A stretch of 35,322 nt of DNA from Ruminococcus callidus ATCC 27760 (lineage in GTDB: Bacteria > Bacillota > Clostridia > Oscillospirales > Ruminococcaceae). A model generated the notes under the pieces. The model was not told the origin of the DNA. It made no database searches and saw only the letters and a list, made by a program, of their open reading frames with translations. The stretch covers positions 1-35,322 of the forward strand of contig NZ_KI260295.1 of assembly GCF_000468015.1 (NCBI RefSeq). The letters are read 5' to 3'. Made by a program: the position numbers and the translations under genes. The first letter of the stretch is position 1. Each line of letters begins with the position of its first letter. Shown in pieces: positions 1-35,322 of this stretch.

Positions 1-20
1 AAATTTGACGACGCATCTGT

Positions 21-53
21 CGCACAATCTTTGTTCGGTATTGCCTTATGTTA
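21..53 (-). repeat. Stop-codon-linked repeat copy at the scfB 3' end
   Basis: Read on the minus strand, the scfB TAA is followed by CATAAGGCAATACCGAACAA, which matches copies of the same motif after efp, rsfS, smc and trmFO. This copy has three extra bases between the stop and the shared AAGGC block. A partly complementary arm (cgcacaatct, 21-30) follows but is cut off by the window edge, so I cannot judge the hairpin. It may act as a transcript end or be a remnant of a mobile repeat. Confidence 0.5.
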
Positions 54-1439
54 TTCCGCACTTTCCTGCTTTGCAGCTTCCCGATCCATGCGAATCGCCT
101 TCAGCACGATCGCACATTCCAGACGCTTCTTTTCGATCTCACAGGACAGCTTGTGTGCCTTGTGCACATCGCCGCTGAACTGGTAGTTATTCGCGTTACA
201 GCCGCCGCTGCAATAGAATCTTGCCCAGCAGTTCCGGCAGTCCGGCTTGCTGTAGATATGGGTCTTGGCGAAGTCGGACTTCATTTCACGGTTAAATGTG
301 CCGTCGTCCACGTTGCCCATTTTATAGTCTGCCTCACCGACAAACTGATGACATGGGTAGATGTCGCCGTCCGGTGTGATTGCCACGTACTCATTGCCGC
401 AGCCGCAGCCACGCAGACGCTTGATCGCACAGGGGCCCTGATCCAGATCCAGCATGAAGTGGAAGAAGTTGAACTTCTTGCCGGTTGCCTCATAGTCCAG
501 AATCTTCTGCATCAGCCGTTCGTATTCTTCAAAAATACGGGGCAGGTCTGCCTCGGTAATTGCGTAAGGTTCTTCCGCATCAGCGATAACCGGTTCCACA
601 GAGATCTGGTCGAAGCCTGCGTCCAGCAGAGCGAACACATCATCGGAGAAGTCCAGATTGTACTTGGTGTAAGTACCGCGGACGTAGTATTCCTTTTCCC
701 CACGCTGGTCTACCAGCTTCTTGTACATGGGAATGATCTTATCATAAGAACCCTTGCCGTCTACGCGGGGACGCATGCGGTCATTGACCTCTTTTCTGCC
801 GTCGATAGACAGTACCACGTTGGACATTTCCCGATTGATGAAGTCAATCTTGTCATCGGTGAGCAGCATGCCGTTGGTGGTAATGGTGAACCGGAACTTC
901 TTGTGATAGACCGGCTCCTGTGAACGGGCGTATTCCACAATTTTTTTCACAGTTTCGAAGTTCATCAGCGGTTCGCCGCCGAAGAAGTCCATTTCCAGAT
1001 TCACGCGGTCGCCGGAATTTTGCAGCAGGAAGTCCACCGCTTTTTTACCGGTTTCATAGGACATCAGCTTTCTGCCCTCGCCGAAATCGCCGGTAGAGGC
1101 GAAGCAGTACTTGCAACGCAGATTGCAGTCGTGGGCGATATTCAGACACATCGCCTTAATGGGAGAAGCCACAGCGAAGTTGGCATACTTTTCATAATCG
1201 TCCGGCGAAAAGAGAATGCCTTCCTGATATGCCTCCAGAATTTCCGCATAGCAGGAACGGACTTCTTCCGGATCGTAAAACCGCGACAGCTTTGTCACGA
1301 CTTCCTCCGGACATTCCGGAGCAAAAGGCGGTGCAACATTATCCAGCATGTCATAGGTCAGCTCGTCCACCACATGCACACCGCCGCTGTTCACGTCCAG
1401 CACAATGTTATAGTCGCCCAGTTTATACTTATGAATCAT
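51..1439 (-). CDS. scfB: SCIFF peptide maturase, radical SAM/SPASM enzyme
   Basis: This enzyme is expected to install thioether crosslinks between cysteines and other residues of the SCIFF precursor encoded just upstream. Over 462 residues I see an N-terminal part (about 1-90) typical of peptide recognition in this family, then the radical SAM cluster motif at C105, C109 and C112, and the FGGEP motif at 153-157. A cysteine-rich SPASM region carries C337, C345, C347, C363, C401, C404, C410, C414 and C433, which would bind auxiliary Fe-S clusters. A GAGG Shine-Dalgarno lies before the ATG. The gene follows scfA with an intrinsic terminator between them, so expression probably depends on read-through. 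Identification is strong because the neighbouring precursor has exactly the six-cysteine, 45-residue form. Confidence 0.96.
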   Translation of the reverse strand: MIHKYKLGDYNIVLDVNSGGVHVVDELTYDMLDNVAPPFAPECPEEVVTKLSRFYDPEEVRSCYAEILEAYQEGILFSPDDYEKYANFAVASPIKAMCLNIAHDCNLRCKYCFASTGDFGEGRKLMSYETGKKAVDFLLQNSGDRVNLEMDFFGGEPLMNFETVKKIVEYARSQEPVYHKKFRFTITTNGMLLTDDKIDFINREMSNVVLSIDGRKEVNDRMRPRVDGKGSYDKIIPMYKKLVDQRGEKEYYVRGTYTKYNLDFSDDVFALLDAGFDQISVEPVIADAEEPYAITEADLPRIFEEYERLMQKILDYEATGKKFNFFHFMLDLDQGPCAIKRLRGCGCGNEYVAITPDGDIYPCHQFVGEADYKMGNVDDGTFNREMKSDFAKTHIYSKPDCRNCWARFYCSGGCNANNYQFSGDVHKAHKLSCEIEKKRLECAIVLKAIRMDREAAKQESAE

Positions 1440-1506
1440 AATTCTGTTTCCTCTTTCCGGCTGCCTTGGGGAACATGCAGCACCATAAAAATTCGTGTAT
1501 AGATGC

Positions 1507-1532
1507 GAAAAAAGGGACAGAACTGTCCCTTT
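1507..1532 (-). terminator. Intrinsic terminator between scfA and scfB
   Basis: A 9-bp perfect stem (1511-1519 with 1524-1532) and a 4-base loop are followed on the minus strand by a run of six U residues. It sits 45 bases past the scfA stop and before scfB, so it should end most precursor transcripts and let a fraction continue into the maturase gene. Confidence 0.8.
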
Positions 1533-1577
1533 CTTCTATCAGTTGCAGACTTGCGTGTGAAAGGTTTTCAAAAACCC

Positions 1578-1715
1578 TTAGTGCTCGCACTTCTGGTTCG
1601 CTACTGTACAGGAAGTCTTGCAAGCAGACTGACAGGAAGCCTGACACTTGCCGCAGCCGCCCTTTGCAGCAGAAGCCTTCAGGTTTGCTGCATTGATGGT
1701 CTTAATGTGCTTCAT
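1578..1715 (-). CDS. scfA: SCIFF (six cysteines in forty-five residues) ranthipeptide precursor
   Basis: A 45-residue peptide starting MKHIKTINAANLKAS and ending QKCEH. It has six cysteines at positions 21, 24, 28, 32, 36 and 43, which is the defining pattern of the SCIFF family found across Clostridia. In this family the leader (about 1-19) binds the maturase and the cysteine-rich core is crosslinked by thioether bonds; the biological role of the product is not settled. The ATG is preceded by a purine-rich GGGGGAGGG Shine-Dalgarno and a consensus promoter 34 bases upstream. The gene is too short for ordinary gene calls but unmistakable from its cysteine spacing and the adjacent scfB. Confidence 0.97.
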   Translation of the reverse strand: MKHIKTINAANLKASAAKGGCGKCQASCQSACKTSCTVANQKCEH

Positions 1716-1748
1716 TCGGAAACCCTCCCCCAAAAAAAGTTTAACTAC

Positions 1749-1777
1749 ATTATATCACAAATCCGCCGGATTTTCAA
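1749..1777 (-). promoter_or_regulatory. Sigma-A-type promoter of scfA
   Basis: On the minus strand TTGAAA (1772-1777) and TATAAT (1749-1754) are separated by 17 bases. The start would fall about 27 bases before the scfA ATG, giving a short leader. An A/T-rich stretch lies just upstream (about 1795-1811) and could be an UP element. Confidence 0.85.
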
Positions 1778-1859
1778 GCGTTCTATGCAAAAACGGAAAA
1801 AAATTTACATCTTCCGTGACAATTCGCCGGACTGTCGCTTTCTGTGCTGACGGTTACTG

Positions 1860-2267
1860 TTATTTCGGCGGCTTCTTGTGGGGAGCATTCACGCCGGAGA
1901 TGCCGCCCCAGATACTGCCGCCGCAGATCAGCAGCAGCCGCACCGGACTGCCGGCAGTCCCCTGCCAGAACAGCCCCACAGCCAACAGGATCCCGCACAG
2001 CAGCAGCCCGCAGCACAGCCCTGTCAGCCAGCCCTTGCGGCGGCGGTGAAATCCCGCAAATCGTCCCATGCTGTAACCGGAACAAAACAACAGCAGCCCC
2101 AGCAGCAAAGCGGAGATCCTTTCCGACAAGTCAGACAGCAGCAGTAAGCCAGACAGGGCAGCCAGTCCTGCCAGAAGCAAGCCGATTCCCACGGACAATG
2201 CCGCCGGCAGATATCCGAACCGGTTTTCCCAGATGCTCTGCCTTACCGGCTGCCGTTTGGTTCTCAT
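1860..2267 (-). CDS. TIGR04086-type small membrane protein
   Basis: A 135-residue hydrophobic protein with about four membrane segments (roughly residues 19-38, 43-63, 77-97 and 105-122) and a basic, proline-rich tail ending HKKPPK. The glycine-rich last helix and the position between yajC and scfA match the Firmicutes family TIGR04086 (YrzE-related), which commonly sits next to the SCIFF genes. The function is not known. I chose the ATG at 2267 because GGGAGGT lies eight bases upstream; the upstream in-frame ATG at 2288 has no such site. A terminator lies between yajC and this gene, so it probably has its own promoter or relies on read-through. Confidence 0.8.
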   Translation of the reverse strand: MRTKRQPVRQSIWENRFGYLPAALSVGIGLLLAGLAALSGLLLLSDLSERISALLLGLLLFCSGYSMGRFAGFHRRRKGWLTGLCCGLLLCGILLAVGLFWQGTAGSPVRLLLICGGSIWGGISGVNAPHKKPPK

Positions 2268-2351
2268 TGCACTGCACCTCCCTGCCATGATGTCTGCTGA
2301 CAGTGTATGCCTGCGGCAGCGGGATTAGAACAGGGACAGCGTACAAACAGC

Positions 2352-2385
2352 AAAAAACGGACCGCAAAATTCCTGCGATCCGTTT
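2352..2385 (-). terminator. Intrinsic terminator after yajC
   Basis: An approximately 11-bp stem with one G-U pair (about 2355-2366 with 2374-2385) is followed on the minus strand by six U residues. It lies 33 bases past the yajC stop codon. Confidence 0.78.
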
Positions 2386-2417
2386 CCATGTATTGGGGAG
2401 TTCCGAGAATCTGCCGA

Positions 2418-2915
2418 TCAGTCTTTCAGCATACCCTGATCGGAATCGTCAGAATCCTTCTTTTTCTTCTTGCCTGCACGCTTTTCCTTTGCTGCGGCGA
2501 TCTGTGCTTCCTGCTTCCGCTTCGCATTCTCTGTCATGGTCAGGTTTTCCTGTACTGCCCAGTTCTTCAGACGAATCTTGTTGCGGTTGCCGGTAGTTTC
2601 GATGACGATATTGTCCTCGTTGACCTGTACGACCAGACCTACGATACCGCCAATGGTAACGATCTCGTCGCCGACCTGCAAGCTGCTCTGCATTGCCTTG
2701 GCTTCCTTATCCTTTTTCTTCTGCGGACGAATCAGGATAAAATACATCACTGCAAACAGCAGCACCATGAAAATCAGATAGCCCACTGTGCCGAAGCCGC
2801 TTCCGCTTGCACTTTTGCCGCTGCCGCTTTCTGCGAATGCAGTCACGCTGCAAACCGCACCTGTCAGTGCTGCCGTGCTGGCAGCCAGTCCCAGTCTTGC
2901 GAAATTCTTACTCAT
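2418..2915 (-). CDS. yajC: Preprotein translocase accessory subunit YajC
   Basis: A 165-residue membrane protein. It has a signal-like N-terminus with an AFAES cleavage-like site near residue 28, one strong membrane helix (about 45-62) ending in the IRPQKKKDKE motif, and the conserved LQVGDEIVTIGGIVG block of YajC. A long, very basic C-terminal tail (KRAGKKKKKD, about 147-156) follows. YajC associates with SecDF-YidC at the Sec translocon. The early signal-like segment plus the second helix is more elaborate than the short E. coli protein but occurs in Clostridia. The ATG at 2915 follows a GGAG/AAGG Shine-Dalgarno. In many Clostridia yajC adjoins the SCIFF genes, as here. Confidence 0.92.
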   Translation of the reverse strand: MSKNFARLGLAASTAALTGAVCSVTAFAESGSGKSASGSGFGTVGYLIFMVLLFAVMYFILIRPQKKKDKEAKAMQSSLQVGDEIVTIGGIVGLVVQVNEDNIVIETTGNRNKIRLKNWAVQENLTMTENAKRKQEAQIAAAKEKRAGKKKKKDSDDSDQGMLKD

Positions 2916-2961
2916 GTTCAAAAGCCCTTTCTCCGTTGCCGTGTGATTTTGCCATAGGGGT

Positions 2962-4362
2962 TCACGCTTTTCCGCGTAATACCTCATCGATCGACACAGC
3001 AGCAGTCTTTCCGGCACCCATTGCCAGAATAACCGTTGCTGCACCGGTAACGGCATCACCGCCGGCATAAACCTTGTCCTTGGTGGTAGCCATTTCTTCG
3101 TTGACCACTAAACAGCCCCAACGATTGGTGTCCAAGCCCTTTGTTGTCCCAGAGATCAGCGGATTGGGAGATGTGCCGATCGCCATAATTACAGTGTCTA
3201 CATCCAGCACAAATTCGCTGTCCGGAATAGCCACCGGTCTGCGTCTGCCGCTTTCGTCCGGTTCGCCCAGTTCCATGCGAATGCACTTCAGACCGTTGAC
3301 ACGGCCGTTCTCGTCGCCCAGAATTTCCACCGGATTGCACAGGTTCTGGAACTCCACGCCCTCTTCCTTGGCGTGGTGTACTTCTTCCAGACGTGCCGGC
3401 ATCTCTGCCTCAGAACGACGGTATACAATGTACACATGTTCTGCACCCATACGCAGTGCACTTCTGGCTGCGTCCATTGCCACGTTACCGCCGCCGACAA
3501 CTGCCACAGCCTTAGACTGAATGACCGGTGTCGCATACTTCGGATCGTAGCCGTGCATCAAGTTGATACGTGTCAGATACTCATTGGCAGAACATACGCC
3601 CACCAGACCTTCGCCGGGGATATTCATGAAGCGGGGCAGACCTGCACCGGAACCGATAAAGACCGCATCATAGCCGGATTCCATCAGTTCATCGACAGAC
3701 AGGATCTTGCCGATGACCATATCCGGCTGAATGTCTACGCCGGCATCTTTCAAAGACTGGATCTCCTGCTGTACGATCGTCTTAGGCAGACGGAATTCCG
3801 GAATGCCGTACATCAATACGCCGCCGGCAACCTGAAATGCCTCGAAAACAGTTACCTGATAGCCCAGCCGTGCCAGATCTCCGGCACAGGTCAGACCAGC
3901 CGGACCGCCGCCGACAATGGCAACCCGCTTGCCGTTGGGCTCTGCCGTTTCCTGCTTGCCGGTATAGCCATGCTCTCTGGCGTAGTCTGCCACGAAGCGT
4001 TCCAGACGACCGATTGCAACCGGTTCGCCCTTCTTGCCGCGGACGCACTTGCCCTCGCACTGATTCTCCTGCGGACAGACACGGCCGCAGACTGCCGGCA
4101 AACTGTTTGTGGTACGGATAATATCATAAGCCTGTAAGAAATCACCGGCAGCAACTGCTGCAATGAAATCCGGAATCGGCACGCCTACCGGACAGCCGCT
4201 GACGCAGGGCTTTGCCTTACAGTGCAGGCAGCGTGTTGCTTCTTCCCGTGCCTGTTCGGGAGTATAGCCCATAGCCACTTCCTGAAAACATCTTGCACGT
4301 TCCTTGGGGTCGCGTTCCGGCATGGGAACCTTATTCGGAGCCATATTGAACTTTCCAGCCAT
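2962..4362 (-). CDS. nfnB: NfnB-like flavoprotein subunit (glutamate synthase small-chain family)
   Basis: A 466-residue FAD/NADPH-binding oxidoreductase. The N-terminal domain carries eight cysteines (45, 48, 53, 57, 92, 96, 102, 106) expected to hold two 4Fe-4S clusters. The FAD-binding GGGPAGL follows at 151-157 and a second nucleotide-binding GGGN at 290-293. With NfnA immediately upstream, the pair fits NADH-dependent reduced ferredoxin:NADP+ oxidoreductase, a cytoplasmic electron-bifurcating enzyme that makes NADPH from NADH and reduced ferredoxin. This family is often annotated as glutamate synthase small subunit, but no large subunit is present here. The ATG is two bases past the nfnA stop with a GGAGG site inside the nfnA end, so the two are translationally linked. 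Confidence 0.9.
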   Translation of the reverse strand: MAGKFNMAPNKVPMPERDPKERARCFQEVAMGYTPEQAREEATRCLHCKAKPCVSGCPVGVPIPDFIAAVAAGDFLQAYDIIRTTNSLPAVCGRVCPQENQCEGKCVRGKKGEPVAIGRLERFVADYAREHGYTGKQETAEPNGKRVAIVGGGPAGLTCAGDLARLGYQVTVFEAFQVAGGVLMYGIPEFRLPKTIVQQEIQSLKDAGVDIQPDMVIGKILSVDELMESGYDAVFIGSGAGLPRFMNIPGEGLVGVCSANEYLTRINLMHGYDPKYATPVIQSKAVAVVGGGNVAMDAARSALRMGAEHVYIVYRRSEAEMPARLEEVHHAKEEGVEFQNLCNPVEILGDENGRVNGLKCIRMELGEPDESGRRRPVAIPDSEFVLDVDTVIMAIGTSPNPLISGTTKGLDTNRWGCLVVNEEMATTKDKVYAGGDAVTGAATVILAMGAGKTAAVSIDEVLRGKA

Positions 4363-4364
4363 AA

Positions 4365-5195
4365 TCACTGTACCTCCTTCCGAAACAGGTTGCATTCCTG
4401 TTCCTGCCGCTTATAGGTACCGTTTCGACGCATCAGTTCATCAAAATCCACCTGATGTCCGTCAAAGTCCGGTCCGTCCACACAGGCGTACTTGATTTTT
4501 CCGCCGACAGTCACGCGACAGCCGCCGCACATACCGGTGCCGTCCACCATGATCGGATTAAGGGAAACGATCGTCTTGACACCGAACGGCTCGGTAGTCT
4601 TACAGACAAATTTCATCATGGGAACCGGTCCGATGGCAATGACAACGTCATACTTCTTACCCTGTTCCAGCTGCTGCTGCAACACATTGGTAACAAAGCC
4701 CTTTGTGCCATAGGAACCGTCGTCTGTGCAGAGATACAGGTTATCACTGCATGCACGGAACTCGTCCTCCAGAATGACGATGTCCTTGTTCCGGAAGCCA
4801 ACAATGGTATCCACTTCCAGTCCCAGACTGTGCAGGTGCTTTGCCTGCGGATACGCAATGGCACAGCCAACACCGCCGCCAATCACGCAGACCGACTTGG
4901 TGCCCTCCGGCAATTCGGTGGGAACGCCCAGCGGACCTGCCAGATCCAGAATGGAATCTCCTGCTTCCAGCAGAGAGAACTGCCGTGTGGTTTCACCGGC
5001 GATCTGGAAAATCAATGTGATCGTGCCGCCCTCGCGGTCATAATCTGCTACAGTCAGCGGTACACGTTCACCAAACTCATCCAGCCGGAAAATGATAAAC
5101 TGTCCCGGCAGGACTTTTTTTGCAATCAACGGTGCAGCGATCCGTACCATAACCACTGCGTCGTTCAGCTTTTTCTTTTCTACGATTTGAAACAA
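4365..5195 (-). CDS. nfnA: NfnA-like FAD/NAD-binding ferredoxin reductase subunit
   Basis: A 276-residue protein of the sulfide dehydrogenase/dihydroorotate dehydrogenase electron-transfer family. It has an N-terminal FAD domain with LPGQFI (about 29-34) and RVPLTVAD, an NAD-binding GGGVGCA (about 106-112), and a C-terminal MCGGCRV with a later cysteine (C223, C226, C238) for a 2Fe-2S cluster. It is the partner of the next gene. I prefer the TTG start at 5195: AGGTGA lies five bases upstream and the protein then begins MFQIVEKKKL, as the family does. The alternative ATG at 5219 adds eight residues and has no Shine-Dalgarno. Confidence 0.9.
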   Translation of the reverse strand: MFQIVEKKKLNDAVVMVRIAAPLIAKKVLPGQFIIFRLDEFGERVPLTVADYDREGGTITLIFQIAGETTRQFSLLEAGDSILDLAGPLGVPTELPEGTKSVCVIGGGVGCAIAYPQAKHLHSLGLEVDTIVGFRNKDIVILEDEFRACSDNLYLCTDDGSYGTKGFVTNVLQQQLEQGKKYDVVIAIGPVPMMKFVCKTTEPFGVKTIVSLNPIMVDGTGMCGGCRVTVGGKIKYACVDGPDFDGHQVDFDELMRRNGTYKRQEQECNLFRKEVQ

Positions 5196-5225
5196 TTCTT
5201 TCACCTCATGCAATCGCATTGGCTA

Positions 5226-5242
5226 TAACAGCAATTCTGTTA
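5226..5242. promoter_or_regulatory. Possible operator-like inverted repeat upstream of nfnA
   Basis: TAACAG and CTGTTA face each other across five bases, about 30 bases before the preferred nfnA start. It could be a repressor site or just the base of a small hairpin. It does not match the redox regulator Rex consensus well, so no factor is proposed. Confidence 0.2.
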
Positions 5243-5255
5243 CAATCCGAATGAA

Positions 5256-5371
5256 ACAAGCCGACAGACCGCCGGCTTGTTGTTTGATCCATATTCAGGG
5301 AAACACTGCATAAAGGCAACACCGCACAAGTTTATGCAGCGTTTCCTTCGCTGCCGATGCATTCCGGCAGC
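5256..5371. repeat. Cluster of three hairpins with a dispersed-repeat core
   Basis: Three stems stand in a row in the gap between the CD1247-type gene and nfnA. The first is 8 bp (5256-5263 with 5273-5280). The second is 16 bp with one wobble (5299-5314 with 5331-5346). The third is 7 bp (5350-5356 with 5365-5371). The 16-base loop of the second contains GCAACACCGCACAAG, the core shared with repeats at 17941, 24985 and 32821, and the first stem shares an AAGCC-GACAGAC-GGCTT core with the copies at 24985 and 32821. No long U-run follows, so it is not a classic terminator. Confidence 0.6.
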
Positions 5372-5380
5372 AGTTGAATC

Positions 5381-5866
5381 TTATTCCGCAGAACCGTCCT
5401 CTGTGGGGTCATCGATCGGCACTTCAAAAGTGTCGCCGTCCAGATCGCTGTAGTCAAACTCCAGCATCTCGCCGCAGCACGGACACGGCATTTCGCCTTT
5501 CTCCAGAATCGATTCGCTCAGTGCGATGACATTGTTGCAGGACGGGCAGACTGTCTCATAGAGTGTCTCATCATCGTCGTCGTCAAAATCGTCATCATCA
5601 AAGTCGTCATCACAGGAATAGTATGCGTCATCATCATCATCTTCATCATAGACAATGTCTTCCAGATCGCCCAGATCCTGATCAAACAGATCGCAGACCT
5701 CTGTCAGTTCATCTACCTGTGTCTGCAGGTCTGTGACATACGCAGTCATTTCCTGCATCACGTCCAGCAGCTGTCCCAGTACTTTTCCTTCTTTGGTAGT
5801 GGTCAGATCCAGCTCCATGCCGTCTACCATACCACGCAAATATGCCATCTTATCTGTCAGGTTCAT
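5381..5866 (-). CDS. CD1247-type protein with acidic linker and zinc ribbon
   Basis: A 161-residue protein in three parts. Residues 1-70 are a helical, probably coiled-coil domain (KMAYLRGMVDGMELD, then KEGKVLGQLLDVMQEM) like the N-terminus of Clostridia proteins named after C. difficile CD1247. Residues about 72-103 are almost all aspartate. A C-terminal zinc ribbon of two cysteine pairs (CPSC and CPCC) follows. The function is unknown; nothing here supports a DNA-binding role beyond the zinc ribbon. It follows efp, as in related genomes. The ATG at 5866 follows CAGGAGG. Confidence 0.75.
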   Translation of the reverse strand: MNLTDKMAYLRGMVDGMELDLTTTKEGKVLGQLLDVMQEMTAYVTDLQTQVDELTEVCDLFDQDLGDLEDIVYDEDDDDDAYYSCDDDFDDDDFDDDDDETLYETVCPSCNNVIALSESILEKGEMPCPCCGEMLEFDYSDLDGDTFEVPIDDPTEDGSAE

Positions 5867-5941
5867 TTGAAATACCTCCTGTTCAGCACACGGTGTGCAT
5901 TGCATGCAGCACCGAAAATAATCACATCATGCAAGAGCCGC

Positions 5942-5961
5942 AGACTTTTTGTACTGCCTTA
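5942..5961 (-). repeat. Stop-codon-linked repeat copy after efp (degenerate)
   Basis: On the minus strand the efp stop begins TAAGGCAGTACAAAAAGTCT. It matches the smc and trmFO copies except for missing bases in the ACCGC block. There is no clear second arm, so this looks like a half or decayed element. Confidence 0.45.
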
Positions 5962-6516
5962 TGCTCTTTCCATGTATTCGCCGGTTCTGGTGTCGATACG
6001 GATCATGTCGCCCTGATTGATGAACAGCGGCACCTTGATCTCTGCACCGGTTTCCAGTGTTGCCGGCTTGGTTGCGTTTGTTGCAGTATCGCCCTTGAAG
6101 CCCGGATCTGTTTCGGTAACTTCCAGTTCTACGAAGTTGGGCGGCTCTACGCCGAATACGTTGCCCTTATAGGACAGGACCTTTACTTCCATGTTTTCCT
6201 TCACGAACTGGAAAGCCGGACCCAGCTTGGACTTGTCGATGGGCTGCTGTTCATAAGTTTCCATGTCCATGAAGTAGTACAGATCGCCGTCGCTGTACAG
6301 ATACTGCATGTCCTTCCGTTCAATGTAAGCGGTCGGATACTTATCGGTCGGGTTGAAAGAACGTTCTACCACTGCACCAGTGATGACATTCTTATACTTG
6401 GTGCGGACAAAAGCGGCACCCTTACCCGGCTTAACGTGCTGGAATTCGATAACCTGTACCACGTTGCCGTCCATTTCGAATGTGATACCGTTTCTGAAAT
6501 CGCCTGCTGAAATCAT
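5959..6516 (-). CDS. efp: Elongation factor P
   Basis: A 185-residue, three-domain beta-barrel protein that binds beside the P-site tRNA and relieves ribosome stalling at proline runs. The N-terminal KOW-like domain has the [10 protein letters not shown] loop, with K32 at its tip as the residue that is modified in many bacteria. The C-terminal signature is present near [20 protein letters not shown]. No modification enzyme (EpmA/EpmB or YmfI type) is encoded in the window. The start follows CGGAGG. It has its own promoter about 130 bases upstream, with a leader that holds only weak hairpins. Confidence 0.98.
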
Positions 6517-6647
6517 AAATTGAAACCTCCGTTTTATTTCTAGGGAATGGGGGTCGATCCCTTTGATACTTCCCTATATTTCATGCAACGACAGGAAACG
6601 CCCTGCATAAGTGCAGAGAATCCCCTCAAAAAACATTGCTTAACTTT

Positions 6648-6676
6648 ATTATACAACATAATTGCTTGCTTTGCAA
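6648..6676 (-). promoter_or_regulatory. Sigma-A-type promoter of efp
   Basis: On the minus strand TTGCAA (6671-6676) and TATAAT (6648-6653) are 17 bases apart. The resulting 5' leader is about 120-130 bases long. I saw no known riboswitch motif in it. Confidence 0.75.
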
Positions 6677-6736
6677 GACTTTCTGCAAAAAAATTTACGT
6701 TTCCACTGGAAAAATCTTTCGGCAGCACCGCACCGG

Positions 6737-7237
6737 TCAGCCGATCATCACCAGCACTGCGTTCCCCTGTTCTGCGGCATTGTCATAGAATGCCTGCAGA
6801 TCTGCAAAGTACTCCGGCAGTTCCGCACGAATGTCATCTTCCTCCTCCGGTCTGTCCCAGATATTTGGATAGATCTCTGCCGCCGCAAAATCGGACATCT
6901 GCAAGGCTGCCAGACGTGCGGCAAAGTCCACCTCGTGCAGAGCCTGTGCAATTTCTTTCACGCGATTCGACGGAATGCCGCCCACATGTATCTGCCGTGC
7001 CAGAAAGACACTGCCGCACACCGCCTCCGACAACGGATCATGGTCTGCGGCATCTGACAGCACATCTCCGGTCAGCACAAAATGCAGTGCGTCCCACATC
7101 TTATCCAGATCACACGCTTCCGCAGTTTCGTCCTCTGTCAGTTCTTCCGCCTGTTCCAGCAGTGCCCGTTCCTCCAGCTGCCGCAGCTGCTCCAGTTCTG
7201 CGTCGGAAATCCGGTAATAGCCGGCATACATACCCAT
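6737..7237 (-). CDS. DUF1877 (YfbM-like) family protein
   Basis: A 166-residue soluble protein. The start MGMYAGYYRIS and the block CDLDKMWDALHFVLTG are the typical marks of the YfbM/DUF1877 family, whose function is not known. An AAGGAG site lies before the ATG, and the gene begins 15 bases past the M24 peptidase stop, so it is probably the last gene of the yqeG-aroQ-peptidase transcript. In related Clostridia the peptidase is usually followed directly by efp, so this gene appears to be a local insertion. Base composition is not obviously different from its neighbours. Confidence 0.82.
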   Translation of the reverse strand: MGMYAGYYRISDAELEQLRQLEERALLEQAEELTEDETAEACDLDKMWDALHFVLTGDVLSDAADHDPLSEAVCGSVFLARQIHVGGIPSNRVKEIAQALHEVDFAARLAALQMSDFAAAEIYPNIWDRPEEEDDIRAELPEYFADLQAFYDNAAEQGNAVLVMIG

Positions 7238-7252
7238 AGTACAATTCTCCTT

Positions 7253-8332
7253 TTACAACACCAGCAGCTGCTTCGGTGCTTTCGTCAGATTCTCGCAGCC
7301 ATTCTCCCGAATGACTACAAAATCCTCGATACGAACGCCGAATTCGCCGGACAGGTAAATGCCCGGTTCCACTGTGACTACATTTCCGGCTTCCAGTTTG
7401 GTCTGTGTCGCCGGCGAAGCGTTGGGGAATTCGTGAATTTCCAAGCCAACGCCGTGCCCCAGCGAATGCCCGAAAGCATCGCCGTAGCCGGCTTCGTCAA
7501 TAATGTCCCGTGCCAGCTTGTCCATCTCTCTGCCGGTGATGCCCGGCTTTGCCCCGTCAATGCCGGCAGCCTGTGCTTTCAGCACAATGTTATAGACCTG
7601 CTGCATCTTTTCGCTGGGCTGTCCCACGCAGACGGTACGGGTCATGTCGCTGTGATAGCCGTCTACCATTGCACCGTAATCCATCAGCACAAAGTCGCCG
7701 TCCTGAATGATTCGCTGTGCAGAGGGTACACCGTGGGGCATGGAGGTAGCACTTCCTGCCAGTGCAATGGTGGGGAACGATTCACCCTCGGAGCCGTGCT
7801 CCATCATGGTCTGGTTCAGGCGGAGCATTACGTCCCGTTCCGAGATGCCAGCCCGCAGGAAATTACAGATGTCCGCAAAGGCGATCTCTGCGATTCGCTG
7901 TGCCTTTCGAATCTTGTCGATCTCGGCTTCTGTTTTCACTGTGCGGCACGCGAAAATGGCACGGCTCAGGGCATCGCTCTGATCCAGCTGCACCTGATTC
8001 CCCAGCTGCTGTTTCAGCTTGAAGAACTGACTCAAGGTCATGGTCATCGACTCCACAGACAGGGTGCGGGCGTTGTGTTTCCGGAGCAGTTCCCGAATTT
8101 GTTCATACAGGTCGTGCTGTTCCAGAACGGTGCAATTTTTCACGCATTCCCGTGCTTTTTCAATATACCGGAAATCAATGATCAGATACGCCCCGTCGCG
8201 GAAGCAGAGCACTGTTCCCGCGGAGGACTGCATACCGGTGAGATACCGGCGGTTGACATCAGACTGGATCAAAGCCGCATCGGTTCCTGCCGGCAGCTTC
8301 TGCATCAGAGTTTCCATACGCTTTTGCATCAT
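7253..8332 (-). CDS. M24-family Xaa-Pro aminopeptidase/dipeptidase
   Basis: A 359-residue metallopeptidase that should remove N-terminal residues next to proline or cleave Xaa-Pro dipeptides. The N-terminal creatinase-like domain (about 1-130) precedes the pita-bread catalytic domain. All five expected metal ligands are visible: D218 (MDYG), D229 (HSDMTR), H293 (GHGVG), E322 (VEPG) and E336 (RIED). The length fits the aminopeptidase P/PepQ-like proteins of Firmicutes, which I cannot separate by sequence alone. There are two adjacent ATG codons; the first (8332) is better placed from the GGGAG site. It follows aroQ by 15 bases in the same operon. Confidence 0.93.
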   Translation of the reverse strand: MMQKRMETLMQKLPAGTDAALIQSDVNRRYLTGMQSSAGTVLCFRDGAYLIIDFRYIEKARECVKNCTVLEQHDLYEQIRELLRKHNARTLSVESMTMTLSQFFKLKQQLGNQVQLDQSDALSRAIFACRTVKTEAEIDKIRKAQRIAEIAFADICNFLRAGISERDVMLRLNQTMMEHGSEGESFPTIALAGSATSMPHGVPSAQRIIQDGDFVLMDYGAMVDGYHSDMTRTVCVGQPSEKMQQVYNIVLKAQAAGIDGAKPGITGREMDKLARDIIDEAGYGDAFGHSLGHGVGLEIHEFPNASPATQTKLEAGNVVTVEPGIYLSGEFGVRIEDFVVIRENGCENLTKAPKQLLVL

Positions 8333-8347
8333 GACAAGCCATCTCCC

Positions 8348-8779
8348 TTACATCTCTGAAAGTGCCTGCAATGCCAGAAAATAGCCGTTAATGCCAAATC
8401 CGGCAATGGTTCCGGCACAAACCGGACTGAGCACCGAGTGAGAACGGAACTCGTCCCGTGCATAGATATTGCTGATATGTACTTCCACGCAGGGAATGCG
8501 AATATCGTGAATGGCATCATGAATGGCATAGCTGTAGTGGGTATAAGCTCCCGCATTGATGATTACGCCGTCAAACGTGGTGCGTGCCGCATGCAGCTTA
8601 TCAATGATCGCTCCCTCGTGGTTGGACTGGAAGATCTCACACTCCAGTCCCAGTCCCTCTGCCCTGCTCAGAATCATACGGTTCAGGTCGGCAAATGTGG
8701 TATTGCCGTAAACGCCCGGTTCCCGTTCACCCAGCAGGTTCAGGTTCGGTCCGTGAATGACCAGTACTTTTTGCATCAT
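8348..8779 (-). CDS. aroQ: Type II 3-dehydroquinate dehydratase
   Basis: A 143-residue enzyme that dehydrates 3-dehydroquinate to 3-dehydroshikimate in the shikimate pathway. The family blocks are clear: HGPNLNLLGEREPGVYG with the catalytic Y24, NHEGAIID, INAGAYTHYSYAIHDA, and HISNIYARDEFR with the catalytic histidine. Length matches the dodecameric type II enzyme. The ATG lies one base past the yqeG stop, with AAGGAG inside the yqeG end. In Firmicutes aroQ is often placed before the M24 peptidase and efp, as here. Confidence 0.98.
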   Translation of the reverse strand: MMQKVLVIHGPNLNLLGEREPGVYGNTTFADLNRMILSRAEGLGLECEIFQSNHEGAIIDKLHAARTTFDGVIINAGAYTHYSYAIHDAIHDIRIPCVEVHISNIYARDEFRSHSVLSPVCAGTIAGFGINGYFLALQALSEM

Positions 8780-8780
8780 G

Positions 8781-9287
8781 TCAGTTCAGCTCCTTGTTTT
8801 CTTCATATATCTTTTTCGGCAGAAATGGGATTTCCATTCGCCGCTTGAATCGGAAAAATCTCGTTTTCTCCATTTCCATGGGAAAGACAAAAATGCAGGG
8901 CACACCAAACAGATTTGCCCCCAGCACATCGGTGAAGATCTGATCTCCCACAGCAGCCACTTCTTTACGGGACAGTCCCATTTTCTGCACTGCCTCCCGA
9001 TAGCCTTTCGTCAGCGGCTTTTTTCCCTCGCAGACGAAGTCCAGCCCCAGTCGTTTGGCAAAAGGTTCCACACGGGGCGGGTGGTTGTTGGACACCAGAC
9101 ACAGCGAGATCCCCGCCGCCTGCATGCCTGCCACCCATGCTTCCACGCCGGCAGCCGGCACCGGATTATCGTGTGTTGTCAGCGTGTTGTCAATATCCAG
9201 CAATAGTCCGCACACGCCCAGCTTTTCCAACAACTGGGGCGTGATGTCACACACACTGCGTAATGCAATTTTTGCACGAAACAGCAT
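8781..9287 (-). CDS. yqeG: YqeG-family HAD (IIIA) phosphatase
   Basis: A 168-residue HAD-superfamily phosphatase. Motif I is LLLDIDNTL with nucleophile D31 and D33, motif II is LVSNN, and motif III/IV is near GKKPLTKGY and VGDQIFTDVLGAN. This family is related to phosphatidylglycerolphosphate phosphatase and is widespread in Firmicutes; its substrate here is not known. I chose the ATG at 9287, preceded by AAAGGAGGAG, giving the usual family length. The open frame runs further upstream but crosses the rpsU terminator, so the longer form is unlikely. The gene ends one base before aroQ. Confidence 0.92.
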   Translation of the reverse strand: MLFRAKIALRSVCDITPQLLEKLGVCGLLLDIDNTLTTHDNPVPAAGVEAWVAGMQAAGISLCLVSNNHPPRVEPFAKRLGLDFVCEGKKPLTKGYREAVQKMGLSRKEVAAVGDQIFTDVLGANLFGVPCIFVFPMEMEKTRFFRFKRRMEIPFLPKKIYEENKELN

Positions 9288-9354
9288 TGCTTCTCCTCCT
9301 TTCGGCAAATCTTCGCGATGCTCCGCCTTACAGCGTGCCTTCAGTGTTTCCTTC

Positions 9355-9360
9355 ATTATA
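9355..9360 (-). promoter_or_regulatory. Possible -10 element for yqeG
   Basis: TATAAT on the minus strand lies about 70 bases before the yqeG start and just past the rpsU terminator. No good -35 stands 16-18 bases upstream, so this is a weak call. Confidence 0.3.
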
Positions 9361-9404
9361 CGTCTTTTTTCCCGCCGGAAATGTCGAATCTCCGTTTCTT
9401 TCCA

Positions 9405-9439
9405 CAAAAAAACGGGCACACTCTTGTCAAGTGTGCCCG
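9405..9439 (-). terminator. Intrinsic terminator of rpsU
   Basis: A 10-bp perfect, GC-rich stem (9413-9422 with 9430-9439) and a 7-base loop are followed on the minus strand by seven U residues. It begins 26 bases past the rpsU stop. Confidence 0.93.
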
Positions 9440-9465
9440 CCTGCTGTGTATCGCAATACTTTTTA

Positions 9466-9639
9466 TTAATACTTGCGCTTACGAGCAGCTTCAGACTTCT
9501 TCTTACGCTTTACTGAAGGCTTTTCGTAATGCTCTCTCTTACGAACTTCAGCGATAACGCCGTCCTTCGCACAAGATCTCTTAAACCGCTTCAGTGCGGT
9601 GTCCAAAGACTCGTTCTTACCAACGCGAACTTCTGCCAC
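9466..9639 (-). CDS. rpsU: 30S ribosomal protein S21
   Basis: A 57-residue, very basic protein reading [16 protein letters not shown] at the start and ending SEAARKRKY, a full match to S21. The start codon is GTG at 9639, with GGGAGGG eight bases upstream. The TAA of a 17-codon upstream reading frame stands directly before the GTG. The gene is transcribed alone between its own promoter and terminator, separately from the operons on both sides. Confidence 0.97.
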
Positions 9640-9693
9640 TTACATTTCCCTCCCTTTGCCGCTACGGCAGAGGCTAATCTTCCGTCTAACCAT
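9640..9693 (-). other. Possible 17-residue upstream reading frame in the rpsU leader
   Basis: A small frame (MVRRKISLCRSGKGREM) ends in a TAA that abuts the rpsU GTG. It lacks a good Shine-Dalgarno, so it may be chance. If translated it would couple ribosomes to the rpsU start. Confidence 0.2.
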
Positions 9694-9796
9694 AATACAG
9701 CCAAACTTCTGATTTATACCACCAACAATCCCTTTCGGGAACATCGGGTATCAGCTTAACCTTTTTCGCTGCAAACTATATTTTGCAATATGATTT

Positions 9797-9825
9797 ATTG
9801 TACCACATATTGCAGAATTTGTCAA
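9797..9825 (-). promoter_or_regulatory. Sigma-A-type promoter of rpsU
   Basis: TTGACA (9820-9825) and TACAAT (9797-9802) are 17 bases apart on the minus strand, near consensus. The leader is about 150 bases, longer than needed, and contains short stems such as TGCCGTAGCGGCA near 9658-9670. The promoter begins about 30 bases past the leuS stop, with no clear leuS terminator between. Confidence 0.88.
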
Positions 9826-9853
9826 GGGTTTTTTCTGCAAACTTAGAAATTTG

Positions 9854-12268
9854 TTATTTTACCACAAAATTCACAAGTTTCTTTGGTACATATATTTGCT
9901 TTATGATTGTTTTCCCTGCGGTAGCTTCCATTATTTTTGTATCTGCCGCAGCCTGCTCCAGAACGGCTTCCTTTTCCGCATCTGCCGGAATATTCATTTT
10001 GGTCTTGACCTTGCCGTTGATCTGTACCACGATCTCGATCATATCATCCACGCACAGAGCCTCGTCATAAGTCACCCATTCCTGTTCGCTGAGCACGCCT
10101 TCACAGCCGATCAGCTGATACAGTTCCTCAGAAACGTGCGGTGCAAACGGATACAGCAGTACCAGCAGATCGCGGAATTCCTTTCTGGTGATCGAACCTG
10201 CATCGTAAATGTCATTCAGCAGTGTCATCATGGCAGCGATCGCGGTATTGAACTTCATGGATTCAATATCCTCGGAAACCTTCTTAATGGTCTTGTGCAT
10301 CTTGGAACGCAGTGCATCGCTGTAGCTGTCGCTGTCTGTTACCTTATCCTGCAATGCCCAGATACGGTCTACAAAACGCTTGCAGCCCTTGACGCTGCTG
10401 TCGCTCCACGGAGCAGCCTTTTCATAGTCGCCCATGAACAGCACGTACAGACGCAGCACGTCTGCACCGTAGACATCGACAACATCATTCGGGTCTACCA
10501 CGTTGCCTCTGGACTTGGACATCTTTTCACCGTCCGGTCCGAGGATCAGCCCCTGTGCAGTACGCTTTGCATAGGGCTCCGAAGTCGGCACCAGATCCAG
10601 ATCGTACAGGAACTTGTGCCAGAAACGGGAGTAGATCATATGGCGGGTCACGTGTTCCATACCGCCGTTGTACCAGTCAACCGGCATCCAGTACTTCAGG
10701 GCTTCCTGCGATGCGAATTCCTTGTCGTTATGGGGATCACAGTAACGGAGGAAGTACCACGAAGAACCTGCCCACTGAGGCATAGTGTCGGTTTCCCGTC
10801 TTGCTGCCGCACCGCACTTCGGGCACTTGCAGTTGACGAACGATTCGATCTTTGCCAGCGGGCTTTCGCCGTCCTTGCCGGGTTCGAAATTCTCTACCGG
10901 CGGCAGACGCAGCGGCAGCTGGTCATAGGGTACCGGCACCATGCCGCACTTCGGGCAGTACACGATGGGGATCGGTTCGCCCCAGTAACGCTGACGGTTG
11001 AACGCCCAGTCCTTCATCTTGTACTGTACGCCCTTTTCGCCGCAGCCCTTTTCTGCCAGCACTTCCAGCATCTTCGCAATGGCATCTTTCTTGTTGGTGA
11101 TGCCGTTGAGGATACCGGAGTTCACCATTTCACCGTCACCGGTATAGGCTTCCTTAGAGATGTCGCCGCCCTTGATGACTTCGATAATATCGATGCCGAA
11201 CTTCTTGGCGAAATCATAGTCACGGGTATCGTGTGCCGGCACTGCCATAATGGCACCGGTACCATAACCCATCATAACATAGTCGGAAATGTAGATCGGA
11301 ATCTCCTTGCCGGTAACAGGATTGATGCCGGTCAGTCCGTCGATCTTGACACCAGTCTTATCCTTTACCAACTGTGTCCGTTCAAACTCGCTCTTTTTCG
11401 CACATTCCGTTTTGTATGCGTCCAGTTCTGCAATATTGGCAATGCTGTCGCGGTACTTCTGAATGATCGGGTGCTCCGGAGCAATAACCATAAAGGTGAC
11501 ACCGTACAGGGTATCCGGACGGGTGGTATAGATCCGCAGCTTTTCGTCTGCGTGTTCCTTGACAGCGAAGTTGACAAATGCACCGGTAGACTTGCCGATC
11601 CAGTTCTGCTGCTGGAGTTTGACATTCGGCAGATAGTCCACTTCTTCCAGACCCTGCAGCAGCTTGTCTGCATACTCGGTGATCCGCAGATACCAGACTT
11701 CCTTGGTCTTCTGGACGATCTCGCTGTGACAAATGTCGCACTTGCCGCCCTGTGAGTCCTCGTTGGACAGGACTACCTTACAGCTGGGGCAGTAGTTGAC
11801 CAGTGTCTTGTCGCGGAATGCCAGTCCCTTTTCGAACATCTTCAGGAAGATCCACTGTGTCCACTTGTAGTATTTTTCGTCAGTGGTATCGATCACTCTC
11901 GACCAGTCGAAAGAGAAGCCGACACGCTTGAGTTGTCCGGTGAATTTGACGATATTGTCATCGGTGACCTTCCGCGGGTGTACGCCGGTCTTGATCGCGG
12001 TATTCTCTGTCGGCAGACCATAAGCATCGAAGCCGATAGGAAACAGCACGTTGTAGCCCTGCATGCGGCGTTTCCGGCTGACAACTTCCAGACCGGAATA
12101 TGCCTTGATGTGTCCGACATGCATGCCGTGACCGGAGGGATACGGGAACTCTACCAGTGCGTAGAACTTCGGCTTGGTGTGATCCTCGCTCGCACGGAAC
12201 GAGCCGTGCTCTTCCCAATACTTCTGCCACTTTGGTTCGACAGAGGCAAAATCATATTTGTTGCTCAT
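9854..12268 (-). CDS. leuS: Leucyl-tRNA synthetase
   Basis: An 804-residue class I aminoacyl-tRNA synthetase that charges tRNA-Leu. The HIGH-type motif is HGMHVGH at 47-53 within PYPSGHGMHVGH, and the KMSKS loop is intact near residue 581 (GEKMSKSRGN). Between them lie the CP1 editing domain (VMMGYGTGAIMAVPAHDTRD) and zinc-like cysteine pairs (CPSC, CDIC, CPKC). Length and order match bacterial LeuRS. It is the last gene of the nadD-yqeK-LCP-rsfS group. I saw no T-box leader; an upstream gene ends only 26 bases away, so control is probably through the operon. Confidence 0.99.
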   Translation of the reverse strand: MSNKYDFASVEPKWQKYWEEHGSFRASEDHTKPKFYALVEFPYPSGHGMHVGHIKAYSGLEVVSRKRRMQGYNVLFPIGFDAYGLPTENTAIKTGVHPRKVTDDNIVKFTGQLKRVGFSFDWSRVIDTTDEKYYKWTQWIFLKMFEKGLAFRDKTLVNYCPSCKVVLSNEDSQGGKCDICHSEIVQKTKEVWYLRITEYADKLLQGLEEVDYLPNVKLQQQNWIGKSTGAFVNFAVKEHADEKLRIYTTRPDTLYGVTFMVIAPEHPIIQKYRDSIANIAELDAYKTECAKKSEFERTQLVKDKTGVKIDGLTGINPVTGKEIPIYISDYVMMGYGTGAIMAVPAHDTRDYDFAKKFGIDIIEVIKGGDISKEAYTGDGEMVNSGILNGITNKKDAIAKMLEVLAEKGCGEKGVQYKMKDWAFNRQRYWGEPIPIVYCPKCGMVPVPYDQLPLRLPPVENFEPGKDGESPLAKIESFVNCKCPKCGAAARRETDTMPQWAGSSWYFLRYCDPHNDKEFASQEALKYWMPVDWYNGGMEHVTRHMIYSRFWHKFLYDLDLVPTSEPYAKRTAQGLILGPDGEKMSKSRGNVVDPNDVVDVYGADVLRLYVLFMGDYEKAAPWSDSSVKGCKRFVDRIWALQDKVTDSDSYSDALRSKMHKTIKKVSEDIESMKFNTAIAAMMTLLNDIYDAGSITRKEFRDLLVLLYPFAPHVSEELYQLIGCEGVLSEQEWVTYDEALCVDDMIEIVVQINGKVKTKMNIPADAEKEAVLEQAAADTKIMEATAGKTIIKQIYVPKKLVNFVVK

Positions 12269-12294
12269 GTATTTATCATTCCTTTGAATATAAT

Positions 12295-12621
12295 TTACTT
12301 ACCGAAAAATGCCTTGACATTCTTTTCAAACACCAGCACGGCTGCTGCACCCAGATCCAGCAGTCCTTCCAGCAGATAGATCCACTGGCTGCCCAGATTG
12401 CTGATATTGCTCCCCACATGCATCAGGAACATCAGTGCCAGAAAAACGGCGACAATGTAATTGATGTAGGGAACGCGGTTCAGCATCAGCACCAATGCCA
12501 CAACGCTTACAATCAGCATCACCAGATTCGACATGCTGAACCCCAAAATCAGGTTCAGAGCACCCTTGATGATAAGATACAGTCCGATCCCGAATACCCA
12601 TTTTCTTCCTGTGGTTTCCAT
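12295..12621 (-). CDS. Small membrane protein, function unknown
   Basis: A 108-residue protein with four probable membrane helices (about residues 9-27, 30-47, 53-71 and 77-97) and short polar ends. The start METTGRKWVFGIGLYLIIKG follows AAAGGA; a longer frame runs into rsfS and lacks such a site. I do not recognise the family with confidence; the fold resembles small DUF-type four-helix membrane proteins of Firmicutes. It stands between rsfS and leuS and is probably co-transcribed with both. That position says nothing certain about its job. Confidence 0.7.
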   Translation of the reverse strand: METTGRKWVFGIGLYLIIKGALNLILGFSMSNLVMLIVSVVALVLMLNRVPYINYIVAVFLALMFLMHVGSNISNLGSQWIYLLEGLLDLGAAAVLVFEKNVKAFFGK

Positions 12622-12638
12622 GATACCAAATCCTTTCC

Positions 12639-12658
12639 TGTTGTGCGGTATGCTCTTA
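12639..12658 (-). repeat. Stop-codon-linked repeat copy after rsfS
   Basis: The minus strand reads TAAGAGCATACCGCACAACA from the rsfS stop, matching the smc copy with small changes. There is no second arm before the next gene's Shine-Dalgarno, so this is a half copy. Confidence 0.45.
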
Positions 12659-13027
12659 CGCAATGCCGTTTGGCTTTGTCCACTGAGAAATGTCTACCGG
12701 TTCCCCGTCTGCCCACAGACGTTCCAGCTGGTAGAATTCCCGTGTGTCCTTGCAGAACACGTGTACGATAATATCGGCATAGTCCAGCACCACCCAGTTG
12801 GAGCCGTTTCCGCGGCCCTCGCGGTGCAGCGGTTCTACGCCTTTTTCCGACAGCTGATATTCCACTTCATCTGCCAGTGTCCGTGTGTGGGTGGTACTGG
12901 TACCATTGGCGATAATGAAGTAATCACCCAGAATGGTCAGGTCATGCACCCGAAGCACCTGAATATCTTCGGCACGCTTGCTGTCCAGTGCTTTTACAAT
13001 GATTTCCAAAATTTCCTGCTGCGTCAT
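12656..13027 (-). CDS. rsfS: Ribosomal silencing factor RsfS
   Basis: A 123-residue protein of the RsfS/Iojap family, which binds ribosomal protein L14 and blocks joining of 30S and 50S subunits. The core reads LTILGDYFIIANGTS, EPLHREGRGNGSNWVVLDYADIIVHVF and REFYQLERLW, all strong family marks. The ATG at 13027 follows GAAAGGA. The neighbours nadD, yqeK, LCP and leuS are the usual Firmicutes context. The C-terminus runs straight into a dispersed-repeat copy. Confidence 0.96.
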   Translation of the reverse strand: MTQQEILEIIVKALDSKRAEDIQVLRVHDLTILGDYFIIANGTSTTHTRTLADEVEYQLSEKGVEPLHREGRGNGSNWVVLDYADIIVHVFCKDTREFYQLERLWADGEPVDISQWTKPNGIA

Positions 13028-13046
13028 ATTTGTTCCTTTCTCATTC

Positions 13047-14291
13047 TTATTGTGCTCCGTCATTGCTGTCGCCCTTGTTGATGTCGCCGAGATTTTCCTG
13101 TGTGTCATCATAATCTCTTGCCAGATACTCGCCCTCCGGCACCAGTTCCACAATGGTGCTTTCCTCCGGATAGATCTCGTTCTGATAGGGGCGGAAATAC
13201 TGGTTCAGCAGATCCACAGTTGCAGACTTGTGAATAGAATACACCGACTGGGAAGAGCCGTCCCCCGGATAGTAAGTTGCTCCTTCTCCCGGCACCATAA
13301 ACACGTTGACATTGTCCATAGTCAGACGCTGTGAGGCAAAGTCTGCCACCATGCTGATCTGTTCCAGCGACAGATCGGTAGCGATCCACTGATTCTTATA
13401 GATCTTCTGCATGGCACTCATCAGTTCCGTCTGGCTCATGTTCAGCATTTTCTCCATTGCTGCTGCAAGGAAGATCCGCTGTGCCTTAACACGTCCGATG
13501 TCCCCTTCGGCATAGCCGTGGCGGAACCGGACAAACCATTCGGACTGCTGACCGTTCAGAGTCTGTTCTCCTGCCGGCAGGATCTTATCTGCTTCATAGG
13601 TGATCTGCTCCGGCAGCGTAATGGGAATGCCGCCGACAGAATCCACGATATTGGCAATATCCACGCAGTTCAGTTTCACATAAGCATCGACATAGATGCA
13701 GAAGTTTTCCTGAATGGCATTGACCACACGCTGGATCGGTGTTACACCAGTTTCCTGTCCGCTGTGATAAATGCTGTTGAACTTTGTGGTGGAATAGGAA
13801 GCATAATCCGGCATGTAGGAGTCACGGGGAATTTGCAGAATGTTCATGCTGCCTGCTATCAGGTCGAACTGCAATACCCAGTCTACATCAGACAATTCGC
13901 CGCTTTCGTCCATGCCCAGAAACAGGATGGTATACTGTCCCTCAATGGTCTGCTCCAAATCCAATCCGTCATTTACATCCGAATCCAGATCGCTTTTCAG
14001 GTTCAGTGCCGCATCGTTAGAGTCCACCTTTGCCAGCGTACCCTCCTTATCTACCAGCGGCTGCCACAGTTTCCAGTACTTCATGATCGAAACCTGCTGG
14101 GTGGTCAAGGTCGTTCCTTCCAGCTTTTTAAAGTTGATGATCGGTGCATTCAGGACCATCAGCAGGATCAGCACAACGCTGACTATGATTGCCGCAATCA
14201 TAACAGCAATATCCCGCGGGCTGTTTTTCTTTCGTTTTCTGGGGGCATAGTAGCCGTGTTCATCTGAGTAGTTTTTTCTGCTCATCTGCAA
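13047..14291 (-). CDS. LytR-CpsA-Psr (LCP) family cell-wall protein
   Basis: A 414-residue protein with a basic cytoplasmic start, one membrane helix (about 28-48) and an extracellular LCP domain. Members transfer wall teichoic acid, capsule or other glycopolymers from lipid carriers to peptidoglycan. LCP blocks are seen at YTILFLGMDESGE, FDLIAGSMNILQIPRDSYM, KLNCVDIANIVDSVGGIPITLP and WFVRFRHGYAEGDIGRVKAQR, which hold the conserved Asp and Arg residues. The C-terminal tail is acidic. The start is TTG at 14291 with GGAAGG seven bases upstream; an ATG two codons later is the alternative. It begins three bases past the yqeK stop. Confidence 0.92.
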   Translation of the reverse strand: MQMSRKNYSDEHGYYAPRKRKKNSPRDIAVMIAAIIVSVVLILLMVLNAPIINFKKLEGTTLTTQQVSIMKYWKLWQPLVDKEGTLAKVDSNDAALNLKSDLDSDVNDGLDLEQTIEGQYTILFLGMDESGELSDVDWVLQFDLIAGSMNILQIPRDSYMPDYASYSTTKFNSIYHSGQETGVTPIQRVVNAIQENFCIYVDAYVKLNCVDIANIVDSVGGIPITLPEQITYEADKILPAGEQTLNGQQSEWFVRFRHGYAEGDIGRVKAQRIFLAAAMEKMLNMSQTELMSAMQKIYKNQWIATDLSLEQISMVADFASQRLTMDNVNVFMVPGEGATYYPGDGSSQSVYSIHKSATVDLLNQYFRPYQNEIYPEESTIVELVPEGEYLARDYDDTQENLGDINKGDSNDGAQ

Positions 14292-14294
14292 TAA

Positions 14295-14879
14295 TCATCC
14301 TTCCTGCTGTTGCAGCTCCGTTAAAACTTCGTTGTAGGCTTCTACTGTGTGATGCGGGATCAGTGCTTCCCGCCGCACCAGCTTTATCAGGGAATATTTC
14401 AGGGCATATGCCATGCCTGCATTGAGGCTTTCTGCTGCCTTTTCCCGCATCACGTCCACATCGGGATAATCCCGTTCCGCAGAGATCATATCTGCCAGAT
14501 AGACGATCTTTTCCAGATTGGACATGCCGGCTCTGCCCACGGTGTGAAACCGTACTGCATGCAGCACATCTTCATCAGTCACACCGAATTTCGTCCGCAG
14601 CAGCTCCGCACCGGCGATGCCGTGCCAGACCTTGAATGCCTTGCGTTCTTCCATGCACACGTCCATAGAGGACTGCATCATCAGCGTGTACTGTACGTCT
14701 TCCGGTTCTTCCTTGCAAATATCGTGTACCAGACCGGCAAAACGGGCGGTTTCCACATCTGTGCCGCCGAATTTCTTTGCCAGCATCACACTGGCCTCCG
14801 AAACATTTTTGGAATGGATATAGCGTTTTTGCGAAAGACGGGCTTTCAGATACTCGTCATATTGCTCCAGTGACTCCAT
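14295..14879 (-). CDS. yqeK: YqeK-type HD-domain nucleotide hydrolase
   Basis: A 194-residue HD-superfamily protein. The metal-binding residues include H22 (YIHSKNV), H52-D53 (LVHDICKE) and the later H and D motifs (WHGIAGAE, AVRFHTVG, YLADMI). Members hydrolyse diadenosine tetraphosphate symmetrically to two ADP. The gene follows nadD, as in Bacillus and many Clostridia, and precedes the LCP gene by three bases. The ATG has AAAGGAG about twelve bases upstream, a somewhat long spacing. Confidence 0.93.
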   Translation of the reverse strand: MESLEQYDEYLKARLSQKRYIHSKNVSEASVMLAKKFGGTDVETARFAGLVHDICKEEPEDVQYTLMMQSSMDVCMEERKAFKVWHGIAGAELLRTKFGVTDEDVLHAVRFHTVGRAGMSNLEKIVYLADMISAERDYPDVDVMREKAAESLNAGMAYALKYSLIKLVRREALIPHHTVEAYNEVLTELQQQEG

Positions 14880-14911
14880 GAAAAATGTGAGCTCCTTTCC
14901 TCGGGAACATC

Positions 14912-15511
14912 TTATGCATATAAATTATGAGATACTATATATTGTACTACTTTTTGCGGTAAATAGCAAGAAAAATCTGCATGATTTTTTCGATTCCTGC
15001 GAATTTTTGTAGAAGATACCGTGCAAACCTCAGCAGGACACAAAAAAATTTTGCCATATTGCAATAAAAATGCTCTCTGTGCCTCCAGTTCCGCCATGTC
15101 CCCGTCCATGCGGGACACCACGCCCAGTGCTGCCATTTCCAGAATCTCTTGCCAGCAGTGCCACTTCGGAAATGACAGGAACATATCGCTGCCCACCAGC
15201 AGCACCAGTTCTGCTTCGGGATACCGGTTCCGGAACAGCCGCACGGTGTCCACGGTATAGCTGACACCGGCACGTTCCAGTTCGCAGCCGTCTACCGTGC
15301 AAAAGGGCAGCGTTTCCGCCGCCAGACGGCACATCGCCAGACGGTCTGCACCGGAAGCCATGTCCGGATTCTGCTGCTTGAACGGCGACACATTGGCGGG
15401 GATCAGCACCACCTGATCCAGCCCCAGACTTTCCCTGGCAGTCTGTGCCAGATGCAGGTGCCCGTTGTGAATGGGGTTAAAGCTGCCGCCAAACAATCCG
15501 ATTCGCTGCAT
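14912..15511 (-). CDS. nadD: Nicotinate-nucleotide adenylyltransferase
   Basis: A 199-residue nucleotidyltransferase that makes deamido-NAD from nicotinate mononucleotide and ATP. The N-terminal GGSFNPIHNGH (8-18) is the phosphate-binding (T/H)XGH-type motif, followed by VLIPANVSPFK, and the C-terminal SSTKIR matches the ISSTXXR motif. The segment after it (RNRKNHADFSCYLPQKVVQYI) is less regular than usual but keeps the YLP-V-YI pattern. The ATG overlaps the yhbY stop by one base (TGATG). Confidence 0.95.
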   Translation of the reverse strand: MQRIGLFGGSFNPIHNGHLHLAQTARESLGLDQVVLIPANVSPFKQQNPDMASGADRLAMCRLAAETLPFCTVDGCELERAGVSYTVDTVRLFRNRYPEAELVLLVGSDMFLSFPKWHCWQEILEMAALGVVSRMDGDMAELEAQRAFLLQYGKIFLCPAEVCTVSSTKIRRNRKNHADFSCYLPQKVVQYIVSHNLYA

Positions 15512-15798
15512 CAGAATTTAATGACCGGTTCTTTCGGATTCCGCTTGAACAGAACCAGCCGGCTGCCGATGACCTGTACCACATCGGATTCCGTCTTTTC
15601 CGACAGTTCCTCTGCGGCTTCACGGGCACTCAGCGGACAGTTGTCCAGTACGTGGATCTTGATGAGTTCCCGTTTCCGCAGAGCATCGCTGACCTGCTGC
15701 ACCAGTGTATCGCTGATACCGCCTTTTCCCACCTGAAAAATGGTTTCGTATGTGCTGGCGATGCCCCGCAGAGTCGCCCGTTGTTTACTTGTCAACAT
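15511..15798 (-). CDS. yhbY: YhbY-family RNA-binding (CRM) protein
   Basis: A 95-residue CRM-domain protein associated with assembly of the large ribosomal subunit. The family core includes LRGIASTYETIFQVGKGGISD, ELIKIHVLDNCP and VQVIGSRLVLFKRN. The ATG at 15798 follows AAGGAG at a normal spacing; a TTG one codon earlier is possible. It is the usual neighbour of nadD in Firmicutes and overlaps it by one base. Confidence 0.95.
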   Translation of the reverse strand: MLTSKQRATLRGIASTYETIFQVGKGGISDTLVQQVSDALRKRELIKIHVLDNCPLSAREAAEELSEKTESDVVQVIGSRLVLFKRNPKEPVIKF

Positions 15799-15835
15799 CA
15801 ATTTTTCTCCTTAATCATTTTTATGAGCTTTGAAT

Positions 15836-16420
15836 TTATAAAGTTTTGAAAAAATCTTCCAGCTGTTCCAACGCCTTGCCGCGGTGGCTGATCTGGTTCT
15901 TCTCTGCATCAGTCATTTCTGCCATGGTCTGTTCGCCTACGCAGAAAACCGGATCATAGCCGAAGCCGTTTTCCCCTCTGGGAGAAGTTCCGATCACACC
16001 CTCGCAAACGCCGGAGAAGAACTGCTCCTCCCCTGCCGCATTCACATAGCACAGCACGCACTGGAACCGTGCAGTGCGTTTTTCTGCGGGAGTGTCTTTC
16101 AGCAGTTCCAGCAGCTTTTCGCAACGCTGGGCATCAGTGGCATTTTCGCCGGCAAACCGGTGCGAGTATACCCCTGGTGCTCCGTCCAGTGCGTCTACCA
16201 GCAGTCCGCTGTCATCTGCAATGACGGCACAGTGCAGGGCTTCGTGAACCGCATGGGCTTTCAGTGCTGCATTCTCTGCAAAGGTAGTGCCGGTTTCTTC
16301 TACTTCCGCATCAAAGCCGGCTTCTTTCTGGGAAACTGCGTCCAGCCCGAAGGGGGCAAGGATCGCACGGATCTCCCGCAGCTTTCCGGCGTTATTCGAT
16401 GCAATGACAATCTTCTTCAT
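15836..16420 (-). CDS. rdgB: RdgB/HAM1 non-canonical purine NTP pyrophosphatase
   Basis: A 194-residue enzyme that removes ITP, dITP and XTP from the nucleotide pool. Clear motifs are IASNNAGKLREI (5-16), TFAENAALKAHA, VIADDSGLLVDALDGAPGVYSHRFAG and the C-terminal FGYDPVF and KNQISHRGKAL. The start ATG overlaps the ftsY stop by four bases, which suggests translational coupling. It is co-oriented with yhbY and nadD. Confidence 0.97.
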   Translation of the reverse strand: MKKIVIASNNAGKLREIRAILAPFGLDAVSQKEAGFDAEVEETGTTFAENAALKAHAVHEALHCAVIADDSGLLVDALDGAPGVYSHRFAGENATDAQRCEKLLELLKDTPAEKRTARFQCVLCYVNAAGEEQFFSGVCEGVIGTSPRGENGFGYDPVFCVGEQTMAEMTDAEKNQISHRGKALEQLEDFFKTL

Positions 16421-17910
16421 AGTGATTCCTCCGTAGGTTCAAACAGGGCACGGACAAAATCCTGTGCGTGGAACGGCTGGAGATCGTCGATCTTTTCGCC
16501 CACGCCGATCAGCTTCACCGGAATGCCCAGTTCGTTGCGAATGGATACGATGATACCGCCCTTGGCAGTACCGTCCAACTTGGTCAGCACAATGCCGGAA
16601 ATGTCTGCCACTTCCTGAAACAGCCGTGCCTGATTGACTGCGTTCTGTCCGGTGGTAGCGTCCAGTACCAGCAGGATTTCCCGATGGCAGCCCTCTGCCT
16701 TGGTTTCGATGATGCGGTTGATCTTCGCCAGCTCCTGCATCAGATTCTTCTTGTTGTGCAGCCGTCCGGCGGTGTCGCAGATCAGCACGTCACAGCCCCG
16801 TGCCTTGGCGGCATCAATGGCATCATACACCACCGATGCAGGGTCAGAGCCCTCTGCATGCTTGACGATGTCCACGCCGGCACGCTGTGTCCAGACTTCC
16901 AGCTGATCAATTGCCGCAGCACGGAATGTATCCGCCGCAGCCACCAGCACCTTTTTGCCCTCGCCTTTCAGCTGGTGGCAAAGCTTGCCGATCGTGGTCG
17001 TCTTTCCGGCACCGTTGACACCAATTACCATGACAATGGTAGGCTGGGTGGGATATTCCAGTGTCTGGTCCTCACCCAGCATCTCACCGATGATCTCCTG
17101 AATCATGCCCATGATCTCCTGCGGATCCTTGACACCCCGTTCCTTGACGCGTTTCCGCAGGGTTTCACAGATCTGTACAGAAGTTTCCGGTCCCAGATCG
17201 CTGGTAATCATGGTTTCTTCCAACTCATCAAACAGATCGTCGTCGATCTTGGTAAAGCCGCCCAGCACCTGCTGCATACGGGAAACCATTGCGTCCTTGG
17301 TCTTTCGCAGACCGTCCCGAATCTTCGCAAAAAAGCCCTTTTTCTTTTCGGGTTCTGCTTCTTCCGGATCGGATTTTTCTGTCAGTTCTGCTTCTGGTTC
17401 CGCTGCTTCTTCTGATTCCGGTTCAACTGTTTCTGCCGGTTCCGTTTCTGATTCTGTTTCTGCTTCCTGTTCGGGTTCTTCAACAGGCTCTACTTCTTCC
17501 GGTTCTTCTGCTTCGGGTTCAGTTTCTTCCTCCGGTTCAGTTTCTTCCTCCGGTTCGGTTTCTTCCTCCGGTTCGGTTTCTTCCTCCGGTTCTGCCTTTT
17601 CTTCGTTTTTCAAAATGCCGGCAGCTTCCAGAGCCGCCTGCCGTGCCAACGCAATTGCAGCCTGATGCTGTTCGGATTCCTCCACAACTTCCTGTGCGGC
17701 AAGGCGAGCCTTTTCGATCTCGTCCTGCTCCTGTGCCGCCAAGTCATTGAGGGCAGCCGCGGCAATGTCTTCTTCTGCTTCTGCATCAGCCGTTTCCGCA
17801 ATCTGTTCCTCCGGTTCCAGTACCGTTTCTTTCTCTGCCTGCTGCTTGTTCCGCCGCCAGAACGGTACGCCTTTTTCCTTGTTTTTATTTTTCTTTCCGA
17901 ATAAGCCCAT
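16417..17910 (-). CDS. ftsY: Signal recognition particle receptor FtsY
   Basis: A 497-residue GTPase that docks SRP-ribosome complexes at the membrane. The C-terminal NG domain carries GVNGAGKTTTIGKL (near residue 298), DTFRAAA, DTAGR (near 378) and TKLDGTAKGG (near 443). The N-terminal region is a long acidic A domain rich in Glu, with a tandem repeat of EEETEP near residues 106-130. The longer length compared with Bacillus FtsY (about 330) comes from this acidic part. The ATG at 17910 follows AAAGGA. It lies 67 bases past the smc stop, a gap filled by a repeat hairpin. Confidence 0.98.
   Translation of the reverse strand: MGLFGKKNKNKEKGVPFWRRNKQQAEKETVLEPEEQIAETADAEAEEDIAAAALNDLAAQEQDEIEKARLAAQEVVEESEQHQAAIALARQAALEAAGILKNEEKAEPEEETEPEEETEPEEETEPEEETEPEAEEPEEVEPVEEPEQEAETESETEPAETVEPESEEAAEPEAELTEKSDPEEAEPEKKKGFFAKIRDGLRKTKDAMVSRMQQVLGGFTKIDDDLFDELEETMITSDLGPETSVQICETLRKRVKERGVKDPQEIMGMIQEIIGEMLGEDQTLEYPTQPTIVMVIGVNGAGKTTTIGKLCHQLKGEGKKVLVAAADTFRAAAIDQLEVWTQRAGVDIVKHAEGSDPASVVYDAIDAAKARGCDVLICDTAGRLHNKKNLMQELAKINRIIETKAEGCHREILLVLDATTGQNAVNQARLFQEVADISGIVLTKLDGTAKGGIIVSIRNELGIPVKLIGVGEKIDDLQPFHAQDFVRALFEPTEESL
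17521..17592 (-). repeat. Tandem 18-bp repeat within ftsY
   Basis: Four back-to-back 18-base units (starts 17521, 17539, 17557, 17575), two identical pairs that differ only at the first base. They encode a six-residue acidic repeat in the FtsY A domain. Such in-frame repeats often vary in copy number. Confidence 0.9.
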
Positions 17911-17940
17911 CTTACACCGATCCTTTCCTTGAAAGCATAG

Positions 17941-17980
17941 ACATCGCCGTACAAAGCGGACTTTGTGCGGTATTGCCTTA
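17941..17980 (-). repeat. Stop-codon-linked hairpin repeat between smc and ftsY
   Basis: On the minus strand the smc stop begins TAAGGCAATACCGCACAAAG, then a short loop and the partly complementary arm CTTTGTACGGCGATG. The stem has about ten pairs with one mismatch. It is the clearest full copy of the stop-linked repeat. Confidence 0.65.
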
Positions 17981-20900
17981 TTCCGTTTTCTCGAGTTCTT
18001 CCTGTTCCATTCGCAGCAGACGGGAAATACCGTCCTCCTGCATGGTGACACCGTAGAGTACGCTGGCTTCTTCCATGGCACTCCGGCGGTGCGTCACCAG
18101 AATGAACTGGGTGGTATCTGTAAAGTTTTGCAGATACTGTGCATAGCGGCGGACGTTTCCCTCGTCCAGTGCCGCGTCGATCTCGTCCAGAATGCAGAAC
18201 GGCGACGGCCGCAGCCGCAGAATGGCGAAGTAAATGGCGATCGCCACAAAGGACTGCTCCCCGCCAGAAAGCGAGATCAGATTCTTGATGACTTTTCCCG
18301 GCGGTGCGACCTTGATCTCAATGCCTGATTCCAGTACATGTTCCGGATCAGTCAGTTCCAGCCGTGCTTCTCCGCCGCCGAACAGGTCTTTGAAAATTTC
18401 CTGAAAGTTCCGGTCAATGACAGAAAAGCTTTCCGAAAAGATTCGCTGCATCTCCTCTGTCAGAGAGGTGATGAGGTCTTCCAGTTCCCGCTTGGCAGTT
18501 TCCGCGTCCTGCATCTGCTCCGACAGGAACTGATACCGCTTGGAAACCTCTGCATATTCCTCGATCGCCGCCACGTTTACCGTGCCCAGCCCCCGAATCT
18601 GTGCTTTCAGGCTTTGCAGTTCCCGCTGTGCCGTCTGTAAATCTTCCAGCGGCTGTGCCTGTGCCTGTGCTTCGGAGAGGGAAAGTTCGTACTGCTCCAG
18701 CAACTGCCGGATCACGCCGTCATAATCGTTCTGCACGGAAATTTTCCGTTCCTCCAGCCGGCTGATCTCGCCGGAAAACCGCTCCCGCACGGCGTTGGTT
18801 TCCTGCAAACCACTTTGCAGTTCCCGAATCTGCTGCTCCTGTGCATCATGCACCTGCTGCCAGTGCCGGATCTCTGCCTGCCCGTCGGTACGGCTGTTCT
18901 GCATCTGTTCCAGCCTGGCTTGATTCTCGGTGATCTCCGTCTGCTTCTGACGGATCAGATCTTCCTGCACGGCAATATCCTTGTCGATCTGCACCAGTTT
19001 TTCCGCCATGGAATCCTGCTGGTCGCTCTGCTGCTGCATTTCCTTCGTCAGCGTGTCCATGTCCTTTTCCAGTTCCATCATGCCGATCTTCAGCTGTGAA
19101 CGGCGTTCTGCCAGCCTGGACTGCTCCTGTTCCAGAGCCGTCCGCTGGTCGGCTTCCTGTGACAGCATTTCCTGTCCCTTTTGAATCGCCTTTTCCACTT
19201 CTTCCGCTTCTTCTGCGGCGGCAGTGTGCCGGTCAACAGTTTCCTGCAAGCGTTCCTGCAACGCCGCCTGTTGTCCGGCAGCTTCTTCGGCACGCTCGGT
19301 GGTCTGTTTCCGGAGATACTGTTCCTTTTCCAGCTGTGCAGCTGCGGCAACCTGTTCAGATTCCGCCTGCCGGCACTGCTGCTGCAACGCTTCCATTTGC
19401 TGCTGTAACTGTGCAGACTGCTGCTGTGCCTTTTGCAGGGCAGCAGAAGCCGCCTGTTCCTGCTGTTCCAGTTCCTGTATCTCGCCGGAAAGAGCCGTCA
19501 GCTCTGCCCGTCTGGTCAGCATGCCGCCGGCACGCATGGCAGAACCGCCGGTGAAAGAACCACCGGCATTGATGACCTGCCCGTCCAGCGTGACGATACG
19601 GAACCGGTACTGATAAGCTTTCGCCAGAGCCGTCGCCGTGTCCAGATCCTCCGCCACGACGATTCGCCCCAGCAGAAACTGTACCACGCCGGAAAACCGT
19701 TCCTCATACCGCACCAGATTGCACGCCAGATCCACAAAGCCCTCGTGCTGTTCCAGACCGGTTTCGTGCAGCGTCTTTCCCCGCACGGAAGTCAGCGGCA
19801 GGAATGTGGCACGTCCGGCGTGTTTCTGCTGCAAAAAGCGGATCCACTGCTTAGCAGCGTTTTCGTTTTCCACGATCAGATTCTGCATGGCACCGCCCAA
19901 TGCGGTTTCCAGTGCCACGCCGTATTTCTGGTCGGTGGTAATCAGCTGTGCCACCGTGCCGAATACGCCGCGGGGCTTTCCGCCGTCTGCCCGCAGGACT
20001 GCCTTGACGCTGCCGCCAAAGCCCTCCATGTTTCGTTCCATATCCTGTAGCAGTCTTTGCCGCTGCCGTTTTTCCCGCAGGGCGAATGCCGCCTGTTCCT
20101 GTTGCTTCTTACCGGCTTCCAGTGCCTGCACTGCATGAGCGTAGCGTTTCTGAAAACCGTCCCGCTGGTTCTGCACCTGTTGGAACTGTTCCTGTGCCTG
20201 CTGTGCCTGTTCTCTGGCGGCATCATACGCGGCATTCTGCTCCGTACATGCCTGTCGGAGTGCACTCTGCCGCATGCCCTGTTCTGCCAATTGGGCTTTC
20301 AGTTCTTCCTGCTGTCCGGCAGCGGTCTGCTGCAAGACACGCAGTTCACTCTGCCGCACCAGCAGATTTTGCAATACCTGATTTGCCTGTTCGTATTCCT
20401 GTCCCCGCCGTGCAGCCTGCTGTTTCAGGGCGTTCCAGTTCTGTTCGGTCTGTTCCGCCTCTACCTGGATCGCTTCCCGCTTCTGCCGCAGCTGCACCAC
20501 CTGTTCAGACAGGGACTCCATGCGGTTTTCCATGCTGCGGGACTGCTGAGCCGTTTCCTGTTTCTGCTGCCGCAGGCTCTCCTGCATCTGCCGGCTGTGG
20601 AGAATGTCGTTTTCACAGACTGCCACCACAGATTTCAGCTGGGTGGTTTCTTCCTCTGCCTGCTGCATCTGCTGGCGAATTTCCTCCATTTTCAGCGTGC
20701 TTTCCTGCATACGCCGATAGCCGTCCTGCACCTGTGCATCTGTCCGCTGGATCTCCCGTTCGGCATTCTGGTATTCCGCCTGTGCCTGTAACAAGCCGTC
20801 AGACAACCCCGTCAGCTTTTCCCGCAGAGCACCCAGCCGCCGCACCCAGAGGGAAACCTCCAGCTGTTTCTGTTTGCCTGCCAGTTCCACGTACTGTTTC

Positions 20901-21538
20901 GCCTTTTCCGCCTGCTTTCGCAGCGGTTCCACGCGGGATTCCAGTTCAGAAACAATATCCTGCAAACGCACCAGATTTTCCTGTGCCGCGTCCAGCTTCC
21001 GCTGTGCCTCCTGTTTCTTATAGCGAAACTTGGAAACCCCCGCAGCCTCCTCGAAAATGTCCCGCCGGTCTGCACTCTTGGCACTGACGATTTCTGCAAT
21101 GCGTCCCTGTCCGATAATGGCATAGCCGTCACGGCCCATGCCGGTATCCATGAACAGTTCCGTCACGTCCTTCAGCCGGACGTTCTTGCCGTTGATGCGG
21201 TACTCACTGTCACCGCTGCGATACAGCTTTCGGGTAACACTGACTACAGCACCATAGGCTTCTCCCAACTCGCCGGCTTCGTTGCTGATCTCCAGCGTAA
21301 CTGCCGCAAAGCCCATGGCCTTTCTGGTTTTTGTGCCGGAAAAAATAACGTCCTCCATCTTGTTGCCGCGGAGCGTCTTGGTGGACTGTTCCCCCAGCAC
21401 CCAACGCACAGCGTCCCCGATATTGCTCTTGCCGCTGCCGTTCGGTCCCACCACGGCGGTCAGACCTTTGTCAAAGTGCAGCTTGATCTTGTCAGGGAAC
21501 GACTTGAATCCCTGCAGTTCCAGGGAGCGTAGATACAT
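17978..21538 (-). CDS. smc: Chromosome segregation ATPase SMC
   Basis: A 1186-residue SMC protein that works with ScpA and ScpB in chromosome compaction and segregation. The N-terminal ATPase half has Walker A GPNGSGKS (32-39) and the later RDIFEEAAGVSKFRYKK block. A long coiled coil leads to a hinge at roughly 515-665 with GLY-rich blocks (GGAMQNLIVE, GGSFTGGSAMRAGG). The return coil ends in the C-terminal half with LSGGEQ near 1090 and Walker B FCILDEIDAALDEGN near 1115. The ATG follows GAGGTG. It is in the usual rnc-smc-ftsY order; scpA and scpB are not in this window. Confidence 0.99.
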   Translation of the reverse strand: MYLRSLELQGFKSFPDKIKLHFDKGLTAVVGPNGSGKSNIGDAVRWVLGEQSTKTLRGNKMEDVIFSGTKTRKAMGFAAVTLEISNEAGELGEAYGAVVSVTRKLYRSGDSEYRINGKNVRLKDVTELFMDTGMGRDGYAIIGQGRIAEIVSAKSADRRDIFEEAAGVSKFRYKKQEAQRKLDAAQENLVRLQDIVSELESRVEPLRKQAEKAKQYVELAGKQKQLEVSLWVRRLGALREKLTGLSDGLLQAQAEYQNAEREIQRTDAQVQDGYRRMQESTLKMEEIRQQMQQAEEETTQLKSVVAVCENDILHSRQMQESLRQQKQETAQQSRSMENRMESLSEQVVQLRQKREAIQVEAEQTEQNWNALKQQAARRGQEYEQANQVLQNLLVRQSELRVLQQTAAGQQEELKAQLAEQGMRQSALRQACTEQNAAYDAAREQAQQAQEQFQQVQNQRDGFQKRYAHAVQALEAGKKQQEQAAFALREKRQRQRLLQDMERNMEGFGGSVKAVLRADGGKPRGVFGTVAQLITTDQKYGVALETALGGAMQNLIVENENAAKQWIRFLQQKHAGRATFLPLTSVRGKTLHETGLEQHEGFVDLACNLVRYEERFSGVVQFLLGRIVVAEDLDTATALAKAYQYRFRIVTLDGQVINAGGSFTGGSAMRAGGMLTRRAELTALSGEIQELEQQEQAASAALQKAQQQSAQLQQQMEALQQQCRQAESEQVAAAAQLEKEQYLRKQTTERAEEAAGQQAALQERLQETVDRHTAAAEEAEEVEKAIQKGQEMLSQEADQRTALEQEQSRLAERRSQLKIGMMELEKDMDTLTKEMQQQSDQQDSMAEKLVQIDKDIAVQEDLIRQKQTEITENQARLEQMQNSRTDGQAEIRHWQQVHDAQEQQIRELQSGLQETNAVRERFSGEISRLEERKISVQNDYDGVIRQLLEQYELSLSEAQAQAQPLEDLQTAQRELQSLKAQIRGLGTVNVAAIEEYAEVSKRYQFLSEQMQDAETAKRELEDLITSLTEEMQRIFSESFSVIDRNFQEIFKDLFGGGEARLELTDPEHVLESGIEIKVAPPGKVIKNLISLSGGEQSFVAIAIYFAILRLRPSPFCILDEIDAALDEGNVRRYAQYLQNFTDTTQFILVTHRRSAMEEASVLYGVTMQEDGISRLLRMEQEELEKTE

Positions 21539-21581
21539 GTTTGCATTTCACCTCTTTTTCCGGCGGCGTATCCCGCATTCT

Positions 21582-22223
21582 TTACGATTGCAGCACACGC
21601 ACTGCATAGATTTTCCCGCCGAAGTCCGACAGCGGCACTGTCTGTTCTTTGGCTTGCAGCGGATCCATACAGAGATATGTTCCGTCAGCACTGCCCACCA
21701 GCAGCACATAGTGATAGCTGCCGGACTTGGGCATCTTCACCCGTACAATGGGGTATCGTCCCGCTGCCAGTTCCTGATCCAGTTCGCCGTCCTGCAATTC
21801 CGCCGCGTCCTGTTTCCGGACAGAAACACCGGCAGTCTGTTCCAGCATCTCCCACAGAAGATTACCTGCACTGTCGTACACGCCATGTTCCGAAAAGAAC
21901 TGATTCACCTCTCCGGCATCGGCATTTTCCGGCAGACCGTCCACAGAGATCTGCTGCATCTGCAACGCCGCTGCTACGCAGCAGGTCAGACAGCCGGAAT
22001 CCGCCATGTGATAGACAGAATCGCCCAGCGTGTCCGTTTTCCATCGGTCATCTTTCTGCCGGAAAAAGACCACCTGTTCCGCCGCGTTTTCCTGTGCGGT
22101 TTCCACCACAGCAGGAGCTGCCCCGCGGTGCCGGTTCCAAAAAAATGCACCAGCTGCGGCACCCAGCAGCAAAACCGCTGCCAGCACTGCCGCCAGACAA
22201 CGTCTGGTATGTTTTGTCCTCAT
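21582..22223 (-). CDS. Membrane-anchored C39-like cysteine peptidase
   Basis: A 213-residue protein with an N-terminal membrane or signal segment (about 9-29) and an extracytoplasmic papain-like domain of the C39_2 type. Candidate catalytic residues are C78 in DSGCLTCC, H173 in SYHYVLLVG and D189 in CMDP, in the usual Cys-His-Asp order. The substrate is unknown; there is no ABC transporter domain nearby. Its ATG overlaps the stop of the radical SAM gene by four bases, so it is co-translated with it and precedes smc by about 43 bases. It is not a standard member of the rnc-smc-ftsY cluster. Confidence 0.75.
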   Translation of the reverse strand: MRTKHTRRCLAAVLAAVLLLGAAAGAFFWNRHRGAAPAVVETAQENAAEQVVFFRQKDDRWKTDTLGDSVYHMADSGCLTCCVAAALQMQQISVDGLPENADAGEVNQFFSEHGVYDSAGNLLWEMLEQTAGVSVRKQDAAELQDGELDQELAAGRYPIVRVKMPKSGSYHYVLLVGSADGTYLCMDPLQAKEQTVPLSDFGGKIYAVRVLQS

Positions 22224-23251
22224 CGTTGATTCCTTTCCGAAAAGATCTCATAGACCTGCTGCCCTGCCAGAAGCGTTCCCGCAGCAACGGCAGCATTTTC
22301 CCGTACACGAAGCGAAACGCCCTGCTCCGCCAGTGCCTTCCGGTTGCAACCGTGCTGCCCCAGCACCTTGCTCATGGTACGGGGAGCCGTTTCCACAAAG
22401 AGTTCCGTTTTTCCACAGTCTGCTGCCGCCGCTTTCAGCTGCCGCAGATACAGACGGGATTCCGCCAGTTCTCCATAGGCAGGGTGGAAATACCCCGCCA
22501 GCAGATGTTCCCGCAGGGACGGCGTATCATGCAGCCCCAGCCGGATCACCCGCACGCCGGCATGGTGACAGCGGCACAGGGCATCTGCACAATAGTCCAG
22601 CACTTCTTCCTGTGACAACTGCGGATAGCCGCCGCGGAAATAATACTCTGCCAGCTTGGTGCCCTCCAGCACTGCCGTGGGATAGATTCGCAGGGTTTCC
22701 GGCTGACACGCCAGAAGCTGTTCCAGCGTGTCATATTCGTCCTGCAATGTGCTGCTGTATAAGCCCACCATTTGCTGCAAACCAAGCGAAAAACCCCGTT
22801 CCCGCAGCATGGCACTTGCCTGCCGGACTGCCTGTGCATCGTGTCCCCGTTCATTCTGATACAGCACACGGTCACACATGCTCTGTGCTCCCAGTTCCAC
22901 CGCAGTGACATGATAGCGTTCCAGCCGTTCCAGAACTGCACTGTCTACCGCGTCCGGTCGGGTGGAAATGCGGATACCGGAAAACATACCTTCTCCCAGA
23001 AACGGCTGTGCCGCCTCCAGCAGGGCGATCTGATACGCCGGTTCCACCGCTGTGAAGCTGCCGCCGAAAAAGGCGATCTCCGCCGATTCCAGCGACCCGC
23101 TGCGTTCCAGCATTGCCTGACAGGTCTGTGTCACCTCTTCCGGCGTGGGAGCCTGCACTGTGCCGCTGATCGTTCGCTGGTCGCAGAAGCTGCACTGGTG
23201 CGGACAGCCCCGATGGGGAATGAAGAACGCCAGTGTCTTATGCTGTGCCAT
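22220..23251 (-). CDS. Elp3-like radical SAM protein
   Basis: A 343-residue radical SAM enzyme with the cluster motif GCPHQCSFC (C16, C20, C23), a FFGGSFTAV block and IRISTRPDAV, resembling the radical SAM half of Elp3-type tRNA-modifying proteins. The GNAT acetyltransferase domain of true Elp3 is absent. In Clostridia this gene is a common neighbour of rnc and smc, but its substrate is not established. The start overlaps the rnc stop by 14 bases and the end overlaps the C39-like gene by four bases. Confidence 0.85.
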   Translation of the reverse strand: MAQHKTLAFFIPHRGCPHQCSFCDQRTISGTVQAPTPEEVTQTCQAMLERSGSLESAEIAFFGGSFTAVEPAYQIALLEAAQPFLGEGMFSGIRISTRPDAVDSAVLERLERYHVTAVELGAQSMCDRVLYQNERGHDAQAVRQASAMLRERGFSLGLQQMVGLYSSTLQDEYDTLEQLLACQPETLRIYPTAVLEGTKLAEYYFRGGYPQLSQEEVLDYCADALCRCHHAGVRVIRLGLHDTPSLREHLLAGYFHPAYGELAESRLYLRQLKAAAADCGKTELFVETAPRTMSKVLGQHGCNRKALAEQGVSLRVRENAAVAAGTLLAGQQVYEIFSERNQR

Positions 23252-23951
23252 AGCCCATCAGGGACAGTGCTTCCTTGGCAGCCAGCTGTTCCGCAGCCTT
23301 TTTGCTGTGTCCCACGCCTTTGCCGATGACATTGGAATTCAGGCAGACAATCACTTCGAACGCCTTGTCATGATCGGGACCGCATTCGCTGACAAGCAGA
23401 TACTCCACCTTTTCCTCCGGATTCTTCTGCACGACTTCCTGTAGCCGTGTCTTATAGTCGTGGAAGCCGGCAGGCTGCTGTCTTTCTGCAACCGGATTCT
23501 TCGGAATAAAACGCATGATATGCCGCTTTGCCGCGTCCATGCCGCCGTCCAGAAAGATCGCCGCAATGACAGCTTCAAACGCGTCTGCCAGAATCGACGA
23601 ACGGGAACGTCCGCCGGTGTGCTCCTCACCCTTGCCCAGCAGGAGGAATTCGCCCAGATGAATCTCTCTGGCGAACACATGCAGTGCCTTTTCACATACC
23701 ATTGAGGCACGGAGTTTGGTCAGCTCGCCCTCCGGCAGGTCGGGATACTTGTGAAACAGGAATTCCGAAACCACAATCGACAGCACACTGTCCCCCAGAA
23801 ATTCCAGACGCTCGTTGCTGTTGCGGGTCTTATGCTTTTCGTTGGCATAGGACGAGTGGGACAGTGCTTCCAGCAGCAGGTGCTTGTCCTTAAAGTGGTA
23901 ATGGATATACGTTTCAAACCTTCCTAAATCTACATACTCTGTATGTTCCAT
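23238..23951 (-). CDS. rnc: Ribonuclease III
   Basis: A 237-residue double-strand-specific endonuclease used in rRNA processing and mRNA decay. The catalytic signature NERLEFLGDS (46-55, with E47, D54) and the second acidic pair D123 and E126 (DAFEAVIAA) are intact. A double-strand RNA-binding domain occupies about 165-237. The gene starts 13 bases past plsX. Many Firmicutes have acpP between plsX and rnc; no acyl-carrier gene is found here. Confidence 0.98.
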   Translation of the reverse strand: MEHTEYVDLGRFETYIHYHFKDKHLLLEALSHSSYANEKHKTRNSNERLEFLGDSVLSIVVSEFLFHKYPDLPEGELTKLRASMVCEKALHVFAREIHLGEFLLLGKGEEHTGGRSRSSILADAFEAVIAAIFLDGGMDAAKRHIMRFIPKNPVAERQQPAGFHDYKTRLQEVVQKNPEEKVEYLLVSECGPDHDKAFEVIVCLNSNVIGKGVGHSKKAAEQLAAKEALSLMGYGTA

Positions 23952-23964
23952 GATTGCTTTCCCT

Positions 23965-24963
23965 CTATTTCTTTACCGGCTTTCCGGTATTTTCTGCAAT
24001 GGTCTGTACCACATTTCCGGCAACGCAGTCCTTCGCCTGCCGGATCGCATTGAAAAATGCTGTGCCGTCGGAACTACCGTGTGCCTTGATGACCGGCTTC
24101 TGTACGCCCAGCATCACTGCACCGCCTACGGCTTTGTAGTCCATTTTTTTGGTGAGTGCCTTGATCTTCGGCAGGATCAGCAGTGCCGCCAGCTTTCCGG
24201 CAACGCCTGCGAACAGGTTGCCTTTCATCTGGTGTGCCATAAACTTGCCCATGCCCTCGTACAGCTTCAGTGCCACATTGCCGGTAAAGCCGTCTGTGAC
24301 TACCACATCTGCTGCACCGGCAGGCAGTTCCCGTGCTTCGATATTGCCGATGAAATTCACCGGAGCCTGTGCCAGCTGGACATAGGATTCCAGTTCCAGT
24401 TCCCGTCCCTTGGTTTCCTCGGCTCCCACATTCAGCAGAGCCACGCGGGGCTTGTCCACGTGCATGACATTCTGCATATAGGCACTGCCCATGATCGCAA
24501 ACTGCACCAGCATTTCCGGACGGCAGTCGTTATTGGCACCGCCGTCGATCAGCAGAAACGGTGTCGTTTCCGTGGGGAGCACCGGAGCCACTGCCGCACG
24601 CTTGATGCCGGCGATCCGCTTCACCAGAAATGTGGCTCCCACCAGCAGGGCACCGGTACTGCCGGCACAGACAAAGGCATCACCCTTGCCGTCGTGGAGT
24701 GCCTGCATGCCCACTGCCATGGAAGTATCCGCATGCTGTTTCAGCAGGGACGTGGGTTCTTCGTGAATGTCAAACACTGCCGGAGCGTGCAGAATTTCCA
24801 TGCCGTCCAGCGGCAGCCTGTTTTTCTCGGCACAGGCACGAATTTTCTGCTCGTCCCCCACCAGCGTCACAGTCACGCCCAGTTCCTGCACCGCCCGTGC
24901 ACCGCCGCGAATCACTTCCAGCGGGGCGTTGTCCCCGCCGAATGCGTCGATTAAAATATTCAA
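23965..24963 (-). CDS. plsX: Phosphate acyltransferase PlsX
   Basis: A 332-residue enzyme that makes acyl-phosphate from acyl-ACP and phosphate at the first step of phospholipid synthesis in Firmicutes. The N-terminal IDAFGGDNAPLEVIRGG, the central GSTGALLVGAT and INGG-like DGGANNDCRPE, and the C-terminal GGAVMLGVQKPVIKAHGSSD are family marks. The start is TTG at 24963 with GGGAG upstream, giving MNILIDAFGGD. fapR or fabD, common upstream partners, are not seen. A repeat hairpin separates it from trmFO. Confidence 0.97.
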   Translation of the reverse strand: MNILIDAFGGDNAPLEVIRGGARAVQELGVTVTLVGDEQKIRACAEKNRLPLDGMEILHAPAVFDIHEEPTSLLKQHADTSMAVGMQALHDGKGDAFVCAGSTGALLVGATFLVKRIAGIKRAAVAPVLPTETTPFLLIDGGANNDCRPEMLVQFAIMGSAYMQNVMHVDKPRVALLNVGAEETKGRELELESYVQLAQAPVNFIGNIEARELPAGAADVVVTDGFTGNVALKLYEGMGKFMAHQMKGNLFAGVAGKLAALLILPKIKALTKKMDYKAVGGAVMLGVQKPVIKAHGSSDGTAFFNAIRQAKDCVAGNVVQTIAENTGKPVKK

Positions 24964-24984
24964 AATTTATGATCTCCCTTATGT

Positions 24985-25036
24985 TATGACAATACCGTGC
25001 AAAGCCGTCAGACAGGCTTTTTGCGGTATCGCCTTA
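24985..25036. repeat. Stop-codon-linked hairpin repeat between trmFO and plsX
   Basis: Arms 24992-25006 and 25015-25029 pair over 15 positions with two wobbles and one mismatch, around loop GTCAGACA. Read on the minus strand it starts at the trmFO stop, TAAGGCGATACCGCAAAAAG. With no U-run it is unlikely to be a simple terminator. Confidence 0.65.
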
Positions 25037-26344
25037 TTGTTCCGTGGTCTGCAGGTACTGTTCCAGTGCCGCCATGCCTCGATCCGCGTATGCCTGATAC
25101 TTTTCCTGTTTGCCACGGATTCGCTCCGGCAGATCCGGCAGAATGCCCATATTGGCACCCATCGGCTGGAAATTCTCCGTGGGAGCACTGCTGATGTATG
25201 CCGCCAGTGCTCCCATCATAGTTTCCCGCGGGAGGATCAACGGCGGCTTGCCCTGCAGCTGTCTTGCCAGGTTTTTTCCGGCAAGAATGCCGCTTGCCGC
25301 TGATTCCATGTAGCCCTCCACACCGGTCATCTGTCCGGCGAAGTACAGCCCGTCCTGCCCGCGGAAGTGATAGTCCGCATCTAGCAGGCGGGGACTGTCC
25401 AGAAATGAATTCCGGTGCATCACGCCATAGCGGTGAAATTCCGCATGCTCCAGTCCGGGGATCATGGAGAACACCCGCTTCTGTTCCGGAAATTTCAGAT
25501 TGGTCTGAAATCCCACCAGATTATACATGGTGCCCTCCTGATTTTCCCGCCGCAGCTGCACCACTGCCCACGGGCGGTGACCGGTGCGGGGGTCTGTCAG
25601 CCCCACCGGCTTCAGCGGTCCGAACCGCATGGTGTCCATGCCGCGGGAAGCCAGCACCTCAATGGGCATACAGCCCTCATACACCCGAAAGGCATCCTTG
25701 TCGCAGTCGTGCAGCGGTGCACGTTCTGCCCCGATCAGTGCCTGATAAAATTCCTCATACTCTGCCTTGTTCATGGGACAGTTGATATAGTCTGCATCGC
25801 CTCTGCCATAGCGAGCCGCAAAGAACACTTTCTCCTTGTCCAGACTCTCAAAGCTGACGATCGGTGCAGCGGCATCAAAGAAACTCAGCCGTGTGCCGCA
25901 GCGTTTTTCAATATCCGCCGCCAGTGCCCCCTCGGTGAGAGGTCCTGTGGCAACCACTGTGGGCGTATCCGGAATTTCCGTGACCACAGCCGTTTCCAGC
26001 GTGATGTTGGGGTGATTCCGAATCGCTTCGGTGGCAAGGTCGGAGAACTGTTTCCGGTCTACCGCCAGTGCCCCGCCGGCAGCAACTGCCGACTTTCTGG
26101 CACACCGCATCAGCAGCGAGCCAAGACGAGTCATTTCCGCCTTGAGCAGTCCTGCCGCAGAATTCAGGCGGTCGGCTTTCAGCGAGTTGGAGCAGACCAG
26201 TTCCGCAAGCCCCTCATAGTGATGAGCCGGTGTATACTGCACCGGTTTCATCTCCAGAAGCCGCACGGAAAAGCCGGCTTCTGCCAGCTGCCACGCCGCT
26301 TCACAGCCTGCCAGTCCGCCGCCGATCACAGTCACTTCTGCCAT
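25034..26344 (-). CDS. trmFO: tRNA (uracil-54-C5)-methyltransferase, folate/FAD-dependent
   Basis: A 436-residue flavoenzyme that uses methylenetetrahydrofolate to form ribothymidine at position 54 of tRNA. The FAD-binding GGGLAGCEAAW (8-18) is intact. The cysteines expected in catalysis lie at C51 (ELVCSNSLKAD) and C225 (YEGCMPIEVL). YTPAHHYEG, RPWAVVQLR and GYMESAASGILAGKNLAR are further family blocks. The ATG follows the topA stop with no gap (TAAATG), so translation is coupled. The topA-trmFO order is standard for Firmicutes. Confidence 0.98.
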   Translation of the reverse strand: MAEVTVIGGGLAGCEAAWQLAEAGFSVRLLEMKPVQYTPAHHYEGLAELVCSNSLKADRLNSAAGLLKAEMTRLGSLLMRCARKSAVAAGGALAVDRKQFSDLATEAIRNHPNITLETAVVTEIPDTPTVVATGPLTEGALAADIEKRCGTRLSFFDAAAPIVSFESLDKEKVFFAARYGRGDADYINCPMNKAEYEEFYQALIGAERAPLHDCDKDAFRVYEGCMPIEVLASRGMDTMRFGPLKPVGLTDPRTGHRPWAVVQLRRENQEGTMYNLVGFQTNLKFPEQKRVFSMIPGLEHAEFHRYGVMHRNSFLDSPRLLDADYHFRGQDGLYFAGQMTGVEGYMESAASGILAGKNLARQLQGKPPLILPRETMMGALAAYISSAPTENFQPMGANMGILPDLPERIRGKQEKYQAYADRGMAALEQYLQTTEQ

Positions 26345-28438
26345 TTAAGCACCTCCTCCCACAGGACGGGAATAGCCGCATCCCGGCTTTTCGCAAACCA
26401 GTGTGCCGGACTTGCCGCCCTTCTGGAACAGCGTACAGCCGCACTGGGGACACTTTTCCTCGGTAGGCACATTCCATGTCATGAAGTTGCAGTCCGGATA
26501 GGCGTTGCAGCCGTAAAAGCTTCTGCCACGCTTGGACTTTTTCAGAATGATCTTATTGCCGCACAGCGGGCAGGAGCCGGCAGTTTCCTGTACGATCTTC
26601 TTGGTGTTCTTGCACTCCGGAAAACCAGGGCATGCCAGAAATCTGCCGTAGCGTCCGATCTTGATGACCATGTTTCTGCCGCACTGATCGCAGACAATGT
26701 CTGTTTCCTCGTCCGGCACCTTGACACGTTTGCCCTCCATTTTCTCCTCGGCAGTTTCCAGCGTCTTGGAGAAGTCGCCGTAGAAATCTTCCAGTGTGTC
26801 CACCCAGCTTTTCTTGCCGCGTTCCACATCGTCCAGACTGTTTTCCATATCGGCGGTGAACTTCACGTCCAGAATGTTGGGGAAATGTTCTTTCATCAGT
26901 TCCGTTGTCACTTCGCCCAGAACGGTCGGCTTCAGCTGTTTGCCCTCTCGCTCCACATACAGATGTGTGGTAATGGTGGTAATGGTAGGAGCATATGTAC
27001 TCGGTCTGCCGATGCCGTTTTCTTCCAGTGCCTTGATGAGCGTTGCTTCGGTATAGCGGGGCGGAGCCTGTGTGAAATGCTGGTTGCCCTCCAGCGATTT
27101 TACCTTGATCTCCATGCCGTTTTCCAGTTCCGGCAGGTTCTTGTTCTCGCTCTTGTCGCCCTTGGCATCGTCATACAGCACCGTGAAGCCGTCGAACTTC
27201 ACCGTGGAGCCGGTTGCCTTGAACATACAGTTGTCGGCTTCAATATCCACGGAAACCGTATCCAGCAGAGCATCTGCCATCTGGCTGGCGATAAAGCGTT
27301 CCCAGATCAGACGGTACAGCTTATACTGATCCGCAGTCAGGCTGGATTTTACCCGTTCCGGTGTCATGTCCGGCATAGACGGACGAATGGCTTCGTGAGC
27401 GTCCTGTGCGTTTTTCTTGGACTTATAATTTCGGCGTTCCGGCGGCAGGTACTCTGCACCGTATTTTCCGGTCACATAGTCCGCGGCTGCCTGCTGTGCC
27501 TCTGCGGAAATCCGCAGACTATCAGTACGCATGTAGGTGATCAGACCCACTGCCCCCAGTCCGTCGATGTCCACGCCTTCGTACAGTTCCTGTGCCACTT
27601 TCATGGTACGCTTGGACTGAAAGCCCAGCCGGTAGGAAGCGTCCTGCTGGAGGGTAGACGTGATAAACGGCGGTGCGGGGTGCCGCTTGGTGACACGCTT
27701 TTTCACGTTCTGCACAGAATAGCTGGCATTTTGCAGCCGTTCCAGCAAAGCATCTGCGGTGGCTTTGTCCGGAATCTCCGTTTTGTCCACCCGCTTACCG
27801 TCCACCTTTACCAGCTTGGCGGCAAACACCTTGCGGGACGGCGGGGCGGTAAATTTCGCATCGATCGACCAGTATTCCTGCGGAACAAATGCCCGAATCT
27901 CATTTTCCCGATCGACTACCAGACGCACGGCAACCGACTGCACACGACCGGCGGACAGTCCGCGGCGGACTTTTTTCCACAGGAACGGGCTGAGCTTATA
28001 ACCCACCAGACGGTCCAGAATCCGGCGTGCCTGCTGGGCATTGACCAGATCCAGATCGATCTTGTGGGGATTGCTCATACCTGCCTGAATGCCGCTGCGG
28101 GTGATCTCGTTGAATTCCACCCGATCGTCGGCGTTCATATCCAAATGCAGAAGCTGTGCGATATGCCATGAAATGGCTTCTCCCTCTCTATCCGGGTCCG
28201 TCGCCAGATAGACATGGTCGCACTTCTTCGCATGTTCTTTCAACTTTTTAATGACATCTTCCTTGCCCTTCATGTCCGTGTACTGAGGCTGGAAACCATT
28301 TTCCACATCGACACCCAGCTTGGACTTGGGCAGATCACGGATATGCCCCATTGAGGCAATGACATCATAGCCTTTTCCCAAATATTTCTGAATGGTTTTC
28401 GCCTTTGCCGGCGATTCCACGATCACTAAATTCGACAT
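26345..28438 (-). CDS. topA: DNA topoisomerase I
   Basis: A 697-residue type IA topoisomerase that relaxes negative supercoils. The TOPRIM domain carries VESPAK (E8) and DPDREGE (D81, D83). The active-site tyrosine is Y302 in GLITYMRTDSLRIS. Three C-terminal four-cysteine zinc ribbons follow the core (CDQC to PEC, CPLC to PDC, CPQC to PGC). Length fits Firmicutes TopA. The start ATG follows GAGAGGA. It is followed directly by trmFO and preceded by dprA. Confidence 0.99.
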   Translation of the reverse strand: MSNLVIVESPAKAKTIQKYLGKGYDVIASMGHIRDLPKSKLGVDVENGFQPQYTDMKGKEDVIKKLKEHAKKCDHVYLATDPDREGEAISWHIAQLLHLDMNADDRVEFNEITRSGIQAGMSNPHKIDLDLVNAQQARRILDRLVGYKLSPFLWKKVRRGLSAGRVQSVAVRLVVDRENEIRAFVPQEYWSIDAKFTAPPSRKVFAAKLVKVDGKRVDKTEIPDKATADALLERLQNASYSVQNVKKRVTKRHPAPPFITSTLQQDASYRLGFQSKRTMKVAQELYEGVDIDGLGAVGLITYMRTDSLRISAEAQQAAADYVTGKYGAEYLPPERRNYKSKKNAQDAHEAIRPSMPDMTPERVKSSLTADQYKLYRLIWERFIASQMADALLDTVSVDIEADNCMFKATGSTVKFDGFTVLYDDAKGDKSENKNLPELENGMEIKVKSLEGNQHFTQAPPRYTEATLIKALEENGIGRPSTYAPTITTITTHLYVEREGKQLKPTVLGEVTTELMKEHFPNILDVKFTADMENSLDDVERGKKSWVDTLEDFYGDFSKTLETAEEKMEGKRVKVPDEETDIVCDQCGRNMVIKIGRYGRFLACPGFPECKNTKKIVQETAGSCPLCGNKIILKKSKRGRSFYGCNAYPDCNFMTWNVPTEEKCPQCGCTLFQKGGKSGTLVCEKPGCGYSRPVGGGA

Positions 28439-28521
28439 ATTCCTCTCGTTCTCTCTGCTGGCTGTTTCTCACAGCTGTTTTTTCTCAAGATTTGTCCGTA
28501 GCGAACAGACACAGGACAGCC

Positions 28522-29766
28522 TCAACGCATGCACCGGAATTGTTTTCCCGGCAGGCGTTCCAATTTCCCGTACAGTTCCAGTTCGGTCAGCGTGGTGGTC
28601 AGTTCCTCCATAGAAACTTCCAGTTCCGCTGCGATCTGATCCATGTGCATCACGTCCTGCTTTTGCAGCAGGGACAGGATCTCTCCTGCCAGCCCTTCCA
28701 GTTCTTCCTCCGGCATGGGATCCAGTACCGGATCGGGTTCGGCTTCTGCCGGCGGTTCCGGAACGGAAACCTGTGGTTTCTTCGCCGGTGTCTTTGGCTT
28801 CGCTTCCGCCTCTCCCAGCGTCATCACAGAACTTTCCGATTTGTCCCGATCCTCTCCGTACAGTGCCGCCGCCCCGATCATATGGGCGTGGCTGGTGTAA
28901 TACTCATAGACAATGTCCCGACTGTCAAACACGGGAATTGCACCGTCCCGAAGATATTTTATCACACCCATATACCGTTTGTCAAATATGTCCGCCGGTG
29001 GAATACAGAAAACATCTCTGCCCTGCTCCATGGCGTTCTCCGCCGTAATCAGTGCACCGCTTCGAACCGGTGCCTGTATCACGAAAGTGCCCATGCTCAA
29101 ACCGGACAGCACGCGGTTCCGCAGCGGAAAATTTGCCGGTGCCGGAGAAGTTCCCGGCAGAAACTCCGACAAGATCAAGCCGTGCTTGGCGATTTCATAT
29201 TTCAAGTTTACATGGGATTTCGGATACGCCACGTCCAGCCCGCAGCCCATCAGGGCAATGCTGGGCTTGTCCGCCTCCAGAGCACACAAATTGGCGGTGA
29301 TGTCAATACCGGCGGCATAGCCCGTCACCGGCACAAAGCCCATCTGCACCAGATCATGACAAATGGTTTTCTCCACCCGTAAACTGTACTCCGCCGGATT
29401 GCGAGTTCCCACAATAGTCAGCAGCAGGTGATTTTGCAGCAGGGAGCTGTCCCCCTGATAAAACAACAATACCGGTGGATTCACAATGGACAAAAGCTGT
29501 TCGGGATATGCCGCATCTCCATACCAGAGAATGGACAGACGCAGCTTTTCACAGCGTTCCAGCATTTCGTCCACTTTATCCTCACCGGTCTGACGAATTC
29601 GCCGCAGAGTGTGCTCCGGCAGATGCAGATCGGCATCTGTTTCCGGTTTCCGCAAGATCTCCACGGCTTTCTGCGGAGAATGATAGCGGTGCAGTGCCTT
29701 CCAGATTCGGGGATTTCCTGCACCGAATATCATGACCAGCCACAGCAGACAGCGTATTTCTTCCAT
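28522..29766 (-). CDS. dprA: DNA-processing protein DprA
   Basis: A 414-residue protein that loads RecA on incoming single-stranded DNA during transformation. The Rossmann-fold domain shows IVGTRNPAEYS, ALMGCGLDVAYPKSH, LSEFLPGTSPAPANFPLRNRVLSGLS and GRDVFCIPPA. After a variable linker with proline-rich and acidic residues, a C-terminal winged-helix domain (about 350-414) is seen. The ATG at 29766 follows GGAGGG and lies one base before the end of the upstream methyltransferase. No other competence gene is in the window, so uptake ability cannot be judged. Confidence 0.96.
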   Translation of the reverse strand: MEEIRCLLWLVMIFGAGNPRIWKALHRYHSPQKAVEILRKPETDADLHLPEHTLRRIRQTGEDKVDEMLERCEKLRLSILWYGDAAYPEQLLSIVNPPVLLFYQGDSSLLQNHLLLTIVGTRNPAEYSLRVEKTICHDLVQMGFVPVTGYAAGIDITANLCALEADKPSIALMGCGLDVAYPKSHVNLKYEIAKHGLILSEFLPGTSPAPANFPLRNRVLSGLSMGTFVIQAPVRSGALITAENAMEQGRDVFCIPPADIFDKRYMGVIKYLRDGAIPVFDSRDIVYEYYTSHAHMIGAAALYGEDRDKSESSVMTLGEAEAKPKTPAKKPQVSVPEPPAEAEPDPVLDPMPEEELEGLAGEILSLLQKQDVMHMDQIAAELEVSMEELTTTLTELELYGKLERLPGKQFRCMR

Positions 29767-29767
29767 C

Positions 29768-30589
29768 TCACTGCCCTCCGTTCTGGTCCTGTGCCGTTCT
29801 CTGCACTTCCCACAGAATGATGCCGGCTGCCATAGCAGCATTAAGGGATTCGATCGTCCCGTGCATGGGAATCGTCACACGGCGATCACAGGCAGCCGCT
29901 ACCGTTTCCGGCAATCCGTTGCCCTCGTTGCCGATCACGATCGCCGTGCCGCCGGAAAAACGGCATTGCCCCACCAGTTCCGCCGCACCGGAAACCACAG
30001 CCGCACAGGTTTCCACACCTGCACACCGACAAGCTTCCAGCACAGGGGCAATATCCGGCACGCAACAGAGCGGCACACGGAACAACGAGCCCATCGTTGC
30101 CCGCACCACTTTCGGACTGTAGATGTCACAGCTGGCACTGTAGATCACGCCGTCCAGCCCCAGTGCGTCCGCCGTCCGCAGGATCATGCCGGCATTGCCG
30201 GGATCCTGTAGCTGATGCAGCACGGCGTAGCTGCCGCCTGCGTGGATCAATGCGGAAAGTGCCGGTGGCTGGGGCATCTGACAAATGGCATAAACACCCT
30301 GTGAATGTTCCGTCTGAGAGAGTTCCGCTGCCAGGCTATCCGAGAGCTGTGCACAACGCACACCGTCCCACGCTGTCGGCAAGCCCTCTGCCTGCCAGCG
30401 TGCCAATCCGTCCTCCGTCCAGAACAGCTGGGTCAGAGCCGCACCATTTTTCACCGCGTCCGACACCAGCCGGAAGCCCTCCAGCACAAACAGCCCCGCC
30501 TTGGTGCGTTCTTTTCGGGAACGTGCCAGTTTTCGATATTGTTTTATGGCGGCATTGTCGTGTGCCGAGATTTTCAACAGTGTTTCCAT
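29768..30589 (-). CDS. SpoU/TrmH-family RNA 2'-O-methyltransferase
   Basis: A 273-residue enzyme with an N-terminal substrate-binding part (about 1-100, KLARSRKERTKAGLFVLEG) and a C-terminal SPOUT fold. SPOUT motifs are HQLQDPGNAGMILRTADALG, VIGNEGNGLP and IPMHGTIESLNAAMAAGIILWE. The N-terminal form is like TrmH-type rRNA methyltransferases (RlmB or YsgA), but the exact target RNA cannot be told. The ATG at 30589 follows GAGGGGG. A long hairpin in its leader (30613-30658) may influence expression. It overlaps the dprA ribosome-binding region. Confidence 0.93.
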   Translation of the reverse strand: METLLKISAHDNAAIKQYRKLARSRKERTKAGLFVLEGFRLVSDAVKNGAALTQLFWTEDGLARWQAEGLPTAWDGVRCAQLSDSLAAELSQTEHSQGVYAICQMPQPPALSALIHAGGSYAVLHQLQDPGNAGMILRTADALGLDGVIYSASCDIYSPKVVRATMGSLFRVPLCCVPDIAPVLEACRCAGVETCAAVVSGAAELVGQCRFSGGTAIVIGNEGNGLPETVAAACDRRVTIPMHGTIESLNAAMAAGIILWEVQRTAQDQNGGQ

Positions 30590-30612
30590 GTGCTCTTTCC
30601 CCCTCTTTTGCA

Positions 30613-30658
30613 AGAGCCTGTTTCGTATCCGTTTCTGTGCAGATGCGAAACAGGCTCT
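30613..30658. repeat. Long hairpin in the leader of the SpoU-type gene
   Basis: A 13-bp perfect stem (30613-30625 with 30646-30658) extends by about five further pairs including one G-U into a loop. No U-run follows. It lies about 25 bases before the methyltransferase start and may be a regulatory or processing structure. Confidence 0.5.
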
Positions 30659-30682
30659 ATGGCAACGCAGTGTTTCCCTTAT

Positions 30683-30724
30683 AATACAACAAAACACGCC
30701 CCGTATCATTTCCAGAGCGTGTTT
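30683..30724 (-). terminator. Probable terminator of the infC-rpmI-rplT operon
   Basis: An 8-bp stem (30692-30699 with 30717-30724), extendable by a G-U and a G-C pair, is followed on the minus strand by UUUUGUUGUAUU. It begins 14 bases past the rplT stop. The U-tract is interrupted, so termination may be partial. Confidence 0.6.
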
Positions 30725-30737
30725 CGCATTCAAATCC

Positions 30738-31091
30738 TTACAGAGCAGCCTTAGCCTGTTCTACGATTGCAGTGAAGCCTGCTGCGTCATGAATTGCGAT
30801 TTCAGACAGCATCTTGCGGTTCAGGGTGATGCCAGCCTTCTTGCAGCCGTTCATGAACTGGGAGTAGTTGATGCCGTTCATCTTGCATGCAGCGGAAATA
30901 CGAGTGATCCACAGCTGACGGAACTCTCTCTTCTTCTGCTTTCTGCCGACGTAAGCATAGTTACCGGACTTCATGACAGCCTGTTTTGCCATCTTGAAGT
31001 GCTTGCTCTTGCTGCCCCAGTAGCCCTTTGCCAGCTTCAGTGTCTTATTTCTTCTCTTGCGAGTCATCATTGCACCTTTAATACGTGCCAT
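30738..31091 (-). CDS. rplT: 50S ribosomal protein L20
   Basis: A 117-residue basic protein that binds 23S rRNA early in 50S assembly. [36 protein letters not shown] and later [31 protein letters not shown] are clear L20 segments. In Firmicutes, L20 also represses this operon by binding the leader upstream of infC, and a candidate leader is present here. It lies 57 bases past rpmI. Confidence 0.98.
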
Positions 31092-31148
31092 AGTTATTTA
31101 CCTCCGTTATTTCTCAGATTCCAATCAAAGCCCGAATATTCCTGCGGC

Positions 31149-31352
31149 TTAGAGATATGGCATCAGCTTTTTCAGTGCCGGTGCGTTTGTGCAGTCAGCG
31201 ATACCAACGGTACGAGCGATTCTCTTTCTCTTGGTATCCTTCTGTGTCAGTCTGTGTCTTTTGTTGGTCTTCTGATACTTTACCTTTCCGGAAGCAGTCA
31301 TCTTAAAACGCTTCTTTGCACCGGAATGAGTCTTGGTCTTGATCTTTGCCAT
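31149..31352 (-). CDS. rpmI: 50S ribosomal protein L35
   Basis: A 67-residue protein reading [17 protein letters not shown] at the start, typical L35. The ATG at 31352 follows AGGAGG 16 bases past infC. Middle gene of infC-rpmI-rplT. Confidence 0.98.
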
Positions 31353-31368
31353 TGTGAATTCCTCCTGT

Positions 31369-31887
31369 TTACTTCGATGCCTTCGGTGAAATGAACATGA
31401 CCATGCTGCGGCCTTCCATTTTCGCGGGCTTGTCAACAACGCCGACTTCCTTGCACGCTTCCTGGAAACGCTTCAGAAGTTCTTCGCCGATCTGCGGGTG
31501 TGCAATTGCACGCTTCCGGAAACGGACGGAAACCTTCAACTTGTCGCCACCCTGCAGGAATTTCTTTGCCTGATTGACTTTGGTTTCAAAGTCGTGGGTG
31601 TCGATGGCAGAAAACATACGGATCTCCTTAATCGAAACGACCTTCTGGTTTTTCCGTGCCTCTTTTTCCCGCTTCTGCTGTTCAAAGCAGTACTTGCCGT
31701 AATCCATGATCCGGCATACCGGCGGTTTTGCACCCGGTGCGATCTTCACCAGATCCAGATCCTTTTCATAGGCGATTTTCTGTGCATCTCTCGCAGACAT
31801 TGTTCCGAGTTTTTCACCGTTCTGGTCGATGACCAGAATTTCTCTGTCCCGAATTTCCTCGTTGATCTGCAGTTCCTGTTTGCTGAT
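31369..31887 (-). CDS. infC: Translation initiation factor IF-3 with AUC start
   Basis: A 172-residue factor that keeps ribosomal subunits apart and proofreads start codons. The N-terminal domain ([24 protein letters not shown]) lies upstream of the first in-frame ATG (31800), which would delete about 29 residues. The only sensible start is ATC at 31885-31887, nine bases after GGAGG. A rare start is typical of infC and is thought to make the gene sense its own product. The C-terminal domain shows [21 protein letters not shown] and [12 protein letters not shown]-like blocks. Confidence 0.93.
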
Positions 31888-32068
31888 AAGCCAGCACCTC
31901 CAAACATGTTATTTTCAAACAAAAAAAAGCGTCCACTGTTGGGTGAACACTCCTTCTCCATTCGTCAAAAAGCGTCCCTTTTCCGCAGAAAAAGGTCGTT
32001 ATACACGAGTATTGACCGTTTCGACTCTACGCCAAACGGTGAGAACGGGAATGCTCTTCTTTGTTTAC
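31888..32068 (-). ncRNA. infC-operon leader, candidate L20-type attenuator
   Basis: About 180 transcribed bases lie between the promoter and the infC start with no gene. They hold several GC and A/U-rich stems and end in an intrinsic terminator before the infC Shine-Dalgarno. In Bacillus, L20 controls the same three genes through such a leader; the family match here is by position and layout, not by demonstrated sequence identity. Confidence 0.55.
31921..31951 (-). terminator. Leader terminator/attenuator of infC
   Basis: A 9-bp stem with two G-U pairs (31928-31936 with 31943-31951), a 6-base loop and an eight-U tract, all before the infC Shine-Dalgarno. Its place inside the leader indicates premature termination control. 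Confidence 0.82.
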
Positions 32069-32075
32069 TTTTGTT

Positions 32076-32104
32076 ATTTTATCATACTCCCGTCCTGTTG
32101 TCAA
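32076..32104 (-). promoter_or_regulatory. Sigma-A-type promoter of infC-rpmI-rplT
   Basis: TTGACA (32099-32104) and TAAAAT (32076-32081) are 17 bases apart on the minus strand. The initiation site would be near 32068, just past the spoIIR stop. Confidence 0.87.
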
Positions 32105-32138
32105 GCATCTCTCCGAAAATTTACAGAACATCTATATT

Positions 32139-32741
32139 TCAGAACCACTGTTTCAGCCATTCCACGCATTTCAGCTTGACTGCATAGCGTTCATGGTGCT
32201 GTAGCATGTCCTGTTCCGACTTACCGAATGCCTCCTGTGCAGTTTCTTCGTCCGCCGTGACTTCGCAGGCATTGGGCACGCAGAGGGACGGATACATTAC
32301 GCACCACCAGTTCTGTCCTGCGGCTTCGCCGATGGTGATCCGCAGAGCCTCATAGTCTCCTGCCGGCATGGTCCATTCCCCATAAGTGCGGTCGTCAAAG
32401 GGCATTTCCACCAGCTGTGCCTTGACTGCATAGGAATATCCCTCATCCCACACCAGCTGCTGTGCTGTCTGCTCCAGCGTTTCCAGATGCTCTGCTACGA
32501 GCTGTTCCGCATCGGCAGCATTTTCCGGCTGGGACCGGAACAGGGCTTCTGTCTGTGCAAGCACCTTGTCCCGCACCTTGAGTTTCAACGCCTGATCGTC
32601 GATGCTGTCCGAGTTCGCCAGAATGTGCAGCCGCAGCACATTCTGTTCCAGCGAGCCGTAACTCTGTGCCGTTCCCGCCAGTGCCGAACAGCAGACCGTT
32701 CCTACCATACCCAAAAGCAATGCCCATTCCCATTTCTGCAT
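32139..32741 (-). CDS. spoIIR: Stage II sporulation protein R
   Basis: A 200-residue secreted signalling protein made in the forespore that activates processing of pro-sigma-E in the mother cell. It has an N-terminal membrane/signal segment (about 5-24) and the family signature LRLHILANSDSIDDQALKLKVRDKVL. The C-terminal part keeps LVEMPFDDRTYGEWTMPAGDYEALRI and WWCVMYPSLC. The ATG at 32741 follows GAGGTG. In sporulating Firmicutes sigma-F drives it; I could not place a convincing sigma-F promoter here. Its presence says the organism, or its ancestors, sporulated. Confidence 0.95.
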   Translation of the reverse strand: MQKWEWALLLGMVGTVCCSALAGTAQSYGSLEQNVLRLHILANSDSIDDQALKLKVRDKVLAQTEALFRSQPENAADAEQLVAEHLETLEQTAQQLVWDEGYSYAVKAQLVEMPFDDRTYGEWTMPAGDYEALRITIGEAAGQNWWCVMYPSLCVPNACEVTADEETAQEAFGKSEQDMLQHHERYAVKLKCVEWLKQWF

Positions 32742-32788
32742 CTCACTCACCTCGATGAGAGTATGCACCGGAATCTGTTCCGTTATAC

Positions 32789-32817
32789 TTGCAGAGGAAA
32801 TTTTTTCATGGTATAAT
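32789..32817 (+). promoter_or_regulatory. Promoter of the zeta-like gene
   Basis: TTGCAG (32789-32794) and TATAAT (32812-32817) are 17 bases apart on the plus strand. The transcript would carry the hairpin repeat at 32821-32865 in its leader. Confidence 0.75.
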
Positions 32818-32820
32818 AAA

Positions 32821-32865
32821 AACAGCACCGCACAAAGACTGCCTGTCGGCTTTATGCAGTGTTGT
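32821..32865. repeat. Hairpin copy of the dispersed repeat in the zeta-like leader
   Basis: The segment CAGCACCGCACAAAGACTG and its complementary arm CGGCTTTATGCAGTGTTG form an approximately 18-position stem with three mismatches. Its core matches the repeats near 5315, 17960 and 25015, but here no stop codon is attached. Confidence 0.6.
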
Positions 32866-32900
32866 CCAAAAGAAATACCAGTAGCATCGGAGGAATACAC

Positions 32901-33461
32901 ATGAAAGTTTATACCATTATCGGTGGTGTCAACGGCGTAGGAAAAAGCAGTTTTTCCGGTGTCCTGCGGCAGCAGCGACTGGACTTGGGAAAAATCATTG
33001 ATCCAGATCATATCGCGGCAAAAGAGCACTGCAACAAACTGGAAGCCGGCAGGATCGCCATTCAGGAAATGGAAACCGCAATTCAAAACGGCTGGAACTT
33101 CACGCAGGAAACCACGCTTTCCGGCAGACGCACACTACAGACCATTCTTGCAGCTCGACAAAAGGACTATCAGATTCGGCTGTATTATATTGGCATCAGT
33201 TCCGCCGAAGAAAGCCTATACCGCATTGCCAACCGTGTCCGCAAAGGAGGACACAACATTGCCGAAGCAGATGTACGCCGCCGATACGAGAAGCGATTCG
33301 CAGACCTCTCCAAAATTCTGCCCTATTGTGACGAAGCCCATTTTTTCGACAACGAAAACGGGTTCACAGAAGCGGCAATTTATCAGAACGGCTCCCTGAT
33401 TCCCGTCTGCGAAGTACTGCCCCAATGGCTGCAAACCTTTCGCAGCCTGTTTCTGAAATAG
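32901..33461 (+). CDS. Orphan zeta-toxin-like P-loop kinase (COG4185 type)
   Basis: A 186-residue protein, the only confident plus-strand gene. The Walker A motif is GVNGVGKSS (9-17), followed by ETTLSGRRT and the arginine-rich RVRKGGHNIAEADVRRRYEKR, features of the predicted kinase/ATPase family COG4185 related to zeta toxin. The start at 32901 follows GGAGG. No epsilon-like antitoxin gene is seen on either side, so it may not act as a classic toxin; the substrate is unknown. It is flanked by two structured repeat elements and lies against the surrounding gene direction, which suggests an acquired gene. It is convergent with hemW. Confidence 0.8.
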   Translation: MKVYTIIGGVNGVGKSSFSGVLRQQRLDLGKIIDPDHIAAKEHCNKLEAGRIAIQEMETAIQNGWNFTQETTLSGRRTLQTILAARQKDYQIRLYYIGISSAEESLYRIANRVRKGGHNIAEADVRRRYEKRFADLSKILPYCDEAHFFDNENGFTEAAIYQNGSLIPVCEVLPQWLQTFRSLFLK

Positions 33462-33491
33462 CCGAATCACAACAACCATACATGCAGCCTA

Positions 33492-33652
33492 TTGAGGGGA
33501 ACCCTTTTGAAGAAGGGTTCCCCTCAAACTCCCCTCCGAAAACTTCACTTTATTTTTTCTCATAGGGGCTATAGCCCCTATGAGAAAAAATGGAATAAAA
33601 GTCTTTGAAAAGGGGTCTGGGGAGAAACTTTCCTCAGAAAGTTTCTCCCCAG
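33492..33652. repeat. Nested palindrome element, three hairpins
   Basis: Two 15-bp perfect stems with 6-base loops (33492-33506 with 33513-33527; 33617-33631 with 33638-33652) flank a perfect 38-bp palindrome (33553-33590). The joining arms (about 33528-33552 and 33591-33616) are also partly complementary. The whole 161 bases are therefore nearly self-complementary. It stands between the convergent zeta-like and hemW genes, so it may serve as a two-way terminator, or be a MITE-like element. No coding frame. Confidence 0.9.
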
Positions 33653-33683
33653 TAAGATTGCATCTATGACTGCGGTGATTTGG

Positions 33684-34766
33684 TTATATCAGTTCTGCTA
33701 AAATGGTGTTGGATACGAGGAAGCCCTTGGGCGTGAATGCGATGCGTTCGCCGACTTTTTGCAGAAAGCCCAGCTTGCAATAACGTTCTGCCGCCGCTTG
33801 CTTTTCTGCCAGCCACGAAGCCGGAACACCCTCTGTCAACCGCATGCCCAGCAGCAGCTTTTCCTCTGGTGTGCAGGGCGTTTCGTCTTCGGTTTCGACT
33901 GGCTGCACCGGCTGCTCCAGAAAATCCGACACGGCAGACGGCACAAAAAACCGCTTGCCGTTCCAGCAGGAATGTGCAGACGGTCCGATGCCCAGATAGG
34001 GTTCGCAGTGCCAGTACTTGCAGTTGTGCCGGCTCTCGAAACCGGCTTTGGCAAAGTTGGAGATCTCGTATTGCAAAAAGCCAGCTGCCCCCAGCTGCTC
34101 CACCGCCTGCAAGTAGAGGTCTGCCGCGGTGTCATCGTCGGGACAGCATTCCGCCACGTGCTGCACGGCAAAAGGCGTTCCCTGCTCTACCTTTAATAAG
34201 TAGGCAGACACGTGTGTAATGGGCAGCTGCACCAGCCGGGAAATGGTCTGCTCCAGTTCGTCCGCCGTCTGCTCCGGCAGTGCCAGCATCAGGTCACAGG
34301 ACAGGTTCCGGAAGCCCGCTTCTGCGGCAGCGTATACCGTTTCCACAGCCTCCTGTGCCGTGTGCAACCGTCCCAGCCGTTTCAGCTGGGCATCGGACAG
34401 GGACTGCACCCCCAGAGAAAGCCGGTTGATGCCTGCGTGGCGAAGTTCCCGCAGCTGCTCCGGTGTCACAGTGGCAGGATTTGCCTCCAGTGTGATCTCC
34501 GCATCTGCGGACAGGGCAAACTGTTCCGCCGCCGTTTCCAGAATTTGTGTGATCTGTGCAGGCAGCAACAGCGAGGGCGTTCCGCCGCCGAAATAGACCG
34601 TGTCCACGCGTTCCGGCTGGGCAGCGTTTCCGTAATGCCGCAAGTTCCGGCAGACTGCCGCAGTGTAGGCGGTCAGCAGTTCCGGCTGTGCCGGCACGGA
34701 ATAAAAGTTGCAGTAGGGACACTTCCGGCGGCAGAACGGCACGTGCAGATAAAGTCCGGCACCCAT
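33684..34766 (-). CDS. hemW: Radical SAM heme chaperone HemW
   Basis: A 360-residue protein of the oxygen-independent coproporphyrinogen oxidase-like family now known as HemW, which transfers heme. It has CRRKCPYC (CX3CX2C cluster motif), GGGTPSLL, ITLEANPATVTPEQL, LSLGVQSLSDAQLKRLGR and the C-terminal HemN-like part. HemW proteins lack the extra residues of true HemN, which fits the short length. The ATG overlaps the stop of the upstream gene by one base, so they are translated together. Confidence 0.95.
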   Translation of the reverse strand: MGAGLYLHVPFCRRKCPYCNFYSVPAQPELLTAYTAAVCRNLRHYGNAAQPERVDTVYFGGGTPSLLLPAQITQILETAAEQFALSADAEITLEANPATVTPEQLRELRHAGINRLSLGVQSLSDAQLKRLGRLHTAQEAVETVYAAAEAGFRNLSCDLMLALPEQTADELEQTISRLVQLPITHVSAYLLKVEQGTPFAVQHVAECCPDDDTAADLYLQAVEQLGAAGFLQYEISNFAKAGFESRHNCKYWHCEPYLGIGPSAHSCWNGKRFFVPSAVSDFLEQPVQPVETEDETPCTPEEKLLLGMRLTEGVPASWLAEKQAAAERYCKLGFLQKVGERIAFTPKGFLVSNTILAELI

Positions 34767-35092
34767 CAGCTTAACACGTCGTTCCGGATCGGCTTCACCA
34801 GCGGACCGAAAAATGCATCAAAGAGCCGGCACAGCACGAACGCTGCCGCAACAGCCCCCACCATGTAGACGTAGTCCCAGTTGGAATTGCCCTTGAAGTA
34901 GACCAGCAGGACAACCACGAGGGCAGCAATATAGACCACTGCACTGAAGATCATCGATGCAACGCCGTTGACGCAGTGCTGTCCACATTCCATGCAGACT
35001 TTTCCTTTGGTACGCAGTCCGCCGGCAAACGCCTTTTTCCACGGGTTAAACGATTTTGCTCCGCAATAGGGGCAGGTATAGATCGATTTCAT
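34766..35092 (-). CDS. Zinc-ribbon membrane protein, function unknown
   Basis: A 108-residue protein. Two CXXC pairs (C7, C10; C33, C36) with conserved WKKAF between them form a probable zinc ribbon, resembling the small CXXC-20-CXXC (TIGR04104) proteins of Firmicutes but with longer spacing. Two membrane helices follow (about 44-64 and 72-90). The ATG follows AAAGGA. Its own promoter is upstream, and hemW overlaps its end, so the pair is one transcript. Function cannot be inferred. Confidence 0.72.
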   Translation of the reverse strand: MKSIYTCPYCGAKSFNPWKKAFAGGLRTKGKVCMECGQHCVNGVASMIFSAVVYIAALVVVLLVYFKGNSNWDYVYMVGAVAAAFVLCRLFDAFFGPLVKPIRNDVLS

Positions 35093-35160
35093 AAATCAGA
35101 TTCCTTTCAAAAAGTTTCCGGCGAGGCTGAAGCTGCCGGATAAATTTATTGGATAAATTT

Positions 35161-35189
35161 ATTATAGTGTGTTCCGGACAAAATGTCAA
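35161..35189 (-). promoter_or_regulatory. Sigma-A-type promoter of the zinc-ribbon gene and hemW
   Basis: TTGACA (35184-35189) and TATAAT (35161-35166) are 17 bases apart on the minus strand, a perfect consensus pair. It starts just past the terminator of the gene to the right. Confidence 0.9.
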
Positions 35190-35195
35190 GGCGAC

Positions 35196-35230
35196 AAAAA
35201 ACCGACTTTCACAAAGAAAGTCGGTTTTTC
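35196..35230. terminator. Bidirectional intrinsic terminator
   Basis: A 10-bp perfect stem (35201-35210 with 35216-35225) with a 5-base loop and U-runs on both sides. On the minus strand it ends the gene that enters from the right edge. Confidence 0.9.
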
Positions 35231-35251
35231 GTTCAGCAAGGAAAACAGCAT

Positions 35252-35322
35252 TTACTTCGCGAGGACTTCTTCCCAAGAAGTGTCATATCCTGCTCCGCGG
35301 AGAGCCACGTAGTACATGATAT
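35252..35322 (-). CDS. 3' end of an unidentified gene (partial)
   Basis: The last 22 residues read IMYYVALRGAGYDTSWEEV and end LAK before a TAA. A strong terminator lies 22 bases past the stop, which supports a real gene end. Most of the gene is outside the window and I do not recognise the product. Confidence 0.6.
   Translation of the reverse strand, partial: IMYYVALRGAGYDTSWEEVLAK

Follow-up and report, generated by a model that had tools for sequence, protein, structure and literature searches.

A dispersed, bipartite palindromic DNA repeat, probably of REPIN-like design, between two convergent genes of Ruminococcus callidus

The window, that is, the whole 35,322-nt stretch of Ruminococcus callidus DNA that was analysed, contains a Zeta_toxin-like gene and a HemW-like gene that converge on a palindromic gap (Table 1). 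The stop codon of the Zeta_toxin-like open reading frame (ORF) lies at 33459-33461 on the plus strand, and that of the HemW-like ORF at 33684-33686 on the minus strand; among 15 further genomes of the genus, 12 have a match to the HemW-like protein. The initial annotation had described a 161-bp element in which two 15-bp stems with 6-base loops surround a perfect 38-bp palindrome and are joined to it by complementary linkers. All three palindromes are real and were placed correctly, but the central one comprises 40 bp, and only the left stem has the 15-bp, 6-base-loop form, the right stem having 16 bp and a 4-nt loop. The linkers are complementary in the predicted fold, with mismatches. The 161 bp constitute the inner part of the element and miss an imperfect outer inverted repeat, 33462-33491 / 33653-33683, which adds 30 nt and 31 nt outside the hairpins. 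Because this outer repeat reaches both stop codons, the whole 222-bp stop-to-stop gap (33462-33683) is one nested palindrome.

Table 1. Features of the palindromic element and its neighbours in the window
Feature	Position	Strand	Remarks
Left neighbour, Zeta_toxin-like protein, 186 aa	32901..33461	+	PF06414, E 8.7e-6, over its cut-off
Left outer arm	33462..33491	.	imperfect pairing with 33653-33683; starts right after the stop of the plus-strand gene
Left half-site hairpin, TTGAGGGG...CCCCTCAA	33492..33527	+	15-bp stem, 6-nt loop; retained in relatives
Left half-site tail	33528..33551	+	from fold and half-site searches; complementary with mismatches to the right tail
Central palindrome, perfect, 40 bp	33552..33591	.	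sequence varies among copies, palindromy retained
Right half-site tail	33592..33616	+	conserved half-site, served as search query
Right half-site hairpin, CTGGGGAGAAACTTTC...CCCCAG	33617..33652	+	16-bp stem, 4-nt loop
Right outer arm	33653..33683	.	imperfect pairing with 33462-33491; stops at the hemW stop codon
Right neighbour, HemW-like radical SAM protein	33684..34766	-	PF04055, E 6e-30; HemN_C under its cut-off

Folding of 33462-33683 predicts a four-way junction on either strand, and formation of a cruciform or of a long folded RNA is possible. The 161 bases have folding-energy z-scores (100 shuffles each) of -12.7 (plus strand) and -13.3 (minus strand); for 33462-33683, the values are -13.8 and -15.9, respectively. 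In 20 dinucleotide shuffles of the window, the longest arms are 7-10 nt with loops of 0-6 nt. Arms and folding energies are thus far beyond those of shuffled sequence, which refutes chance palindromes, an explanation of negligible probability. Elsewhere in the window, a single perfect inverted repeat has arms of at least 11 nt and a loop of at most 12 nt; this repeat, at 35197-35229, has 14-bp arms, a 5-nt loop, and A and T runs, and resembles a bidirectional terminator.

A single-copy sequence would speak against a mobile repeat, as the initial annotation pointed out. The element is not single-copy: genome-wide and cross-genome searches reveal recurrence within and among genomes. The R. callidus genome (G000; 226 contigs, 3.1 Mb) contains three copies, namely that of the window, C185:24736-24901, and C185:23694-23898, the middle of which reads N. 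On C185, the order is TPK gene, copy, Fic gene, copy, ordinary terminator (identified by eye), spoIIIAA. The 15 further genomes of the genus gave no match at E 0.001, and no copy is present in the 260 nt past hemW in its 12 orthologs. Matches at E ≤0.001 occur in 6 of 60 genomes, R. callidus included. The exact right half-site pattern is present in 7 of 297 sampled genomes of the family, representing 7 of 126 genera, with a reversed-pattern control giving 0 in all; this pattern undercounts, because the copies in G000 and G030 escape it.

A scan of named genomes returned at least 112 matching stretches. Among the 80 matches listed, 74 are from Ruminococcus and other Clostridia, 4 from a Deltaproteobacteria groundwater metagenome-assembled genome (MAG), and 2 from a Planctomycetota MAG, so that occurrence outside Clostridia depends on two MAGs. 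Both half-sites are present at the Deltaproteobacteria loci; in the Planctomycetota MAG, L056 has the right half only, and L126 starts too near an edge to judge. With one G458 core as query, 0 of 50,697 phage records and 0 of 72,556 plasmid records match, and carriage by phages or plasmids was set aside; the exact pattern matches 2 stretches in IMG/VR. Only about three to twenty copies were seen per genome. Contigs end within or beside copies (G436, ends of C5 and C13; G458, end of C2 and start of C20; L265, L267, L268, L275-L279), and draft assemblies therefore probably undercount them. We found no description of the element in the open-licence literature, where six half-site strings gave one unrelated 14-mer match, and Rfam gave 0 matches at gathering score in the window.

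Comparison of the copies reveals a core composed of two conserved, non-identical half-sites, each a hairpin with an 18-20 nt tail, inverted around a palindromic spacer. In particular, the consensus of the right half-site among relatives is AAAGTCTTTGGAAAGGGGTCTGGGG, followed by the remainder of its hairpin, while the left half-site is related to the right one without being its copy and reads AAAGTTTTAGGAAAGGAGTTTGAGG in G034, read outward. The difference between left and right half-sites is retained from Ruminococcaceae to the Deltaproteobacteria MAG. Half-site spacings form clusters at 46-52, at 80, and at 89-103; the others range between 17 and 382, and some copies are long nested forms. The spacer varies freely in sequence yet remains palindromic: 1360 of 1401 centre pairs are Watson-Crick, a share that errs high because only locally aligned stretches were counted. 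Some copies carry a short tandem repeat of variable number in the right hairpin (L100, from Ruminococcus sp. YE71, and L150), and extra palindromes are present at loops or junctions in L020, L024, L028, L049, L063, and L095, L028 having them at both mirror positions.

The outer arms are locus-specific in most copies. Specifically, 97 elements were found and 81 with 80-nt flanks free of N were retained; these 81 include the L081 element twice as well as orthologs of sister species, and number 73 at one per locus. Scored against the reverse complement of right flanks, the left flank of a copy reaches a median of 34 with its own partner, versus 14 with other copies of the same genome (258 pairs) and 13 with other genomes (6222 pairs). 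A copy's own partner flank is the unique best match in 41 of 81 copies (43 of 73 at one per locus). At one per locus, 50 of the 73 own pairs reach an arm score of at least 24, as do 11 of the 230 pairings across copies within a genome; the remaining 23 of 73 sites fall below this score, and about a third are therefore without a clear outer arm. The outer arms of L049, L108, L128 (Deltaproteobacteria MAG), and L145 are alike and close to TAAGGAAnCTCTGA, as terminal repeats would be.

The arms, where clear (57 of 81 copies with an arm score of at least 24, the set used for arm statistics), measure 35-60 nt in many copies and tend to reach the stop codon of the adjacent gene. The median difference between arm end and gene 3′ end is -1 nt (78 gene 3′ ends, window left out), and 41 of 78 arm ends lie within 10 nt of the gene 3′ end versus 26.7 by shuffling of arm lengths (37 of 69 versus 23.8 at one per locus). 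Gene 5′ ends follow no such rule, with 3 of 33 arm ends within 10 nt versus 4.6 shuffled. In the window, CTGAAATAG and CTGATATAA suggested that arms are copied from the coding end of the neighbour. Among 21 centred pairs, the coding ends show no excess identity (2.52 of 9 versus a shuffled value of 2.75), the next 12 nt give 3.48 versus 3.12 (P 0.16), and this origin was rejected.

The copies are also biased in gene context. Neighbouring genes are convergent at 35, codirectional at 40, and divergent at 5 of 80 copies (33, 34, and 5, respectively, of 72 at one per locus), versus 13, 96, and 29 among 138 other gaps of at least 60 nt in the same loci. These orientation counts carry some error, since our home-made gene caller miscalls the left gene of the window (L001, counted as codirectional). 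Between convergent stops, the core is centred to within 10 nt in 18 of 36 cases versus 7.6 by shuffling (18 of 34 versus 7.3 at one per locus); the window, entered by hand in this count, has 30 nt versus 31 nt. The distances to the two stops correlate by rank, with a coefficient of 0.33 (p 0.047) for all 36 cases and of 0.40 (p 0.02) without L229 and L269.

Three sister species, G458, G436, and G342, mostly 92-96% identical over aligned stretches, allow orthologous copies to be compared. Loci A to F are common to the trio, apart from C, where G342 lacks a copy, and five loci are comparable whole in at least two species. At two of these five, one species has the core in the opposite orientation relative to the aligned flanks: G436 at locus A, and G342 at locus B. 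The G436_A core is 99.4% identical to G458_B, versus 96.9 and 96.2% to its orthologs, and the G436_C core is 98.1% identical to G342_E, versus 93.1% to its ortholog, these differences amounting to a few bases in some 160 columns. Because G436_A and G436_C are nearer to cores of other loci than to their orthologs, cores have been exchanged between loci, by transposition or gene conversion. The opposite orientation may accordingly reflect replacement by another copy and not inversion in situ, the core of G436_A being B-like.

Base pairs compared between orthologs include 4 compensatory double changes in the centre versus 0.17 expected, which may have been imported with exchanged whole cores. The arms show 4 compensatory doubles versus 1.0 expected, with one event counted in two comparisons, alongside 6 other, non-compensatory doubles; single arm changes break a pair in 28 cases and mend one in 17. 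On these counts, arm conversion is only suggested, and template switching as the origin of the arms is weakly supported.

Neither a target-site duplication nor a clean empty site was seen, as the element-free orthologs that we found are unalignable at the junction. At locus C, the sister without the element has an ordinary terminator (by eye), and the junction is unreadable because the preceding gene is only 72% identical. At locus F, G462 lacks the element and has a terminator and then a TATAAT-type promoter between the two genes; G432 is similar, but has a different small palindrome in the gap. When L232 and L237 are compared with L240 at this locus, the TATAAT-type promoter precedes the next gene in the element-free relative, and the element takes the place of that stretch where it is present. 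At locus A, the next ORF starts directly after the stop in 8 of 12 relatives (by eye).

A Y1 transposase was considered as mobiliser. At E 0.001, 7 of the 16 genome records that bear the element (G000, G030, G034, G342, G436, G316, and G070) have no PF01797 match. The other nine have matches, of which eight exceed the cut-off; an internal stop is present in one match. G060 and G296 have theirs at one and the same position and appear to be a single genome. Within roughly 1-1.5 kb around the nine Y1 matches, half-sites match only at the limit of 7 mismatches, and the Y1 transposase was rejected on both counts. The intact Y1 proteins we take, by their look, to be ordinary IS200-type or distant Y1 proteins. 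A hidden autonomous version of the element was likewise rejected: among half-site pairs up to 3 kb apart, two are wide (1.1 and 1.8 kb), and these enclose the Fic gene (C185) and ordinary ORFs (L117), with no recognised transposase. The mobile-element view of the initial annotation therefore receives partial support: the element recurs within and between genomes, is patchily distributed, exchanges its core among loci, and has this core in either orientation, but neither a clean insertion nor a mobiliser was found.

Among known systems, the closest in design is the REPIN. REP sequences and REPINs carry a conserved tetranucleotide tag at the foot of the hairpin. A REPIN is an inverted doublet of REP sequences, extragenic and dispersed, with two conserved inverted regions and a less conserved spacer, in which length and hairpin capacity matter and compensatory changes are common (excerpted text of PMC3116915). 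The element shares inverted, conserved palindromic units around a hairpin-folding spacer; it is built like a REPIN, and probably also behaves like one. It differs in that its half-sites are hairpins with 18-20 nt tails that are unlike each other, in its strong bias to gene 3′ ends, in its locus-specific outer arms extending toward the stop codon, and in its few copies per genome. It is not filed as a REPIN because the Y1 (RAYT) transposase is missing from seven of the 16 records and does not lie beside a half-site in the other nine. The BoxC/intrastrand triplex motif, considered on account of the element's G-rich hairpins, is also a conserved, dispersed palindromic motif of many genomes, sometimes in tandem inverted pairs, and has been linked to rearrangement, but the consensus and layout given in the excerpted text of PMC4666352 differ from those of the element, and this identity was rejected.

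Selection on an RNA fold, with the element acting as a bidirectional terminator or a 3′-end mRNA stabiliser, would fit the very stable folds and the marked preference for convergent gaps and gene 3′ ends. Inverted repeats in general are enriched 50-80 bp past bacterial stop codons, which is usually attributed to termination (PMC13155455, in excerpt). Like a rho-independent terminator, the element places GC-rich hairpins at gene 3′ ends; it differs by a nested four-way fold and the lack of a T-run excess, and the claim of the initial annotation that its symmetry exceeds what a terminator needs is supported, there being no T run. No GC hairpin followed by a T run was found inside 33462-33683, and no terminator-like site, two matches falling inside the hemW ORF; the lack of another terminator in this gap also favours a role of the element in RNA. 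So does the count of terminator-like hairpins between stop and core, 13 of 110 3′ ends versus 36 of 122 other gapped 3′ ends, although the latter stretch is longer and the comparison unequal; counted from the stop through the element plus 120 nt, the sites number 26 of 110 versus the same 36 of 122, and within the core 6 of 110. In 8 of 57 arm pairs, an A run outside the left arm is combined with a T run outside the right one. However, such runs are not above control (left A 16 versus 15, right T 9 versus 14, n=57), and ordinary terminators, identified by eye, adjoin some copies (C185 copy 3; L055; loci A and F). Wobble pairs in the arms have no strand bias (119 versus 130), and the codirectional copies, with 48 sense and 61 antisense G-U pairs, therefore show no RNA-level wobble preference; RNA-level selection acting through G-U bias was rejected. 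The missing runs and the missing wobble bias speak against selection on the RNA fold, an explanation that we regard as unlikely.

Were the element a classical MITE belonging to a DDE insertion sequence, it would have terminal inverted repeats and a target duplication; MITEs are likewise short, non-coding, palindromic, and patchy, and the alike arms of L049, L108, L128, and L145 point the same way. This reading is nonetheless improbable, since the outer arms of Clostridia copies are locus-specific and not shared termini, no target duplication was seen, and no partner transposase was found, even in the two wide half-site pairs. The live accounts of the arms are template switching and insertion into older hairpins. 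Under the latter account, the core would have landed in the loop of an older hairpin, for example a terminator, whose two halves now form the arms; this has a real if minor chance of being correct: the arms at locus A resemble a terminator stem with a T run, as do those of L168 and L235, other palindromes have inserted at junctions and loops of the element, and the core is centred between stops. Many arms, however, at 35-60 nt, exceed the usual terminator stem and reach the stop codon, and by eye no hairpin with the same stem is present in 12 relatives of locus A or in 15 element-free relatives of the flotillin locus, none of them decisively close. As a general rule, arms as split terminators were rejected, because there is no T-run excess. 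Template switching is known from quasi-palindromes, whose arms are made more alike in concerted change (excerpts of PMC7202029 and, for Nematomorpha coding palindromes, PMC6649704); those palindromes are not dispersed conserved elements, and here arm conversion is weakly supported. That the element is a self-enlarging palindrome, turning flanking DNA into its own arms by template switching up to the stops, with a core that turns and moves without a dedicated transposase, is a speculative account that we hold to be rather doubtful.

On balance, we favour, with moderate confidence, the reading that the element is one copy of a dispersed, recombining, non-coding, bipartite palindromic DNA repeat of REPIN-like design, for which no mobiliser was found. 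For such a repeat, we envisage that the half-sites would be recognised, as folded single strands or cruciforms, by some recombinase, or would simply be exchanged through general recombination, and that recognition or exchange would spread and turn the core. Insertions would persist where they are least harmful, just past stop codons. The outer arms would then arise and be mended as replication switches to its own nascent strand, as in quasi-palindrome template switching, until coding sequence blocks further arm change. Should the element affect transcripts, through a stable four-way fold of the RNA at the 3′ ends of both genes, that effect would be incidental.

If so, the element would represent a population of REPIN-like repeats that does without the Y1 transposase, the hallmark of REPINs, in several genomes, and would offer a natural system for following palindrome growth, orientation change, and exchange between sister species. 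The stop-reaching arms would provide a direct test of RNA selection versus DNA copying as the source of long bacterial inverted repeats. As a further observation, the Fic-family gene lies between two oppositely oriented copies (G000 C185:23694-24901; L009 3695-4902), with its start signal directly at the outer arm.
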